NCBI RefSeq assembly: GCF_038595005.1
Contig: NZ_CP151997.1
Span: forward strand, 2,046,001-2,110,000
Direction of reading: 5' to 3'
DNA length: 64,000 nt
DNA from: Chryseomicrobium sp. FSL W7-1435
GTDB lineage: Bacteria > Bacillota > Bacilli > Bacillales_A > Planococcaceae
Position 1 is the first letter of the stretch. Every line of letters begins with the position of its first letter. Shown here piece after piece: positions 1 to 64,000 of this stretch. Made by a program: the position numbers and the translations under genes. The notes beneath the pieces were generated by a model. It was not told the DNA's origin. It was given only the letters and a program-made list of their open reading frames with translations, and did no database searches.

Positions 1-277
1 ACTCCGTCACTTGCGGAATCAGGTCCATCTCACGCTTTTTGACGCGAATCTTAGTATTAATCGATTTATAGTCCGGATGGTACTTCCCGAATCGCTGGAC
101 TTCTTCATACGTCTCTTTCAGACGTGAAAATTCATGGACTACTCTTGCTACTTCAGGTGTCGAGTAGACATCCTGGTAGGCTTTATGATAGGCTGCAACG
201 ATTTCAGAAGTCATGATGAACTCATTCAGTTCATCGACATGATCTAAGATGTCGCTCCAGTCAGATGTCATCTGCAT
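1..277 (-). CDS. ylbF: YlbF-family protein, 5' part only (runs off the window)
   Basis: The reverse strand opens with ATG at 277-275, six bases after a GGGAGG ribosome binding site, and stays open for 92 codons to the window edge, so the C-terminus is missing. The piece around residues 50-66 (EEVQRFGKYHPDY) is the hallmark of the YlbF/YmcA family. In B. subtilis YlbF, YmcA and YaaT form a complex that controls RNase Y-dependent mRNA maturation and affects competence, biofilm and sporulation. Position beyond ylbC agrees with the B. subtilis order. It overlaps no other real gene. Confidence 0.88.
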   Translation of the reverse strand, partial: MQMTSDWSDILDHVDELNEFIMTSEIVAAYHKAYQDVYSTPEVARVVHEFSRLKETYEEVQRFGKYHPDYKSINTKIRVKKREMDLIPQVTE

Positions 278-329
278 GATGATCCCTCCCATTTCATCAT
301 ACCAAACTTTAGTAAAGGGGCAAACTATC

Positions 330-821
330 TTGCAATCCACTGAAACCATTCAAAGCTTTTACGAACAAGCTTCAGAAACTGAACAACACCTATTAACCTC
401 GTTCGTCCAAGGTCTTAAGGATAAACGACAAGGACTTTACACAACTTACATAAATGCAGCCTTTCAGTTTGATATCTCATTCCCTGAAGATACGTGTCGT
501 GTCGAAATGCCCGTTACCCCTTTGACCGTCAACTCATTTGGCATGCCACATGGCGGTATACTAGCAACTCTGATTGACAACGCGATGGGCTTCCTTGTCA
601 ATAAAGAGCTACGTCCCGTTGGTAAAGGTGCCGTTACTACAAATTTAACGATTCATTACACGAAGGCAACAACTGATGCTCATGTTTACAGTATTGCTTC
701 CTACTTGCACAAAGGCCGTCAAACGCTTGTGCTTGAAGGATCGGTTTATGATACACAAGGCACGCGAATAGCTTATGCAACAGGCTCTTTCTTTGTTATT
801 GATTTACCCACTCCTCAATAA
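330..821 (+). CDS. PaaI-type hotdog-fold thioesterase
   Basis: Predicted 163-residue protein. I start at TTG 330 because an AAAGGGG ribosome binding site lies 9 bases upstream; the frame is open further upstream but that part would overlap the ylbF start. The segment MPHGGILATLIDNAMG (near residues 71-86) is the classic hotdog thioesterase helix with the HGG loop, and the C-terminal half has the usual strand pattern (AVTTNLTIHYTKA). Such proteins hydrolyse acyl-CoA thioesters in the cytoplasm; the natural substrate cannot be read from sequence. Its last 26 bases overlap the end of the convergent MurE-like gene, and no terminator separates them. It is not part of the B. subtilis ylb cluster. 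Confidence 0.8.
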   Translation: MQSTETIQSFYEQASETEQHLLTSFVQGLKDKRQGLYTTYINAAFQFDISFPEDTCRVEMPVTPLTVNSFGMPHGGILATLIDNAMGFLVNKELRPVGKGAVTTNLTIHYTKATTDAHVYSIASYLHKGRQTLVLEGSVYDTQGTRIAYATGSFFVIDLPTPQ

Positions 822-2049
822 CAGAGCGATCAGTGTAAGGAATCTTAACTTCTCTATACTCAATGAAGGGTTCATTGCCTTTACCAGCAATGATAACGAT
901 ATCTCCTTGTTTACTAGTAGTAAGTGCGTACCAAATTGCGGCTCGTCTGTCTGCCAGGATGAGCGCGCTTGGTGCGCCTTTTTTAATGTCCAACAGTGGC
1001 TGTAAACTGTCTTCAAATCGTGGATTGTCCATTGTGATGATAACCCGGTTGCACTGGATTTCTGCTATTTGCCCTATTACTTCCCTTTTCGCGCGATCTC
1101 TATCTCCCCCACAGCCAATAATTAAAGTTTTACTCCCTTGGAATGAATCCACTAATTTTTGTAAAGCATCAGGCGTGTGAGCAAAATCAATCACTACCCT
1201 TACGTCTCCTATAGTAATTACTTCATAGCGACCTGGCGGAGAGGTTAGCTTTTTTTTCGTGTAGCTGAGTCGCAAAAATTCACAACAACTGACAGCTGTT
1301 GCTTCGTTTAATTTGTGCAAATCTGAAGTTGGTAATACAACAAGAGAATTTTTAGATTTTAGGCCCTGTAAATAAGCAGGTTTTGTGACCACGCAGCAGC
1401 TAGCCAATTGGACAATTTGTTGCTTCACGTCTAAGTAATGGTTGAATGAACCATGGTAGTCCAGGTGATCATGTGACACTTCATGGGCAACTATACAACT
1501 AAACGGAATATTGTTTAGCCGCCCCTCAACAAACCCAATCGAGGAAGCCTCTAACAAAATAATTTCACATCCTGATGCAACAGCTAATTTTGCAGCTTTT
1601 ATTAATTCTAGTAGTGGCAATGTTGTATTTGAGCTAAAGGCCTCTTTAACTTTTTCGCCTTTAATGCGAACTCCTAACGTCCCAATTGTAGCTACAGCAT
1701 AATGATCGGAAAGAAGTTGCTCTAAGTAATAGACAGTAGTTGTTTTGCCGTTAGTTCCCGTTACCCCTACCCAGTGATTAATCGAACGGCAACTAGAGAA
1801 GAAGTAACGTGTGTAATTTTCAATAACTAGTTGGGCATCAGTCACTTGTAACAAGAAGAGCGAAGAATTTTGAAAAGCTAGTTGAACTCCACAACTGGGT
1901 TTCGAGGAAAAATAGTGGGCATTTCTTTCATTAATTAAGATGGCATCTGCTTGATGTTTGGAGTGATCCGACAACGTTTCTAGACTATATGGGATTTCCG
2001 CAATGCTTGGCTTCCAATAGACAGAATCAATTACTAATGAAACAATCAT
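796..2049 (-). CDS. MurE-like Mur ligase family protein, shortened
   Basis: Mur ligases couple an amino acid to a UDP-MurNAc-peptide or similar carboxylate using ATP. Start chosen at ATG 2049 behind AAGGAAGTGG, giving 417 residues. The P-loop GTNGKTTT is at about 98-105, TTLP at 142-145, EASS at 167-170, HDHLDYH at 193-199 and a Lys in the YLDVK motif near 209 that would be carbamylated. The C-terminal domain has DFAHTPDAL (about 288), GCGGDRDR (about 312), DNPR (341-344; in E. coli MurE this motif reads meso-diaminopimelate) and KGNEP (about 390). True MurE is about 490 residues: here the stretch between the HDHLDYH motif and the PGRYEV segment is strongly shortened, so this is probably a paralogue and not the essential MurE. 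It is divergent from the aspartokinase-like gene with 81 bases between the starts at 2049 and 2131. Confidence 0.78.
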   Translation of the reverse strand: MIVSLVIDSVYWKPSIAEIPYSLETLSDHSKHQADAILINERNAHYFSSKPSCGVQLAFQNSSLFLLQVTDAQLVIENYTRYFFSSCRSINHWVGVTGTNGKTTTVYYLEQLLSDHYAVATIGTLGVRIKGEKVKEAFSSNTTLPLLELIKAAKLAVASGCEIILLEASSIGFVEGRLNNIPFSCIVAHEVSHDHLDYHGSFNHYLDVKQQIVQLASCCVVTKPAYLQGLKSKNSLVVLPTSDLHKLNEATAVSCCEFLRLSYTKKKLTSPPGRYEVITIGDVRVVIDFAHTPDALQKLVDSFQGSKTLIIGCGGDRDRAKREVIGQIAEIQCNRVIITMDNPRFEDSLQPLLDIKKGAPSALILADRRAAIWYALTTSKQGDIVIIAGKGNEPFIEYREVKIPYTDRSVIEEWVNQ

Positions 2050-2177
2050 CTTCCACTTCCTTACACAGATTAAGTGTTGATACATACAGTAATTTAGTAC
2101 GTGCACTACTATATGTCAGGAGGTGAAGGAATGGGAAAGCACATACCGTTGTCATCCACAAATACGGAGGATGGGCA

Positions 2178-2849
2178 ATGCAAACGGAAGAATCTAGACA
2201 ACAGGTTTTAGCAAAAATTAAAATGGCTGTTGATAGTGGCCATCACATAGTAGTCATTGTTTCGGCAATGGGTCGAAAAGGTGACCCCTATGCAACTGAC
2301 ACACTTCTTTCCCTCGCACCTTGGGAAGCGAGTTCAGCAGAACTTGAGTTAGTAAAGTGCAGTGGTGAATTCATATCAGCCTCCCTACTGACAGCTCTCA
2401 TCAAAACTAACGGAATTTCTTGCAATCTGCTTTATGGAACAAATGCTGGATTGGTTGGTGACAGCTTGCTACACCCTTCTCAAATGAAACATTGTGAAGA
2501 AAGTGTTCAGACATATTCTGTAACAGTAGTGCCAGGGTTTCATTATGTTACAAAAGAAGCTTATTTCACTACATTTGAACGAGGTGGGAGTGATTTTACT
2601 GCGTTATTATTTGCTCATTATTTTCAGTGCGAAGCAATTTTTTTCAAAGATGTGGAGGGTGCCTATTTTCCACCTGAATCTTCTTGCGTCGCAAAAAGTC
2701 TAACTCATCAACAACTCTGTGAACTTGAAGTCATCCAACAAAGAGCCGCCCAATTTGCCGCGAAACATAAAATACCGCTAACCATTCAGTCTTATTTGAC
2801 TGAAGGCAGCGGTACACTTATTCGGGATCTTCCTCAGCAAGCTCAATAA
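2178..2849 (+). CDS. Aspartokinase-like catalytic domain without ACT domains, 5' end frameshifted
   Basis: The 223 residues from ATG 2178 match the amino-acid kinase domain of aspartokinase: VSAMGRKGDPYATDTLLSL at the front, RGGSD near 138, KDVEG near 155 and a final GTLI. Family members continue into two ACT regulatory domains; this one stops 10 residues after GTLI, so feedback control by lysine or DAP is absent. In the same frame upstream, without any start codon, lies VVIHKYGGWA, which corresponds to the ATP-binding KFGGTS segment. A strong AGGAGGTGAAGG site precedes ATG 2131, but that ATG is in another frame and ends at 2211. One missing base near 2145 would explain this. ATG 2178 has its own chance GGAGG site 7 bases upstream. 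I take it as a decaying or repurposed gene. Its 3' end overlaps ylbC by 32 bases. Confidence 0.65.
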   Translation: MQTEESRQQVLAKIKMAVDSGHHIVVIVSAMGRKGDPYATDTLLSLAPWEASSAELELVKCSGEFISASLLTALIKTNGISCNLLYGTNAGLVGDSLLHPSQMKHCEESVQTYSVTVVPGFHYVTKEAYFTTFERGGSDFTALLFAHYFQCEAIFFKDVEGAYFPPESSCVAKSLTHQQLCELEVIQQRAAQFAAKHKIPLTIQSYLTEGSGTLIRDLPQQAQ

Positions 2850-3891
2850 AGTTTTGAGTATAAAATTGTGCAAATATACCCACACCTAAGTGTGTGTAAG
2901 AAGGTTCTAAAATGGTCTCCCTGTGCTCTTTTGAATTCATCCAACCATTAGCAGCCTCTATTGGATCACGGTATAGCGCAGCACTATTTCCACCTGCTTT
3001 TTCATAGGGAATGGAAAACTCTTTCAGCTTATCCTCGTACTTAGAGAGCTCAAACTCCTCTTGCATCACTGTCTCACTCTTAGCCAGTTCTTCACTGTAA
3101 CTCCGAGCAATCTGGGCAAGAGCCGGGTAAGGCTTCAACGGTTCCAAGTCATGGCGCATTCTATACAAATTCGTCAAATCAATTAATTCTCGTTCCGCTG
3201 CACGGTCGACAGCATTTTGAATCGTCGAGGTTGGGTACGTCATCTCGATCATTTCACCCTCATAGTACGTATCGTAAGCTCTGTGCATTAAAAGAACTTC
3301 AGGTGTAATAAATCTTACGCCCTCTAGCTCGTTGTCGAATGTATCAATATACAACTGGGCGAATAAACCTTCATATTGAACCAAGATTCGGCGTTGTGTA
3401 TCGGAAGGACTCAATGACAGGACATAGGTGCTGTCATTTAACTCCAGTCCGATTTCAGGAAGCACTAATGTGAACCTATAAATCTCTTCGAGTGATTGCC
3501 CCACCTTATAAGGATTGACCTGTGCATCTTCTCCGGCAGCATATACTTGATTAATGATGCCATCTTCTACACCCACCATTTGATAACTAATCACATCATG
3601 TTTATAAATATGCCATTCATAATTATACAAAGAAGGTTCGATTCGAAGTGGATCACCATAAGCCTTTCGCCATTCTTCAATTGGTTTCCCTACAAAAGTC
3701 GAGACTCCTTCTTTCGGTCGCGAAAAAACATTGTAATCAGGAGTTGAGTCTGTCAAATTCTCTTGAGGCAATACTTGTCCTGTTTGTCTTTCTTCTGTTA
3801 AAAGCTCATTTTCTTGAACCGGTTGATCAAATAAGACGAAAGCAAAGACAACTATAACTGCTGCTATAAATAACTTCGCTAAATTGTTCAT
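2818..3891 (-). CDS. ylbC: YlbC-like CAP-domain protein, membrane anchored
   Basis: Predicted 357 residues with an uncleaved-looking N-terminal membrane segment (about 4-22), an acidic linker, a CAP-associated N domain (GKPIEEWRKAYGDP near 68) and a C-terminal CAP/SCP domain from about 235 (ERELIDLTNLYRMRHDLEPL, then GWMNSKEHRETIL and HLGVGIF). The protein is expected outside the membrane; CAP domains of this type are common in Bacillales but their biochemical role is unknown. The gene has GGAGAGCAG upstream of ATG 3891. Synteny with ylbF and the cta cluster supports the YlbC name. It converges with and overlaps the aspartokinase-like gene. Confidence 0.85.
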   Translation of the reverse strand: MNNLAKLFIAAVIVVFAFVLFDQPVQENELLTEERQTGQVLPQENLTDSTPDYNVFSRPKEGVSTFVGKPIEEWRKAYGDPLRIEPSLYNYEWHIYKHDVISYQMVGVEDGIINQVYAAGEDAQVNPYKVGQSLEEIYRFTLVLPEIGLELNDSTYVLSLSPSDTQRRILVQYEGLFAQLYIDTFDNELEGVRFITPEVLLMHRAYDTYYEGEMIEMTYPTSTIQNAVDRAAERELIDLTNLYRMRHDLEPLKPYPALAQIARSYSEELAKSETVMQEEFELSKYEDKLKEFSIPYEKAGGNSAALYRDPIEAANGWMNSKEHRETILEPSYTHLGVGIFAQFYTQNFIELAEEDPE

Positions 3892-4023
3892 CTGCTCTCC
3901 TCCCTTTTCATTTTAGTATAGCAGTGAGCGCTGTTCTGACACAATGTTGTCATTGCATCAGATCATATTTTCCTATACTATTAAGTAGAAGAAATAGGGT
4001 GAAAACCTAAAGGAGGGTGTTCC

Positions 4024-4389
4024 ATGTATTTTGAAAATACTGGTCTAGAGAATTTAGTAGTGGATTTGAACCTACTGGATGACATTATGAACAAACATGG
4101 AATGGTTCGTGCTGGTGCATGGGACTATGAGCGTGCTACGTATGACAAGAAGTTTGTAATTCGTGAGGGCACATATTACCTTCGCGTGTTTACGTATACA
4201 ACGGATGGAGATGTCGGTGCACACGATGCGATGATGACTCTAATGAAGCCGGTTGTTGGAAAGCACTACTATCCACACGGTGTTGAATACGGAGAAGATG
4301 AAGTGTTCCCAAAACACTTACTAAAATCATGTGAACAAACGCTTGCAGCTATCCGTGCTGACTTACAAGCATTTGAGATTCGCGCATAA
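4024..4389 (+). CDS. YugN-like family protein (YlbA position)
   Basis: A 121-residue soluble protein starting at ATG 4024, 7 bases after AAGGAGGG. The tract AGAWDYERATYDKKF near residues 31-45 and the overall size fit the YugN-like family, whose function is unknown. In B. subtilis a YugN-like gene (ylbA) lies next to ctaG and ylbC, so this is probably its positional equivalent. No catalytic motif is evident. A simple hairpin terminator follows at once. Confidence 0.75.
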   Translation: MYFENTGLENLVVDLNLLDDIMNKHGMVRAGAWDYERATYDKKFVIREGTYYLRVFTYTTDGDVGAHDAMMTLMKPVVGKHYYPHGVEYGEDEVFPKHLLKSCEQTLAAIRADLQAFEIRA

Positions 4390-4397
4390 TTTGAAAG

Positions 4398-4424
4398 GAG
4401 TAGAGGTCACTCTACTCTTTTTTC
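4398..4424 (+). terminator. Rho-independent terminator after the YugN-like gene
   Basis: GAGTAGA at 4398-4404 pairs with TCTACTC at 4411-4417 and is followed by a run of six T. It lies 8 bases after the upstream stop codon and before the ribosome binding site of the next gene. Confidence 0.75.
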
Positions 4425-4451
4425 TTACCTACTTCTAAAGGAGCGCATGCA

Positions 4452-5513
4452 GTGAAAGTGAAACGAATCGATCGTACACTAGTACGAAATATTATTTTAC
4501 TAACTATCTTAGCTATTCTCGCACTTGTCATTTTGCCGGTCTCGGTACCTATCATTTTGGCATTACTTGTTGCCATTTTTGTTGAACCACTTGTACATTT
4601 TTCACAAAATCGCTTTAAGTTGAGCCGCAAAACTTCCGTAATAGTGAATTACACACTAACGTTCGGATTGTTTATCCTCTTATTTTACTTTATGATTACT
4701 TCATTAATTTCACGCATTATCGAATGGTCAAAAGCCTTCCCATCCTATCTAAATGATTTAGGCGGCATTTGGATCAATATTCAAAATAAATTATTTGATA
4801 TGACAGCTGGACTACCACTAGAAGTCGTAGAATCTATTCAACAAGAAGTTGATTCCACACTTACAAGTTTGCAACAATCGCTCCTTGCCATAGTGAACTA
4901 TGAAAATATTACGGCTTTACTTACTGAAATTCCAAATCTACTTGTTAGCTTCATTGTATTTTTAATTGCCTTATTCTTATTCATGCTCGACCTCCCTGCG
5001 TTACGCGGAAAATTTTTCAGTTATTTCTCCAATGAAACGGCAGATAAAGTACTCTTTATGTACTCTGGAATCAAACGTGTTATTTTTGGCTTTATGAAAG
5101 CGCAGGTTCTTGTCAGCTTTATTATTTTACTTGTTAGTTTGATTGGGCTCTACATTATTATTCCAGAATATGCTTTAGTAATGTCTATCTTCATTTGGAT
5201 CATTGATGTCATTCCTATTTTAGGCTCTATCATTGTCCTTGCTCCATGGGCCATTGGTGCATTTGCTATGGGAAACATTGCTCTAGGTACTAAACTCTCC
5301 ATACTAGCAGTTATCTTACTGATTATTCGACGTTCAGTTGAACCAAAAGTGATGGGTGCACAGATGGGCTTGTCCCCTCTAGCCGTGTTGATTGCGATGT
5401 TTATTGGAGCTAAATTATTTGGCTTGGTAGGCTTTATCGTAGGCCCATTGGTCGTTATCATTTTCACGACAGCTAAAGAAGCTGGCATTATTAAATTAGA
5501 TTTCAAACTATAG
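4452..5513 (+). CDS. AI-2E family transporter (UPF0118 permease)
   Basis: A 353-residue polytopic membrane protein. GTG 4452 is used because AAAGGAG lies 9 bases upstream. Two hydrophobic segments at about 12-45 and one at 60-85 are followed by an extracytoplasmic or amphipathic region, then about five more segments. The C-terminal motifs IWIIDVIPILGSIIVLAPWA and RRSVEPKVMGAQMGLSPL are diagnostic for the AI-2E/UPF0118 family. Characterised members move autoinducer-2 or exchange Na+ for H+, so the substrate here is open. The gene interrupts the ylb-cta order of B. subtilis and ends at a strong bidirectional terminator. Confidence 0.85.
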   Translation: MKVKRIDRTLVRNIILLTILAILALVILPVSVPIILALLVAIFVEPLVHFSQNRFKLSRKTSVIVNYTLTFGLFILLFYFMITSLISRIIEWSKAFPSYLNDLGGIWINIQNKLFDMTAGLPLEVVESIQQEVDSTLTSLQQSLLAIVNYENITALLTEIPNLLVSFIVFLIALFLFMLDLPALRGKFFSYFSNETADKVLFMYSGIKRVIFGFMKAQVLVSFIILLVSLIGLYIIIPEYALVMSIFIWIIDVIPILGSIIVLAPWAIGAFAMGNIALGTKLSILAVILLIIRRSVEPKVMGAQMGLSPLAVLIAMFIGAKLFGLVGFIVGPLVVIIFTTAKEAGIIKLDFKL

Positions 5514-5514
5514 T

Positions 5515-5552
5515 AAAAGCCTTTCCGATCAAAGTGATCGGAAAGGCTTTTT
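5515..5552. terminator. Bidirectional terminator between the AI-2E transporter and yozB
   Basis: AAAAGCCTTTCCGATC at 5515-5530 pairs perfectly with 5536-5551 around a 5-base loop, with T runs on both strands. The two flanking genes converge on it. Confidence 0.9.
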
Positions 5553-5553
5553 A

Positions 5554-6015
5554 TTAATTCCCTAATATTGCTTTAAAAAGTGAAGTCGTTTCTCCACCCG
5601 TATAGAATACGTAAAGAAGACAATAGACAGCGACTCCTGTAATAGCTACAAAAAACCAGACTACTGATGTAATTGGTCCCCATTTGCGATGTTTTTCGAT
5701 GTTGTTTTTGAGACCTAAGTAAAGTGTGGTAAGACCAAACACAGCACCTGTAGTCGCCAAAATAATATGGAAGATTAAAAATAGCGTGTAATAAATTTTG
5801 ATATCGTCTGGTCCACCAAATGCTGTGTTTCCAACAAAAAGTGTGCGCGATACGTAAATAATAAAGAATGTTAATGCGGATGCAGCAGCAGCTAGCATCG
5901 TTTTTTTATGTGCTTCAATTTTTCTTTGCTTGATCAAGTACCAGCCAATTGCGACTAGTATAGCACTGAGTACAATAAAAAATGTACTGATTGTTGGCAA
6001 TAAGGGTAGCGTCAT
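5554..6015 (-). CDS. yozB: DUF420 membrane protein (YozB / CtaM-like)
   Basis: A 153-residue protein with about five hydrophobic segments (7-26, 41-61, 74-97, 113-135 among them), an EKHRKWG motif near 111 and the conserved His/Arg pattern of the DUF420 family. Staphylococcal CtaM of this family is needed for function of an aa3-type oxidase, and the gene here sits directly upstream of the oxidase cluster on the same strand, 20 bases after ctaG, with AAGGAGAATTGG before ATG 6015. A role in copper or haem delivery to the oxidase is an inference from family and context. Confidence 0.8.
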   Translation of the reverse strand: MTLPLLPTISTFFIVLSAILVAIGWYLIKQRKIEAHKKTMLAAAASALTFFIIYVSRTLFVGNTAFGGPDDIKIYYTLFLIFHIILATTGAVFGLTTLYLGLKNNIEKHRKWGPITSVVWFFVAITGVAVYCLLYVFYTGGETTSLFKAILGN

Positions 6016-6035
6016 TCCAATTCTCCTTTAAGTCT

Positions 6036-6941
6036 TTATACTCTCGTTTGAAGATCGCGAATAGCTTGTTCTGTAATTTCATCTGCTCGGTCTTGCTCAT
6101 TACGGTACCAAGCAAAAAATACACTCGATAACAATACAGCATAAATGAGCTCTTGGATAATTTTCATAATGATTCCGCCAAGCTGTTGATCTTCATGAGC
6201 TGACATGCTTGTAAATAATTCTGGTCCAGATAAAGATAATTGGGAAAGAGTCGATGCTGGAACACAAAGCTCCATCGCTTTTTGCCAAGCATCTGCATCT
6301 GTATAAGTAGCATACATCGGGTCACTTGCAAAAATGATAAGCGCACAAGCGGGTGTAATTAATACGGCACTTCCTATAATAAATCCAATTTTTTTGAGCC
6401 CATGTAGCGTTTTTTGATTTTTCGTCACATCGACCACAGACCACCACATAAAGATGGCAGATAAGAATAACGCGAATGTCACTACGGTGTGTAAAATTTC
6501 ATTCATTTTGATTTGATCAAAAATTAATGGAATGTGGTAGAAAGAAAAGAATGCACTAAATACAACTAGCGCTAGCAATGGCTTTGTTACAAAATTAAAG
6601 GGTTTTGCAAAAAGCGGTTTGCTGAGAAGCGTCTCCCAAATCCACCATGGAATCCCTTTCATCAGGAGAATCGGAATTAATAGTAACAGTATAGCCATTT
6701 GTGCCATATGTACCGAGAATAAAATATGACCTATCAAGTCAACAGGTGATCCTTTGACGATGTACAGAAGTAGCATACTCCCTACAAAGTATGAACGTTC
6801 TGAAGATGTTACTGGCTCAGACACAGCAAAGCGATGACGTCCTGGTCCGGTGATATAGAAATAGCCCGCTGTGAGTAGAGCTAGAATAACAAATAGATAG
6901 GGACTCCAGTTTGCGACAAAACCGAATTCTGAAATTGACAA
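6036..6941 (-). CDS. ctaG: Cytochrome c oxidase assembly factor CtaG
   Basis: A 301-residue integral membrane protein of the caa3_CtaG family, required in B. subtilis for copper insertion and formation of active caa3 oxidase. About seven hydrophobic segments are visible, with the motif HILFSVHMAQM near 91-101, GIPWW, and FYHIP near 153. Start is TTG 6941 eight bases after an AGGTGAG site. The C-terminus is charged and cytoplasmic. It is separated from ctaF by an unusual 675 bp gap full of repeats, whereas in B. subtilis ctaF and ctaG are adjacent. Confidence 0.92.
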   Translation of the reverse strand: MSISEFGFVANWSPYLFVILALLTAGYFYITGPGRHRFAVSEPVTSSERSYFVGSMLLLYIVKGSPVDLIGHILFSVHMAQMAILLLLIPILLMKGIPWWIWETLLSKPLFAKPFNFVTKPLLALVVFSAFFSFYHIPLIFDQIKMNEILHTVVTFALFLSAIFMWWSVVDVTKNQKTLHGLKKIGFIIGSAVLITPACALIIFASDPMYATYTDADAWQKAMELCVPASTLSQLSLSGPELFTSMSAHEDQQLGGIIMKIIQELIYAVLLSSVFFAWYRNEQDRADEITEQAIRDLQTRV

Positions 6942-7257
6942 GGTATCTCACCTCTCCTTATGCAGTCACTACTTGTATTATAGCCCCGAAATGCGTTCAC
7001 ATCAATGAACAGGGAGTGAACATTCTTATTAGATGTGGAGCCGACTGGTCAGAAATTGTGCGAAATGACAGCGGAGCCCGTGAAGCGTGTTTTGCTTCAT
7101 GGGATGCGATGGCTTTTTGCGGGATTTCTAGGAGGCGCAACTCGATTTCATTCGAAGTCGAAACCCGATAACCCGAGATGTGGAGAACTCCACTCTAGAA
7201 CTTTTAATGTCGTCAATCTCTGACGCTACGGTAGTGAGTTCCAGGGGGAGCATACCG
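6942..7257. other. Non-coding gap between ctaG and ctaF, GC-richer remnant
   Basis: This is the first half of a 675 bp gap inside the oxidase cluster. Short open frames exist on both strands but none has a ribosome binding site or protein family likeness. Small hairpins occur, for example GAAGC...GCTTC near 7081-7097. Base composition from about 7030 on is visibly richer in G and C than the neighbouring genes, which is what old dispersed repeats in this order look like. Confidence 0.5.
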
Positions 7258-7348
7258 GAGCCTCCTCTTGGCATACGAGAAGCTTGCACTTCTCGCAGCC
7301 GAGGAGACTCACGACGCGCCCTCGGAAAGCAGCCCCTCCACTCAACTC
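7258..7348. repeat. GC-rich dispersed repeat with nested hairpins, copy 1
   Basis: GAGCCTCCTC at 7258-7267 pairs imperfectly with GAGGAGACTC at 7301-7310, and inside lies CGAGAAG (7276-7282) pairing with CTTCTCG (7289-7295). The right part, 7301-7336, reappears at 62303-62338 with only three differences in 36 bases. It carries no plausible coding frame. Confidence 0.7.
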
Positions 7349-7364
7349 TAGTCTTGGAAGAATC

Positions 7365-7576
7365 TGTACCTGTCACCCAATCAAATGAAGTGAAATAAAT
7401 AAATCCCAGCAGTTCCCAAAAGGTACCTGTCCCCCAAACAATTCCAACACATTTTATAAATATGTATATAATAACGCAAAAATCAGCTGTCAATTTGCAT
7501 GATGAATGAATAGTCATGAATGTCAGAATAGTGTTTGGGACAGGTACCTATAAAGATAGATATGGGACAGGTACCT
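7365..7576. repeat. GGTACCTGTCCC inverted repeat element
   Basis: Four copies of a 13-base word are seen: TGTACCTGTCACC at 7365, AGGTACCTGTCCC at 7421-7433, and the reverse complement GGGACAGGTACCT at 7537-7549 and 7564-7576. The second and third copies extend to a 17-19 base inverted pair (with the flanking AAAC/GTTT) around a 93-base AT-rich centre. No coding frame. The layout is that of a REP/MITE-like element; identity with a named family is not claimed. Confidence 0.7.
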
Positions 7577-7582
7577 ATAAAT

Positions 7583-7610
7583 AAAAAAAGACCCCCAAAC
7601 CGGGGGCCTT
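7583..7610 (-). terminator. Rho-independent terminator of the ctaCDEF operon
   Basis: On the reverse strand GGCCCCC and GGGGGTC form a GC-rich stem around GGTTT, followed by seven T. It lies 7 bases beyond the ctaF stop codon. Confidence 0.85.
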
Positions 7611-7616
7611 TCTCAC

Positions 7617-7952
7617 TTACCACCAAACAATCGTTAAGAATGTGATGACAAATGTAAAGCCGAACAATGCGCCACTGTATAAGAAGAACGCAGCCATGTT
7701 ATGGCCTTTATCACTCATATGCATGAAATAATAAAGTTGAAGGACTACTTGTACTGCTGCAAGAAGCAAGATGATAGGTGCTACATAGAATGCAGACATG
7801 CCTGCAGCTACTGTTGCAAAAGCGATAAATGTTAAGAAAATCATAATCGCAAAAGTAACGACTTGCATTTGCATGTGATGTGAACGTTTGCGACGCGCGT
7901 ATTCATATTGTGTCTTGTTTTTCGCTACAACAACATGTGTATCGTGACCCAT
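7617..7952 (-). CDS. ctaF: Cytochrome c oxidase subunit IVB (CtaF)
   Basis: A 111-residue membrane protein with three hydrophobic segments (about 30-50, 54-77, 87-109) and the motif QVVLQLYYFMHMSDKGHN of prokaryotic subunit IV. It is the small accessory subunit of the caa3 oxidase. The ATG at 7952 lies one base after the ctaE stop, so it is expected to be translationally coupled to ctaE. It is the last gene of ctaCDEF, just before a terminator. Confidence 0.92.
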   Translation of the reverse strand: MGHDTHVVVAKNKTQYEYARRKRSHHMQMQVVTFAIMIFLTFIAFATVAAGMSAFYVAPIILLLAAVQVVLQLYYFMHMSDKGHNMAAFFLYSGALFGFTFVITFLTIVWW

Positions 7953-7953
7953 C

Positions 7954-8586
7954 TTAACCCATCACTCCCATCAAGTAAACTACTGTGAAGATGAATACCC
8001 ACACAACATCAATGAAGTGCCAGTATAGTGAAGCTGTGTAATACTTCTGCGCATTGTATACAGACAATCCGCGTTTTGCATTACGTAGCATAAGAAGGAT
8101 GATCCATCCTAAACCAATCACTACGTGAAGACCGTGTGTTCCAACTAATGTAAAGAATGCAGAAGAGAAAGCACTCTGTGAGAAGTAGAAACCAATGTGT
8201 ACATAGTGATAGAACTCGTAGATCTCAAGAGCCAAGAATCCTAGACCTAGTAATACAGTGATTGCCATCCATGTTTGCATACCACGGAAATTAAAGTTCT
8301 TCATGTGGTACATTGCGTAAACAGATGTTAAAGAAGATGTTAAAAGTAACATCGTCATAAGGAATACAAGAGGTAATCCTTCACTAAACAAAGACTGTGT
8401 CGTGAATGTCATACCTTCTGGACCTTTATCTTTCAACGCTAAATATGTTGCGAATAAAGATGCGAAGAGAACAGTCTCTCCACCAAGGAATAACCAGAAA
8501 CCTAAGAACTTATTTTTACCTTCAAGATTAGCCGTTTCCGGATGTTCCGGCCACGTTTGTGGGGTATATTTAATTTCTTCAGCCAT
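7954..8586 (-). CDS. ctaE: Cytochrome c oxidase subunit III (CtaE)
   Basis: A 210-residue subunit III with five membrane segments. Family motifs are FWLFLGGETVLFASLFATYL near 30-49 and GTHGLHVVIGLGWI near 148-161, and the C-terminal YWHFIDVVWVFIFTVVYLMG. Its ATG overlaps the ctaD stop codon by one base (TAATG), indicating translational coupling. Subunit III stabilises the catalytic core of the oxidase. Confidence 0.96.
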   Translation of the reverse strand: MAEEIKYTPQTWPEHPETANLEGKNKFLGFWLFLGGETVLFASLFATYLALKDKGPEGMTFTTQSLFSEGLPLVFLMTMLLLTSSLTSVYAMYHMKNFNFRGMQTWMAITVLLGLGFLALEIYEFYHYVHIGFYFSQSAFSSAFFTLVGTHGLHVVIGLGWIILLMLRNAKRGLSVYNAQKYYTASLYWHFIDVVWVFIFTVVYLMGVMG

Positions 8587-10451
8587 TAGTATTTACCCCC
8601 TTTGTCATCCATTAAATCTTCTTTATGGATATGATATCCGTGGTCATCTTTCCATGAACGGACACCCATAGAGATAAGTGTGATGGCTAGACCGATTACT
8701 AGTACCGGAACAGCCCACGTTTTTTCACCGTTGTAAAGTGCACCAAATGATGCGATGAACAGACCAAGTGACATTACAAATGGAATGAATGAGTTGTTTG
8801 GCATGTGAATATCGCTAAGTGGTTCAGCGTATGTCATACCTTCTTTATTTCCTTCTTGTTTCTCGATCCAGAATGTATCTAGACCACGAACAAGTGGTGT
8901 ACGTTTGAAGTTGTAGAATGGTACTGGTTGTGGAATCGCCCACTCAAGTGTGCGTCCATCTTCCCAAGGATCCGTTCCAGCCGGTTTGTTTTGAACAACA
9001 GTTTTCACGATGTTCACCACTAACACGATAACTCCAAGTGCCATGAATACGGCACCACCAGAACTGATTGCGTTGAATGCGTCCCAACCTTGGTCTCCTA
9101 CGAATGTGAATACACGACGTGGCATACCCATTAATCCTAAGAAGTGTTGGATAAAGAATGTTGCATGGAAACCGAAGAAGAATAACCAGAATGTGATTTT
9201 TCCAAGTTTCTCATCTAACATTTGGTTGAACATTAACGGCCAGTACAAGTGCAGACCCGCTAAGATTGCTAGTACTACCCCACCTACGATTACGTAGTGG
9301 AAGTGAGCTACGATGAAGTATGAATCGTGTAATTGGTAATCAAGTGGTGCAGCTGCCTGCATGATCCCTGTTACCCCACCTGCTACGAATGAAGGAATAA
9401 ATCCTAAAGCGTAAAGCATTGGTGTTGTGACTTTGATGCTACCGCCCCAAATTGTGAGGAGCCAGTTAAAGATTTTCACACCAGTTGGTACCGCAATTGC
9501 CATGGTCGCTACAGCGAAGATTGCGTTTGCTGTTGGCCCAAGACCTACTGTGAACATGTGGTGAGCCCATACCATGAATCCTAAGAAACCGATAAGAACT
9601 GTTGCAAATACCATCGCTGAGTAACCGAATAAACGTTTACGTGAGAAGATGACAAAGATTTCAGAGAAAATACCGAATGCCGGTAAAATCAGGATGTATA
9701 CCTCAGGGTGACCGAAGATCCAGAATAAGTGCTCCCAGATAATTGTGTTTCCACCCATTGTATGATCAAAGAAGTTCGCACCGAACATACGGTCAAAGAT
9801 CAAGAAGAAAAGACCGATTGTAAGTGGTGGGAATGCGAATAAAATAAGTGCAGATGCGACAAACGTTGTCCACGTGAATAGTGGCATACGCATATATGTC
9901 ATACCAGGTGCACGCATGTTAATGATTGTTACTAGGAAGTTAATCCCGGCAATATACGTACCGGCCCCAGAGATCTGAAGTCCAAGTGCGTAGAAGTCAA
10001 TACCATTTCCAGGTGAGTAAAGCGAGAGCGATGCATACGATGTCCATCCAGCATCTGGCGCTCCTCCCATGAACCAAGATAGGTTAAGGAAAATTCCTCC
10101 GAAGAAGAACAACCAGAAACCAAGTGAGTTTAAGAATGGGAATGCAACGTCACGTGCTCCAATTTGAAGTGGAACTACGGCATTCATATATCCAAATAAT
10201 ATCGGCATGGCGGCAAGGAAAATCATTGTCGTACCATGCATAGTAAGGATTTCATTGTATAGACCGGCACTTAAGAAGTCGTTACCCGGTACAGCTAACT
10301 GGATACGAATCAGCATTGCCTCGATACCACCGACAATGAAGAAGAATCCACCTGATGCTAAATAAAGGATGGCAATTTTCTTATGGTCAACTGTTGTAAG
10401 CCAGTCCCATAATACGGAGCCAAAGCCTTTTTTCTGTGCGATTGCGCTCAC
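8586..10451 (-). CDS. ctaD: Cytochrome c oxidase subunit I (CtaD)
   Basis: The 621-residue catalytic subunit that holds haem a, haem a3 and CuB. Ligand motifs are all present: [12 protein letters not shown] (haem a His), [14 protein letters not shown] (the His-Tyr cross-link and CuB), WAHHMFT (two CuB His) and [13 protein letters not shown] (haem a3/a His pair). Twelve core segments plus extra C-terminal segments typical of the Bacillus caa3 enzyme are seen. GTG 10451 follows GGAGGTAGGAACT. It sits 18 bases after ctaC. Confidence 0.97.
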
Positions 10452-10469
10452 AGTTCCTACCTCCTTCGA

Positions 10470-11549
10470 CTATTGCTTATTTTCTACTGATAAGCCCATT
10501 AAATACGCAGCTAAAGCATCTAACTCTTCATCTGATAAGTTAGGGTACTCAGGCATATTGTTTCCTGGCTTGTATTCTTGTGGATTCTTGATCCAGTCTT
10601 TTAAGTTTTCTTCCGTGTAATCTAAGTAACCAGCTACTCGGTTACGATCGCCAAATGTCGCCACGTTTGGACCTTGTCCTTGTGCAACAGCTCCGCCAAC
10701 TGCAGATACTGCGTGACATCCGATACAACCGTTTTGAACGAATAACTCTTCACCTTGAACTGCTAGATCAGATTCAGGTGCAGATGGTTCTTCATTCGCA
10801 GCTGCTACCCACGCGTCGAAATCTTCGCGGCTAACAGATTTTACTTTAAAGTCCATTAGTGCGTGAGACGGACCACATAGCTCAGCACATTTTCCGTAGA
10901 AAACGCCATCTTTTAAGCCTTCAGATTCTTTATCAAACTCTAAATAAAATTTGTTGATGTTTTCAACGTTTGTATCCAATTTACCACCGATGGATGGAAT
11001 CCAGAACGAGTGTTTCACGTCTGCTGCCATCAAATTGAAGTAAACGCGTTCTCCAGTAGGAACGACTAACTCCTGTGAAGTGACGATTCCTAAGTCTGGA
11101 TATTCAAATTCCCACCAGTAAAGGTGTGCATTTACGTTTACAGTCAATGCTGTTTTATTACCTTCTTCGTCTACTTCTTCCATTCCAGCTACTTCAGCTT
11201 GTGTATATGTATAATACACAGTCGGAACTGCTAAAATAACGAGTAAGATGATTGGAATAACTGTCCAAAGAATCTCAAGTTTTGTATTTCCTTCTACTTG
11301 TTCAGGGATTGTATCTTCCCCAACTTTAGAGCGTCTGAATTTCATGAGTGCCAGTACATAGATAACAACAACGACAATAATTACGAAGGTCATAATTGCA
11401 GTAGAAAGAATCAACAAGTTAAATTGTTCAGAGGCTACTGGACCTCGTGGAGTCAAAGTTGAAATTTGCTCTTGGCCACAGGCAGCTAGGAAAAACATAA
11501 GCGCCGCTAGCATTGAAAAGAGTCGCCATTTTTTTAGCCCTTTCATCAT
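10470..11549 (-). CDS. ctaC: Cytochrome c oxidase subunit II with fused cytochrome c domain (CtaC)
   Basis: A lipoprotein subunit II. I start at ATG 11549 because the following 24 residues form a normal lipoprotein signal ending LAAC; an ATG at 11573 is also in frame but lacks a ribosome binding site. Two membrane hairpin segments follow (about 45-70 and 90-112). The CuA domain has WWEFEYPD, DVKHSFWIPS and CAELCGPSHALM. A C-terminal cytochrome c domain with CIGCH and a distal Met (NNMPEYP) makes this a caa3-type enzyme that takes electrons from bound haem c. First gene of ctaCDEF. Confidence 0.94.
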   Translation of the reverse strand: MMKGLKKWRLFSMLAALMFFLAACGQEQISTLTPRGPVASEQFNLLILSTAIMTFVIIVVVVIYVLALMKFRRSKVGEDTIPEQVEGNTKLEILWTVIPIILLVILAVPTVYYTYTQAEVAGMEEVDEEGNKTALTVNVNAHLYWWEFEYPDLGIVTSQELVVPTGERVYFNLMAADVKHSFWIPSIGGKLDTNVENINKFYLEFDKESEGLKDGVFYGKCAELCGPSHALMDFKVKSVSREDFDAWVAAANEEPSAPESDLAVQGEELFVQNGCIGCHAVSAVGGAVAQGQGPNVATFGDRNRVAGYLDYTEENLKDWIKNPQEYKPGNNMPEYPNLSDEELDALAAYLMGLSVENKQ

Positions 11550-11618
11550 CGCTAAATCAAACCCCACTTTCATAGTTGTAATGTTCTTCGCTTACGGATG
11601 TGCTCTACATGGTTCTTA

Positions 11619-12536
11619 TTAGATAAAGATTGCAAAGATCACAATCGATACGAATAAGATCGTCATGTAGTTTAGGGAATAAACAAACATTTTTGTTGCC
11701 CACTTTAAATCATCTTGCGTACGATAGCCTTTTAGAGCAAGCCATAGCCATCCAAGATTGAGAGCTGTTGCAAGGATTAAAAACCCTGTTCCTAATGAAC
11801 TTAGTAAGAAAGGAACTGGTAACAATGCAAGTACCCAAATTAAAATGGAGCGCTTTGTGCGTTTAAAGCCTTTTACTACTGGTAACATTGGAATGTCAGC
11901 TGCTCGGTATTCTTCTGTTCGCTTCATAGCAAGTGCATAGAAGTGCGGTGGTTGCCAGATGAACATAATTAAGAATAATGCCCAAGCTTCCCAGCCAATC
12001 ACAGGTTCAATTGCCGCCCACCCGATTAATGGTGGAATAGCTCCTGAAATACTTCCTACAACTGTATTGCTGACATGTTTCCGTTTTGACCACATAGAGT
12101 AGAGCACGACATAACTAATGATGCCGGCAAGTCCCCAAACACCAGCAGATGTAGATGCCATAAATAACAATATTTCGCCTACAACGAGCAAAGTCAGAGC
12201 AATCGTCAGAACCAACGAACTTGAAAAACGACCTGTTACTGTTGGACGCTTGCGTGTTCTCTTCATAATTGGATCAATATCTTGGTCAATCCAGTTATTC
12301 ATCGCTGCCGAACCAGCAATTATGAGTGCAGATCCTCCAATTGTCAGCAGTACTAGATCAAATTCCTGTATAAAGCTACGTCCCGTCAATTGAAAAGCCA
12401 ACCACATACCTGTAAATGCAGTAATCAAATTGGAATTCACAATGCCAATTTTAATAAGTGCTAAAAAATCTTGCATCCACGTTGTCGATTCGACAGTCGG
12501 CTCAGACGTTGTAGCTAATGTCGTACTGTTCGACAT
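11619..12536 (-). CDS. ctaB: Protohaem IX farnesyltransferase (haem O synthase) CtaB
   Basis: A 305-residue UbiA-family enzyme that adds a farnesyl group to haem B to give haem O. ATG 12536 is chosen because GGAGG lies 7 bases upstream; a further ATG at 12557 lies in front of that site. The prenyl diphosphate-binding motif NNWIDQDIDPIMKRTRKRP is near residues 87-105 and the second Asp-rich loop near KRTEEYRAADIPML. About nine membrane segments. It precedes ctaC on the same strand (69-base gap) and is divergent from ctaA, which uses its product. Confidence 0.95.
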   Translation of the reverse strand: MSNSTTLATTSEPTVESTTWMQDFLALIKIGIVNSNLITAFTGMWLAFQLTGRSFIQEFDLVLLTIGGSALIIAGSAAMNNWIDQDIDPIMKRTRKRPTVTGRFSSSLVLTIALTLLVVGEILLFMASTSAGVWGLAGIISYVVLYSMWSKRKHVSNTVVGSISGAIPPLIGWAAIEPVIGWEAWALFLIMFIWQPPHFYALAMKRTEEYRAADIPMLPVVKGFKRTKRSILIWVLALLPVPFLLSSLGTGFLILATALNLGWLWLALKGYRTQDDLKWATKMFVYSLNYMTILFVSIVIFAIFI

Positions 12537-12837
12537 GTTGCGCCTCCTTTCATTCATGTAAGCATAATCTGCTACTCTTAACTATAACTAAAAACCGTAT
12601 GAATTTCTAGCGTGTTCCGAGAATTTCACAAATCTATGGCCTACATCGTCATTTTGTCATAACATCTTAATAGTAATGGATTTCTGTTGTCGAGTTGTGA
12701 AAAGGAAGGTACGAATTTATGAACAAAGTGTGAAATAACAATAGAGACAGGACATGGTTCTCTTTTGTTCGTTGTTTTTTAGTGCTATTTTCGCTATTAT
12801 CAAAGAGCAGATAAGGTATAGAAATGAAGGTGAAGCA
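12537..12837. promoter_or_regulatory. ctaB-ctaA divergent control region
   Basis: This 301-base AT-rich region separates the two haem-modification genes. On the plus strand TTGTTT at 12772-12777 and TATTAT at 12795-12800 are 17 bases apart, a reasonable sigma-A promoter about 38 bases ahead of the ctaA start. No clear promoter for ctaB was recognised. In B. subtilis ctaA and ctaB are controlled by ResD here; I cannot demonstrate a ResD site from sequence alone. Confidence 0.5.
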
Positions 12838-13758
12838 GTGAAAATACATCCAGTCTTAAAAATTCTTGCCGTCCTCTCCACTCTTGGTATGCTCATGATC
12901 TTGCTCGGTGGTGCGTTAGTAACCAAAACCGAAAGTGGTCTTGGCTGTGGACGCAATTGGCCAGATTGTAACGGAAATTTAATACCAAAAGAAATTACAG
13001 CCGAAGTTTTAATTGAATTTTCTCACCGTGCTGTCACACTTGGTGTCAGCGTATTGATTTTAGCTCTTGCTATTTGGTCATGGCGGAAAATCGGTCACGT
13101 ACGTGAAACAAAGTTTTTAGCGTTCATCTCCGTATTTTTCTTAGTTCTTCAAGCACTCATAGGTGCTGCACAGGTTTTATGGGGTCAAGGAGACTTCATC
13201 CTTGCATTGCATTTCGGAATTTCTCTAATTTCGTTTGCTTCAGTGTTCTTATTGACCTTATTAGTATTCGAAGTAGATAAAAAGTTCCACAGTAATCAAC
13301 TTGTAATTGATCGCAAACTACGCTTCCACACAATTGGTGTCACGCTCTATTCCTATATTGTTATTTACACAGGGGCTCTAGTCCGACATACAGAATCTAG
13401 TTTGATTTGTCGTGATTGGCCACTCTGTCGAAACGATGAATTCGCATTACCGAGCAACATGTATGAATGGGTACAAATGGGACACCGCGCGGCAGCTGCA
13501 CTAATTTTCATCTGGTTGCTCTATATCATGATTTATGTCATTAAAAACTATAAATCACAGAAGGTCCTTTATTATGGTTGGATCATCGCATTTACATTAG
13601 TAGCCTTGCAAGCAACGACAGGCATGTTATCTGTGTTAACTCGCTTAAACTTGTATGTTGCTTTGATGCACTCACTATTTATTACGTTACTCTTTGGATT
13701 GCTTTGTTACATGATACTTCTGGTATCTAGAAGCCGTGCCAATTACAAACGGGATTAA
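12838..13758 (+). CDS. ctaA: Haem A synthase CtaA
   Basis: A 306-residue protein (same length as B. subtilis CtaA) that oxidises haem O to haem A. GTG 12838 is used because GAAGGTGAA precedes it; the frame is open 28 codons upstream but those residues are not family-like. Eight membrane segments. Both conserved Cys pairs are present: GCGRNWPDC near 35-43 and ICRDWPLC near 190-197, as are the haem-liganding His in EFSHR, ALHFG, MGHRAA and LMHSL. It is divergent from ctaB. Confidence 0.95.
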   Translation: MKIHPVLKILAVLSTLGMLMILLGGALVTKTESGLGCGRNWPDCNGNLIPKEITAEVLIEFSHRAVTLGVSVLILALAIWSWRKIGHVRETKFLAFISVFFLVLQALIGAAQVLWGQGDFILALHFGISLISFASVFLLTLLVFEVDKKFHSNQLVIDRKLRFHTIGVTLYSYIVIYTGALVRHTESSLICRDWPLCRNDEFALPSNMYEWVQMGHRAAAALIFIWLLYIMIYVIKNYKSQKVLYYGWIIAFTLVALQATTGMLSVLTRLNLYVALMHSLFITLLFGLLCYMILLVSRSRANYKRD

Positions 13759-13765
13759 GTAAAGT

Positions 13766-13796
13766 CTGTTCGCTTCGTGCGAGCAGATTTTTTTGT
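13766..13796 (+). terminator. Rho-independent terminator after ctaA
   Basis: TCTGTTCGC and GCGAGCAGA form a stem around TTCGT, followed by seven T. It lies just after the ctaA stop and before a second palindrome of the dispersed family. Confidence 0.8.
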
Positions 13797-13858
13797 TTTC
13801 GATAAATTTGTTTGCTCGCTCTGTGAGGCACCCAGAGATAATCTGTAGAGAAGAGGGC

Positions 13859-13941
13859 GGGACAAAATTCAGTAATAGACACAAAAATCAGCAAATTCTC
13901 TAGAATTGACCCTAGAGAACTTGCTGATTTATTTTAGTCCC
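13859..13941. repeat. Dispersed palindromic unit, copy A (full length)
   Basis: Inner arms AAATCAGCAAATTCTCTAG (13885-13903) and its near-perfect complement (13912-13930) enclose AATTGACC. Outer ends GGGACAAAAT (13859-13868) and ATTTTAGTCCC (13931-13941) also pair. It sits in the convergent ctaA/pyc junction and would end transcription from both sides. Confidence 0.8.
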
Positions 13942-13976
13942 AATCTCTTTTTTTACTTGTAGTTCAAAGGTTTTGA

Positions 13977-16900
13977 TTAGGCCTTTTCGATTTCAATCAA
14001 TAGATCTCCTGGTGAGATTGCTTCTCCTGCCACCACGTGAATCTCCTGAATCGTCCCGTTGAAAGGTGCTTGAACAGTCGTTTCCATTTTCATTGCTTCA
14101 GTGATAAGCAAATGCTCACCACGTTTAACTTTACTGCCCTTAGCTATAGCAACCTTTAAAACAGTCCCCGGCATCGTAGCACCAATGTGCTGTTCATTGC
14201 CCGTTTCTATTTTCCGTTTTGCTACATGACTGACCTCCACATTAACATCTTGAATGTAAATTTCGCGTGGTTGACCGTTTAGCTCAAAGTAAATGGTGCG
14301 TTGACCTTCTAAGTTAGCATCACTAATGGAAACAAGTTTAACCATTAGCGTCTTCCCTTTTTCAATCTCCACTTCAATTTCCTCGCCTAGCTTCATTCCG
14401 TAAAGGAATGTTGGCGTGTCTAAAACGGACACATTCCCAAATTGATCGACCGTCGTGCGGTATTCTTCAAACACTTTAGGGTAGAGAAGATGCGCTAAAA
14501 CTTCATGGCTGCTCACTGGACGGCCTAGTTTGGTAAATAGCTCTTCACGTACCTGTTCAAAGTTTGCAGGCTCTAGAAGCTCTCCTGGACGTACTGTGAT
14601 CGGTTTACGATCCTTTAAGATCACTAATTGCAATTCTTCAGGGAAACCGCCATACGGTTGGCCGATATACCCCTCAAAGAATTCGATGACAGAATCCGGG
14701 AAATCCAGCGACTGACCTTTTGTTAAAACTGTATACTCATCTAAATCGTTTTGAACCATAAATAGCGCCATGTCTCCCACAACTTTTGAGGATGGAGTAA
14801 CTTTTACAACATCACCAAACAATAAGTTCACTCGAGAATACATGTCTTTTACTTCTTCCCAACGTTCACCTAGACCTACAGCCTTTGCTTGTTGCTGTAA
14901 GTTGCTGTACTGACCGCCTGGCATTTCATGAACATAGATTTCAGAATGCGGACTCTTCATACCACTTTCAAAATCACTGTAGTATTTACGAACTTCTTCC
15001 CAATACTGTGACAATAACTCCAGCTCTTGAACATCTGTGCGAATGGTACGTCCAGTGCCTGTTAATGCATAAGAAAGGGAGCTTGCTGAGGGTTGAGAAG
15101 TTAAGCCACTCATAGAACCAAGAGCAGTATCTACGATGTCCACACCCGCTTCAATAGCACGTGCGTATTGGAATACACCATTTCCGCTTGTGTCATGTGT
15201 GTGCAAGTGAATCGGTAAATCTGTTGTATCTTTCAGCTCACTAATTAAACGGTACGCTGCTTCAGGTTTTAATAGCCCCGCCATATCCTTAATTGCAAGA
15301 ATATGTGCGCCAGCCGCTTCTAATTCTTTAGCCATGTCTTTGTAATACTGAACTGTGTATTTTTGACGGCTATCATCTAAAATATCTCCCGTATAACAAA
15401 TAGCTGCTTCTGCGATCTTCCCAGATTGGCGAGTCGCATCGATTGCCACTTCCATTCCTTTGATCCAGTTTAAGCTATCAAAAATACGGAACACATCAAT
15501 CCCAGCATCAGCTGATTTTTGGACGAATTCACGAATCACATTATCGGGATAGTTTTTGTACCCAACTGCGTTAGCACCACGTAATAACATCTGGAACATA
15601 ACATTCGGAATTTTTTCACGCAGCGTTAACAAGCGCTCCCATGGATCTTCTTTTAAGAAACGGTACGCTACATCGAATGTTGCGCCGCCCCACATCTCCA
15701 GAGAAAAAGCATCTTTCATGCCGTGGGCTGTTTGGTTAGCAATTTGATACATATCATACGAACGAACTCGTGTAGCAAGTAAAGATTGATGGGCATCTCG
15801 GAATGTAGTGTCTGTAATCAAAACATCTTTCTGTTCTTTGATCCATTTGACCACAGCCTCGGCGCCTTGCTCGTCTAGCAATTGCTTCGTACCTGACAGA
15901 GATTTTACATCGAATTTTTCAGTAGATTGTGGTGGTAAATGGAACACAGGTTTAGGCTTGCGTTCGATGCCCGGGAATCCGTTCACACTGATATTTCCGA
16001 TATAGGATAATAGTTTTGTTCCACGGTCTTGACGTGATGGGAACAAGAATAATTCAGGTGTTGTGTCGATAAAACTCGTATCAAATTTCCCTAAAATAAA
16101 GTTTGGATGCTTCACTACATTTTCAAGGAAAGGAATATTGGTCTTAATTCCGCGAATACGGAATTCTTGTAAGTTACGGTCCATCTTTGCTGCTGCTTCT
16201 TTAAAAGTCATACCCCATGTGGATACCTTTACAAGAAGAGAATCATAGTAAGGCGTGATAACTGCGCCTTGGAAGCCGTTACCTGCATCAAGACGGACAC
16301 CAAATCCACCACCAGAGCGATAGACCATTAATTTACCCGTATCTGGCATAAATTGATTCAGTGGATCTTCAGTCGTTACGCGCGATTGAATCGCAAAACC
16401 AAACAATGGAATTTTATCTTGTTCGGGAATTCCCATCTCTTCACTTGAGAGACTGAGACCTTGCGCAATTTTGATTTGAGCGTGCACGATATCTACACCC
16501 GTAATCATTTCTGTGATGGTGTGCTCTACCTGAATGCGAGGGTTTACTTCAATAAAGTAAAAGTCTTGATCTGTCACTAAAAACTCAACAGTCCCTGCAT
16601 TGATATAGCCAACGTTATTCATTAACTTGACAGCTGATTCACAAATTTCTTCTCGAAGTTTTTTACTCAGTGCGTTTGAAGGTGCAATCTCAACTACTTT
16701 TTGATGACGTCGTTGAATCGAACAATCTCGTTCATACAAATGAATCAAGTTGCCGTGCTTATCTCCTAAAATCTGAACTTCAATATGTTTTGGCTTGTCA
16801 ACAAACTTCTCTACATACACTTCATCGGAACCAAATGCCGCTTTCGCTTCTGATTTGGCCCGATCAAAGGCTTCTTGTAAATCTTCTTTTGTTGGCACTA

Positions 16901-17417
16901 CACGCATCCCTCGGCCACCCCCGCCAAGCGATGCTTTAATCATGAGTGGATAGCCATATGTATTACCGAATGCCTCTAATTCTTCTAGAGAGCTGACTGG
17001 ACCATCACTTCCTGGAATAACAGGAATACCTGCGGCAATTGCTTGATCACGAGCTTTTACTTTGTCACCAAACATATCGAGGTGCTTTGATGTCGGCCCT
17101 ATGAAGATAATGCCTTCTTCTTCACAACGTTTGGCAAACTCTAAGTTCTCAGACAAGAATCCGTAGCCCGGGTGAATCGCGTCTACGCCTGCATCTTTAG
17201 CAATTTCAATAATATTCTCGATGTCTAAATACGCATCGATTGGTTTTTTTCCATCTCCCACCAGATACGATTCATCTGATTTGAAGCGATGAAATGAGCC
17301 GTTGTCCTCGCGAGAATAGATAGCCACTGTTCGAATTCCTAGCTCTGTACATGCTCGGAATACCCGTATTGCTATTTCTCCTCGGTTTGCTACTAAAATT
17401 TTGTTAATTTTACTCAC
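13977..17417 (-). CDS. pyc: Pyruvate carboxylase
   Basis: A 1146-residue biotin enzyme forming oxaloacetate from pyruvate and bicarbonate. I start at GTG 17417: AAAGGGTGG is 8 bases upstream and the N-terminus then reads MSKINKILVANRGE like relatives; in-frame TTG/ATG codons up to 17441 have no site. Order of domains: biotin carboxylase (HPGYGFLSEN, ATP-grasp SLGGGGRGMR near 160), carboxyltransferase (LLTDTTFRDAHQSLLATR-like DTTFRDAHQSLLATR near 535), central domain, and biotinyl carrier with EAMKMETTVQAP near 1110. It is 20 bases downstream of ftsW, as in B. subtilis. In this order its activity is tied to c-di-AMP signalling through DarB or direct binding. Confidence 0.97.
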   Translation of the reverse strand: MSKINKILVANRGEIAIRVFRACTELGIRTVAIYSREDNGSFHRFKSDESYLVGDGKKPIDAYLDIENIIEIAKDAGVDAIHPGYGFLSENLEFAKRCEEEGIIFIGPTSKHLDMFGDKVKARDQAIAAGIPVIPGSDGPVSSLEELEAFGNTYGYPLMIKASLGGGGRGMRVVPTKEDLQEAFDRAKSEAKAAFGSDEVYVEKFVDKPKHIEVQILGDKHGNLIHLYERDCSIQRRHQKVVEIAPSNALSKKLREEICESAVKLMNNVGYINAGTVEFLVTDQDFYFIEVNPRIQVEHTITEMITGVDIVHAQIKIAQGLSLSSEEMGIPEQDKIPLFGFAIQSRVTTEDPLNQFMPDTGKLMVYRSGGGFGVRLDAGNGFQGAVITPYYDSLLVKVSTWGMTFKEAAAKMDRNLQEFRIRGIKTNIPFLENVVKHPNFILGKFDTSFIDTTPELFLFPSRQDRGTKLLSYIGNISVNGFPGIERKPKPVFHLPPQSTEKFDVKSLSGTKQLLDEQGAEAVVKWIKEQKDVLITDTTFRDAHQSLLATRVRSYDMYQIANQTAHGMKDAFSLEMWGGATFDVAYRFLKEDPWERLLTLREKIPNVMFQMLLRGANAVGYKNYPDNVIREFVQKSADAGIDVFRIFDSLNWIKGMEVAIDATRQSGKIAEAAICYTGDILDDSRQKYTVQYYKDMAKELEAAGAHILAIKDMAGLLKPEAAYRLISELKDTTDLPIHLHTHDTSGNGVFQYARAIEAGVDIVDTALGSMSGLTSQPSASSLSYALTGTGRTIRTDVQELELLSQYWEEVRKYYSDFESGMKSPHSEIYVHEMPGGQYSNLQQQAKAVGLGERWEEVKDMYSRVNLLFGDVVKVTPSSKVVGDMALFMVQNDLDEYTVLTKGQSLDFPDSVIEFFEGYIGQPYGGFPEELQLVILKDRKPITVRPGELLEPANFEQVREELFTKLGRPVSSHEVLAHLLYPKVFEEYRTTVDQFGNVSVLDTPTFLYGMKLGEEIEVEIEKGKTLMVKLVSISDANLEGQRTIYFELNGQPREIYIQDVNVEVSHVAKRKIETGNEQHIGATMPGTVLKVAIAKGSKVKRGEHLLITEAMKMETTVQAPFNGTIQEIHVVAGEAISPGDLLIEIEKA

Positions 17418-17437
17418 GTTCATCGCCACCCTTTGCA

Positions 17438-18604
17438 TCAATTTTTAGATTTTTCGTATCGTGCGAACATCGATACATTGACTAAAATACCAAGTGCTGC
17501 TGAAAATAAAATTAAAGCGGTACCTCCATAAGAGATAAAAGGTAGGGGTACACCTGTTAAAGGAATAATTCCTAACATACCACCTAAATTAACGAATGTT
17601 TGGAATCCAAAAATAGAAGCAATTCCAGCCGCTATCATTCGGCCATGGGGATCTTTACCTGTCAAAGCAATGGAAAGCCCTTTAAATACTAAGAAAAAGA
17701 TTCCTAGTAAGACAATACCCACTCCAATAATACCAAGTTCTTCGGCAATGACTGCCATGATGAAATCAGTATGGGGTTCAGGTAAATAGCCATATTTTTG
17801 ATTGGAGTTTCCAAGCCCAAGACCTGTGAGTCCCCCTGAACCAATTGCTAGATAACCATTTACAATTTGATAGCCAAATGAATCTTCATAGGCAAATGGA
17901 TTGAAAAAAGCTTCTAGTCGACCTAATCTTCTTGGTGTAATTATGGACTCTCTAAAAAAGTATAGCAAAATACCAATTATCAGAAAAGCGCCAAAAATGA
18001 GACCTAGTAATTTTGAGAACACTTGGACGCGAACTCCACTAGCTACAATGACTGTAATACATACAAATGTAATGATCATGGAGTTACCCACGTCAGTCTC
18101 TAACATGATAGAGGCAACGGCTGCTGCCATGATAATAATCGGTGGATAAATTGAATTAGTTAAATCATTCAACGTCCCTTTTTGAATTTTCTTAGCAAAT
18201 AAACCAGAAAAATAAAGAACGAGAACAATTTTTGCGACTTCAGATGGCTGCAGATTGATTGGGCCTAGATACAGCCAACTTTGCGATCCTGCTGCTCCCC
18301 CACTCCCGATAAAGTGAACTAATAGAAGTAGCACGAACATCACGCTGACCATTAACATCATCATGTATTTGTTTTTGAAATGCTTATAGGGAAACAAAGA
18401 CATTAGAAAGAACACAGGGATGGCTAAAAATAAATTGAACTTTTGTTGCTGATAGAAATAGTCAGGTGCCCAGTCGTACTTCTCTACTGCCCAATAAAAT
18501 GAAGAACTATAGATCATGACTAAGCCAAAAATACATAGGATTAGGTACGCAAATACAATTGAAAAATCTGTGTAGTTCAAATAACGTTTAAAATAAGTTT
18601 TCAC
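17438..18604 (-). CDS. ftsW: FtsW, septal peptidoglycan glycosyltransferase (SEDS family)
   Basis: A 388-residue SEDS protein with ten membrane segments that polymerises lipid II at the division septum together with a class B PBP. Motifs SSSFYWA near 34, GSGGAAGSQSWLYLGPINLQPSEV near 110-133 (catalytic loop region), HTDFIMAVIAEELG near 277-290 and PLPFISYGGT near 352 are characteristic. GTG 18604 follows AAGGTGA. The ftsW-pyc order equals B. subtilis, which argues for FtsW instead of RodA or SpoVE. Confidence 0.92.
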   Translation of the reverse strand: MKTYFKRYLNYTDFSIVFAYLILCIFGLVMIYSSSFYWAVEKYDWAPDYFYQQQKFNLFLAIPVFFLMSLFPYKHFKNKYMMMLMVSVMFVLLLLVHFIGSGGAAGSQSWLYLGPINLQPSEVAKIVLVLYFSGLFAKKIQKGTLNDLTNSIYPPIIIMAAAVASIMLETDVGNSMIITFVCITVIVASGVRVQVFSKLLGLIFGAFLIIGILLYFFRESIITPRRLGRLEAFFNPFAYEDSFGYQIVNGYLAIGSGGLTGLGLGNSNQKYGYLPEPHTDFIMAVIAEELGIIGVGIVLLGIFFLVFKGLSIALTGKDPHGRMIAAGIASIFGFQTFVNLGGMLGIIPLTGVPLPFISYGGTALILFSAALGILVNVSMFARYEKSKN

Positions 18605-18661
18605 ATCAGTTCACCTTGCTCTTGTTAGTAGTTGTGTTAGTGGTGAGGAATTCTATGTAGT

Positions 18662-18691
18662 AAAAAAACTCAAACACTGGCTGTTTGAGTT
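18662..18691 (-). terminator. Rho-independent terminator after ylaN
   Basis: On the reverse strand AACTCAAACA and TGTTTGAGTT form a stem around a short loop, followed by seven T. The stem begins inside the ylaN stop region. Confidence 0.8.
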
Positions 18692-18975
18692 CATTTACGA
18701 TCGGTATATGTTTCGTGTAGCAGCGACATCTCTTTTTCAAGAGAAGCCAAAATCTCTTTACCTTCTTCACGCTGAATAAGCCCAAGTCTCACAGCAAACT
18801 CAATCTCACGTGAGAGACCGAACATTTGTGTATCTAATACCTCTTCGTAAAGAGGACATTGTGGCATCGTCAAATTGTCCAGTTGTACTTTAATTAGCTG
18901 AGCAATTTTTTCAGCATCGGTTTTCAGTAGCGACAGCGCCTTGTCCCGATACGACTGCTCTATTTGTATATCCAT
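18691..18975 (-). CDS. ylaN: YlaN family protein
   Basis: A 94-residue helical cytoplasmic protein of the YlaN (DUF1507) family, matching by size, by segments such as [20 protein letters not shown] and [16 protein letters not shown], and by position next to ftsW. Reports from S. aureus and B. subtilis connect YlaN with iron homeostasis through Fur; whether that holds here is inferred from the family. GATGGGGG lies 9-10 bases upstream of ATG 18975. Confidence 0.9.
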
Positions 18976-19137
18976 ATGAGGACGCCCCCATCTAAAAATT
19001 CTAGTTTAACTTATTAAAGTGTATCTTTCTAGCTGTAAAATTGCAAGCAGAGTTGTAGGGATAACAAGGAAAAATACTTTGTTCCATTGCTCATTCACGG
19101 TATACTAGCAACAGATAAGACATGGAGGGAAAAGAAA

Positions 19138-19635
19138 ATGGATATGATTATTCCTGTAAAAGGTGCTGTGAAGTTTCCAATCACAATTGATCCTACAGTG
19201 TGGATCTTTGACGACCGCAAAGTAGATATAGACGAATACTTTAGTGGTCATTTTCAAGAAGTTAATCAAGAAGCTGAATATACAGACGTTACCTCTAAGC
19301 AATGGTCGCGCGAAATTACGGAGGGTTCCGTGTTTCCTCCTACATTAAAATCCGAAAAAAAATACGAGCGTACTAAACTCTTAACGAATTCCTATGCAAT
19401 TCCACTAGAATCATTTATTTTGAACGCTGAGCCAGCAGCTACTGCAACAACGTTAGTAGTAGAATCAACAACTGGTGATAAACGTTACCCATTGAACACA
19501 CTTTCCACATTGCTTGTTCAATTTAGTAAAGAAGGAAAACCACTAAAAGAAGATGGGCCTGTCTACATTTTACACAAAGATGGCAGTAATATTGAAGCAC
19601 CACTTACTCATGTCAGTTCCTTTCGGGTAGAATGA
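19138..19635 (+). CDS. ylaL: YlaL-like protein of unknown function
   Basis: A 165-residue soluble protein starting at ATG 19138 behind GGAGGG; the frame is open 17 codons further up but there is no site there. Segments such as MIIPVKGAVKFPITIDPTVW and WIFDDRKVDIDEYF, and the place between ylaN and ylaI, fit YlaL of B. subtilis (also called peptidyl-prolyl cis-trans isomerase-like in some annotations). No signal peptide, membrane segment or catalytic motif can be seen. Only one base separates its stop codon from ylaI. Confidence 0.7.
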   Translation: MDMIIPVKGAVKFPITIDPTVWIFDDRKVDIDEYFSGHFQEVNQEAEYTDVTSKQWSREITEGSVFPPTLKSEKKYERTKLLTNSYAIPLESFILNAEPAATATTLVVESTTGDKRYPLNTLSTLLVQFSKEGKPLKEDGPVYILHKDGSNIEAPLTHVSSFRVE

Positions 19636-19636
19636 T

Positions 19637-19840
19637 ATGCGAGTAAAATGTGTAATCTGCGACCGCATTGACCGTTTAGAAGATGATTTACCATTAGCAA
19701 AAAAACTTCGTAATCGATTTATTACGACTTATATGTGTCCGGAATGTTCCGATCGCATCAAAAAAAATACAGAAGCTCGTTTAGCAACTGGTAACTTCCG
19801 CTTCTATAGAAGTTCTCATCCTGCTGAAGATGAATTTTAA
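19637..19840 (+). CDS. ylaI: YlaI family zinc-ribbon-like small protein
   Basis: A 67-residue protein with two Cys pairs, CVIC at 5-8 and CPEC at 34-37, spaced like a zinc ribbon, followed by a basic tail. This is the DUF2197/YlaI pattern. The start ATG 19637 is one base beyond the ylaL stop and has little ribosome binding site, suggesting translational coupling. Function unknown. Confidence 0.85.
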   Translation: MRVKCVICDRIDRLEDDLPLAKKLRNRFITTYMCPECSDRIKKNTEARLATGNFRFYRSSHPAEDEF

Positions 19841-19841
19841 A

Positions 19842-19879
19842 AAAATACCCTCTGAGACTACTGTCTCAGAGGGTATTTT
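19842..19879. terminator. Bidirectional terminator between ylaI and ylaH
   Basis: AAAATACCCTCTGAGAC and its exact complement form a 17-base stem around TACT, with T runs on both strands. The stem ends on the first base of the ylaH stop codon. Confidence 0.9.
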
Positions 19880-20202
19880 CAAGCTGTTGTGCCTCGTTTT
19901 TCAAGACGCATACGAACTTTATAGATGATTAAAATTAAAGCAGCCACCATTAGTCCTTCGACTATTGGTAGGAAGAATGCCAGGAATGTGAGTACCAAGC
20001 ATCCAATAAATAGAAACAAATAAATCACTATATTTTGGCGAAGTGGTAACCTCTTGGCAAACCCTAGTTTATAAACAAGAACTGACAAAGCAAAGATGAT
20101 GAAAAACAAAACATACCCTGCCACATCAAAGTTTGGCATTTGCTCGTAAATGAACCGGGAAATTGCAGACATCCTACCAAAAACCATTTCTTGTCCATCC
20201 AC
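19879..20202 (-). CDS. ylaH: YlaH-like membrane protein
   Basis: A 107-residue protein with three hydrophobic segments (about 28-46, 58-79, 82-97) and a basic C-terminus (KVRMRLEKRGTT). Size and position directly behind typA identify it as YlaH. Function is unknown in the family. ATG 20202 has AAGGGAGAG about 11 bases upstream and may be expressed from typA read-through (16-base gap). Confidence 0.82.
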   Translation of the reverse strand: MDGQEMVFGRMSAISRFIYEQMPNFDVAGYVLFFIIFALSVLVYKLGFAKRLPLRQNIVIYLFLFIGCLVLTFLAFFLPIVEGLMVAALILIIYKVRMRLEKRGTTA

Positions 20203-20218
20203 TTAGAGTCTCTCCCTT

Positions 20219-22066
20219 CTAGGATTGCTCTGCGTATTTATTCTTCTTAGCCATACGCTCACGCTCATTTTTATCAAGTACTTTTTTACGCAAACGAATT
20301 GATTGAGGTGTGATTTCACAGTACTCATCATCGTTCAAGTATTCAAGAGCTTCTTCAAGCGTCATGATACGTGGTTTTTTGCGAGTAGTTGTTGCTTCTT
20401 TATTTGCTGAACGGATGTTATTAGCAGCTTTCACTTTCGTGATGTTAACTGTTAAGTCATTATCACGCGTGTGCTCTCCTACAATCATTCCTTCATAGAT
20501 ATCAGTACCTGGCTCAACGAAAATTGTTCCACGGTCCTCAACACCTAAAATTCCGTATTCAGAGGCTTTACCTGTCTCCATTGAAACAAGAACACCTTTA
20601 GAACGTCCACCAACACGGCCTTGTGCCATTGGTTGGTAGCTATCGAATGTATGGTTGATGATTCCGTAACCACGAGTAAGTGTTAAGAAATCTGTCGTGT
20701 ATCCAATCAAACCACGAGCTGGAACCATGAAGATTAAACGTACTTGGCCAGAACCGTTATTGATCATATCAAGCATTTCACCTTTACGCTCACCCATTGA
20801 TTCAATGATCGAACCAGTGTGCTCTTCAGGGATGTCAATTTGTACACGTTCAACAGGCTCCATACGAACACCATCGATTAAGCGAACGATAACTTCAGGT
20901 TTTGAAACTTGAATTTCAAAGCCCTCACGACGCATGTTTTCAATCAAGATGGATAAGTGAAGCTCTCCACGACCTGATACTACCCAAGCATCCGGTGAAT
21001 CAGTTTCTTCAACACGTAGAGAAACATCTGTCTCTAATTGTGCAAGAAGACGCTCTTCGATTTTACGCGCTGTAACCCATTTCCCTTCGCGACCTGCGAA
21101 TGGACTGTTGTTTACTAAGAACGTCATTTGAAGAGTTGGCTCATCAATACGAAGAATTGGCAGCGCCTCAGGATGTTCAATCGGACAAACTGTTTCTCCA
21201 ACGTTAATGTCTTCCATACCAGAAACCGCAATCAGATCTCCTGCTTTAGCTTCTTGAATTTCAATACGTTTTAGTCCCATAAATCCGAACATTTTAGTCA
21301 CACGGAAGTTTTTCACTGTTCCATCAAGCTTCATTAGTGAAACCTGTTGGCCAACTGTCATTGTTCCACGGAACACACGCCCGATACCGATACGTCCTAC
21401 GTAGTCATTATAATCAAGAAGGGCTACTTGGAATTGTAAACCTTCCTCACTGTTATCTACTGGTGCTGGAATTTTTTCAATGATTGCATCATAAATAACC
21501 TGCATGTTTTCATCTTGATCAGCTGGATCGGATGATAAACTTGCTGTTCCGTTCATTCCGGAAGCAAAGATTACAGGGAATTCTAACTGGTCATCATTTG
21601 CATCAAGTTCAATGAATAATTCTAAAACTTCATCTACTACTTCTTCTGGACGAGCAAAATCACGGTCAATTTTATTAACAACTACGATTGGCTGTAAGTT
21701 TTGTTCTAATGCTTTTTTCAGTACGAAACGAGTTTGTGGCATACAACCTTCGTATGCATCAACAATAAGAAGAACACCATCTACCATTTTCATGATACGT
21801 TCTACTTCACCACCGAAATCGGCGTGACCAGGCGTGTCCAAAATATTAATTTTCGTGTCTTTGTACTGGATTGCTGTGTTTTTTGCGAGAATCGTGATTC
21901 CACGCTCTCTTTCAATGTCATTCGAGTCCATTGCACGTTCATCAACATGTTCATTCGAACGGAACGTACCTGATTGTTTCAACATTTGGTCTACTAACGT
22001 TGTTTTACCATGGTCAACGTGAGCAATAATAGCGATATTACGTAAATCTTGACGAGTATTAGTCAT
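20219..22066 (-). CDS. typA: Ribosome-associated GTPase TypA/BipA
   Basis: A 615-residue translational GTPase. G1 is AHVDHGKTTLVDQML at about 15-29, the switch region has RERGITILAKN, G3 is DTPGHADFGGE and G4 is NKIDR. Domains II, III and V resembling EF-G follow, and the C-terminal BipA-specific domain carries the lysine-rich tail RKKVLDKNERER. It binds the 70S ribosome and supports 50S assembly at low temperature and under stress. ATG 22066 follows GGAG. Confidence 0.97.
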   Translation of the reverse strand: MTNTRQDLRNIAIIAHVDHGKTTLVDQMLKQSGTFRSNEHVDERAMDSNDIERERGITILAKNTAIQYKDTKINILDTPGHADFGGEVERIMKMVDGVLLIVDAYEGCMPQTRFVLKKALEQNLQPIVVVNKIDRDFARPEEVVDEVLELFIELDANDDQLEFPVIFASGMNGTASLSSDPADQDENMQVIYDAIIEKIPAPVDNSEEGLQFQVALLDYNDYVGRIGIGRVFRGTMTVGQQVSLMKLDGTVKNFRVTKMFGFMGLKRIEIQEAKAGDLIAVSGMEDINVGETVCPIEHPEALPILRIDEPTLQMTFLVNNSPFAGREGKWVTARKIEERLLAQLETDVSLRVEETDSPDAWVVSGRGELHLSILIENMRREGFEIQVSKPEVIVRLIDGVRMEPVERVQIDIPEEHTGSIIESMGERKGEMLDMINNGSGQVRLIFMVPARGLIGYTTDFLTLTRGYGIINHTFDSYQPMAQGRVGGRSKGVLVSMETGKASEYGILGVEDRGTIFVEPGTDIYEGMIVGEHTRDNDLTVNITKVKAANNIRSANKEATTTRKKPRIMTLEEALEYLNDDEYCEITPQSIRLRKKVLDKNERERMAKKNKYAEQS

Positions 22067-22170
22067 TTTTCCACTCCATATTCTTTTTTCGAGTCCATAA
22101 CTGTGATATTATAGCACGGATAGCTCAAAATTACACCTTTGAGTTTTTTCCCATGAGGAGGAACCGTGAT

Positions 22171-22359
22171 ATGAAAAATTTAAAATGGATTTTTGTACTG
22201 TATTCTTTGCTTGCCATCGCTGCAATGGCGTCTATCGGAGTGGCCGTTTCCTACCGAAGTGTACCTTTTGTATTACTTGCGATTTTTGCACTGATCGTCA
22301 TAATGGGATTTGGCTTTAAAAAGAAAAAAGAGTACCGAGAAAAAGGATTACTCGACTAA
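22171..22359 (+). CDS. ylaF: YlaF-like small membrane protein
   Basis: A 62-residue protein, the same length as B. subtilis YlaF, with two hydrophobic segments (about 6-23 and 29-47) and a charged tail KKKKEYREKG. I start at ATG 22171; the ATG at 22153 overlaps the GGAGG ribosome binding site and is unlikely. It is divergent from typA, as in B. subtilis. Function unknown. Confidence 0.82.
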   Translation: MKNLKWIFVLYSLLAIAAMASIGVAVSYRSVPFVLLAIFALIVIMGFGFKKKKEYREKGLLD

Positions 22360-22377
22360 TTTAGCTTTTATACACAA

Positions 22378-22421
22378 AAAACAGTAGATTCTCTTTTTCT
22401 TAAGGGAGAATCTACTGTTTT
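22378..22421. repeat. Dispersed palindromic unit, copy D
   Basis: AAAACAGTAGATTCTC (22378-22393) pairs perfectly with 22406-22421 and is flanked by A and T runs. It occupies the convergent ylaF/suhB junction and would serve as a bidirectional terminator. It shares the GATTCTC core with the other copies. Confidence 0.85.
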
Positions 22422-22425
22422 TTCT

Positions 22426-23223
22426 TTACGTTGTTTGAGGCGTCAGGTAATAAGTAATTATTTCATCAAATAATGCGGGATTCGCAATAATAAAAGGCTG
22501 ATTTTTCAGTAGATCAAAAGGTCCTCCACCAAGTGTGCCACAAATTGCTCCCACTTCCTCAGCGATTACCATTCCTCCAGCAACATCCCAAGCAGATAAG
22601 CGCATCGAGAAATATGCGTCCAAGCGACCCGTTACGACATAGCTAATTTCAAGTGCCGCCGAACCATAAGATCGAGTCCCTCGCACTCGCTTTACTAGCT
22701 CAGCAACTTTTGTGTGATCGATATGTCGGTTAGGGGCTACCCAAGATGCATTCACACCAATTAAGCTATCTTCAAATTGTGTAGTAGCCAATTTAGGCAG
22801 CTGTTTTCCATTCTGAAAAGCACCTTGTCCTTTTGTAGCGGAAATCATTTCGCCGGTCATTACTTGATAAATATACCCAAGTTCTCCAATGCCCTCTTTA
22901 TAAATCCCTACCGTTATACAAAAATTACGTTGTTGATTGATAAAATTGGTTGTCCCATCAATAGGGTCGACAATCCAAACATAACCATCCCAATCAGTAA
23001 TAGTGTCTCCAAATCCTTCTTCCCCTAATAATCGATGTGTAGGAAAGTGTTGATTTACTTGAGATACAAAAAATTGTTCCGTTTCCATATCAATATTTGT
23101 AACAAGATCTGAAGGAGAACTTTTTTCAGTAATGGTCATCTGAGTATGTAGGGATGCCTTAATACGTTCGCCCGCTTGTTTAATAATGCTTTGTGCGACT
23201 TCATCAATTTGCACTAAGTTCAT
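22426..23223 (-). CDS. suhB: Inositol monophosphatase family protein (SuhB/YktC-like)
   Basis: A 265-residue Mg-dependent phosphatase. Metal-binding motifs are GEEGFGD near 69-75, WIVDPIDGTTNF near 87-98 and SAWDVAGG near 210-217, in the order of the IMPase family. Members hydrolyse myo-inositol-1-phosphate, NADP or sugar phosphates; the substrate cannot be fixed here. In B. subtilis the equivalent gene is yktC, with yktB and yktA close by as in this window. GGAGGTGGAGAGCTC precedes ATG 23223. Confidence 0.9.
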   Translation of the reverse strand: MNLVQIDEVAQSIIKQAGERIKASLHTQMTITEKSSPSDLVTNIDMETEQFFVSQVNQHFPTHRLLGEEGFGDTITDWDGYVWIVDPIDGTTNFINQQRNFCITVGIYKEGIGELGYIYQVMTGEMISATKGQGAFQNGKQLPKLATTQFEDSLIGVNASWVAPNRHIDHTKVAELVKRVRGTRSYGSAALEISYVVTGRLDAYFSMRLSAWDVAGGMVIAEEVGAICGTLGGGPFDLLKNQPFIIANPALFDEIITYYLTPQTT

Positions 23224-23260
23224 GAGCTCTCCACCTCCTGTAAGTTATTTTAGTGTAACA

Positions 23261-23302
23261 AAAAAAGCACCCTCTGGCATCAATGTTGCAGCGGGGTGCT
23301 TT
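23261..23302 (-). terminator. Rho-independent terminator after the YkzI-like gene
   Basis: On the reverse strand AAAGCACCC and GGGTGCTTT form the stem base with a partly paired interior, followed by T residues. It lies between the YkzI-like gene and suhB. Confidence 0.7.
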
Positions 23303-23321
23303 ATCTATAAGAACTTATCAT

Positions 23322-23513
23322 CTACGTCATAATCTCCTTTAATTCATTAGTGATTTCAAATAGTCGGTGCTTTACGCCTTCTATCTCTATCTCGTCTTGA
23401 CGCTCCATAGCATCGTGTAATGAAACTAGGAAATAATCAAGCTCTAACTCCAGCAACTGTTTACGTTGTTTGTCCATCTCATCTTTTCGCACAATATGAA
23501 TGACTTGGCGCAT
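23322..23513 (-). CDS. Small YkzI-like protein
   Basis: A 63-residue protein, highly charged and predicted helical (KQRKQLLELELDYFLVSL then EIEGVKHRLFEITNELK), probably a coiled-coil hairpin. AAAGGGGGACTTCCG precedes ATG 23513. In B. subtilis a gene of this size, ykzI, follows yktC at this place, so it is probably the equivalent. Function unknown; the name rests mainly on position. Confidence 0.6.
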   Translation of the reverse strand: MRQVIHIVRKDEMDKQRKQLLELELDYFLVSLHDAMERQDEIEIEGVKHRLFEITNELKEIMT

Positions 23514-23603
23514 CGGAAGTCCCCCTTTTTCGTTTGAAATACTTGTTACAAGATTTTTACCCGATTGTCATTTAAACTAAACCTAGAGGAAAGGAGTTTT
23601 TTC

Positions 23604-24218
23604 ATGAGTTATTGGACACAAAAAGATTTTGACGTATTTAAAAAAGAAGGATTAGAAGCTCGCATGCAAGGCCTGGAAACTCAGATCCGTCCTAAGTTTC
23701 ATGAACTAGGTGCACAGTTTTCAGATGAATTAGCAGCTAAGCTTGGCCATGAGATGTTTCCCCATGTGGCTAAACACGCTAGACGCACTGTTAACCCTCC
23801 TAAAGATAGTTGGGTGGCATTCGCTCCCTATAAAAGAGGCTATAAAGCGCTTCCTCATTTCCAGATTGGTTTATGGGAAAGTCATGTATTTATAATTCTT
23901 GCTGTCATTTATGAAGCACCTACCAAAACAGCCATTGCCGATAAGTTAGGAAAGAAGATGTCGTTAATCACTTCCCTCCCTAAAGATTATGTGATTTCGG
24001 GAAATCATATGAAACCCGATGCTGAAGCTATCACGAAATCTACAACGGCTCATTATTTGCAACGATTAGCAACAATCAAAAAAGGGGAGCTGGTCATCGG
24101 ACGACATTTGTCAGTTGATGAAGCAGCTACCCTTTCGAAAGAACAATTCTATACGTATGTAACAGATACATTCGATGAATTACTTCCTTTATATCAAAAA
24201 ATGACAGAACTAAACTAA
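23604..24218 (+). CDS. yktB: YktB family protein (UPF0637 / DUF1054)
   Basis: A 204-residue cytoplasmic protein starting at ATG 23604 behind AAAGGAG. The N-terminal WTQKDFDVFKKEGLEARM and the middle DSWVAFAPYKRGYKALPHFQ are typical of the YktB family. No enzyme motif is evident and the function is unknown. It is divergent from the YkzI-like gene and convergent with yktA. Confidence 0.9.
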   Translation: MSYWTQKDFDVFKKEGLEARMQGLETQIRPKFHELGAQFSDELAAKLGHEMFPHVAKHARRTVNPPKDSWVAFAPYKRGYKALPHFQIGLWESHVFIILAVIYEAPTKTAIADKLGKKMSLITSLPKDYVISGNHMKPDAEAITKSTTAHYLQRLATIKKGELVIGRHLSVDEAATLSKEQFYTYVTDTFDELLPLYQKMTELN

Positions 24219-24243
24219 GTAGCTTAAGCTACTTAGTTTTTTT
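24212..24243. terminator. Bidirectional terminator between yktB and yktA
   Basis: AAACTAAGTAGCTT is followed at once by its complement, a perfect 28-base palindrome with T runs on both sides. It overlaps the last codons of both convergent genes. Confidence 0.85.
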
Positions 24244-24513
24244 AGTTAAGCGAATGCGTTCTTGCCCTTCCTTTGCCGCTTTCACAACCGGGTAAGCAGA
24301 ATAGCCGCTTGCCTCTTCAAACTCTCTAAACGAAGTCTTTTCCTCAGCTATGGAGCGAACCACTTCTTTAAACTTCTTGTAATGCGTCATCACTTTGTCA
24401 CGCGTAATACCTTTTTCGTAAGCTTCTTCGATAGCCTGATAAAATTCGACTACTGCCACCATTTCTTCCGTTGTCCAATCAAAAGACAATGGGTAACTGT
24501 ATTCATTTGCCAT
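24229..24513 (-). CDS. yktA: YktA family protein (UPF0223)
   Basis: A 94-residue protein matching UPF0223 (SFDWTTEEMVAVVEFYQAIEEAYEKGI, then FREFEEASGYSAYPVVKAAKE). ATG 24513 overlaps the stop of the upstream nitronate monooxygenase gene as TAATG, so I prefer it over the in-frame codon at 24525. Function unknown. In B. subtilis yktA directly follows speA; here the monooxygenase gene is inserted between them. Confidence 0.9.
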   Translation of the reverse strand: MANEYSYPLSFDWTTEEMVAVVEFYQAIEEAYEKGITRDKVMTHYKKFKEVVRSIAEEKTSFREFEEASGYSAYPVVKAAKEGQERIRLTKKTK

Positions 24514-25466
24514 TAGTTGCACCATCTTTCTTTCACTTCATTCATTTCTTGGTCAAATCGAGTCAGCAATTGTTTCACACTCGGAATATCGTTGATTAGT
24601 CCGACCGCTTGTCCAGCCCATCCAAAGCCTTCCTCCTGTAAACCTTCATAAATGAATTTCTTATTTGCTTCACCACTAATTAAATCTTTCAACGCTTCGT
24701 AAGTAGGTGTTACTTCTTCGATTTCAAGAATTTTTGTTGTCCAGTCTGATTTTAACGCACGAGCTGGGGCTCCGATAGAACGTTTGATGACTACCGTGTC
24801 TTGTTCACCCGCAGCTATAATGGCTTGTTTATAGGCAGTTGAAGCATGCACGCATTCAGTAGTTGCAATAAAGCGCGTCCCCATCTCAACCCCTTCTGCT
24901 CCTAACGCAAGAGCGGCCATAATTCCGTACCCATCTGCAATGCCCCCTGATGCAATGACTGGGATCTTTAAAGACTGGGAAACTTTTCGAATTAAGATTT
25001 GAGTGGCTACGTCATCACGACCAAGATGACCTCCCCCTTCTTGTCCTACTACCATAACAGCATCGGCACCTAACTCTTGCGCTTTTACGGCTTGGCGCAC
25101 TGCTGCTACAAGCACCAATTTTTTGATCGATGTTCCTTCGAGTAAGGTGAATAAAGGCGCTGGGTTCCCACCTGTCATACTTATGACTGGAACTGCTTCT
25201 TCCACAGCTACCTGCACCATATGTTCGAATGGTCTACCATGTTGCCCAATAGCATAATTGACTCCAAAAGGTTGATCTGTCAGTTCTCGCACACGTCGAA
25301 TCTCTGAACGTAGTTCTTCAGTTCCTGGCAAACTCATCGCAGTGATTTGACCAAGTCCCCCTGCGTTTGAAACAGCTGCACATAAGTCAGAATACGCTAA
25401 ATAGGCAAGACCCCCTTGTACAATCGGTTTCTCGATACCTAATAGTTCTGTTATTCGTGTTTTCAT
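24513..25466 (-). CDS. Nitronate monooxygenase family flavoprotein
   Basis: A 317-residue FMN-dependent TIM-barrel protein of the nitronate monooxygenase / FabK-like family. Visible motifs: PIVQGGLAYLAYSDLCAAVSNAGGLG at the N-terminus (split here as the substrate and FMN loop), GQEGGGHLGR near 139 and PVIASGGIADGYGIMAALALGAEGVEMGTRF near 167-197 for phosphate binding. Members oxidise propionate-3-nitronate or act as enoyl-ACP reductase; the presence of the GGHLG loop alone does not decide. A GGGGAGGGGA site precedes ATG 25466. Coupled to yktA through TAATG. Confidence 0.85.
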   Translation of the reverse strand: MKTRITELLGIEKPIVQGGLAYLAYSDLCAAVSNAGGLGQITAMSLPGTEELRSEIRRVRELTDQPFGVNYAIGQHGRPFEHMVQVAVEEAVPVISMTGGNPAPLFTLLEGTSIKKLVLVAAVRQAVKAQELGADAVMVVGQEGGGHLGRDDVATQILIRKVSQSLKIPVIASGGIADGYGIMAALALGAEGVEMGTRFIATTECVHASTAYKQAIIAAGEQDTVVIKRSIGAPARALKSDWTTKILEIEEVTPTYEALKDLISGEANKKFIYEGLQEEGFGWAGQAVGLINDIPSVKQLLTRFDQEMNEVKERWCN

Positions 25467-25572
25467 AAAATCCCCTCCCCCTCTCAGTCTATCAAGTTTT
25501 TTCTTTATTTAGTAGCAGGGAAATGCTATACTTCACTTGTTTTCTATTTCAACAATAAAGGTGGTTAGCACG

Positions 25573-27042
25573 TTGTCACAATTAGAAACTCCCTTGTTCG
25601 ATGCCCTTCTCAAGCACCGTAACAGGCATCCGATTCAATTCCACATTCCAGGACACAAAAAAGGTCAAGGAATTGATCCGGCATTTCGAGAGTTCGTTGG
25701 CGATAATGTATTGTCGATCGATTTAATTAATATTGCTCCTTTGGATGATCTTCATTCGCCAAAAGGCGCTATCAAAAAAGCGCAGCATCTTGCCGCAGAA
25801 GCGTTTGGAGCAGACGCTACATTCTTTTCTGTACAAGGTACAAGCGGCGCTATCATGACTATGATTTTGACGATTTGTGGACCAGGAGACAAACTGTTGG
25901 TTCCTCGAAATGTTCATAAATCCATCATGTCTGCCATCGTCTTTGCTGGGGCTATCCCGGTCTTCATTCACCCAGAAGTCGATACAGAGCTTGGAATCTC
26001 TCATGGTATTTCAGCAGAATCAGTAGAGAGAGCGTTAGATGCGCATCCAGACGCTAGTGGCCTTTTAGTTATCAACCCAACTTATTTCGGATTTGCTGCC
26101 GACTTGAAGCGAATCGTCGATTTAGCTCACAGCCGCAATATCCCAGTGGTCGTCGATGAAGCTCATGGCGTCCACATACATTTTCATGACAAATTACCGA
26201 TTTCAGCTATGGCAGCAGGAGCTGATATGGCAGCCACTTCAGTGCATAAATTAGGTGGCTCTATGACGCAGACTTCGGTGTTAAATGTACGAGAAGGTCT
26301 AGTTTCAGCAAAACGCGTTCAATCCATCCTATCTATGTTAACGACGACATCTACATCTTATCCACTTTTAGCTTCTTTAGATACGGCTCGTCGCCAACTA
26401 GCCATCCACGGATACGATTTGATTGATAGCGCAATTCGCATCTCAAAGGACGCCCGCAAACGAATTAACGCCATCCCGCATTTGTATTGCGCAGGAGTTG
26501 AAAAACTAACGACTTCGGCAACCTATGACATGGACCCTACAAAAATTCTTATCAGCGTAAAAGATTTAGGAATCACGGGTTACGAGGCAGAGGTGTGGTT
26601 ACGTGAGAAAGCAAATATTGAAGTTGAACTTTCTGACCTTTACAACATTCTGTGTCTCCTCACGTTAGGTGATACTAAAAAAGAAGTGAATTTGTTACTC
26701 AATGCTCTGACTAGAATGTCAGCAGCTTTTGAATCTGACGCAGCTATCAAAGAAACAGAGGTCACATTGCCTGCCATCCCTGCTCTTGCGATGTCACCAC
26801 GAGATGCTTTTTATGCTAAAACAGAAATTATTCCTTTAGCGGAAGCAACTGGTCGTATCTCAGCTGAGTTTGTGATGGTTTATCCACCGGGTATTCCCAT
26901 CTTTATTCCAGGCGAAATTATCGCGCAAGATAATATTGATTATATTTATATGAATATGGAAGCAGGTCTACCTGTTCAAGGGCCAGAAGATGATACTCTT
27001 GAAACGATTCATGTGATTAAAGAAACAAAAGCTATTTATTAA
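25573..27042 (+). CDS. speA: Arginine decarboxylase SpeA (PLP, Orn/Lys/Arg decarboxylase family)
   Basis: A 489-residue PLP enzyme, one residue from the B. subtilis SpeA length. TTG 25573 follows AAAGGTGG at 8 bases. The N-terminus has QFHIPGHKKGQG, then FFSVQGTSGAIMTMI, NPTYFG near 173, VDEAHGVH near 195 and the PLP lysine in SVHKLGGS near 224; the C-terminal wing domain ends with VYPPGIPIFIPGE and GPEDDTL. It turns arginine to agmatine, the first step of polyamine synthesis. The polyamine importer potABCD lies about 10 kb downstream on the same strand. Confidence 0.94.
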   Translation: MSQLETPLFDALLKHRNRHPIQFHIPGHKKGQGIDPAFREFVGDNVLSIDLINIAPLDDLHSPKGAIKKAQHLAAEAFGADATFFSVQGTSGAIMTMILTICGPGDKLLVPRNVHKSIMSAIVFAGAIPVFIHPEVDTELGISHGISAESVERALDAHPDASGLLVINPTYFGFAADLKRIVDLAHSRNIPVVVDEAHGVHIHFHDKLPISAMAAGADMAATSVHKLGGSMTQTSVLNVREGLVSAKRVQSILSMLTTTSTSYPLLASLDTARRQLAIHGYDLIDSAIRISKDARKRINAIPHLYCAGVEKLTTSATYDMDPTKILISVKDLGITGYEAEVWLREKANIEVELSDLYNILCLLTLGDTKKEVNLLLNALTRMSAAFESDAAIKETEVTLPAIPALAMSPRDAFYAKTEIIPLAEATGRISAEFVMVYPPGIPIFIPGEIIAQDNIDYIYMNMEAGLPVQGPEDDTLETIHVIKETKAIY

Positions 27043-27049
27043 TAAGGCT

Positions 27050-27142
27050 GCGACAAAATAAAATCAGTAAGTTCTCTAAGGTGAAAACCCAGAGAATTTA
27101 CTGATTTTTTGTGTCTATTAAGTCTATTATTATATTTGTCCT
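27050..27142. repeat. Dispersed palindromic unit, copy B (full length, inverted)
   Basis: AAATCAGTAAGTTCTCT (27061-27077) pairs with 27091-27107. Read on the reverse strand, the sequence AATAGACACAAAAAATCAGTAAATT follows copy A in its flank and inner arm, and GGACAAAT-like and ATTTTGTCG ends mark the borders. It fills the convergent speA/deacetylase junction. Confidence 0.78.
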
Positions 27143-27149
27143 ATGCGAT

Positions 27150-27959
27150 TTATTGTGGAATTTGAATTTCTTTGGGATCAATAAAGCCGTAGCCTTTTTC
27201 TTTGAGACCCAGTACAATCTCTTCTAAAGCGCCTGCTGTCCATTCTCGGTCATGCATTAAAAGATTCGCACCATTCGTTAAATAGGGCGTGTTAACCATT
27301 ATATCAGCCAATGCTGAAGCGTCTTGGTATTGCGCTTCCCAATCGTATCCGTAGGTCCAATTCATCAACAGCATACCTTCTGAAGCCACGAGTTCTTTAC
27401 TGAAATCGGTATTGACCCCAAATGGTGCACGGAAGAATTGAGGTTTTTCACCAATAGCTTCTTCTATAGTCGTATTAATTGTCATAATTTCTTGCTGTTG
27501 TTGTTCTTCCGAGCTGTCACGCAGGTTTGCATGTGTTTCAGTATGATTGCCAATAGCAAACCCCATGTCATAGATTTTGCGTAAAGTTTCTTTTTCTTCA
27601 TCAGTATCAATAAAGTGTCCGTTCACAAAAAATATTGCTGGAACTTCTAGTGCAAGCAATGTCTCGGCCATCTCTAAGCTATATGTATCAGGTGCATCAT
27701 CAATCGTCAGTAAAACTGCTTGTTCAGGAGCATCTGCAATCGGCACGAGCGTCCAATTTGCTTCATTCAACTCATACTTTGGCTCACTTGTTACTTCTTC
27801 TACCTCTTCAACCTCTTCTTCCACTTCTTCAGGTTGTTCAGGCTCTTCTACTTGCTCTTGTGCTTGATCATTTGTCTCTTCAGGTTGATTAGCTTCTTGA
27901 TCCGCACATGCAGAAAGTACAAGGCTCAGCGATAGTAATGCAATCAGGTGTTTATTCAA
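27150..27959 (-). CDS. Polysaccharide deacetylase (NodB) lipoprotein
   Basis: A 269-residue protein with a lipoprotein signal (LVLSAC, Cys near 18), a very acidic Glu/Gln/Pro linker to about residue 60, then a NodB domain. Motif 1 is TIDDAP (usual TFDDGP), motif 2 is HTETH near 143-147, motif 3 is RAPFG near 178, and LMHD near 234 is motif 5, so the metal-binding Asp-His-His set is intact. It probably removes acetyl groups from peptidoglycan or another envelope glycan outside the membrane. The start is TTG 27959 behind GGAGGAG. Not part of the B. subtilis pdh-speA arrangement. Confidence 0.85.
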   Translation of the reverse strand: MNKHLIALLSLSLVLSACADQEANQPEETNDQAQEQVEEPEQPEEVEEEVEEVEEVTSEPKYELNEANWTLVPIADAPEQAVLLTIDDAPDTYSLEMAETLLALEVPAIFFVNGHFIDTDEEKETLRKIYDMGFAIGNHTETHANLRDSSEEQQQQEIMTINTTIEEAIGEKPQFFRAPFGVNTDFSKELVASEGMLLMNWTYGYDWEAQYQDASALADIMVNTPYLTNGANLLMHDREWTAGALEEIVLGLKEKGYGFIDPKEIQIPQ

Positions 27960-28016
27960 TGGTGTCTCCTCCTCTATAGGTGCAAGTATAGCATTCTATA
28001 TCCATTTTTCCACATA

Positions 28017-28045
28017 GAAAAAGTCCTGCCGCATGCGGCAGGACC
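28017..28045 (-). terminator. Rho-independent terminator of the pdh operon
   Basis: GTCCTGCCGCATGCGGCAGGAC is a perfect 22-base palindrome followed on the reverse strand by five T. It starts 8 bases after the pdhD stop. Confidence 0.92.
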
Positions 28046-28052
28046 TGTTTAT

Positions 28053-29465
28053 TTATTTACTTAGGATGTGGATTGGGTGACCCATCACAACTTCTGCAGC
28101 TTCCATTGAAATCTCACCAAGTGTTGGGTGAGCATGAATTGTCATAGCGATGTCTTCCACCGTCATGCCTGCTTCAATTGCTAGACCAAGTTCAGCGATC
28201 ATATCTGACGCGCCTTGACCTACGATTTGTGCACCAATTAATAATCCATCTTCTTTACGAGAAACAAGCTTCACAAAGCCCTCTGTAGCATCAAGTGCAA
28301 GGGCACGTCCGTTTGCGCCGAATGGGAATTTCCCAGCGTTCACTTCATAGCCTTCAGCTTTTGCTTGTTCTTCAGAAAGACCAACTGTTGCTAGTTCTGG
28401 ATCTGTGAAACATACAGCTGGGATAGCTAAGTAATCAACTACTGATTTTTCACCAGCAATTGCTTCAGCAGCCACTTTACCTTCATAAGAAGCTTTGTGA
28501 GCTAACTGAGGTCCTGCTACGATATCACCGATTGCATAGATGTTCTCTACGCTTGTACGGCACTGCTCATCAACCTCGATCAAACCACGCTCACCGAATT
28601 TGATACCGATTTCTTCTAAACCGATTTCATCCGTGTTCGGGCGACGTCCAACTGTTACTAATGCATAGTCAGCTTCAATTGTTTTTTCTTCTCCGCCAAC
28701 TTCATACGTTACAGTAACGCCAGTTTCAGTTTCTTCAACACCCTTAGCAGATGCCTTAACCGCAACTTCTACACCTTTTTTCTTAAGTGCTTTTTTCACG
28801 ATTTGTGTCATTTGTTTTTCAAAACCAGCTAAGATGTCATTTCCACCTTCAATGATTGTTACTTCAGAACCTAGGTTAGCATAAGCTGTACCTAATTCAG
28901 TACCGATGTACCCGCCACCGATAACGACCAATTTTGCAGGCACTTCGTTAAGAGCTAGAGCTCCTGTTGAGTTGATAACGCGTTTAGAATATTTAAAAGT
29001 TGGAATCTCTACTGGACGAGAACCAGTAGCAATGATTGCGTTTTTGAATTTGTATGTCTGAGCGCTATCTTCTTTCATGATACGTACAGTGTTCGCATCA
29101 ACGAAATAAGCTTCTCCATCAACCACTTCAACGCCATTTCCTTTTAAAAGACCAGATACGCCGCCAGTTAATTTCTTAACAACGCTGTTTTTAAATTCTT
29201 GCGCTTTAGCGAAGTCAATAGTTACGTCAGATGCTGTAATACCCATGTTGTCTGAGTGTTTCGCTTGTTCAAAACGGTGACCTACAGAGATCAACGCTTT
29301 TGAAGGAATACATCCAACATTTAGACAAACGCCACCAATATGTTCTTTTTCAACTACTGTAACTTTTTGTCCTGTTTGTGCTGCGCGAATTGCGGCAACA
29401 TAACCACCAGGGCCTGATCCAACGACCAGTGTATCTACTTCGATTGGAAAATCTCCTACTACCAT
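28053..29465 (-). CDS. pdhD: Dihydrolipoyl dehydrogenase, E3 (PdhD)
   Basis: A 470-residue FAD disulfide oxidoreductase that reoxidises dihydrolipoamide in the pyruvate dehydrogenase complex. It has the FAD site [13 protein letters not shown] near 17-29, the redox disulfide [15 protein letters not shown] near 44-58, the NAD site [12 protein letters not shown] near 185, and the C-terminal HAHPTLGE base pair near 449-456. GGAGGCG precedes ATG 29465. Last gene of pdhABCD, 4 bases after pdhC. Confidence 0.97.
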
Positions 29466-29469
29466 AGTT

Positions 29470-30858
29470 TTACGCCTCCATTAATAGATGTTCTGGGTTA
29501 CCCAGTAATCGTTTGATGTGATTCAACGCATGTTGGGCAGTTGCACCATCCACCATACGGTGATCAAAGCTCAATGATAATGCTAACACAGGTGCTGCTA
29601 CAATTTCACCATTTTTAATGACAGGCTTCTCAGAAATTCGACCAATTCCTAAAATAGCTACTTCTGGATGATTGATTACTGGTGTAAACCATTGACCTCC
29701 AGCTGATCCGATATTTGTGATCGAGCATGAAGCACCTTTCATATCTTGTGGGCTTAATTTGCCATCACGTGCTTTAGTTGCCAATGTGTTGATTTCGTCT
29801 GAAATCGCGAACATCGATTTGCGGTCTGCATTTTTAATTACTGGAACAAGTAGACCCTTTTCAGTGTCTGCTGCAATTCCAATATTGTAATAGTGCTTGT
29901 GAACGATTTCTTGTGCATCGTCGTCATAAGAAACGTTTAGTGCTGGGAATTCACGAAGCGTGCTTACCAAAGCTTTTACCACATATGGTAGGTACGTCAA
30001 CTTAATTTCTTTCTCAGCCGCGATTTCTTTAAATTTCTTGCGGTGAGCAACTAATTCTGTAACGTCTACTTCATCCATAAGCGTTACGTGAGGAGCTGTG
30101 TGTTTCGAGTGAACCATCGCTTTTGCAATTGCTTTTCGAATACCTGAAATCTTTTCACGAGTTTCAGGGAACTCTCCTTCAGTAGCTTGAGGAGTAGATT
30201 TTTTCGGCGCTTCTTGAGATTTTGACTCTGTTGCCTCTTGTTGTGGCACAGCTGCTTCTTCTGCTGCTGAAGACGTTTGATCTCCATTCATGAAGCTTTC
30301 AATATCTTCTTTCATGATACGTCCGTTTTTCCCACTACCAGTCACTTCAGCAATCTCAACACTGTTGTCGCGCGCAAACTTGCGGACTGAAGGCATAGCA
30401 ATAATGCGCTCTGATCCTTTAGGTTTTTCCTTTTGTTCTGCTGGTTCTGGTTGCTCTTTCGTCACTTCTTCTTTTTCTTCTTTAGAAGGAGCAGTTTCTT
30501 TTTTCTCAACGTCTTGACCTGCTTCAGCTGTAGCTTGAACTTGTTCTTCTGTTTTAGAAGCCTCTTTTTTCGCAGGAGCGTCTTCTTTGTCGTCCCCTTT
30601 AAATTTAAGGTCTTCATAGCCAGGAGCATCGATTCGAACTAAAACATCTCCAACGACTGCTACAGTTCCTTCTTCTACTAAAACTTCTTCCACTTTCCCT
30701 TTAACAGGTGAAGGGATTTCAACGACTGCTTTATCGTTCTGCACTTCGCACAGAATGTCGTCTTCATTTATTTCATCGCCAGCTTTTACGAACCACTTGA
30801 CGATTTCTCCTTCATGGATACCTTCTCCAATGTCTGGTAATCGAAATTCAAATGCCAC
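29470..30858 (-). CDS. pdhC: Dihydrolipoamide acetyltransferase, E2 (PdhC)
   Basis: A 462-residue core subunit. One lipoyl domain (residues 1-80) with the lipoylated Lys43 in NDKAVVEIP, a long Ala/Glu/Lys-rich linker, a peripheral subunit binding domain ([20 protein letters not shown], about 156-190), a second linker rich in Gln/Ala, and the catalytic domain ending with [10 protein letters not shown] near 437-446. A single lipoyl domain is normal for Bacillales. GTG 30858 follows AAAGGGTGA. Confidence 0.96.
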
Positions 30859-30877
30859 TATGCGTCACCCTTTCTAA

Positions 30878-31855
30878 TTAAAATTCAAGTACTTTTTTAG
30901 CAGTTGCTAATACATCTTTATAGTTTGGAAGCCAAACTGTTTCGGCTTGTGAGAATGGGAATACAGTGTCAGGTGCAGTAACACGTAATACTGGTGCATC
31001 CAGGCTTAAAATTGCACGCTCAGTAATTTCTGCTACAACATTCGCTGCAATACCTGCTTGTTTTTGTGCTTCTTGAACGACCATAGCACGTCCAGTTTTC
31101 TCAACTGAAGCAATGATAGTTTCGATATCTAATGGCTGCACTGTACGTAAGTCAATAACTTCAGCAGATTTACCATCTTTCTCTAGCTCATCAGCTGCTT
31201 TTAGTGCTTCATGTACCATTGCACCATAAGAGATGATTGTAATATCAGTTCCTTCGCGTTTTACATCCGCTTTGCCAAGTGGAATTGTGTAAGACTCTTC
31301 TGGTACTTCACCACGGAACGAACGATATAATTTCATGTGCTCTAAGAAAATAACAGGATCATTATCACGAATAGAAGCAATTAGTAATCCTTTTGCGTCG
31401 TAAGGTGTTGATGGAATGACAACTTTCACACCAGGTGTTGATGTCATAAGTAGTTCCAGGCTATCTGCGTGCATTTCAGGTGTATGAACGCCTCCACCAA
31501 ATGGAGAACGAATCGTTACTGGTGCATGGAAGCTTCCACCTGTGCGGAAACGCATACGCGCTAATTGCCCACTGATAGAATCCATAACTTCAAATACAAA
31601 ACCAAAGAACTGAATCTCTGGAACCGGACGGAAGCCAGTCAAAGATAAACCGACTGCTAATCCACCAATACCTGATTCTGCAAGGGGTGTATCAAAAACG
31701 CGATCTACACCGAATTCTTTTTGGAGGCCTTCAGTTGCACGGAACACTCCACCATTTACGCCAACGTCTTCACCAAATACAAGAACGTTTTCGTCATCTT
31801 TTAATTCACAGCGTAATGCGTCTGTGATTGCTTGGATCATGGTCATTTGTGCCAT
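30878..31855 (-). CDS. pdhB: Pyruvate dehydrogenase E1 beta subunit (PdhB)
   Basis: A 325-residue transketolase-like subunit. It begins [27 protein letters not shown], contains the TPP-domain segment [28 protein letters not shown] near 55-82, and a C-terminal transketolase domain ([10 protein letters not shown]). It pairs with PdhA to decarboxylate pyruvate. The start lies three bases from the pdhA stop, so translation is probably coupled, with a GGAG site inside the pdhA end. Confidence 0.96.
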
Positions 31856-31858
31856 TGT

Positions 31859-32986
<1,128 letters not shown>

Positions 32987-33042
32987 TTATTCTGTATTAA
33001 AATAAAGTCACCTTCGAGTAATACACGTCAGTATCATTTTTA

Positions 33043-33071
33043 AGTATAACTGACCGAAATAGCATGGTCAA
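33043..33071 (-). promoter_or_regulatory. Sigma-A-type promoter of pdhABCD
   Basis: On the reverse strand TTGACC (33071-33066) and TATACT (33048-33043) are exactly 17 bases apart, about 72 bases before the pdhA ATG. It is the best promoter match in the 259-base gap; another AT-rich stretch near 33130-33170 has poorer spacing. Confidence 0.7.
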
Positions 33072-33186
33072 TCGTTTGAGATGCCATCTGATTGTTCGAA
33101 AAAATATATTTATTCACTTCTGTACTAGTTCAAAATTACAATCTGTATTATATCAGTTTAGTGTTCAATCAATATCTGTATAACAC

Positions 33187-33212
33187 AAAAGCAGCCCCTA
33201 ATAGAGCTGCTC
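33187..33212 (-). terminator. Rho-independent terminator after ykyA
   Basis: On the reverse strand AGCAGC and GCTGCT close a stem of about eight pairs followed by TTTTG. It separates ykyA from the pdhA promoter. Confidence 0.7.
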
Positions 33213-33230
33213 TAATTTCTTGCTATTTTA

Positions 33231-33860
33231 CTATTCCTCTTGCTGCAACGTCTCAAACACTTCGTCTGTTACACGATTGAATTCTTCTGTTTGTTCATTC
33301 ATTTCTGTCACAAGCTGTTGGACCTGATCATTCTGGGCATTCACCTGTTGAACAAGTTCACGAATAGTTTCAATTGAAACTTCTTCACCGAGCATTTCAT
33401 CATACATAGTTTCTTGCAGAGTAAGTAACGATTCGTAATTAGTGTATAAGTTTTCATATGTAGCATAACGAGCGTCGTATGCCGCATCGATTTGGTCGAT
33501 TAGCGCCTGCACGTCTTGATCAACTTCCAATTCACTAAAATCACTAGCCGCCAAAGCACTGTCCATTGACTCTTTCTCAGTAGCTACTAATTCTTTTCGT
33601 TCATTTAGGGAAGCTTTCATTTCATCGATTTTTGTCGTCAGTTCTTCAGTTTGTTCCTGTTCTAATGAAAGAACTTCTTCAAACAATGTATACTCTTTCT
33701 GTTCGGCTGCATTCATATCGTCTTGCACAGAACGATAGTCTTCTTCTGCTGTATGCATCTGTTGCAACACTTCAGAGATTTGTTGTTCAGAGGAATCTCC
33801 AAACGTGCACCCAGACAGTAGCAATGTACTGACTGAAACAATACCTATCCATTTTTTCAT
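33231..33860 (-). CDS. ykyA: YkyA-like lipoprotein, coiled coil
   Basis: A 209-residue lipoprotein (signal ending LLSGC, Cys18) with an almost entirely acidic helical mature part (for example QEQTEELTTKIDEMKASL and QQVNAQNDQVQQLVTEMNE), suggesting a long coiled coil outside the membrane. The YkyA family is annotated as a putative cell-wall binding lipoprotein. Position between def and pdhA is the same as in B. subtilis. GGGAGG precedes ATG 33860. Confidence 0.85.
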   Translation of the reverse strand: MKKWIGIVSVSTLLLSGCTFGDSSEQQISEVLQQMHTAEEDYRSVQDDMNAAEQKEYTLFEEVLSLEQEQTEELTTKIDEMKASLNERKELVATEKESMDSALAASDFSELEVDQDVQALIDQIDAAYDARYATYENLYTNYESLLTLQETMYDEMLGEEVSIETIRELVQQVNAQNDQVQQLVTEMNEQTEEFNRVTDEVFETLQQEE

Positions 33861-33969
33861 TTTTACGACCTCCCAGTACTCCCCCCAACTATACCCATTA
33901 AAACAATCGTTTTCAATAAGAATATTGGCTTAGAATTTGATATACTCTACGTTAGAAAGGATTGATTTG

Positions 33970-34548
33970 ATGATTACACTGACAGATATTATACGAGATG
34001 GTCATCCAACGCTTCGTAAAAAAGCAGATGAGCTCCACTTCCCACTTTCTGAGCAACAACTTCAACTGGCATCTGACTTAGTGACTTATGTAAAGATGAG
34101 TCAGGATCCAGTTCTTGCTGAAGAACACAATCTTCGACCAGGCATAGGACTTGCTGCTCCACAGGTAAATCATTCTGTGCGTATGTTTGCCCTGCATCTT
34201 ACAGAAAACGATGAATTACTAAGTCGTATTTTTATAAATCCAAAAATTAAAAGTCATTCCGTCGAGAAAACATACATCACAACTGGTGAAGGGTGTCTCT
34301 CTGTTGATGAAGATATTGAAGGTCTTGTTCCGCGTTATGCACGCATCTCGATCTCAGCCTTCGACGAGACGGGTAAAGAATTTTCTATGCGCTTAAAAGG
34401 ATTAAAAGGAATAGCGTTTCAACATGAGATGGATCATTTAAATGGAATTATGTTTTATGATCATATTAATCAAGAGAACCCTTATGCTTCCGTTCCAAAT
34501 TCAATACCTTACGAAAGGCATAGCGCAAAGGAAAACCTTGAAAGTTAA
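33970..34548 (+). CDS. def: Peptide deformylase
   Basis: A 192-residue metallohydrolase that removes the formyl group from nascent N-terminal Met. I start at ATG 33970 (GAAAGGA 8 bases upstream), giving MITLTDIIRDGHPTL. The three family motifs are GIGLAAPQ near 61-68, EGCLSVDE near 110 and QHEMDHLNG near 153-161 with both zinc/iron-binding His. It is divergent from ykyA. Length and insertion loop fit the type II deformylases of Gram-positives. Confidence 0.95.
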   Translation: MITLTDIIRDGHPTLRKKADELHFPLSEQQLQLASDLVTYVKMSQDPVLAEEHNLRPGIGLAAPQVNHSVRMFALHLTENDELLSRIFINPKIKSHSVEKTYITTGEGCLSVDEDIEGLVPRYARISISAFDETGKEFSMRLKGLKGIAFQHEMDHLNGIMFYDHINQENPYASVPNSIPYERHSAKENLES

Positions 34549-34553
34549 ATAGT

Positions 34554-34582
34554 TTGACTTTTCAGAATAAATACTTTACTAT
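34554..34582 (+). promoter_or_regulatory. Sigma-A-type promoter ahead of the 23-codon ORF
   Basis: TTGACT at 34554-34559 and TACTAT at 34577-34582 are separated by exactly 17 bases. The start codon of the small frame is 43 bases downstream. Confidence 0.7.
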
Positions 34583-34624
34583 ATTGTGATTTTCGCTTAT
34601 ACTTACTTATAAGGAGTGAGTATA

Positions 34625-34696
34625 ATGTTGAAACGTTTACGAAAAAAAATGCTCAAACGTCTCGGCGAAATTCTCGGCAAAAAAACTGTAGCGTAG
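34625..34696 (+). CDS. Cationic 23-residue peptide, unrecognised
   Basis: ATG 34625 stands 7 bases after AAGGAGTGA and opens a 23-codon frame with many Lys and Arg (MLKRLRKKMLKRLGEILGKK then TVA). Net charge is about +9 and hydrophobic residues recur every three to four positions, so it would form an amphipathic cationic helix. It has its own promoter and a strong terminator, forming an independent transcription unit between def and rpoY. I do not recognise a family. It could be a membrane-active peptide, a small regulatory protein or a nucleic-acid binding peptide; expression itself is not proven. Confidence 0.6.
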   Translation: MLKRLRKKMLKRLGEILGKKTVA

Positions 34697-34701
34697 ACTT
34701 T

Positions 34702-34740
34702 ACCCCTCTAAATATTTTTTAGAGGGGTTTTCTTTATTTT
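34702..34740 (+). terminator. Rho-independent terminator after the 23-codon ORF
   Basis: ACCCCTCTAAA and TTTAGAGGGGT form an 11-pair stem with a tiny loop, followed by a T-rich tract. It begins 6 bases after the small stop codon. Confidence 0.9.
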
Positions 34741-34807
34741 CCTATGTGCACATGCTAAGATAAAGAGAATTGCAATGAATCTGAACGTGAAAAAGGAGAA
34801 GAAAAAA

Positions 34808-35014
34808 ATGATTTACAAAGTATTGTATCAAGAAAACCCTACACAGGTACCCGTCCGCGAAAACACAAAGTGCATTTATATCGAGGCTGACTCAGAACGT
34901 GAAGTTCGTAAAAAATTGAGTAAACGCCCTATGATGATTGAATTCGTCCAATTGCTAGAAGGTGCGCACCTTGCGTACGAACAAGCTAGCGAAAACTATA
35001 AGGTTGAACAATAA
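34808..35014 (+). CDS. rpoY: RNA polymerase epsilon subunit RpoY
   Basis: A 68-residue protein (DUF1447 family; B. subtilis ykzG) with the typical [20 protein letters not shown] start and [17 protein letters not shown]. It binds core RNA polymerase. ATG 34808 is used because AAAAGGAG is 8 bases upstream; an earlier in-frame codon at 34775 lacks a site. It is followed after 5 bases by rnjA, the universal partner of this gene in Bacillales. Confidence 0.94.
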
Positions 35015-35019
35015 GACTT

Positions 35020-36687
35020 ATGAAATTTGTTCGGAATGATCAAACAGCTGTTTTCGCACTAGGCGGACTAGGTGAAATCGGTAAAAATACGTACGCAGTA
35101 CAATTTCAAGATGAAATAATTGTAATTGATGCAGGAATTAAGTTTCCTGAAGACGATTTACTAGGAATTGATTATGTCATTCCAGATTATACGTATCTTG
35201 TTCGAAACCAAGATAAAATTAAAGGATTGTTTATCACGCATGGTCATGAAGATCATATTGGTGGTATCCCCTACTTATTAAAGAAAGTAAACATGCCTGT
35301 CTACGGTGGTAAACTTGCGTTAGGTCTACTTCGCAAAAAACTTGAAGAGCATGGCATTTTACGTCAAACAAAAATGACCGAAATCTCTGAAGATGACGTT
35401 ATTAAGTTCAGAAAAACATCTATATCTTTCTATACAACAACACACAGTATTCCAGATGCGTATGGTCTTGTTGTTAAAACACCTTCAGGCAATATTGTAC
35501 ATACAGGTGATTTCAAATTTGACTTTACACCTGTAGGTGAGCCTGCAAACTTAACAAAAATGGCTGAAATCGGTAAAGAAGGCGTTCTCTGCTTACTTTC
35601 CGATTCGACAAATGCCGAAATTCCAAACTTCACGATGTCTGAACGTAAAGTTGGCGAAAGCATGGACAGTATTTTCCGCAAGGTTGATACTCGAATCATC
35701 TTCGCTACATTTGCATCCAACATACATCGACTTCAACAAGTTACCGATGCTGCTGTTCGTTATGGTCGTAAAATAGCTGTATTCGGAAGAAGCATGGACA
35801 ATGCAATTACGATCGGTCGTGAACTAGGCTATATTACAGCGCCTAAAGAAACATTTATCGACACGAATGCATTGAATCGCTTGCCAGCAAATGAAGTATT
35901 GATTTTGTGTACGGGTTCTCAAGGAGAGCCAATGGCTGCTCTTTCTCGAATTGCCAATGGTACACACCGTCAAATCCAGATCCAACCAGGTGACACTGTT
36001 ATCTTCTCGTCTTCTCCGATTCCAGGAAACCGAGCAAGTGTTAACCGTACGATCAATTTACTTTACCGAGCTGGAGCAGAAGTGATTCACGGCTCATTAA
36101 ATAATATTCATACTTCTGGACACGGTTCACAAGAAGAGCAGAAGTTAATGCTTCGTCTTATGAAACCAAAATTCTTTATGCCAATTCACGGGGAATACCG
36201 CATGTTGAAATTGCACAGTGAATTAGCTGTGGACTGTGATATCCCTAAAGAAAACACGTTTATCATGGAGAACGGAGATGTCCTAGCCCTGACTGCAGAT
36301 GATGCAACAGTTGCAGGCCGTGTGCCTTCAGGTGATGTTTACATCGATGGTAGCGGTATTGGCGATATTGGTAATATTGTTCTTCGCGATCGACGCGTAC
36401 TTTCTGAGGAAGGTTTAGTCATAGTCGTGTTAACAGTAGACTTAAAGAAGAAGCGCATCGTTTCTGGTCCTGATTTGATTTCTCGAGGATTTGTCTACAT
36501 GAGAGAATCCGGCATGATGATCAATGAAGCGCAACAAATGTTAAATCGCCACTTAAGAGGCCTGACGAAAGACAATCCTGAAGGATGGGATGACTTAAAG
36601 TCAGAAGTCATTAATGTTCTTGGTCCTCATCTTTATGATAAGACTAAGCGTAAACCAATGATCTTACCTGTAATTATGGAAGTGTAA
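35020..36687 (+). CDS. rnjA: Ribonuclease J1
   Basis: A 555-residue metallo-beta-lactamase/beta-CASP nuclease with 5'-3' exo- and endonuclease activity central to mRNA turnover and rRNA maturation. The zinc motif HGHEDHIGG is near 74-82, then HTGDFKFD near 161, the beta-CASP block ([15 protein letters not shown]) and [11 protein letters not shown] near 365, IHGEYRM near 388. The start has little ribosome binding site of its own and is probably coupled to rpoY. Neighbouring rpoY fixes it as J1 and not J2. Confidence 0.96.
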
Positions 36688-36721
36688 GAATCTTAATTCA
36701 GACTACAACTCAACACAAATA

Positions 36722-36765
36722 AAAACAGTGGATTCTCTAGAATATTCCAGAGACTCCACTGTTTT
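36722..36765. repeat. Dispersed palindromic unit, copy C
   Basis: AAAACAGTGGATTCTCTAGA at 36722-36741 pairs with 36746-36765 apart from two positions, with T and A runs at both ends. It sits in the convergent rnjA/ktrC junction. Confidence 0.8.
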
Positions 36766-36781
36766 TTGATTAGGTTAAGTT

Positions 36782-37441
36782 TTAGTTGAACACTTTCTTT
36801 TCGAATCGATTGATGTCGACATCTGCTCCAATAATAATCAAAATATCATTCGCTTGAAGTTTTTCATCAGCTTGAGGAGATACAAGAATAGATCTTCCTC
36901 TCTTAATGGCCACGATATTGATGCCATATTTTGCACGAATATCTAAATCGATAAGTGAATTGCCGGCCAACTTCGAGTTTACGATTAACTCCATAATAGA
37001 ATGTTCATCGGAAAGCTCTAAGTAATCCAGTACGTTATTGGACAGAATGTTATTTGCAATTCGAATTCCCATATCCCGCTCAGGATGGACAACATTATCT
37101 GCGCCTAATTTCAGTAAAACTTTTTCATGATAGTCATTTTGCGCTTTTACTGTAATGCGTTTGACACCTAGTTCTTTTAACATTAGGGTCGTCAAAATAC
37201 TAGATTGTATGTTATCTCCGATAGCTACAATGACATGCTCAAAGTTACGAATACCTAAAGACTTCAATACAGCCTCATCTGTCGTGTCTGCCACTACTGC
37301 TTGGGTAGCAACAGGTGCGAATTCATCTACCTTCTCACTTTCAATGTCTATCGCCATAACATCTGCACCCTGCTCAATCAATTCTTTTACAATACTTCCT
37401 CCGAATCGACCAAGTCCGATGACTACAAATTCTTTCTTCAT
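36782..37441 (-). CDS. ktrC: Potassium uptake regulatory subunit KtrC (RCK)
   Basis: A 219-residue cytosolic protein that gates a KtrD-type channel. I start at ATG 37441 so that it begins [20 protein letters not shown] with the nucleotide-binding GxGRFG motif; 13 codons upstream are open but unlikely. RCK_N covers about 1-135 and RCK_C about 135-219 (c-di-AMP binds this domain in relatives). Its place after rnjA matches ykqB of B. subtilis. The partner ktrD is 15 kb away in this window. Confidence 0.93.
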
Positions 37442-37556
37442 AGTATTACCCACTTCCCTTTCGACCACTATTTCCATCATACATCAAAAACTTTCGTTAT
37501 CGAGAGAAACTTATGATAAAATTAACACTAATCTTTGTCAATTTGGAGGTAACGCC

Positions 37557-38663
37557 GTGTCGAACGCACCGATCATTCGTTTTGAAAACGTCAGTAAATC
37601 TTACGGATCGAACGAACCAGTTTTACATAATATAAATTTTGAGCTTGAACGAGGGAAATTTTATACACTTCTTGGACCTTCTGGCTGTGGTAAGACGACC
37701 ATTTTGCGTTTGATTGCAGGCTTCATTCAGCCGACATCAGGCAACATTCATTTAAATGAAAAAATCATTAATGATGTACCTGCTAATAATCGACAGGTCA
37801 ATACAGTTTTCCAAGATTACGCCTTGTTCCCGCATTTGAATGTCTTTGAGAACATCGCGTTTGGTCTTCGCATCAAAAAGCTAAAGTCTGCTGAAGTAGA
37901 CCGCAAAGTGAAGGAAGCACTAAAATTCGTGAATCTAGAAGGCTATGAAACACGTGAAATTGAGGAGATGTCTGGAGGGCAACGCCAGCGTGTCGCAATT
38001 GCGCGAGCTATTGTCAATGACCCGGAAATTATTTTATTAGATGAGCCTTTATCTGCGCTTGATTTAAAATTAAGAACTGAAATGCAATATGAATTGCGTG
38101 AACTTCAACAACGTCTAGGCAAAACGTTCATTTTTGTAACTCATGATCAAGAAGAAGCGTTGGCAATGTCAGATGAGATTTTTGTTATGAGTCATGGACA
38201 AATCGTTCAAAGTGGAACACCACTTGATATTTATGACGAACCAATCAACCGATTTGTTGCAGACTTTATTGGAGAATCTAATATAGTTGAAGGAATCATG
38301 ATTGCGGATTACCGTGTGCAAATCGGAACAAAAGAGTTTGAATGTGTAGACAGAGGTCTTTCATCGGGTGAAAAAGTAGATATCGTAATTCGTCCTGAGG
38401 ATTTAGAAATCAAGGGAATTGATCAAGGAAAAATGAATGTTCGAGTAGATACTCAATTATTCCGCGGTGTTCATTACGAGCTTTCCACTTACGATCAAGA
38501 TGGCAATGAATGGTTAGTTCACTCCACTCGCAAAGCAGAGGTCGGTTCAACTATCGGATTAGACTTTGACCCAGAAGCGATTCATATCATGCGATTGAAC
38601 GAATCTGAAGAAGAATTCGATCGCCGCTTAGAATCGTACGAGGTTACTGCCAATGGAAACTAA
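37557..38663 (+). CDS. potA: Spermidine/putrescine ABC transporter ATPase PotA
   Basis: A 368-residue ATPase. GTG 37557 is preceded by TTTGGAGGTAACGCC; the open frame extends 134 codons upstream but that part is only the antisense of ktrC. Walker A is GPSGCGKTT near 42-50, the Q-loop [10 protein letters not shown], the signature [14 protein letters not shown] near 138 and Walker [13 protein letters not shown] near 161; a TOBE domain follows from about 285. First of four overlapping pot genes. Confidence 0.95.
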
Positions 38664-39471
38664 GTCACGAACATTTTTGATGGTTCCTTATTATTTATGG
38701 ATGGTGCTATTTGTTGTAGCACCTATTCTGTTAGTAGGGTATTACTCATTTTTCGATATTCAAGGTAATTTCACCTTTGAAAATTATCAAAATTTCTTTA
38801 CCGGCACTTATCTGTCGTTAACACTTAGTTCGTTTTGGTATGCCTCTTTAATTACAGTCTTTACTTTGTTGATTGCTTACCCAACAGCTTATTGGATTAC
38901 CAAGACAAAACAAAAACAGCTTTGGCTGCTTTTAATTATTATCCCTTCTTGGATTAACCTACTATTAAAAACATATGCTTTTATCGGAATCTTTGGGATG
39001 AACGGTTCAATCAACAACTTTTTATCGTTCCTCGGACTCGAACGCCAACAAATTCTTTATACTGATTTTAGTTTTATATTCGTTTCTGTTTATATTTTTA
39101 TTCCCTTCATGATCTTACCGATTTTTAATGCACTTGATAAATTAAATCCTGCACTACTCGACGCTTCACGAGATTTAGGGGCGAGCCAATGGATCACTTT
39201 CCGAAAAATCATTTGGCCACTTGCACTCGGAGGTGTAAAGGCGGGTATTCAAGCCACTTTCATCCCTGCCCTCTCGCTCTTCATGATTACAAGATTGATT
39301 GCAGGTAATAAAGTTATCACACTGGGTACTGCCATTGAGCAACAATTCTTAGTGACTCAAAACTGGGGAATGGGCTCGACCATTGCTGTCTTCTTGATCG
39401 TATTCATGGTCATCATCATGATTATTACTGGAGACCGTGAGAAAGGAGTGAATCAGCGTGGGAACTACTAG
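38653..39471 (+). CDS. potB: Spermidine/putrescine ABC permease PotB
   Basis: A 272-residue permease with six membrane segments and the EAA-like loop [25 protein letters not shown] near 177-200. It overlaps potA by 11 bases and potC by 14. It forms the translocation path with PotC. Confidence 0.93.
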
Positions 39472-40261
39472 TAAATTAGCAAAAGTCTACTTGGCATTCG
39501 TTTTTATCATTTTATATGCACCAATTTTTTATCTAATTTTCTATTCATTTAATAGTGCAGGAAACATGTCGAATTTTGAAGGCTTTACTTGGGAGCATTA
39601 TGCAGCAGTTTTCCAAGATACACGATTGCTTAGCATAGTGTTAAATACAATTATTGTAGCCCTATTATCGGCGCTGATCTCAACTGCAATTGGAGTACTT
39701 GGTGCAGTAGGTATCGTTTATATTACAAATAAACGCTTACGTCAGTCTCTTTTATCTTTAAACAATGTACTCATTGTCAGCCCTGACGTAATTATTGGTG
39801 CTTCTTTCTTAATATTATTTACTATGATTGGTGTTCGTCTAGGGTTTGCTTCCGTGCTAATATCTCATATTGCTTTTAGTGTACCGATTGTAGTCATCAT
39901 GGTGCTTCCAAAACTTCAAGAGATGAGTTCTACTCTAGTAGACGCTGCTCGTGATTTAGGCGCCACTCGTCGCGATGTATTTACTCGCGTAATCATTCCT
40001 TATATTCGTCCAGGAATTTTTGCTGGGTTCTTCCTTGCACTGACTTATTCACTCGATGACTTTGCGGTTACTTTTTTCGTTACAGGAAATGGTTTTGCAA
40101 CACTTTCTGTTGAAATTTACTCCATGGCTCGAGCTGGTATTACTTTAACTATTAATGCACTCTCAGGATTACTATTTATCGTTACTCTAATTCTTGTATT
40201 AGGGTACTACTTTGTAGTGAACCGGGCGAAAACACCATTCCAAGCGGGGGTGCCAAAATGA
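39458..40261 (+). CDS. potC: Spermidine/putrescine ABC permease PotC
   Basis: A 267-residue permease with six membrane segments and the EAA loop DAARDLGATRRDVFTRVIIP near 164-183. GTG 39458 follows AAAGGAGTGAATCAGC, which lies inside potB. Its stop overlaps the potD start (ATGA). Confidence 0.93.
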   Translation: MGTTSKLAKVYLAFVFIILYAPIFYLIFYSFNSAGNMSNFEGFTWEHYAAVFQDTRLLSIVLNTIIVALLSALISTAIGVLGAVGIVYITNKRLRQSLLSLNNVLIVSPDVIIGASFLILFTMIGVRLGFASVLISHIAFSVPIVVIMVLPKLQEMSSTLVDAARDLGATRRDVFTRVIIPYIRPGIFAGFFLALTYSLDDFAVTFFVTGNGFATLSVEIYSMARAGITLTINALSGLLFIVTLILVLGYYFVVNRAKTPFQAGVPK

Positions 40262-41337
40262 AATCATTGGTTAGAATAACCGTGTTAATACTTGCTACAG
40301 TTGCAGTGCTGTTTTATCTCAATACACAACTGAATGACTCTTCTGGCCGTGCAAGCTCCGACACTATTTCAGTATTTAACTGGGGAGAATATATCGATCC
40401 AGAACTTATTACTCAATTTGAAGAAGAGACTGGGATTCGTGTCATTTATGAGACATTCGATTCCAATGAGGCCATGCTGACAAAGATCCAACAGGGTGGT
40501 ACTCGTTATGACATTGCAATGCCTTCTGAATATATGATAGAGAAGATGAAGGAAGAAGATTTACTCATCCCTATCGATCAATCAAAAATTCCAAATTTAG
40601 AAAATATCGATCCTTACTTTTTAGATTTACCTTTTGATCCCGGTAATCAATATTCTATTCCGTACTTTTGGGGCACAGTTGGAATTGCTTTTAATCCCAC
40701 TCTTTTAGATGGTCAAACTTTTGAGAGTTGGAGTGATCTTTGGTCACCCGAACTTGAACAAGAAGTTATTTTAGTCGATGGAGCACGTGAAGTGATGGGA
40801 ATGGGTCTAAACACATTAGGCTATTCTCTTAACTCTACAGATGATGAAGAACTGCGCGCTGCAACGGATCGATTAATGGAACTTGGCCCAAATGTAAAGG
40901 CCATCATTGGTGATGAGATTGTTGAAACGATGCGCAGAGATGAAGCTGCCATTGCACTTGTTTGGTCTGGTCAAGCGGCAGATATCATGTATGTAAATGA
41001 AGATATCGATTACAGTGTTCCTCAAGAAGGATCGAATCTGTGGTTTGACAACATGATCATTCCTAAAACTGCTGGTAACGTGGAAGGTGCTCATAAGTTC
41101 ATTAACTTTATGCTAGATGCTGAAATAGCAGCCCAAAATGCAGACTATGTAGGCTATTCAACTCCTAACTTACTTGCGCTTGATTTAATGGACCCTGAGG
41201 TCACAGGTGATGTTCGTTTTTATCCTACAGAAGAGATGCGTGAAGAACTTGAAGTATACACGGATCTTGGACCTGAAATGCTCGGTAAATACAATGAATA
41301 TTTCTTAGAATTTAAAATGAGTATGAATCGAAACTAA
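40258..41337 (+). CDS. potD: Spermidine/putrescine-binding protein PotD
   Basis: A 359-residue extracytoplasmic solute-binding protein. The N-terminal segment 1-22 is hydrophobic and lacks a clear lipobox Cys, so the anchor is probably an uncleaved or type I signal. The mature part starts SVFNWGEYIDPELITQFEEETG, as in PotD/PotF, with the polyamine-coordinating acidic and aromatic residues along the chain (IPYFWGT, ALVWSGQAADIMYV). It completes potABCD. Confidence 0.93.
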   Translation: MKSLVRITVLILATVAVLFYLNTQLNDSSGRASSDTISVFNWGEYIDPELITQFEEETGIRVIYETFDSNEAMLTKIQQGGTRYDIAMPSEYMIEKMKEEDLLIPIDQSKIPNLENIDPYFLDLPFDPGNQYSIPYFWGTVGIAFNPTLLDGQTFESWSDLWSPELEQEVILVDGAREVMGMGLNTLGYSLNSTDDEELRAATDRLMELGPNVKAIIGDEIVETMRRDEAAIALVWSGQAADIMYVNEDIDYSVPQEGSNLWFDNMIIPKTAGNVEGAHKFINFMLDAEIAAQNADYVGYSTPNLLALDLMDPEVTGDVRFYPTEEMREELEVYTDLGPEMLGKYNEYFLEFKMSMNRN

Positions 41338-41365
41338 CTAATCAACAAGGCGTGGCCAAAACTTT

Positions 41366-41409
41366 AATAAGAAGATTCTCTTGAGTTTATTCTAGAGAAT
41401 CTTCTTATT
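41366..41409. repeat. Dispersed palindromic unit, copy E
   Basis: AATAAGAAGATTCTCT (41366-41381) pairs perfectly with 41394-41409 and is followed by a T run. It is the only copy of the family not in a convergent junction; it follows potD and precedes a gene on the same strand. Confidence 0.8.
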
Positions 41410-41503
41410 TTTTTGGATTCCATTTCGAGTCTCGAAATTTTTGATATTGTTGGCTCTATGCTATAATTTATCAAGCGTATACTCAGAAGAAAGCAGGAAT
41501 TGT

Positions 41504-42709
41504 ATGAAAAAAAATAACCCTTTTATTATATATCTCTTAATGTTCAACATGTTTATCATTATGGCTGGTATTGGCCTTATCGTGCCGATTATGCCGAAAT
41601 ACTTAGAGACATTTGGAGCGGCTGGACAAGCTCTCGGCCTTATCATTGCCGCATTTGCGTTTGCGCAATTTGTATTTTCTCCTATCGCAGGAGACCTTTC
41701 AGACAAATACGGAAGAAAAAAATTAATTGTCATTGGACTTGCATTATTTGGGATTTCACAACTATGGTTTGGTACCGCTACCCAAGAGTGGATGTTATAT
41801 GCTGCACGCTTCATAAGCGGTATTGGCGGGGCATTTTTAATCCCTCCTACTATGGCATTTGTTGCTGATATTACCTCCTATGAAGACCGCGGTAAAGGAA
41901 TGGGCTATATCGGTGCCGCCATGTCACTAGGCTTTATGATTGGCCCAGGTATTGGGGGCTTGTTCTCTGCAATTAGTTTAAACTTCCCCTTCTACGTATC
42001 TGGAGCCACCGCATTTGTAGCAATGGTGTTCTCAATCTTTGTGCTGCCGGATATTCGCAATAAAGAAGTGGCTGAACCGAATAAAGCAAGGGAAAATATT
42101 GTTCAACAAATGAAACGATCTTTCCATACACCTTACTTTGTAATGCTCCTGATTATTTTCATTTTCTCGTTTGGAATCTCGAACTTTCAAGCAACCTTTG
42201 CTCTTTATATGAATTATAAATTTAGTTTCACTCCCGAACAAATTGCGATTGTCTTGACTGCAGGAGGGTTTGTTGGCGTTGTCATACAAATGTTCCTAAT
42301 TGAAAAGCTGTTCAAACATTTTGGAGAAATGGCAATAATCTTGAGCAGTTTAGCATTTGCTGCTGTAACATTGTTTGGTATGCTGTTCGTTAACCAATTC
42401 TTCAGTATCTTATTAGTAGCAACTTTATTCTCAATAGCAGTTACACTCATTCGTCCAGCAGTAAATACCGTGGTGTCGAAGTTAGCTGGACAAGAACAAG
42501 GTTTTGCAGCAGGTATGAATAATGCCTATATGAGTCTAGGAAACATGGTAGGCCCTGCTCTTGCTGGGATTCTATTTGACATCAACTTCAATCTACCATT
42601 TACAGTTGGTGCAGTCGTCCTCTTAGGTACTTTCTTTTTAACCTTCGGCTGGATGAAGAAAAAAGACATCAATTTACAAGAAACACAAACAGAGCAAGGT
42701 GCCCTTTAA
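41504..42709 (+). CDS. MFS drug:H+ antiporter (DHA1 type)
   Basis: A 401-residue protein with 12 membrane segments. ATG 41504 follows AGCAGGA. Motif A is GDLSDKYGRKKLIVIG near 64-79, and motif C-like GIGGAFLIPPTMAFV and GPGIGGLFS near 148 mark the drug exporter subgroup related to Bmr, NorA and TetA. The substrate is not predictable. It is not part of the B. subtilis order between rnjA and ykuM; a hairpin terminator overlaps its stop codon. Confidence 0.85.
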   Translation: MKKNNPFIIYLLMFNMFIIMAGIGLIVPIMPKYLETFGAAGQALGLIIAAFAFAQFVFSPIAGDLSDKYGRKKLIVIGLALFGISQLWFGTATQEWMLYAARFISGIGGAFLIPPTMAFVADITSYEDRGKGMGYIGAAMSLGFMIGPGIGGLFSAISLNFPFYVSGATAFVAMVFSIFVLPDIRNKEVAEPNKARENIVQQMKRSFHTPYFVMLLIIFIFSFGISNFQATFALYMNYKFSFTPEQIAIVLTAGGFVGVVIQMFLIEKLFKHFGEMAIILSSLAFAAVTLFGMLFVNQFFSILLVATLFSIAVTLIRPAVNTVVSKLAGQEQGFAAGMNNAYMSLGNMVGPALAGILFDINFNLPFTVGAVVLLGTFFLTFGWMKKKDINLQETQTEQGAL

Positions 42710-42728
42710 AGGGTACCTTGCTCTGTTT
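42688..42728. terminator. Bidirectional terminator overlapping two stop codons
   Basis: AACAGAGCAAGGTGCCCTTT pairs with the following complement apart from one position, forming a long hairpin. It spans the last codons and stop of the MFS gene and of the convergent ccpC gene, which overlap by four bases. Confidence 0.85.
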
Positions 42729-43587
42729 CTTCTGTTGCCATCTTCACAAAGCTGGCTACTTGAGGTAATTCAAAAGCAGCATCATAACCAATCAACCAAG
42801 TATCGCGAGTCAATTCGAACGCTGGGTCTTCGTGAATTAAAGGTATCTTGTTTATTTGATCATAGTCGGAAAGTGTAATGGAAGGAAGAATTGCATAACC
42901 GAGCCCATTAAGCGCCATCTGCTTGCATGTTTCGATTTGATCGACAACTATTTGTTGCTTTGGAGTCATTGAAAAATTTTTCTGCCACCATTGTTGAATC
43001 TCTTGGTAATAGCTAGAGTCACTCTTAAATTGAATAAAGGGTTTATTGGACCGTTTCACTTGTTCAAGAGACGTCATTTCTTGGTCTACTAAATACAATG
43101 TGTCTCGAAACAAATGAATTTTCTTCCCTTTCCATTCAGTTTGCCCTCTCACAATGCCAATTTGTGCTTCCCCATCCACTAAAGAACGAACAATCTCTGA
43201 ACTCCAACCAGTGTGTAAAGAAATTTTTGCTTCAGGATAGCTGTTTACATACTTTTTCAACACTGTTGGCAACCAATTTTGCCCCACAATGGATGCGCAG
43301 GCTATTTTCAAAGTGCCATGAACTTTGGAAGAGAGCAGTTGCACTTTTTCTAAAGCTAATTCCCTTTTTTGAATAACATCTTGGCTCAGTTCAAGCACGA
43401 TTTCTCCCGAAGGAGTTGGCAATAACCCTTTTTGAGAACGTATAAATAATTGGGTACCCCATTCTTTTTCGATATTTTGTAAGCGTTGAGATAACGCCGG
43501 CTGAGTCAGGAACAACTTCTCAGCAGCCCGTCTCATATTTTGTTCTTTTGATAAGATCACAACGATTTCATAATCAGAGTACATCAT
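42706..43587 (-). CDS. ccpC: LysR-type regulator CcpC
   Basis: A 293-residue LysR protein. The winged helix-turn-helix is near 1-60 (QNMRRAAEKLFLTQPALSQRLQNIE) and the effector domain spans about 90-290 (ASIVGQNWLPTVLKKYV, HTGWSSEIVRSLVDGEAQIGI, QIETCKQMALNGLGYAILPS). These segments closely resemble B. subtilis CcpC, the citrate-responsive repressor of aconitase and citrate synthase genes, and the neighbour cbpB/ykuL is the same. GGGGAGAGATGA precedes ATG 43587. The target genes are not in this window. Confidence 0.9.
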   Translation of the reverse strand: MMYSDYEIVVILSKEQNMRRAAEKLFLTQPALSQRLQNIEKEWGTQLFIRSQKGLLPTPSGEIVLELSQDVIQKRELALEKVQLLSSKVHGTLKIACASIVGQNWLPTVLKKYVNSYPEAKISLHTGWSSEIVRSLVDGEAQIGIVRGQTEWKGKKIHLFRDTLYLVDQEMTSLEQVKRSNKPFIQFKSDSSYYQEIQQWWQKNFSMTPKQQIVVDQIETCKQMALNGLGYAILPSITLSDYDQINKIPLIHEDPAFELTRDTWLIGYDAAFELPQVASFVKMATEETEQGTL

Positions 43588-43605
43588 TCATCTCTCCCCA
43601 CAGAT

Positions 43606-43631
43606 AAAAAGACCCTTGCTTAGAAGGGTCT
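43606..43631 (-). terminator. Rho-independent terminator after cbpB
   Basis: On the reverse strand AGACCCTT and AAGGGTCT form an 8-pair stem around a 6-base loop, followed by five T. It separates cbpB from ccpC. Confidence 0.85.
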
Positions 43632-43635
43632 CAAT

Positions 43636-44079
43636 TTAATCAAGTGACAAATAGAGTTGTTTTTTTAATTGTTTCATAACTACACGACGCGTCATAATCC
43701 CAAGAAACGTATCTTCATCGCCTACAACACATACATAGGGATGGTTGATCAGTAAATCTAATGCGCGTTGGAACGTATCACGTTCATTTATCTTCACAAA
43801 ATCACGAGTCATAACTTCATCAACTTTAATGGAATCTAATCTTTCATATTCTATCCGGTCTAAGCCTAATATTTCATCTGTAATTTGTTGTACACTGATC
43901 ATGCCATGCATTCGATACCGCATATCCAAAACGGGAATCGATGAGTAACCAGTCTTCGTTAAGACTAGTAGAGCATGCTCTGTATTATTGCCAAGTTGCA
44001 CATGAGCAACTTTCTCAGATGGAATAATGAACTCTTTGATCGGGAGCTTAAGAAAATCTCTTGAGCTAACTGATAGCAT
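43636..44079 (-). CDS. cbpB: CBS-domain c-di-AMP receptor CbpB/DarB (YkuL)
   Basis: A 147-residue protein with two CBS repeats, about 12-70 (KVAHVQLGNNTEHALLVLTKTGYSSIPVLD) and 85-140 (VMTRDFVKINERDTFQRAL). Size and the first segment are almost those of B. subtilis YkuL. The protein senses c-di-AMP; without the ligand it stimulates Rel and pyruvate carboxylase in B. subtilis. GGAGTAGATAGAA precedes ATG 44079. Target genes ktrC, ktrD and pyc of the same signalling network are also in the window. Confidence 0.9.
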   Translation of the reverse strand: MLSVSSRDFLKLPIKEFIIPSEKVAHVQLGNNTEHALLVLTKTGYSSIPVLDMRYRMHGMISVQQITDEILGLDRIEYERLDSIKVDEVMTRDFVKINERDTFQRALDLLINHPYVCVVGDEDTFLGIMTRRVVMKQLKKQLYLSLD

Positions 44080-44145
44080 TTCTATCTACTCCTTTTTTCT
44101 GCTCTTTCATCATATCACAGAAAAAAATGGAATACTAAAATTTAG

Positions 44146-44904
44146 TCAAAACGGATGACTATTTAACCATTGTCCACCATCTAACGTAACAATCTCTCCA
44201 TTCATATAAGCTGCTTTATCTGAGACGATAAACGAAGCTAATTCTGCAATTTCTTCTGGCTTGCCAAGACGCCCTAGAGGAACAGAGCGAAGCGTTCTTT
44301 CCGCAGCTTCTTGAGATTCCCATAATTTATCGGCTCCTCCTGTTCGCTCAATAGGACCTGGTGCGATACCGTTTACTCGAATACCATACTTACTACCCCA
44401 TTCCACAGCCAGAGTCCTTGTAAGCGACATGACACCTGCTTTAGCCGCTGCTGAATGTGCAACTCCAGCACCTGCACCCCAAGCGTATGTGGCCAGCATA
44501 TTAAGAATCGATCCTTTTTTGCCATTTTCAATCCAATAGTTCCCAACAGCAGTTGAACAATAGAACGTTCCATTAAGCACTATATCAATTACAGCTTTCC
44601 AGCCATTCGGACTCAGGTTTTCAGCAGCCACTAAGAAGTTACCTGCTGCATTGTTTACAAGAACATCTACCGTTCCAAAACGCTCTACAGTAAAATCCAC
44701 CATTGCTTTTGCATGCTCAGGGTCCCGTACATCCATTTGAAAGATGTCAATATCTCCGCTTTTTAAAAACTCTTCTTTCACTGCCTGTAGTTTTTCTAAG
44801 TCTCTTCCCGTAATGACAACTTGGTTGCCTTCTTTTATAAATTTTTCAGCCATGTATTTTCCCATACCTGATGATCCACCTGTAATAATAACCGTTTTGC
44901 CCAT
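44146..44904 (-). CDS. fadH: 2,4-dienoyl-CoA reductase-like short-chain dehydrogenase (FadH/YkuF)
   Basis: A 252-residue SDR. NADP-binding TGGSSGMGKYMAE is near 8-20, NNAAGNF near 87-93, and the catalytic region reads AHSAAAKAG near 149, where the usual Tyr of YxxxK is a Ser, as in B. subtilis FadH. It ends LDGGQWLNSHPF. The family reduces 2,4-dienoyl-CoA in unsaturated fatty-acid oxidation. GAGGGGA precedes ATG 44904. The neighbourhood (ykyB, cbpB, ccpC) is that of ykuF in B. subtilis. Confidence 0.88.
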   Translation of the reverse strand: MGKTVIITGGSSGMGKYMAEKFIKEGNQVVITGRDLEKLQAVKEEFLKSGDIDIFQMDVRDPEHAKAMVDFTVERFGTVDVLVNNAAGNFLVAAENLSPNGWKAVIDIVLNGTFYCSTAVGNYWIENGKKGSILNMLATYAWGAGAGVAHSAAAKAGVMSLTRTLAVEWGSKYGIRVNGIAPGPIERTGGADKLWESQEAAERTLRSVPLGRLGKPEEIAELASFIVSDKAAYMNGEIVTLDGGQWLNSHPF

Positions 44905-45005
44905 ACAATCCCCTCCAAATTGAATGAATATTCACTCATAATAGTACAGGACATTGCCGTTTGTTTCCACACTTTTCTGCTATACTTAAGGAGGAGGTGA
45001 ATTCG

Positions 45006-45482
45006 ATGACTATTTCTAAACAAAAACAAACCCAATTAGCTCAAGCTCTTTACACTGTTAATCGGCACGTAAAGACGGCACAAGATAAAAAACCTTTATA
45101 CCAATTAAAAAAAGATACATTAATTAAGTTGATTGAACTTGGCTATGCCAAAAAAACAGGACTTCATTTTTCAGAAAATCCTACTCGAAGCAAACAACAT
45201 TCGACTACATTGGTTGAATTTGATTCCTATCTTTTTCATCTACCTTCAAGCCCAGAGGATAAAAAATTACCTCACTTAGGAAAACTTGACTTTGATTATT
45301 CTAACCCTGCTTCAAAAATGAGTCTGCAGCATGCAAAAAAAGAATTAGAGAGCTTTCTCGGCCTACAAGTTGTTAGCCCACAAGTTAAAAAGAAGACAGT
45401 ACCTGCTTTTTATACCTCACTATCAACCACACCCTCTCCTTCAGAATATAGAAGAGCTCAAAAAAACCCATTTAAAAACTAG
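45006..45482 (+). CDS. ykyB: YkyB-like protein
   Basis: A 158-residue basic soluble protein beginning TISKQKQTQLAQALYTVNRHVKTA, typical of the YkyB family of unknown function. ATG 45006 follows AGGAGGAGGTGAATTCG; codons upstream to 44961 are open but have no site. It is divergent from fadH, matching the B. subtilis neighbourhood of ykyB and the yku genes. Confidence 0.82.
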   Translation: MTISKQKQTQLAQALYTVNRHVKTAQDKKPLYQLKKDTLIKLIELGYAKKTGLHFSENPTRSKQHSTTLVEFDSYLFHLPSSPEDKKLPHLGKLDFDYSNPASKMSLQHAKKELESFLGLQVVSPQVKKKTVPAFYTSLSTTPSPSEYRRAQKNPFKN

Positions 45483-45499
45483 TGAAGCTTGAAAAAAAT

Positions 45500-45543
45500 A
45501 ATCAGTAGCTTCTCTTGAAAAAATTCAAGAGAAGCTACTGATT
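45500..45543. repeat. Dispersed palindromic unit, copy F
   Basis: AATCAGTAGCTTCTCTTGAA (45500-45519) pairs perfectly with 45524-45543. It lies in the convergent ykyB/ykwC junction with A and T runs outside. Confidence 0.85.
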
Positions 45544-45547
45544 TAAT

Positions 45548-46411
45548 TTACCACTGCTTTTTATAATGACGAATGAGCGCCTGAGTGCCCTCATCTTCAA
45601 ATCCTTCAGTTATAAGATCATCATACAAAGACTTTACACGTGTCAAACCGGGTAACTTGATACCCATGCGTTCTGCTTCACTTAAGGCAATACCCATATC
45701 TTTCACAAAGTGCTTAATGTAAAACCCAGGTTGATAATCTTCCGCTATCATTTTTGGTCCAAGGTTTGATAACGACCAAGATCCTGCAGCTCCCTGCGTG
45801 ATCGATTCCAATACTTTATTTAAATCTAATCCAGCTTTTTTCCCATAAGTAAGCGATTCACAAACAGCGATCATTGTAGAAGCAATAGCTATTTGATTAC
45901 ACATCTTTGTATGTTGTCCGGCGCCAGGTGCACCGTGATAGACAATATTCTTGCCGAATAATGTGAAAAGTGATTGCAATGATTCGACCGTCTTTTCATC
46001 TCCGCCAATCATAATGGAAAGCACACCTTGTTGTGCGCCGATATCGCCACCTGATACAGGGGCATCAATCACTTGAAAACCTAATTTCTGACCTTGCTCC
46101 GCTAAATTGCGAGCAAGTTCAGGTGTAGAAGTCGTTAAATCTATAAATGTTTTGGCACTCGTGGATTCAAACAAACCTTGATCACCTGTATACACTTGAT
46201 CTACATCTTGAGGATAACCTACCATTGTGAATACAACTTCAGCTTGGTGAGCTACTTCAGCTGGCGATCCATACCAAGATGCCCCTAATTCAATCAGTTC
46301 TGCCGCTTTTTCTTTCGTACGTGTAAAGATATGTAATGTATGTCCTGCGTTTAATAGATGCTTGCAAATGCTTGCACCCATCACACCAGTTCCAATAAAA
46401 CCAATTTGCAT
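45548..46411 (-). CDS. ykwC: 3-hydroxyisobutyrate dehydrogenase-like oxidoreductase (YkwC)
   Basis: A 287-residue beta-hydroxyacid dehydrogenase. ATG 46411 follows GAAAGGGG; a start at 46453 would lack a site. The NAD site MQIGFIGTGVMGASICKHL is at the N-terminus, the substrate loop DAPVSGGDIGAQQG near 119-132 and the catalytic Lys in GAGQHTKMCNQI near 169. Members oxidise 3-hydroxyisobutyrate, tartronate semialdehyde or related acids; the substrate is unknown here. Equivalent to ykwC of B. subtilis. Confidence 0.88.
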   Translation of the reverse strand: MQIGFIGTGVMGASICKHLLNAGHTLHIFTRTKEKAAELIELGASWYGSPAEVAHQAEVVFTMVGYPQDVDQVYTGDQGLFESTSAKTFIDLTTSTPELARNLAEQGQKLGFQVIDAPVSGGDIGAQQGVLSIMIGGDEKTVESLQSLFTLFGKNIVYHGAPGAGQHTKMCNQIAIASTMIAVCESLTYGKKAGLDLNKVLESITQGAAGSWSLSNLGPKMIAEDYQPGFYIKHFVKDMGIALSEAERMGIKLPGLTRVKSLYDDLITEGFEDEGTQALIRHYKKQW

Positions 46412-46456
46412 AATAATCCCCTTTCTATTTGCTTTCTCTGTTCTATTATACACGAC

Positions 46457-46492
46457 AAAAAAAGAGAACCATTCAATAAATTGAATGATTCT
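46457..46492 (-). terminator. Rho-independent terminator after the Spo0E-like gene
   Basis: On the reverse strand AGAATCATTCAAT and ATTGAATGGTTCT form a stem with one mismatch and a 2-base loop, followed by seven T. Confidence 0.75.
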
Positions 46493-46559
46493 AAAAAGGG
46501 GGAAATGAGAATGTTGCTGTGTTCTATATTAGTATTGCCATTTGTCACAAGTCATAAAC

Positions 46560-46724
46560 CTATTTTTTAGTATTATTTTTAAATTCTTTATAGTATTGAT
46601 TAATGAGCTGATCCAGCTCTTCACTTAGGCGAATGGTCGATTCATCAGACAGACCCTTTTCAGATGCACATTGTATCATATCTTGTCTGATTTGCTCCAT
46701 TCGAGTGAGTAATGCGTTTGTCAT
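46560..46724 (-). CDS. Spo0E-family aspartyl-phosphate phosphatase
   Basis: A 54-residue two-helix protein. ATG 46724 follows GGGAGGTGCACA. The signature SEELDQLINQYY in the second helix carries the Ser and Asp residues of the Spo0E family, which remove phosphate from Spo0A~P. It stands near a damaged histidine kinase and, 14 kb away, a second sensor kinase, so it may be part of phosphorelay control; the exact target is inferred. Confidence 0.8.
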   Translation of the reverse strand: MTNALLTRMEQIRQDMIQCASEKGLSDESTIRLSEELDQLINQYYKEFKNNTKK

Positions 46725-46780
46725 TGTGCACCTCCCATCCACTTTTTAACAGTGTACACTATCTTTATACTTCACTTCAA

Positions 46781-46957
46781 TCATGTTCTTGCAGTCGGGC
46801 TCCAAACATATTTCACTGAACCACCAGGATAAGCTGTTCCAATGAAATGTTTAAAATCCTCCCTTTTCATCAGTTGTTCACGCACTTCTAGAAACTCTTG
46901 TTTAGTGAGTAGTATTTCCTTCAATTCTCCTGCTTTTAATTGTTCAAATTGTTTCAT
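46781..46957 (-). CDS. Unrecognised 58-residue protein
   Basis: A reverse-strand frame of 58 codons from ATG 46957 with AAGAGG 7 bases upstream. The N-terminal two thirds is charged and helical (KQFEQLKAGELKEILL), followed by HFIGTAYPGGSVKYVWSP, which looks like a short compact tail with conserved-looking aromatic and glycine residues. It fills the otherwise empty gap between the Spo0E-like gene and the YkvS-like gene and has normal codon use. No family was recognised with certainty. Confidence 0.6.
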   Translation of the reverse strand: MKQFEQLKAGELKEILLTKQEFLEVREQLMKREDFKHFIGTAYPGGSVKYVWSPTART

Positions 46958-47047
46958 TCTATACCTCTTGTCTTATTTTTATAGTTTTCCCTTTACGAAG
47001 CTCACGGTTTAAGGCAAACTGTGAATATAGAGAAGGGGGTCATTTCG

Positions 47048-47299
47048 TTGAAAATAGCTGAAATTGGAAATATTATAGAATTTAAAGATGGTTTACAAGG
47101 TGTTGTTGAAAAAGTAAACGAAAATTCAGTAATTGTAGATTTAACTATCATGGAAAATTTTGATGAACTTGAGATGGAAGAAAAAACAGTTATCAATCAC
47201 AAGCGCTATAAAATAATACAAGGCTCTGAAGAATCAGATCAAGAACCAAATGTAGATGAAGAATTAGAGCAAGAATCAGATCAAAATCAAGAGCAATAA
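47048..47299 (+). CDS. ykvS: YkvS family protein (DUF2187)
   Basis: An 83-residue protein. TTG 47048 follows AGAAGGGGG at 8 bases. The N-terminal 60 residues (KIAEIGNIIEFKDGLQGVVEKVNENSVIVDLTIMENF) are the DUF2187/YkvS beta-barrel-like domain, ending with NHKRYKII; an acidic tail of about 20 Glu/Gln/Asp follows that is longer than usual. Function unknown. Confidence 0.85.
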   Translation: MKIAEIGNIIEFKDGLQGVVEKVNENSVIVDLTIMENFDELEMEEKTVINHKRYKIIQGSEESDQEPNVDEELEQESDQNQEQ

Positions 47300-47332
47300 A
47301 CCGCCTGACCATTTGGTTTTGCGGTTTTCTTT
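47297..47332 (+). terminator. Possible terminator after ykvS
   Basis: AAACCGC and GCGGTTT form a 7-pair stem around a loop of about 16 bases, followed by TCTTTCTT. The long loop makes it a weak candidate. Confidence 0.45.
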
Positions 47333-47361
47333 CTTAGTTCATTTTGGAAAGGAGCTTTGAA

Positions 47362-47970
47362 TTGCAATCATTACAATTTTATAAGTTTTTAACAATTCTT
47401 GCTATAGCTTTTGGATTCTTTTTTTTCACATTTCAAGATAAAGAAACATTTTGGTACTTTTATTCATTCACCATCTTATTTTTGATGGGTGTCTCCTTAC
47501 TATACGCAAAAGTTGAAGATGAAGTCCAAACTCTTGAATATTTATTGCTTGGTGTTGGGTATGGTACAATCACTTACTTTTTATTCGCAGCAAGTTATTG
47601 GATTTTAGACAGTATACCATTTTTATCAGTCCGTGAAATCCACCAATTTTTGGAGCAGTTTGGTCCTAATACAATCTGGCATTTCATGCTGCTATTTTTC
47701 ATCATTGCGCCAGCAGAAGAATTTTTTTGGCGAGGTTTTGTCCAACAATACTTAAAAAACTATTTACCAACTTTTTATGCTGTTGTTGCAGCTTCTATAC
47801 TATTTTCAATTTCTCTGTTAGTCGGTGGTTTTGTTTATGGAGCAATTGCAGGGTTTATCGTGGGTTTACTTTGGGGCCTTTTATACGAATGGAAAAAAAG
47901 TATGCCTCTGCTCATCGTTACACACATAACAGCATTAATTCTTTTATTCTTGATTCTACCAATCCTATGA
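47362..47970 (+). CDS. CPBP-family intramembrane metalloprotease
   Basis: A 202-residue membrane protein. TTG 47362 follows AAAGGAGC. Six hydrophobic segments can be drawn. The motif PAEEFFWRGFVQQYL near 120 gives the EExxxR core, and THI near 192 supplies a second-motif His, with GFVYGAIAGFIVGLLWGLLYEW between. The CPBP (CAAX protease and bacteriocin-processing) family includes peptide processing and immunity proteins; no bacteriocin gene is visible beside it. Its own substrate is unknown. Confidence 0.82.
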   Translation: MQSLQFYKFLTILAIAFGFFFFTFQDKETFWYFYSFTILFLMGVSLLYAKVEDEVQTLEYLLLGVGYGTITYFLFAASYWILDSIPFLSVREIHQFLEQFGPNTIWHFMLLFFIIAPAEEFFWRGFVQQYLKNYLPTFYAVVAASILFSISLLVGGFVYGAIAGFIVGLLWGLLYEWKKSMPLLIVTHITALILLFLILPIL

Positions 47971-48016
47971 AACATTTATCAGATGCATCCGTCTACTACA
48001 TAAAGGAGTGAACGCT

Positions 48017-48649
48017 ATGAAGTATTGGAAACATCTTACGGCACTAACGGCACTTATAGTCCTATTAGCAGCTTGTGGCTCCACAACTAATGAGGAAGCT
48101 GAACCAGTACCTACAGAGGAAACAGCTGGTGAAGAAAGCACTTCCCCTGAGGAACAACAAACTGAAGAAACTGACGAAGAAGCAACTGAAGAAGCTACCG
48201 AAGAAACGTCAGAAGAGACAACAGCAATCGGAGAGCGTGTTGAAAGTGATAACCAACCTTTTTCACTAGAACTTATGGATGGCTATTCTTTAACGGCTGA
48301 AGAACCAAATCGAGATGTTATTTACTTCGATGCAAATGATGCCGTCTTTATGCGTGTAGAAACGTTTAGCAAAGATGAAGCAGATCGAGGACAAACCATC
48401 GAGACATTACAACAGACCATTCAAGCATCAGATGCGGAAGGTTCTTTGATGGAGATCGCAACACCAGCGAAACTTCCAAATGTAGATATGCCAATAGGCT
48501 ATGAAATGATGATTGAGTCAGGTAAGGTTACTGGTTATGTATTTGAAACTGAACTTCATTTAGTTCGAGCAACTATCTATGATAGTGCGGAAGATATGAA
48601 AACAGGGGATTATCTACAAATGCTTTCTACTTTCCAGACTCATGAGTAA
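48017..48649 (+). CDS. Lipoprotein with Glu/Thr-rich linker
   Basis: A 210-residue lipoprotein. ATG 48017 follows AAAGGAGTGAACGCT. The signal ends LLAAC (Cys near 20); residues about 25-70 are a low-complexity Glu/Thr/Ala linker, then a folded domain of about 135 residues (FSLELMDGYSLTAEEPNRDVIYFDANDAVFMRVETF) containing several aromatic residues. I do not recognise a named family. It follows the CPBP gene by 46 bases and may be cotranscribed with it. Confidence 0.75.
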   Translation: MKYWKHLTALTALIVLLAACGSTTNEEAEPVPTEETAGEESTSPEEQQTEETDEEATEEATEETSEETTAIGERVESDNQPFSLELMDGYSLTAEEPNRDVIYFDANDAVFMRVETFSKDEADRGQTIETLQQTIQASDAEGSLMEIATPAKLPNVDMPIGYEMMIESGKVTGYVFETELHLVRATIYDSAEDMKTGDYLQMLSTFQTHE

Positions 48650-48664
48650 CCTTTTAGGAGACTT

Positions 48665-48780
48665 GGACAAAATAAAGTATAAGAACTAAGCTAGTTAGAA
48701 GTTGAGCGGAAATCAAAGCAAATAAAATCAGCAGATTCTCTAGAATTCACCCTAGAGAATTTGCTGATTTAATTTTGTCT
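48665..48780. repeat. Dispersed palindromic unit, copy G with GC-rich remnant
   Basis: AAATCAGCAGATTCTCTAG (48725-48743) pairs with 48752-48770 around AATTCACC. Outer GGACAAAAT (48665-48673) and ATTTTGTC (48772-48779) match the ends of copy A but with about 50 extra bases on the left that include GAGCGGAAATCAA, a word resembling the end of the GC-rich repeat. Convergent lipoprotein/mhqR junction. Confidence 0.78.
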
Positions 48781-48807
48781 TAAATTTTTTAGTTCCATCA
48801 TTAGTTC

Positions 48808-49257
48808 TCAAACAGATAAATTTTTAATTGATAGCCCTAATCTTTTCAGTAACACTGTTAACGTTTCTTTTTCCTCACTAGAGAGTACATTTAACAATTC
48901 TACTAATTGAAGTTCATGCTTTGGAAATAATTCGTCCATGAAAGAGCGTCCTTCTGCTGAAATTTCAGCATAGGTGACACGACGGTCTTCGTCACTAGCT
49001 ATTCGTATGATTAACCCTCTTCGTTCTAGTTTATCGACCACATAAGTTATTGAACCACTTGCCAGTAGAATTTTGCTGCCGATTTTTTGTAAAGCCTGTC
49101 TTCCTTTATGATACAAAAGCTCTAATACAGCAAATTCAGTAGGGTTTAAGCCATTATCCTGAAAAAACTGATTTGTTGCCTCATGCAATACTTTATGAGA
49201 CCTGGAAAGTACTATAAACAATTTTAATGCCTCTAAACGTTCCTTTTCAGACACCAT
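48808..49257 (-). CDS. mhqR: MarR-family repressor MhqR-like (YkvE)
   Basis: A 149-residue winged-helix protein. ATG 49257 follows AGGTGGG; an upstream in-frame codon at 49320 has no site and overlaps the kinase end. The core NPTEFAVLELLYHKG...LQKIGSKILLASGSITYVVDKLERRG (about 37-87) strongly resembles B. subtilis MhqR, which senses quinones and electrophiles and represses azoreductase and dioxygenase genes. No such target genes lie beside it, so regulation in trans is expected. Confidence 0.85.
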   Translation of the reverse strand: MVSEKERLEALKLFIVLSRSHKVLHEATNQFFQDNGLNPTEFAVLELLYHKGRQALQKIGSKILLASGSITYVVDKLERRGLIIRIASDEDRRVTYAEISAEGRSFMDELFPKHELQLVELLNVLSSEEKETLTVLLKRLGLSIKNLSV

Positions 49258-49316
49258 AGTTGTCCCACCTATCTCTATTACGCTGTCTCCAATTATAGTG
49301 CCTAGTACATAAGTTG

Positions 49317-50372
49317 TCAAAACGTGTTTGCTAAAAGGATAGGGAAATAGAAGTAGAAACTGGCACCCCCAGCCAAGTTATTGGACACCTCAACTCTTCC
49401 CTTCATATCTTCCATCACACGAGCTGCGTGTGCAAGGCCAAGACCTGTACCTGACTCTTTTGTCGTATAGAAAACTTGAAAGTATTGTTCAAGATTAGTT
49501 AAATCGACTCCGGTCCCTTCATCATGAATACTAATTTCAATTTCATTATCACGGGAATCTACAACAACTGTAATGGTCCCTCAGTCTTGCATGGCTTCTA
49601 TTGCATTCTTAATACTATTAATTAAAAGCTGCTTCATTGTGATAGGATCCGCATAAATCTTTTCTACACTTGTACGGTGAATCCGTTTCAACTCAACTCC
49701 ATATAACAACGCTTGAGGACTCATAAAATCCACGACATCCATGACTAGCTGCTGAAGATTTATTGTCTCCAGAGTATATTGTTTCGGTTTGGACAGCATC
49801 AAAAATTCATTCAATATCTTATCGATGCGGTCTATTTCCTGCTGTATGACTTGCAAATATTTGGTCCCTCTATCATTTGTTTCAGATAGCATTAACTGTG
49901 TGAAACCTTTTAAAGATGTCATGGGATTGCGAATCTCATGAGCAATGCTAGCAGCTAATTCTCCTAAATTTGTTAGAGATTCTGCTTGAGCGAGTTTTTG
50001 TTGAAGCGATAATTTTTCAGTACAATCTGCCAGTTGGATAAAATATTTGTTTTCTTCTGTAATTTTATGAATGTGAACTGTAAGATACTTGCACAAACCT
50101 CCTCCTGAACTTAATGAAGTGTCTAGTTCATGATACCCTTTTTCAGTTAACCCCTTTTTAATTGAAAAAATATCAGCCGGTGTTATTGTTAAGATATTTA
50201 TGAGCTCTGTAAAGGACTGATTGATCAGCTGATTTTGTGATAGACCTAATTGAATAGCGGCTTGTTGATTCAACTCCTCAATTCTTCTAAACTCGTTGAT
50301 TATAATGATTCCTGAAGTAAATTTATCAAACATATACTCATACTTCTTCTTATAATATTTCTCAATAATCAC
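49317..50372 (-). pseudogene. PAS-type sensor histidine kinase split by an in-frame TGA
   Basis: Read on the reverse strand from GTG 50372 (GGAAGGGG 8 bases upstream), a PAS domain (about 14-115) leads into a HisKA domain with SIAHEIRNPMTSLKGF near 142-157 and the N-box NSIKNAIEAM. TGA at 49583-49581 then stops translation. The same frame goes on for 87 codons with intact ATPase motifs: DEGTGV (G1), VFYTTKESGTGLGLA (F/G2) and a normal C-terminus, ending at 49317. Relatives have D-G-G where this has D-stop-G, so one G-to-T change of GGA would suffice. There are no membrane segments; the type is that of sporulation kinases KinA/KinE. As written, the product lacks most of its ATP-binding domain. 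Confidence 0.85.
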
Positions 50373-50509
50373 CGACTTTTCCCCTTCCAACCCAATTTAA
50401 CAACTAATTCTGATTATTCCATATTATCACACTAATGTGCATGGGTATTTAAGCCTATATTGTCGACAAGTTTAGCCTGTTAGAATATATATGGTGAAAG
50501 GAAGATTCC

Positions 50510-52216
50510 ATGAAGACATTATTAGCGACATTAAATGCAAAATATATTCATACTAATTTGGCAATTCGTCATCTAAAAGCGTATTGTGAAAATCAATTTT
50601 CAGTTGATCTTAAGGAATTTACAATCAAGGATCCTATCCTCTCTATTGTCAGTGAAATTTATCAACAAAAACCTTCTATTCTGGGGTTCAGTTGTTATAT
50701 CTGGAATATCGAAGAGACCTTAAAAGTTGTGGCCATGTATAAGACGATTTCTCCAGAGACAGTCATTGTTTTAGGTGGTCCAGAAGTTTCTTACGATACT
50801 GATTACTGGTTAAAAAACCATAGAGAAATCGACTATATTATTATAGGTGAAGGCGAAGAGTCATTCCGCCAATTTCTTGAATTTCAGTCGGGTAGTCGTG
50901 ATTTCAAAGACGTAGCAGGAATCGCTTACTTAAAAGAGGATTCTTACAAACTTCATATGTTACCGGCTAAACTTGATTTGAGACAATCACCTTCACCCTA
51001 CCGTGACCCATCAGACATCCCTCACTTAGCAAAACGTGTCACTTATGTAGAAACGAGCAGAGGTTGTCCATTTTCTTGTCAGTTCTGCCTCTCTTCCATC
51101 GAAGTGGGTGTGCGCTATTTTGCACGAGAGCATGTCAAAGAGGATATTCGTTACTTGATGGCGAATGGTGCAAAAGTCATTAAATTTGTAGACCGCACTT
51201 TTAATATCTCACGCAGCTATGCTATGGAGATGTTCGAATTTTTAATTCAAGAGCATAGACCGGGTGTTGTCTTCCAATTCGAGATAACTGCTGATATTAT
51301 GCGTCCTGAAGTAATTCAATACCTGAATGATAACGCGCCAAAAGGATTGTTTCGATTTGAAATTGGTGTGCAATCTACGAATGATCACACGAATGATTTA
51401 GTTAAGAGACGACAAAACTTTGAAAAATTGACGCGCACCGTCACGATGGTACGCGATGGCGGAAAAATTGATCAACATTTAGACTTGATTGCCGGCCTTC
51501 CTGATGAAGATTACAATTCATTCCGTAAAACATTCAACGATGTGTTCGCTCTGCGACCCGAGGAGCTTCAATTGGGCTTTTTGAAGCTTTTACGCGGAAC
51601 TGGCTTACGTATAGACTCAGCTATCTATGGCTACCAATATGTCGATCAGGCACCTTATGAAATTGTCGGAAATAATGTACTGTCATTCAATGAAATCATC
51701 AAAATCAAACAAGTCGAAGATATATTAGAGAAATATTGGAACAGCCAAAAATTCCAACGAACAATTGAGTATTTAGTCACAGCAGTGTTTGATACGCCTT
51801 TTGATTTCTTTCAACAGTTTGGCTCTTACTGGGAAAGTCACAACTGGTCACGCATTGGACACCAGTTTGATGATTTATTCAAACGTCTAAATGCTTTTCT
51901 ACTTTCAGTAGACAAAATGGATGACCATGTCCTGACAAATATGAAGTTAGATTTTCTTGCCCATCAAAAATTCATCCCTCGACAAGTGTGGTGGAAAGAG
52001 ACGCTATCACCTGAGTCCCGTTCGAAGATTTTGCATGCAGTAATTGCTCAACGTGAAAGCTACAACTATTTGGTAGAACAACAACTCCATGAACGAGAAC
52101 TTTTTAAACAAGCATTTGTTACAGAGCTCGTTGTAGACGGTACGTTAACACCCATTGTTTATTTCTTTGGGCAAAATCATCATTGGTTCACACTTCAACC
52201 ACACGAAATAAACTAG
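50510..52216 (+). CDS. B12-binding-domain radical SAM protein (DUF4080 type)
   Basis: A 568-residue protein. The N-terminal Rossmann-like cobalamin-binding domain covers about 1-140 (KPSILGFSCYIWN, VLGGPEVSYD), the radical SAM domain about 175-390 with the cluster motif CPFSCQFC near 188-195, and a C-terminal DUF4080 region follows. No DxHxxG His is evident, so cobalamin may be held base-off without His or not at all. GTGAAAGGAAG precedes ATG 50510. Members modify methyl groups or carry out other radical reactions on unknown substrates; there is no pathway context here. Confidence 0.88.
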   Translation: MKTLLATLNAKYIHTNLAIRHLKAYCENQFSVDLKEFTIKDPILSIVSEIYQQKPSILGFSCYIWNIEETLKVVAMYKTISPETVIVLGGPEVSYDTDYWLKNHREIDYIIIGEGEESFRQFLEFQSGSRDFKDVAGIAYLKEDSYKLHMLPAKLDLRQSPSPYRDPSDIPHLAKRVTYVETSRGCPFSCQFCLSSIEVGVRYFAREHVKEDIRYLMANGAKVIKFVDRTFNISRSYAMEMFEFLIQEHRPGVVFQFEITADIMRPEVIQYLNDNAPKGLFRFEIGVQSTNDHTNDLVKRRQNFEKLTRTVTMVRDGGKIDQHLDLIAGLPDEDYNSFRKTFNDVFALRPEELQLGFLKLLRGTGLRIDSAIYGYQYVDQAPYEIVGNNVLSFNEIIKIKQVEDILEKYWNSQKFQRTIEYLVTAVFDTPFDFFQQFGSYWESHNWSRIGHQFDDLFKRLNAFLLSVDKMDDHVLTNMKLDFLAHQKFIPRQVWWKETLSPESRSKILHAVIAQRESYNYLVEQQLHERELFKQAFVTELVVDGTLTPIVYFFGQNHHWFTLQPHEIN

Positions 52217-52246
52217 GAAAAAATTAATAGAACTCAACATACGCAA

Positions 52247-52299
52247 AAATCAGCAAATTCTCTGGAATTCTAGAGAACTTGCTGATTTTAATTTTGTCT
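52247..52299. repeat. Dispersed palindromic unit, copy H
   Basis: AAATCAGCAAATTCTCT (52247-52263) faces its complement ending at 52288, so that 42 bases form an almost perfect palindrome; AATTTTGTCT follows as in copy G. It fills the convergent radical SAM/ktrD junction. Confidence 0.85.
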
Positions 52300-52310
52300 T
52301 AACCTCTTTT

Positions 52311-53663
52311 TTAACCAATAATTACGCGTTCTTTTGGATAGTGGAATTTAGTTGTGTTCGATTTACCACCAAGCGTGAACAAGAATGAAATAATTCCTAC
52401 CCTACCTATAAACATGAGTAACATGATAGTAAATTTCCCAACAGTGGATAAGTCATCCGTAACTCCCAAGGACATCCCGCAGGTTCCGAAAGCACTTGTG
52501 ATTTCAAAAATTAATGCGGTGATAGGAATTGTAGGCTCCGTCACTGTTAATAAAATAGTAGCAAAAATCACCATCATTGCTGCAAGTAAGATGACAGCAT
52601 AAGAGCGAAACACGTCAATTAGATGAATCTCTCGACCAAAGATTTGAATTTGGTTTTTCCCTCGTGAAAAGTTAATTAGAAATAGCAACGCAATTGCAAA
52701 TGTCGTAGTTCGTATTCCTCCACCCACTGAACTGGGTGAAGCACCGATAAACATTAGAAAAGACATGAAAAAGTTTGTTCCTTGATCAAACAATTCTATA
52801 TTCATTGTGGTGAGGCCACCCGAGCGTGATGATACAGAGTGGAACAACGCCCCAAATATAGCATCATGCCAAACCATGTAGCGGAAGGTATTAAAGTATT
52901 CCAGAATAAATATCCCGATGGCACCAATTACAAGTAGGGCTGCATATGTAGCAGTTGTAATCTTTGTAAAAAGTGAAAAACGGAACGTTTTGTTTTTATT
53001 TGATAAGAACTCTTTAACCTCGATCAATACAGGGAATCCAATCGCTCCCATGATAATTAATAACATGTGTATCGATTGAACAAAATAATCGCCTCTAAAT
53101 GACTGCAAAGAATCTCCATTGATATCAAAACCACCATTGGTTGTGGCAGAGATTGTCGAGAATATGCCATTTAAAATGGCGAAACGGGGACTTTCATAAA
53201 ATTGCATAAAATATAGAGATAAAATTGTTGCCCCGACAAGTTGAATAAGTAACAAAATTTTAACAATCTCACGAATTAGTTTTACAACACCAGATAGGTT
53301 GGGTTGATTGTGATCAATCATAATGAGTTGACGTTCACGTAATCCAATCTTTTTCCCGGCCAGTAGCCAAATGAATGTACCAATCGACATGATACCAATT
53401 CCACCGAGTTGCAGAATCATCATAATTATTACGTAACCAAAGACTGTGAACGTATCGGCAATATTGACAGGTGTTAGACCCGTTACACTGACAGCACTAA
53501 CTGCCACAAAAATAGTATCAATAAATGAAAGAGACGCATCTTGTTCTTTCACTCCTGGTAGTGACAACAAACCTACTGAAATAGCTATCGCTATAAAATA
53601 ATAAGACACGATAATTTGCGCAGGTGTAAAACTTTTCGTTGAAGGTAGTGGTACTTGCTTCAT
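52311..53663 (-). CDS. ktrD: Potassium channel subunit KtrD (TrkH/KtrB family)
   Basis: A 450-residue membrane protein with four M1-P-M2 repeats. Pore signatures are visible, such as AVSAVSVTGLTPV near 55, TISATTNGGFDINGDS near 165, SVSSRSGGLTTMN near 275 and TSAFGTCGMSLGV near 390. It conducts K+ and is gated by the RCK partner KtrC, also in this window. AAGGAGCCACGATT precedes ATG 53663. Choice of KtrD instead of KtrB rests on the absence of an adjoining RCK gene and on the neighbourhood. Confidence 0.9.
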   Translation of the reverse strand: MKQVPLPSTKSFTPAQIIVSYYFIAIAISVGLLSLPGVKEQDASLSFIDTIFVAVSAVSVTGLTPVNIADTFTVFGYVIIMMILQLGGIGIMSIGTFIWLLAGKKIGLRERQLIMIDHNQPNLSGVVKLIREIVKILLLIQLVGATILSLYFMQFYESPRFAILNGIFSTISATTNGGFDINGDSLQSFRGDYFVQSIHMLLIIMGAIGFPVLIEVKEFLSNKNKTFRFSLFTKITTATYAALLVIGAIGIFILEYFNTFRYMVWHDAIFGALFHSVSSRSGGLTTMNIELFDQGTNFFMSFLMFIGASPSSVGGGIRTTTFAIALLFLINFSRGKNQIQIFGREIHLIDVFRSYAVILLAAMMVIFATILLTVTEPTIPITALIFEITSAFGTCGMSLGVTDDLSTVGKFTIMLLMFIGRVGIISFLFTLGGKSNTTKFHYPKERVIIG

Positions 53664-53710
53664 AATCGTGGCTCCTTCTTCTTGATACCCTTTAGTATAG
53701 AAAACTCCAC

Positions 53711-53740
53711 AAAAAAAAGATAGGATTTCTCCTATCTTTT
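53711..53740 (-). terminator. Rho-independent terminator after the TerC-family gene
   Basis: On the reverse strand AAAAGATAGGA and TCCTATCTTTT form a stem around a 4-base loop, followed by T. It starts directly at the gene's stop. Confidence 0.85.
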
Positions 53741-54514
53741 CTATAAATTTTCGTCAGCAGTTTTGCGATTTTGTCGAACGCCTAATAAATAGCCGCCAAC
53801 TGCAATAACTAACAGTACACTCCAGAACACTAATTTCCATTCAGTAGAGTGCGGGAAATGTTCGTCTAAAATTCCGACATCTTCATGTGAAAGAGTTAAC
53901 ACAAGTAACTTCACACCTACCCAACCTACGATTAAAAAGGCTGCTGTTTCAAGTGAAGGATATTTTGCTAAAAGTTTAACAAACTTGTGTGCCGCAAAAC
54001 GCATGATGATTAATCCAACAACCCCACCAAAGAACATAACAGCGAACTGACCACCATTGATTCCACCGATTTCGACGTTTCCAACTTCAGGTAACGTAAC
54101 AGCAATCGCAACCGCTGCTAGCATTGAATCGATTGCAAATGCGATGTCTGCCAGTTCTACCTTTAGAACTGTCATCCAGAATCCAGAACCTTTTGTTTCA
54201 GGACGGTGTGTATCCGCTAACTGTTCTTTATGTTTTCTCTGATCCCAAATATGTTTTATGGAGATAAACAATAAATAAGCTGCTCCGATTGCTTGTACCT
54301 GCCAAATGTTTACTAAGAAAGTAATTAAGAACAGGGCCGCAAAGCGGAAGATGAAAGCACCCATAAGTCCGTAAAATAAAGCTTTTTTCTGTTGCTCTCT
54401 TGGTAAGTGTTTTACCATAACTGCCATAACTACTGCATTATCTGCGGCAAGAAGCCCTTCTAAAATGATTAGTACGAGTAATACCCAACCATATTCTAAT
54501 AATACTGCTTCCAA
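53741..54514 (-). CDS. ykoY: TerC-family manganese exporter (YkoY/MeeY-like)
   Basis: A 257-residue membrane protein of seven to eight segments. I prefer TTG 54514 behind GAGGAGT; GTG 54523 overlaps that site. Acidic metal motifs typical of TerC are EGLLAADNAVVMAVMVKHLP near 19-38 and ELADIAFAIDSMLAAVAI near 121-138. TerC proteins YceF and YkoY of B. subtilis export Mn2+ or metallate exoenzymes. A manganese riboswitch directly upstream supports this function. Confidence 0.9.
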   Translation of the reverse strand: MEAVLLEYGWVLLVLIILEGLLAADNAVVMAVMVKHLPREQQKKALFYGLMGAFIFRFAALFLITFLVNIWQVQAIGAAYLLFISIKHIWDQRKHKEQLADTHRPETKGSGFWMTVLKVELADIAFAIDSMLAAVAIAVTLPEVGNVEIGGINGGQFAVMFFGGVVGLIIMRFAAHKFVKLLAKYPSLETAAFLIVGWVGVKLLVLTLSHEDVGILDEHFPHSTEWKLVFWSVLLVIAVGGYLLGVRQNRKTADENL

Positions 54515-54541
54515 CTTGTTCACTCCTCTAATTTTTTCAAC

Positions 54542-54577
54542 AAAAAAGACCTATGCCTAATAAAAGGCAAAGGTCTT
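54542..54577 (-). terminator. Riboswitch expression-platform terminator
   Basis: On the reverse strand AAGACCTTTGCCT and AGGCATAGGTCTT form a stem with one mismatch, followed by TTTTTT. Its 5' arm contains the final conserved bases of the aptamer, so ligand binding can decide if the hairpin forms. Confidence 0.88.
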
Positions 54578-54690
54578 GCTAAGCAGATGCGATCTACCAA
54601 TCATAACCGATGGCTGAGCCACAAGATGACGACTATGAAATAGGGCTATACCCTAAAGCTACTCCCCTTTGACAAAGAGTCAAGGTCTAT
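54572..54690 (-). promoter_or_regulatory. yybP-ykoY manganese riboswitch aptamer
   Basis: The reverse strand has the two conserved parts of this class, AAAGGGGAGTAGCTTT at about 54669-54654 and GCAAGACCTTTGCC at the other end, separated by a stem region (GGGTATAGCCC) and TGTGGCTCAGCCATCGG. It is placed between the promoter and the TerC gene. Members activate Mn2+ export when manganese is high. Confidence 0.88.
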
Positions 54691-54704
54691 TCTGTTATGA
54701 AAAC

Positions 54705-54732
54705 AGTATACCACATCGCTAATTTGTGTAAA
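54705..54732 (-). promoter_or_regulatory. Sigma-A-type promoter of the riboswitch transcript
   Basis: On the reverse strand TTTACA (54732-54727) and TATACT (54710-54705) are 16 bases apart, just upstream of the aptamer and 7 bases beyond the end of the RND gene. Confidence 0.65.
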
Positions 54733-54738
54733 TTTTTT

Positions 54739-57700
54739 TTAAATTGTTTGAGAAGTTTTTTTACGAGTCTCTTGGTCCAGCAGACTATAGATGATTGGCA
54801 CGATATATAGTGTGAAGAAAGTACTCGATGTCAAACCACCAATTACAGCAATTGCCATCGGTTGGTTGATTTCCGTTCCTTCTCCAATACCCAATGCAAG
54901 TGGTACCAATCCTAGAATCGTCGTCAATGCCGTCATAAGAATTGGACGAATCCGATCTTTGGAACTAGACACTATGGCATCATAAGAATTCATGCCTTCT
55001 GCTTTTCTAGTGTTTATAGTATCTACCAACACGATACCGTTATTCACCACAATTCCCACGAGTATCAGCACCCCGATTACTGCTGGAATACTTAATGGTG
55101 TTGAAGTGATGAATAAACCAATTCCAATCCCAATGATGATCAGTGGAACTGTGAATAAGATGACGAAAGGATATTTAAAAGATTCAAATTGAGCTGCCAT
55201 AACAAGGTACACTAGAACAACGGCTAAGATGACGGCTAAAATCATATCAGCTGCCGCATCTTCCAATAGTTCGCGGTCACCACCAAAGGTTACTTCTACA
55301 GCCTCTGAAAGTTCAGCATCTGCAATGATTTCGTCAATTCGCGTCGACATATCGCCTAGTGTTTGGCTAGACTCATAAGTTAACTCCACTGTCACTGCTT
55401 GTTGCTGATCGACTTGTCGAATAGATACTGGAGAAGCAACGGTTGAAATTTCAGCAACATCTTCAAGTGCCACAAATTCACCAGAAGGTGCGCGTAAATT
55501 AAAGTTTGCCAGCTCACCTGCTGATTCATAGGTATCCATAGGGTATTGAACGAAAACGCTATATACCTCATCTTGTTCAGTTACCAATTGAGTTGCAAAC
55601 ACACCACGAGTAGCGTCCGTAACTGTCTGTGCGATTTGAGCAGGAACAAATCCATAATCCAGCGCTTGTTGACGGTCAATCGTTATGACTACCTCGTCTA
55701 CTGTGTCTGAAAAATCACTGGATACTTCTGTTACATACTCTGCTTCTCGAATACTCGATTCAACTTTCTCTACTGCTTGTTCCAATTCTTGATTATCTGA
55801 TGACGTCATGGTGAATGTTAACGAATTTGGTGTGGAACCTGCAGCTGTTTGCAGCGCAAATTCGACTTCCGCACGTTCTCCAATCGTTTCTTCCACGGTT
55901 GGTTTTACATCGTCAACGAATTCAAAGATTGAACGTTCACGTTGATCAAGGTCGACTAATTTCACGTAAATTTCAGCTTCATTTTGAGAACCTGACCCTT
56001 GCGATTGACCCTGTTGAGTGCTACCAATCAAGGATGTATAAACTTCTACATCTTCTTGGTCTTTAAAAATTGTTTCCATTTCTGAGACGACCTCTTCTGT
56101 TCCATCTACTGACGCGCCATTTGGTAATTCGACTCGAACAGTAACAAATCCTTCATCCGTTGCTGGTAAGAACTCTGTACCTACTCGAAGAAGTCCTACT
56201 ACTGACACACCAATTAATACGGTTGTCATCACTAGCAATAAAATACGGTGACCAAGTGCCCATTTAATAGAACGCTCATAATTGCTATAGGCACGAGAAC
56301 GACGTCTTTTTGCTTCACTGTTTCCTTTTGGTTTTTTTAACAACAAGCTCGCTGCCATTGGAATAATGGTTAAAGCTACTACTAATGATGCAAAGAGACT
56401 AAAGGATATTGTCAATGCAAACTCTGTGAACAATTGGCCTATTAGACCAGATAAGAAGATAACTGGAACGAATACAGCTATTGTTGTTAAAGTAGAAGCT
56501 GTAATCGCTCCCGCCATTTCCTTCGTACCAACTAATGCTGCCTCTTTGCGATCTTTCCCTAGACCCATATGTCTTTCGATATTTTCGATGACTACAATGG
56601 AATTATCGACCAACATACCAATCCCTAATGCAAGAGCACCTAGAGTCATGATATTTAGTGAAAATCCTGTGAAGTACATAAGCACAAAAGTAACAACAAC
56701 TGAGTACGGGATGGCAGCTCCGACAATGATTGGACTGCGTATGCCTCGTAAGAATACAAACAAGATAATCATGGCAAACAATGCACCAAACAGTAAGGAT
56801 TGCCCTATATTGTTTATGGCAAGTTTGACATAGTCTCCTTGGTCAAAGAGAATGTTTGCTTCCACATTTTCATACTTTTCTTGACTTAAAAGATCATCTA
56901 CATTTTCTTGAAAGTTAGTGGATACGCTTGCTGTGTTAGCACTTGACTCTTGGAACACAGAAACTAGTATCGCAGGTTCGTCGTTAGCTCTAGTAATTGT
57001 GCCTTGAGAGCGTTCGCCTACTCGAACATCCGCCACATCAGCCACTGTTACCGAGTCACCTGTTAGAGGATTCACTGTGATAGCAAGTCCCGCAACATCC
57101 TCTGCAGAAGTCACGCTGGATACTACTCGAGTCGTTAGTTTTTGATTATCTTCGGTTTCGATTGGTTCCCCTGGTAGAGAAACATTTGAAGCCTGAATTG
57201 CTTGAACAACGTCTGACAGTGCAAGTCCTTGTTCCTCGAGAACTTCAGGATCTGTATCCACAATGATGTCTTCAATCATTGTTCCTGAAATACTGACACT
57301 GGCAACGCCATCTGTACGAAGCAATTGCTGCTCGATTTCATCGGCTAACTCTGCAATATTTTCTTCACCTGTTGAATTGATGGCAAGTTGAATAATCGGA
57401 AATTGAGCGGGATCAAATTTTAAAAACCGTGGTTGTTGGGCACCTTCAGGTAAGGGAATCAAATCGATTCGTTGAAGTATGTCTAATTGGACGTCATCAA
57501 TATTTGTGGCCCAATCAAATTGTAGTAGTATAAAATTAGCGCCTTCTTGAGACGTACTGCTGACGGATTCAATCCCTGGCAGTGTACTGAACTGAGATTC
57601 CAAAGGCTTGGTGAGCTTCTCATTTACTTCAATTGGGGAAGCTCCTGAGTAATTGGTTACCACTACACCGATTGGGGGATTTAGATTAGGAATGAGTGTT

Positions 57701-57801
57701 ACCGGTATTTTTGTTAAAGACACTCCTCCCAAGATGAGAATGACCAGCATGGTAACAATCGTAAAGACTGGTCTTCGAATTGAAAATCTACTTAAATTCA
57801 T
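54739..57801 (-). CDS. RND-family efflux transporter (SwrC/YerP-like)
   Basis: A 1020-residue HAE-type RND protein with 12 membrane segments and two large extracytoplasmic loops. ATG 57801 follows GGAAGGAG; an in-frame ATG at 57837 is less likely. Motifs: MNLSRFSIRRPVFTIVTMLV at the start, GIGMLVDNSIVVIENIERH in segment 4 with the proton-relay Asp, and the second-half GIVVNNGIVLVDTIN. Gram-positive members such as SwrC need no outer membrane channel and export lipopeptides or long-chain antimicrobials. The substrate cannot be read here. No adaptor gene is beside it. Confidence 0.9.
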   Translation of the reverse strand: MNLSRFSIRRPVFTIVTMLVILILGGVSLTKIPVTLIPNLNPPIGVVVTNYSGASPIEVNEKLTKPLESQFSTLPGIESVSSTSQEGANFILLQFDWATNIDDVQLDILQRIDLIPLPEGAQQPRFLKFDPAQFPIIQLAINSTGEENIAELADEIEQQLLRTDGVASVSISGTMIEDIIVDTDPEVLEEQGLALSDVVQAIQASNVSLPGEPIETEDNQKLTTRVVSSVTSAEDVAGLAITVNPLTGDSVTVADVADVRVGERSQGTITRANDEPAILVSVFQESSANTASVSTNFQENVDDLLSQEKYENVEANILFDQGDYVKLAINNIGQSLLFGALFAMIILFVFLRGIRSPIIVGAAIPYSVVVTFVLMYFTGFSLNIMTLGALALGIGMLVDNSIVVIENIERHMGLGKDRKEAALVGTKEMAGAITASTLTTIAVFVPVIFLSGLIGQLFTEFALTISFSLFASLVVALTIIPMAASLLLKKPKGNSEAKRRRSRAYSNYERSIKWALGHRILLLVMTTVLIGVSVVGLLRVGTEFLPATDEGFVTVRVELPNGASVDGTEEVVSEMETIFKDQEDVEVYTSLIGSTQQGQSQGSGSQNEAEIYVKLVDLDQRERSIFEFVDDVKPTVEETIGERAEVEFALQTAAGSTPNSLTFTMTSSDNQELEQAVEKVESSIREAEYVTEVSSDFSDTVDEVVITIDRQQALDYGFVPAQIAQTVTDATRGVFATQLVTEQDEVYSVFVQYPMDTYESAGELANFNLRAPSGEFVALEDVAEISTVASPVSIRQVDQQQAVTVELTYESSQTLGDMSTRIDEIIADAELSEAVEVTFGGDRELLEDAAADMILAVILAVVLVYLVMAAQFESFKYPFVILFTVPLIIIGIGIGLFITSTPLSIPAVIGVLILVGIVVNNGIVLVDTINTRKAEGMNSYDAIVSSSKDRIRPILMTALTTILGLVPLALGIGEGTEINQPMAIAVIGGLTSSTFFTLYIVPIIYSLLDQETRKKTSQTI

Positions 57802-57882
57802 GAGGTGAACTCCTTCCACGTGCATTACTTTAATCATAGTTTTATATGACGAATATTACAAACTGCAATACTTGCGTCACAC

Positions 57883-57916
57883 AAAAAAGCGAACAACTTT
57901 GACATAAGTTGTTCGC
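57883..57916 (-). terminator. Rho-independent terminator after prfC
   Basis: GCGAACAACTT (57889-57899) pairs perfectly with 57906-57916 around a 6-base loop, and six T follow on the reverse strand. Confidence 0.9.
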
Positions 57917-57922
57917 AATTGA

Positions 57923-59491
57923 TTAAAGCAAATTATACAGTTTAATATGTTCGTATTTATCTTGGAACCAACGCATAGCAAAATCATTTTCAAATAAGAA
58001 TACATACCGGTCAAAGCGGTCTCGCACTAACATACTGCGTGGCCCTGTCATCGACTCTTTTACTTCCTCTTCGTTCTCAATCCAGCGCGCAACTTTCGAA
58101 CCGATTGGCTCCATTCTTACTTCAACATTGTATTCATTCTTCATGCGGTGTTCAAAGACCTCAAACTGCAGTTGACCTACTGCGCCTAGAATGACGTCCT
58201 CTGTATGCAATGTTTTGTAATACTGAATAGCCCCTTCTTGAACAAGTTGAAGGATCCCTTTGTGGAAATGTTTAGATTTCATAACATTCTTAGCCGTTAC
58301 TTTCATAAACAATTCAGGTGTAAATTGAGGAAGTTTTTCAAATTCAAAAGCTTTCTTCCCGCCAACTACCGTATCCCCAATTTGATAATTACCCACGTCG
58401 TACAAACCAATAATATCTCCAGCAACTGCTGATTCCACTGTTTCGCGATCATCCGCTAAGAATTGCGTCGACGAGCTGACTTTAAAGGATTTTCCTGTAC
58501 GAGCAAGAGTAACCGTCATTCCTCGATTAAACTCACCAGAAACAATACGCACAAAGGCAATGCGATCACGGTGAGCAGGATTCATATTGGCTTGAATTTT
58601 AAAGATGAACCCTGAAAACTCTTCATTTGCAGGTTCTACAAGTTCACCTTCTCCAGTCAATCGCGGTTGTGGTTTAGGCGCAAAATCTAAATAAGTTTCT
58701 AAAAATGTTTGCACACCAAAGTTTGTCAATGCACTTCCGAAAAACACAGGTGTTAACTCACCGCGTTTAACTCGCTCTTCATCAAAGTCGTTTCCGGCCT
58801 CCGCTAACAGTTGAATATCTTCCATCGCTTGTTTGTAATACGAAGTTTCTTTCATAGAATGGTCTTGAATAAGTTCTCCATCTTCATCCACTTCCATGAA
58901 ACGCTGGTCTTCTTCTGTACGGAATTGTTCGATACGATTATTGTAGCGATCGTAAATACCTAAGAACTCTTTCCCCATACCAATTGGCCAGTTCATCGCA
59001 TAAGAATCAATCTCAAGAACTTCCTCAATTTCTTCCATTAGAGCTAGAGGCTCTTTGCCTTGTCGATCAAGTTTGTTGATGAATGTGAAAATTGGAATAC
59101 CACGCATTCGACAAACTTTAAATAGTTTTAACGTCTGGGCCTCAATTCCTTTAGCTGCATCCACTATCATGACTGCACTATCTACTGCCATCAATGTACG
59201 GTACGTGTCCTCAGAGAAATCTTGGTGACCAGGTGTATCTAGAATATTGATTCGGTTAGAACGGTAATCAAATTGCATAACAGAAGATGTTACAGAGATC
59301 CCACGTTGTTTTTCAATCTCCATCCAGTCAGAAGTGGCAAATTTACCCGACTTCTTCCCTTTTACTGTCCCTGCATCTCGAATGGCACCACCAAAGTAGA
59401 GCAGTTTTTCAGTCATCGTTGTTTTACCAGCATCTGGGTGAGAGATGATTGCAAATGTCCGTCTTCTTAATATTTCTTCTTTTGTATTCAT
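57923..59491 (-). CDS. prfC: Peptide chain release factor 3
   Basis: A 522-residue translational GTPase. G1 is [15 protein letters not shown] near 17-31, followed by [29 protein letters not shown] and NKLDR, with RF3-specific C-terminal domains. It removes RF1/RF2 from the ribosome after termination. B. subtilis lacks a clear prfC, so its presence here separates this organism from that species. GAAGGAGAATATATA precedes ATG 59491. Confidence 0.95.
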
Positions 59492-59551
59492 TATATATTC
59501 TCCTTCATTTTTGCCTATCTAATCATACGTATTTTTAGTGCAGATGGCAAG

Positions 59552-60583
59552 TTATACTAATGGAGACTGGATATAACAGTGCAATAAACGGTACGTAGCT
59601 TCTAATGATTTTTCATGCGTTCTTTCGTAAGCGTGTGATGATTCAATACCTGCTCCACACAAGGCATGTTTAACATCAATTCCAGCAGACACTGCAGCAG
59701 AAGCGTCGGAAGCGTAGAACGGATAAATATCGACCTTATACGGAATAGAGTGATCTTTAGCTAGTTGAATCAAATGGGAAGTCAATTCATAGTGATAGGG
59801 CCCTGAACTGTCCTTTGCACAAATAGATGCCGTAAACTCATCAGATGCTTGCCCATCTCCTAAAGCTCCCATATCAACAGCTAAATACTCGCTTACATGT
59901 TCAGGGATCGATGAATTTCCACCATAGCCGATTTCTTCATTGGTAGAAATATAAAAATAAGTATCAACAGGAAGCGTTTCCTTGCCAGATTTACATTCTT
60001 CCAACAGCGTCAATAAGAGCGCTACACTTGCTTTATCATCTAGGTGGCGAGATTTAACGAAACCACTGCTAGTATGTTCAAAACGTGGATCGAAGCTCAC
60101 AAAGTCGCCTACCTCGATTCCACTAGCTGCTGTCTCTTTGCGGGAAGTGACTACTTCATCTAAACGTACTTCAATATTATCGTCAGAACGATCTGTCTGG
60201 CCAGATTTTGCATAGACATGGACCGAGGATTGGTGCATCAAAATCGTACCTCGGTACGTTTTACCAGAGCGAGTGAAAATGGTACACGTTTCATTCTCTA
60301 CTGCGTTCCAATTAAAGCCGCCTACTTTTGACAGTTTCAATCGGCCATCAGCCTTGATCTCTCTCACCATAGCTCCTAGTGTATCCACGTGAGCCGTCAC
60401 TAAACGTGCTTGGTCTGAACGAGCACCGTGCACTTTAACAATGACAGCCCCTTTGTTAGTTTTATGAACATCGTAGCCTAAATCAGTTATGTATGTTTCA
60501 ATCCAGTTTACAATGTCCTTAGTGAATCCTGTGGGACTTGGTATGGATACAAGTTGCTCCAATAAAGTTATTACCTTTTTCAT
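59552..60583 (-). CDS. M42-family metallopeptidase (YhfE-like)
   Basis: A 343-residue aminopeptidase. ATG 60583 is used because GGGGG lies before it and the sequence begins MKKVITLLEQLVSIPSPTGF; the open frame upstream to 60754 is not family-like. Metal and catalytic residues: TAHVDTLG near 62-69, HLDDKASVALL near 179, NEEIGYGG near 213, AVDMGALG near 235 and SHAYERTH near 316. These enzymes form large tetrahedral complexes and cleave N-terminal residues from peptides. It is divergent from the adjacent sensor kinase gene. Confidence 0.88.
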   Translation of the reverse strand: MKKVITLLEQLVSIPSPTGFTKDIVNWIETYITDLGYDVHKTNKGAVIVKVHGARSDQARLVTAHVDTLGAMVREIKADGRLKLSKVGGFNWNAVENETCTIFTRSGKTYRGTILMHQSSVHVYAKSGQTDRSDDNIEVRLDEVVTSRKETAASGIEVGDFVSFDPRFEHTSSGFVKSRHLDDKASVALLLTLLEECKSGKETLPVDTYFYISTNEEIGYGGNSSIPEHVSEYLAVDMGALGDGQASDEFTASICAKDSSGPYHYELTSHLIQLAKDHSIPYKVDIYPFYASDASAAVSAGIDVKHALCGAGIESSHAYERTHEKSLEATYRLLHCYIQSPLV

Positions 60584-60708
60584 AGATATACCCCCATTTC
60601 TTCCTCTTTTATCATACCAGAATGTATAGTCAACATGAATGTTTCCTGCTACACTTCTTGTATAGATACTAGCGGCAATCACTATTCGTTTGTCCGGAGG
60701 GGGTACAA

Positions 60709-62298
60709 ATGGATAAACAAAGATATCTTCAAATTCGTCTTCGCTATTTTTCAAGTCTGATCAGTGTATTTGTCATCATTCATCTCGTATTTGCCACATT
60801 ACATACTCAGGTCCATTCAGACTATTTCTATGTTTACTCGGTTATTTATTTGGTGTTTTTAGGGTACTTGATCAGAGCTAAAACAGTATCATCATGGTCA
60901 CCTTATTTATTCATCGTTACATTAAATGTCTACATCATGCTGGAATATACGACTGAGATGAGTTATTCCTATGTCATTTTTCTAGCCTACCCAATTTTCA
61001 TTGCAACCTATTTTCAGCTACTCCCGGTCATCTTTCTCGTCATCGGCTTGACGTATGTTGAATTATTTTTTATTTTTTCTCAACTTTCCTCCGGATTTTC
61101 TAACCAGCTTTCCAGACATGATGTGGAGTTGGTATTATTCTTCTTTTTCATGCTTCTAAGCACAACCATCTTGTACATGTGGGTGGAAAAGAAAATTTTG
61201 CAATCCATCAATTCTCAAAACGCTTTAATGAAAAATCAGCTATTAAGTCAAGAAGGCTATTTTCGATTGTTTTTTGATACCGCCAAAGATGGGATTGCTG
61301 TGTTCGATTTGTCCAATAAATTAATTGACCTCAATCCTGCCTTCGAAGAATTATATGGCTACGCAAGACATGAGGTTTTAGGTAAAGAGATCTTCTTTGT
61401 AGCTCCCGAACTGGAAAGCCAAGCGCGAGAAAGAGTGGATCAAATACAAAAAGGCAATGTTTTTCATTTTGAGTCTCAAGATATGAGAAAAGACGGTAAA
61501 CTGATTGATGTTCTATTAACGCTCTCCCCTATCCATGATAAAAAAGGAAGCATTATTGCGATGTCGTTAATTTCTCGTGACATCAGTTTTCAAAAAGAAA
61601 CAGAAAAATTAAGGTTACAAACAGAAAGACTTCAACTTGCAGGAGAAATTGCAGCGGGAGTTGCACATGAAATACGCAATCCTATGACCGTGATTTCAGG
61701 ATTCATACAAATGATGAACAAAAACGAGACTTCTTCCTCTTACCGGTATACAAAACTGATTGAAGGGGAAATTAAGAGAATCGACTACATTATTAGTGAA
61801 TTTTTACAGCTATCAAAGCCTTCGCCATCACTTCATGAAAAGTTTTACCTACGCTCCGTATTAAATGATGTGTTGCGATTGTTCGAGCCTCAATTGCAAA
61901 GTTCTCGCATCACATTGCACCATAAATGGAATGCACATGATATGTGGTTACAAGGAGATGAGGCACATGTTAAACAAGTCTTCATCAATATTATTAAAAA
62001 TGCGGTAGAGGCCAGTGAGGACACAGGAGACATTCACATTTATAGCTATTCCAAGAATCACGAAGATTATATTGTGGTTGTGCGTGATACAGGTACAGGT
62101 ATGACCGAGGAAGTTATTGAAAACCTGTACAATCCTTTCTTTACTACAAAAGCTGAAGGAACAGGACTGGGTATGTTGATTACTCAAAAAATCATGGCCG
62201 ATGTCAATGGAAAAATTGAAGTGGACTCTGAAGAAGGCAATGGAACAACTTTCTTTTTACATTTTAAAAAAGTGACACCTCCGGGTGAAAGCAATTGA
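60709..62298 (+). CDS. Membrane-bound PAS sensor histidine kinase
   Basis: A 529-residue kinase. GGAGGGGG lies 5 bases before ATG 60709. About six membrane segments fill residues 14-160, a PAS domain follows (about 185-300, GYFRLFFDTAKDGIAVFD), then HisKA with AAGVAHEIRNPMTVISGF near 314-331 and an HATPase domain with NIIKNAVEAS, DTGTGM and FFTTKAEGTGLGM. No response regulator gene is beside it, as for orphan sporulation-type kinases KinB-KinE that feed the Spo0 phosphorelay. The signal is unknown. Unlike the related kinase at 49.3-50.4 kb it is intact. Confidence 0.87.
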   Translation: MDKQRYLQIRLRYFSSLISVFVIIHLVFATLHTQVHSDYFYVYSVIYLVFLGYLIRAKTVSSWSPYLFIVTLNVYIMLEYTTEMSYSYVIFLAYPIFIATYFQLLPVIFLVIGLTYVELFFIFSQLSSGFSNQLSRHDVELVLFFFFMLLSTTILYMWVEKKILQSINSQNALMKNQLLSQEGYFRLFFDTAKDGIAVFDLSNKLIDLNPAFEELYGYARHEVLGKEIFFVAPELESQARERVDQIQKGNVFHFESQDMRKDGKLIDVLLTLSPIHDKKGSIIAMSLISRDISFQKETEKLRLQTERLQLAGEIAAGVAHEIRNPMTVISGFIQMMNKNETSSSYRYTKLIEGEIKRIDYIISEFLQLSKPSPSLHEKFYLRSVLNDVLRLFEPQLQSSRITLHHKWNAHDMWLQGDEAHVKQVFINIIKNAVEASEDTGDIHIYSYSKNHEDYIVVVRDTGTGMTEEVIENLYNPFFTTKAEGTGLGMLITQKIMADVNGKIEVDSEEGNGTTFFLHFKKVTPPGESN

Positions 62299-62302
62299 CG
62301 AA

Positions 62303-62338
62303 GAGGAGGCTCACGACGCGCCCACGGAACGCAGCCCC
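62303..62338. repeat. GC-rich dispersed repeat, copy 2
   Basis: GAGGAGGCTCACGACGCGCC is followed by CACGGAACGCAGCCCC; the 36 bases differ from 7301-7336 at three positions. It starts 4 bases after the sensor kinase stop and is followed by GGAACGGAACTCAA and then palindrome copy I. Confidence 0.75.
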
Positions 62339-62362
62339 GGAACGGAACTCAATATATAGGAA

Positions 62363-62415
62363 AAATCAGCAAATTCTCTGGAATTCACCCTAGAGAACTT
62401 GCTGATTTATTTTTG
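62363..62415. repeat. Dispersed palindromic unit, copy I
   Basis: AAATCAGCAAATTCTCT (62363-62379) pairs with 62392-62408 around a loop containing AATTCACC. TTTTGTTCC follows, like the outer end of copy A. Convergent kinase/aldehyde dehydrogenase junction. Confidence 0.82.
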
Positions 62416-62490
62416 TTCCAATCTCTTTGTTTTGTGTTGCTTACGTTACTACAACGTTATACTACCTTATTTCCAAATAAAATTTTTTCA

Positions 62491-63879
62491 CTATTTTAGT
62501 ACGGAACGAACTAATTTTACTTTTGATTTATACGGCGGATAAAGTAGATTGATTGGTAGTTTGGTACTCTTTTTTAAGATTGATTTCTGATGAGTAAATT
62601 GGTCAAAGCTGGCACGTCCATGGTAAGAGCCCATACCAGAAGTACCAACACCACCGAACGGTAGACTGACACTACCAACATGGGAAATCGTATCATTTAT
62701 ACAGCCCCCACCGAATGGGAAGGACTCTACAAAATAATCTTGTGCACGCTCGTGCTCACTAAAGAAATAAGCAGCAAGCGGTTTTGGTAATTTACGAATA
62801 TCATAGATAGCGCGGCTTAAATCCGTGTATGTCAGAATCGGTAATAGAGGTCCAAACAATTCATCTTCCATCAGTGGATGATCAAAATTCTCTACTTCAA
62901 ATAAGGAAGGTTCAATGTACAGGTCTTCTCGATCGGTTTGGCCACCGTGTACTAAACTATCTTCTGACTTAGTTAGCAAGTCATGCAATCGGTCAAACTG
63001 TTTATGATTCACTATGCGACTAAAATCAGGACTTGTTTGAGCATCTTCTCCATAAAAAGTAGCAATAGTCTCTTTCAGTTTGGCAATGAATGGTTCTTTC
63101 ACACTCTCATGCACCACTAAATAATCTGGCGCCACACAAGTTTGGCCCGAGTTCATAAATTTACCCCAAACGATTCTCTTTGCTGCTACGTCAAGATTGG
63201 CTGTATGGTCAATAATTGCTGGTGATTTACCTCCGAGTTCCAAAACTACTGGTGTTAATCGCTCAGCTGCAGCTTTCATGACGACTTTCCCTACTTGCAC
63301 ACTGCCCGTGAAGAAAATCAAATCAAACGGTGCGTGAATCAACGTGGATGTTTCTTCTTTTTCTCCCTCAACTACACGGATGTAATCTGCAGAGAACGTA
63401 TCTTCAATTAACGTGCGTACCACTTTTGTGACATGAGGAGTGGCTTCAGAAGGTTTGACGACTGCCGCATTACCTCCCACGATAGCACCTATTAAAGGCT
63501 CCATCACTAATTGGAAAGGGTAATTGAAAGGTGCGATAATCAGACAGCTACCATAAGGTTCATGAATCAAATAACTTTTAGCTGGTTGTAAAACTGTTGG
63601 TGTTTTTACACTTTGCGGCTTCATCCAATCTGCTAAGTTCTTTTTCATGTAAGAGATTGATTCATAGATAATCCCTATTTCTGTTGTAAACGCCTCAAAT
63701 TCACTTTTTCGAAGATCTTGATGGAGAGCTTCTAAAATTTCTGGTTCAAACTTTTTGATAGCTTGCCGCAATAATTCTAGTTGTTCTAATCGAAATTCTA
63801 AAGACTTCGTCTCACCTGCGTAAACTTTATACTGTTGTTCTTTAATCCAACTTTCCACTTGCTGTTCAGTGAAATTCAT
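62491..63879 (-). CDS. Aldehyde dehydrogenase (YwdH/AldH-like)
   Basis: A 462-residue NAD(P)-dependent enzyme. ATG 63879 follows GGGAGGAATTCG; the frame stays open to the window edge but without a site. Family motifs: IIAPFNYPFQL near 112-122, FTGSVQVGK near 187, ELGGKSPAI near 210 with the general-base Glu, and the nucleophile Cys in NSGQTCVAPDY near 242. The short length and the C-terminal hydrophobic-basic tail (INLLYPPYKSKVKLVRSV) are those of fatty aldehyde dehydrogenases of this class, which may sit at the membrane. Confidence 0.9.
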   Translation of the reverse strand: MNFTEQQVESWIKEQQYKVYAGETKSLEFRLEQLELLRQAIKKFEPEILEALHQDLRKSEFEAFTTEIGIIYESISYMKKNLADWMKPQSVKTPTVLQPAKSYLIHEPYGSCLIIAPFNYPFQLVMEPLIGAIVGGNAAVVKPSEATPHVTKVVRTLIEDTFSADYIRVVEGEKEETSTLIHAPFDLIFFTGSVQVGKVVMKAAAERLTPVVLELGGKSPAIIDHTANLDVAAKRIVWGKFMNSGQTCVAPDYLVVHESVKEPFIAKLKETIATFYGEDAQTSPDFSRIVNHKQFDRLHDLLTKSEDSLVHGGQTDREDLYIEPSLFEVENFDHPLMEDELFGPLLPILTYTDLSRAIYDIRKLPKPLAAYFFSEHERAQDYFVESFPFGGGCINDTISHVGSVSLPFGGVGTSGMGSYHGRASFDQFTHQKSILKKSTKLPINLLYPPYKSKVKLVRSVLK

Positions 63880-64000
63880 CGAATTCCTCCCATCTACTCT
63901 AGTTACAAGTATACGAGGAAACGTTTTTTGAGACAATGAATCAGCATTCACCTCTAGGTCTTTCTTCTTATTTTTAAATTTTAAGTGTTTAATTAGCAAA

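Follow-up and report, generated by a model that had tools for sequence, protein, structure and literature searches.

A 23-codon gene upstream of rpoY very probably encodes an overlooked microprotein of the Bacilli

The locus and its expression signals

The window analysed here is a stretch of 64,000 nucleotides from Chryseomicrobium sp. FSL W7-1435 (contig NZ_CP151997.1, positions 2,046,001 to 2,110,000), and all coordinates are counted within it on the forward strand. At 34625–34696 (+) it holds a frame of 23 codons that runs from ATG to a TAG stop and translates as MLKRLRKKMLKRLGEILGKKTVA, a peptide with nine Lys/Arg residues, one Glu, and a net charge of +8. A preliminary description of the locus had credited this frame with about ten Lys/Arg; the frame stands, while the basic count by composition is nine. 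Upstream lies a gene that, following that description, we take from its translation to be def-like (peptide deformylase; 33970–34548, +). Downstream are rpoY, which encodes the RNA polymerase epsilon subunit (34808–35014, +; Pfam PF07288, E 5.3e-28), and then a gene of 555 codons' worth of protein that its translation presumably marks as rnjA-like, of the RNase J1 type (35020–36687, +). The small gene is present in a single copy: a search of the window's own genome with the 206-base unit returns one match, as does a search with the peptide profile.

Two overlapping promoter-like pairs precede the frame, TTGACT-17-TACTAT (34554–34582, +) and TTTACT-17-TATACT (34575–34603, +), and they score equally in the window scan (9/12 each). 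The former is the sigma-A promoter with 17-base spacing chosen in the preliminary description; a promoter-like pair is indeed readable there, but it is the position of the latter that relatives conserve. Among 119 distinct related units, 108 hold a pair scoring at least 9/12, 91 of these with a 17-base spacer, and in these 108 the distance from the end of the −10 element to the ATG has a median of 22 bases (10th–90th percentile 21–63). Because the corresponding distance in the window is 21 bases for TTTACT-17-TATACT, this sigma-A-type pair is the likelier main promoter, and TTGACT-17-TACTAT is probably not. The sequence TTGACTTTTC (34554–34563), upstream of the promoter, is common to own-genus and g4 loci (L013–L015, L020); the g4 loci carry it but have other sequence where the second hexamer of TTGACT-17-TACTAT would lie, and it may mark a regulator site or an upstream promoter.

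Translation signals recur as well. An extended Shine-Dalgarno site, AAGGAGTGA (34611–34619, +), leaves five bases before the ATG, and its AGGAG core leaves eight; of the 119 related units, 116 have an (A/G)GGAG motif no more than 22 bases ahead of the ATG, and 102 have the extended form. Beyond the frame, an intrinsic terminator of 11 pairs with a 5-base loop and a T-rich tail (34702–34728, +) begins its stem on the sixth base past the stop, confirming the 11-pair hairpin originally placed six bases after it. The T-rich tail also seems to overlap a −35-like element of a putative rpoY promoter (34729–34790), as it does at L191 and L192; this promoter reads TTTATT followed, in relatives, by an extended −10 of the ATGATAATAT type.

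Taken as a single sequence, the window offers little to distinguish such signals from chance, with four promoters found against 3.8 expected and two terminators against 0.9, the former no better than chance and the latter weakly above it. Across the related units, each set against one mononucleotide shuffle of itself, the signals are above chance. Promoter pairs of at least 9/12 are found in 108 of 119 units and in 31 shuffles, pairs of at least 10/12 in 84 units and 11 shuffles, and, no more than 45 bases past the stop, terminator stems of at least six pairs in 108 units and two shuffles, the stems varying in sequence while their pairing is kept. The frame thus stands between signals that relatives conserve, with a promoter-like pair and a ribosome site ahead of it and a terminator behind.

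Selection, distribution, and gene order

Selection on the frame was assessed in 119 distinct genes encoding 66 peptides. The third codon position is the most variable (mean entropy 0.69, 0.50, and 1.39 at positions 1, 2, and 3), while L5 and K20 are kept in all 119 genes, A23 in 118, and I22 in 112. The pN/pS ratio is 0.073 for pairs differing by up to 10% and rises to 0.090, 0.231, and 0.349 as divergence grows and synonymous sites saturate. In 59 disjoint nearest pairs it is 0.133, with 137 nonsynonymous differences as opposed to 320 under random substitution (sd 9, minimum 289.5, 500 runs). Synonymous divergence of the peptide gene tracks that of rpoY over the same pairs (0.253 vs 0.289, 0.668 vs 0.545, and 0.770 vs 0.710), so that no extra constraint at the RNA level is visible. 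The frame is under strong purifying selection as a protein, and it almost certainly is a coding gene for a 23-residue microprotein; an overlooked real protein very probably lies upstream of rpoY.

A profile built from 16 distinct own-family peptides (A1) matches 253 of 261 genomes of the family, none of them worse than E 1.7e-4. A cut-off of E 1 raises the count to 254, but the additional genome, G069 (E 0.472), is unconvincing and was discounted because no frame is present at its rpoY (L206). No convincing match was found in eight of the 261 genomes (G045, G079, G029, G043, G010, G028, G335, and G069), of which the G335 assembly consists of 640 contigs. The sample drawn for the order, which contains the same family only, yields 194 of 200 genomes with that cut-off of E 1, G069 being counted among them. 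Of 398 genomes of the class, 150 match A1 at E 1 or better, 39 of them own-family and those outside the family mostly weak; 17 genomes outside the family match at E < 0.001, all over the full length. A broader profile (A3), whose E-values are partly circular since it contains peptides from some of the genomes searched, finds 71 of the 398 at E < 0.001, namely the 39 own-family genomes and 32 in 13 other families, besides a weak match in f42. In a sample of the phylum, 10 of 299 genomes pass a cut-off of E 0.1. Five are Bacilli; the other five are weak, partial matches (E 0.028–0.094) and were taken as chance.

The same picture emerges when loci are gathered through rpoY. Found in 141 of 201 genomes, rpoY gave loci for its best 30, and 29 of these, the window's own among them, have a 23-residue homologue upstream, L024 being the one without. 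Among named relatives, the frame is intact in 74 of 80 loci, these being the best 80 of at least 575 by rpoY and therefore the nearest kin. Exactly 23 codons, by a strict pattern, are present in 71 of the 80, including one that starts with TTG (L157); L120 and L121 encode 25 residues, and L164 has a two-residue insertion. Genera with the frame include Planococcus, Sporosarcina, Psychrobacillus, Lysinibacillus, Geobacillus, Anoxybacillus, Heyndrickxia, Rossellomorea, Ectobacillus, and Domibacillus. Two loci deserve separate mention: L186 (Bacillus sp. P14.5), where a late frameshift from position 1718 gives 30 residues without the usual IA ending, by decay or sequencing error, and L133, a record titled Arthrobacter beigongshangensis REN13 whose rpoY, peptide, and def are Planococcaceae-like and which is probably mislabelled or contaminated.

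The B. subtilis group also appears to carry the gene. Primer sequences for B. subtilis ykzG are printed in PMC2994887, and the genomes of loci L092 and L098 contain exact matches to them, on which ground both genomes are taken to belong to that group. Their peptides are MLRRLRKKLRRQWGGMLRKKVIA (L092) and MLRRLRKKLKRQWGGMLRKKVIT (L098). L092 falls below both scan cut-offs (promoter 7/12, no perfect hairpin), and an imperfect hairpin can be read past its stop. Upstream of the gene both loci share CCGCATACTACTGCTATAA (about 620–640 in L092 and about 590–610 in L098, minus strand), which resembles the −10 elements that sporulation sigma factors use. At these two loci the promoter may differ from the sigma-A type seen elsewhere.

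At every positive locus examined, rpoY is the downstream neighbour. At all 22 distant positive loci (L077–L098) the gene shares its strand with rpoY and lies 113–453 bases upstream of it, it is likewise upstream and on the same strand at all eight f41, f42, and f55 loci (L198–L205), and frame and rpoY share one stretch at four further f14 loci; the loci were mostly fetched via rpoY or near it. The intervening distance is mostly between about 100 and 450 bases. In the six f41 loci the peptide is extended, and at L198, L200, and L203 this form precedes rpoY by a few tens of bases; the f42 locus (L205) encodes a weakly scoring form of 32 residues upstream of rpoY, where the f55 copy (L202) is also found. 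The upstream side is less stable. Placement between def and rpoY, given in the preliminary description, holds for the window but not as a general rule, as among 71 named loci the longest frame on the upstream side is divergent in 55 and points the same way as the gene in 16. Of the latter, the five inspected look like def; of the former, the four inspected are of the HAD type, one of them starting 936 bases away.

The peptide is dispensable, having no convincing match in eight of the 261 family genomes and no counterpart at 18 fetched rpoY loci (L099–L116), which come from genomes without a convincing peptide match and show no peptide frame; those of f9 and f26 we take to be Staphylococcus-like and of lactic-acid type. 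Within the 80 named loci the frame is missing at five: Planococcaceae bacterium Storch 2/2-2 (L139), Lysinibacillus alkalisoli (L191), and the Kurthia loci L182, L192, and L194. In the three Kurthia loci (about 1800–1960) promoter-like and terminator elements are kept while the Shine-Dalgarno site and frame are gone, and a short RNA may still be made from the unit; L. alkalisoli keeps a terminator-like hairpin. The kept elements may in part represent a promoter of rpoY with a T-rich −35-like element that overlaps the tail of the terminator. An inverted repeat, ATTAGC...GCTAAT, lies between the promoter-like and terminator elements of all three Kurthia loci.

It had been anticipated at the outset that a peptide would be recognised by conservation of the frame with synonymous changes, and a small RNA by decay of the frame with promoter and hairpin preserved. 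The comparison across relatives (253 of 261 family genomes; 74 of the named loci above) favours the peptide, and the second pattern was seen in one lineage, Kurthia. The idea that a short cationic amphipathic peptide has an autonomous gene of its own is supported, the frame being kept at the amino-acid level with synonymous change across many families of Bacilli.

No Pfam or NCBIfam family matches the peptides, whether three or 24 of them are searched. In PHROGs, three families of one member each were returned without a convincing match (best E 0.18); Rfam yields nothing at the gathering score over the whole 64-kb window; tblastn against phages and plasmids returns nothing at E up to 10, a search that is insensitive with 23 residues; and the PDB gives two partial matches at chance level (E 2.4 and 3.3). 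The 23-residue family is absent from the protein-family libraries searched. A description of the gene was not found in the literature covered, including PMC5521070, PMC8216469, PMC10433868, and PMC2994887, a weak negative given that subscription papers were sparsely represented. Conserved over much of the Bacilli, with the group around the model organism B. subtilis among them, the gene would add a protein family to a well-studied lineage. It adjoins genes at the core of transcription and RNA decay, and it illustrates how small a conserved gene may be and yet escape family libraries.

A putative amphipathic helix and competing roles

That the gene is coding is close to certain; its mechanism of action is inferred. 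Six peptides tested have a periodicity of 90–95 degrees per residue and net charges of +7 to +10. Their helical moment exceeds the shuffle mean in all six, and in four it is reached by about 1–6% of shuffles of the same composition; for the window peptide and the f8 peptide the proportions are 15.8% and 27.7%, neither of which is significant alone. The peptide is probably well expressed and would form a cationic amphipathic helix with Leu/Ile/Met/Trp at positions 2, 5, 9, 13, 16, and 17 on one face and Lys/Arg on the other. Most likely this helix acts inside the cell, either peripherally at the inner membrane face or bound to a partner that is itself associated with the membrane, and its nearly invariant end (K20, I22, and A23) would be read by a specific partner. 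The membrane-active or nucleic acid-binding character originally proposed is compatible with this sequence.

The best reading overall, which we hold tentatively and at slightly under even confidence, is that of a housekeeping microprotein that acts as an intracellular cationic amphipathic helix at the inner membrane face or on a membrane-associated partner. Its parts differ in strength. An intracellular amphipathic helix with a specific partner is probable, whereas the membrane surface as its main site is somewhat doubtful. The dispensability of the peptide and the non-significant helical moments of the window and f8 peptides weigh against this reading. Adjacency to rpoY and rnjA was counted against a membrane role because it argues for one in RNA metabolism or transcription; even so, the inner membrane face is slightly favoured over a tie to RNA polymerase-epsilon/RNase J1.

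The most serious competitor, though an unlikely one, is an accessory factor of the neighbouring RNA machinery, in which a basic helix would bind RNA polymerase, RNase J1, or RNA. It draws on the invariable position upstream of rpoY and on the same strand in the 22 distant and eight f41/f42/f55 loci, on the presence of rpoY in the same stretch at four more f14 loci, on the exchange of the upstream neighbour while rpoY stays, and on the operon-like arrangement in three of the six f41 loci (L198, L200, and L203), where the extended form closely precedes rpoY. However, the order of genes around rnjA may simply be stable, in which case the adjacency could reflect inheritance and not function, and the way in which the loci were fetched favours finding rpoY beside the gene; moreover, Kurthia and others keep rpoY although they lack the peptide, and plain RNA binding needs no long hydrophobic face. 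A more specific form, in which the RNA polymerase-epsilon/RNase J1 system has the peptide as a hitherto missed small component that binds and regulates the RNA polymerase or RNase J1 complex or tethers it to the membrane, and that is widespread in Bacillus-type Bacilli including the B. subtilis group, is more improbable still. The short peptides SR1P and SR7P of B. subtilis, which derive from dual-function RNAs and are tied to RNA degradation enzymes, offer a parallel as short peptides from a small transcript with a possible link to RNA decay. They have about 39 residues and another composition than the 23-residue peptide, whose gene, in addition, shows no constraint at the RNA level. A leader peptide, the translation of which would act on the terminator behind it and hence on rpoY-rnjA expression, would account for a short frame with a terminator directly after it and an operon downstream, but is very improbable given amino-acid conservation along the whole length, a spacing to rpoY of anything between about 100 and 450 bases, a promoter-like element readable before rpoY in Kurthia and other loci, and, at L198, L200, and L203, no room (as judged by eye) for the usual terminator before rpoY. 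Least probable of all is a regulatory small RNA with an incidental frame or a dual function: the unit is short, runs from promoter to terminator, and is kept without the frame in three Kurthia loci, but a pN/pS of about 0.1, a synonymous rate like that of rpoY, and the absence of an Rfam match at the gathering score all speak against it.

Charge, size, and amphipathicity would also suit an antimicrobial or toxic peptide that is secreted, for instance a leaderless bacteriocin or a type I toxin, and staphylococcal PSM or delta-haemolysin-like peptides and leaderless bacteriocins are likewise short amphipathic helices without a signal peptide. The 23-residue peptide is more strongly basic than these. 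Its gene occurs once in the window's genome and at the same stable chromosomal place across families rather than in a mobile or scattered manner, no transporter, export, or immunity gene was recognised among its neighbours in the window, tblastn gives no phage or plasmid match, and the protein evolves slowly, so such a role is highly unlikely. SpoVM, a 26-residue amphipathic helix protein of Bacillus, resembles the peptide in size class, cationic amphipathic helix, conservation in Bacilli, and possession of its own small gene, and is not known to share its sequence or locus. A sporulation protein acting in the manner of SpoVM gains from the fact that seven of the eight family genomes without the peptide are SpoIVA-negative, a weak trend, since by genus they represent three groups (g9, g8, and g6). 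Against it, promoters look sigma-A-like; four genomes with SpoIVA have no detected peptide (G139, G150, G180, and the 640-contig G335); and, unlike what would be expected of a SpoVM counterpart, the MLKRLRKKMLKRLGEILGKKTVA family persists in genomes without SpoIVA, namely 14 of its own family (G018, G050, G014, G032, G097, G011, G088, G058, G026, G009, G027, G044, G057, and G078). A role of this kind is accordingly given very little weight, and one in sporulation only was rejected on account of these 14 genomes.

SpoIVA was detected in 45 of 80 genomes searched, and Spo0A in 13 of 16, being absent in G010, G407, and G128. In the window's own genus, SpoIVA of G000 gives a near full-length domain match, and that of G001 (C1:393093-393353) looks broken into short fragments, one with a TGA; a recent loss of sporulation in G001 is possible.
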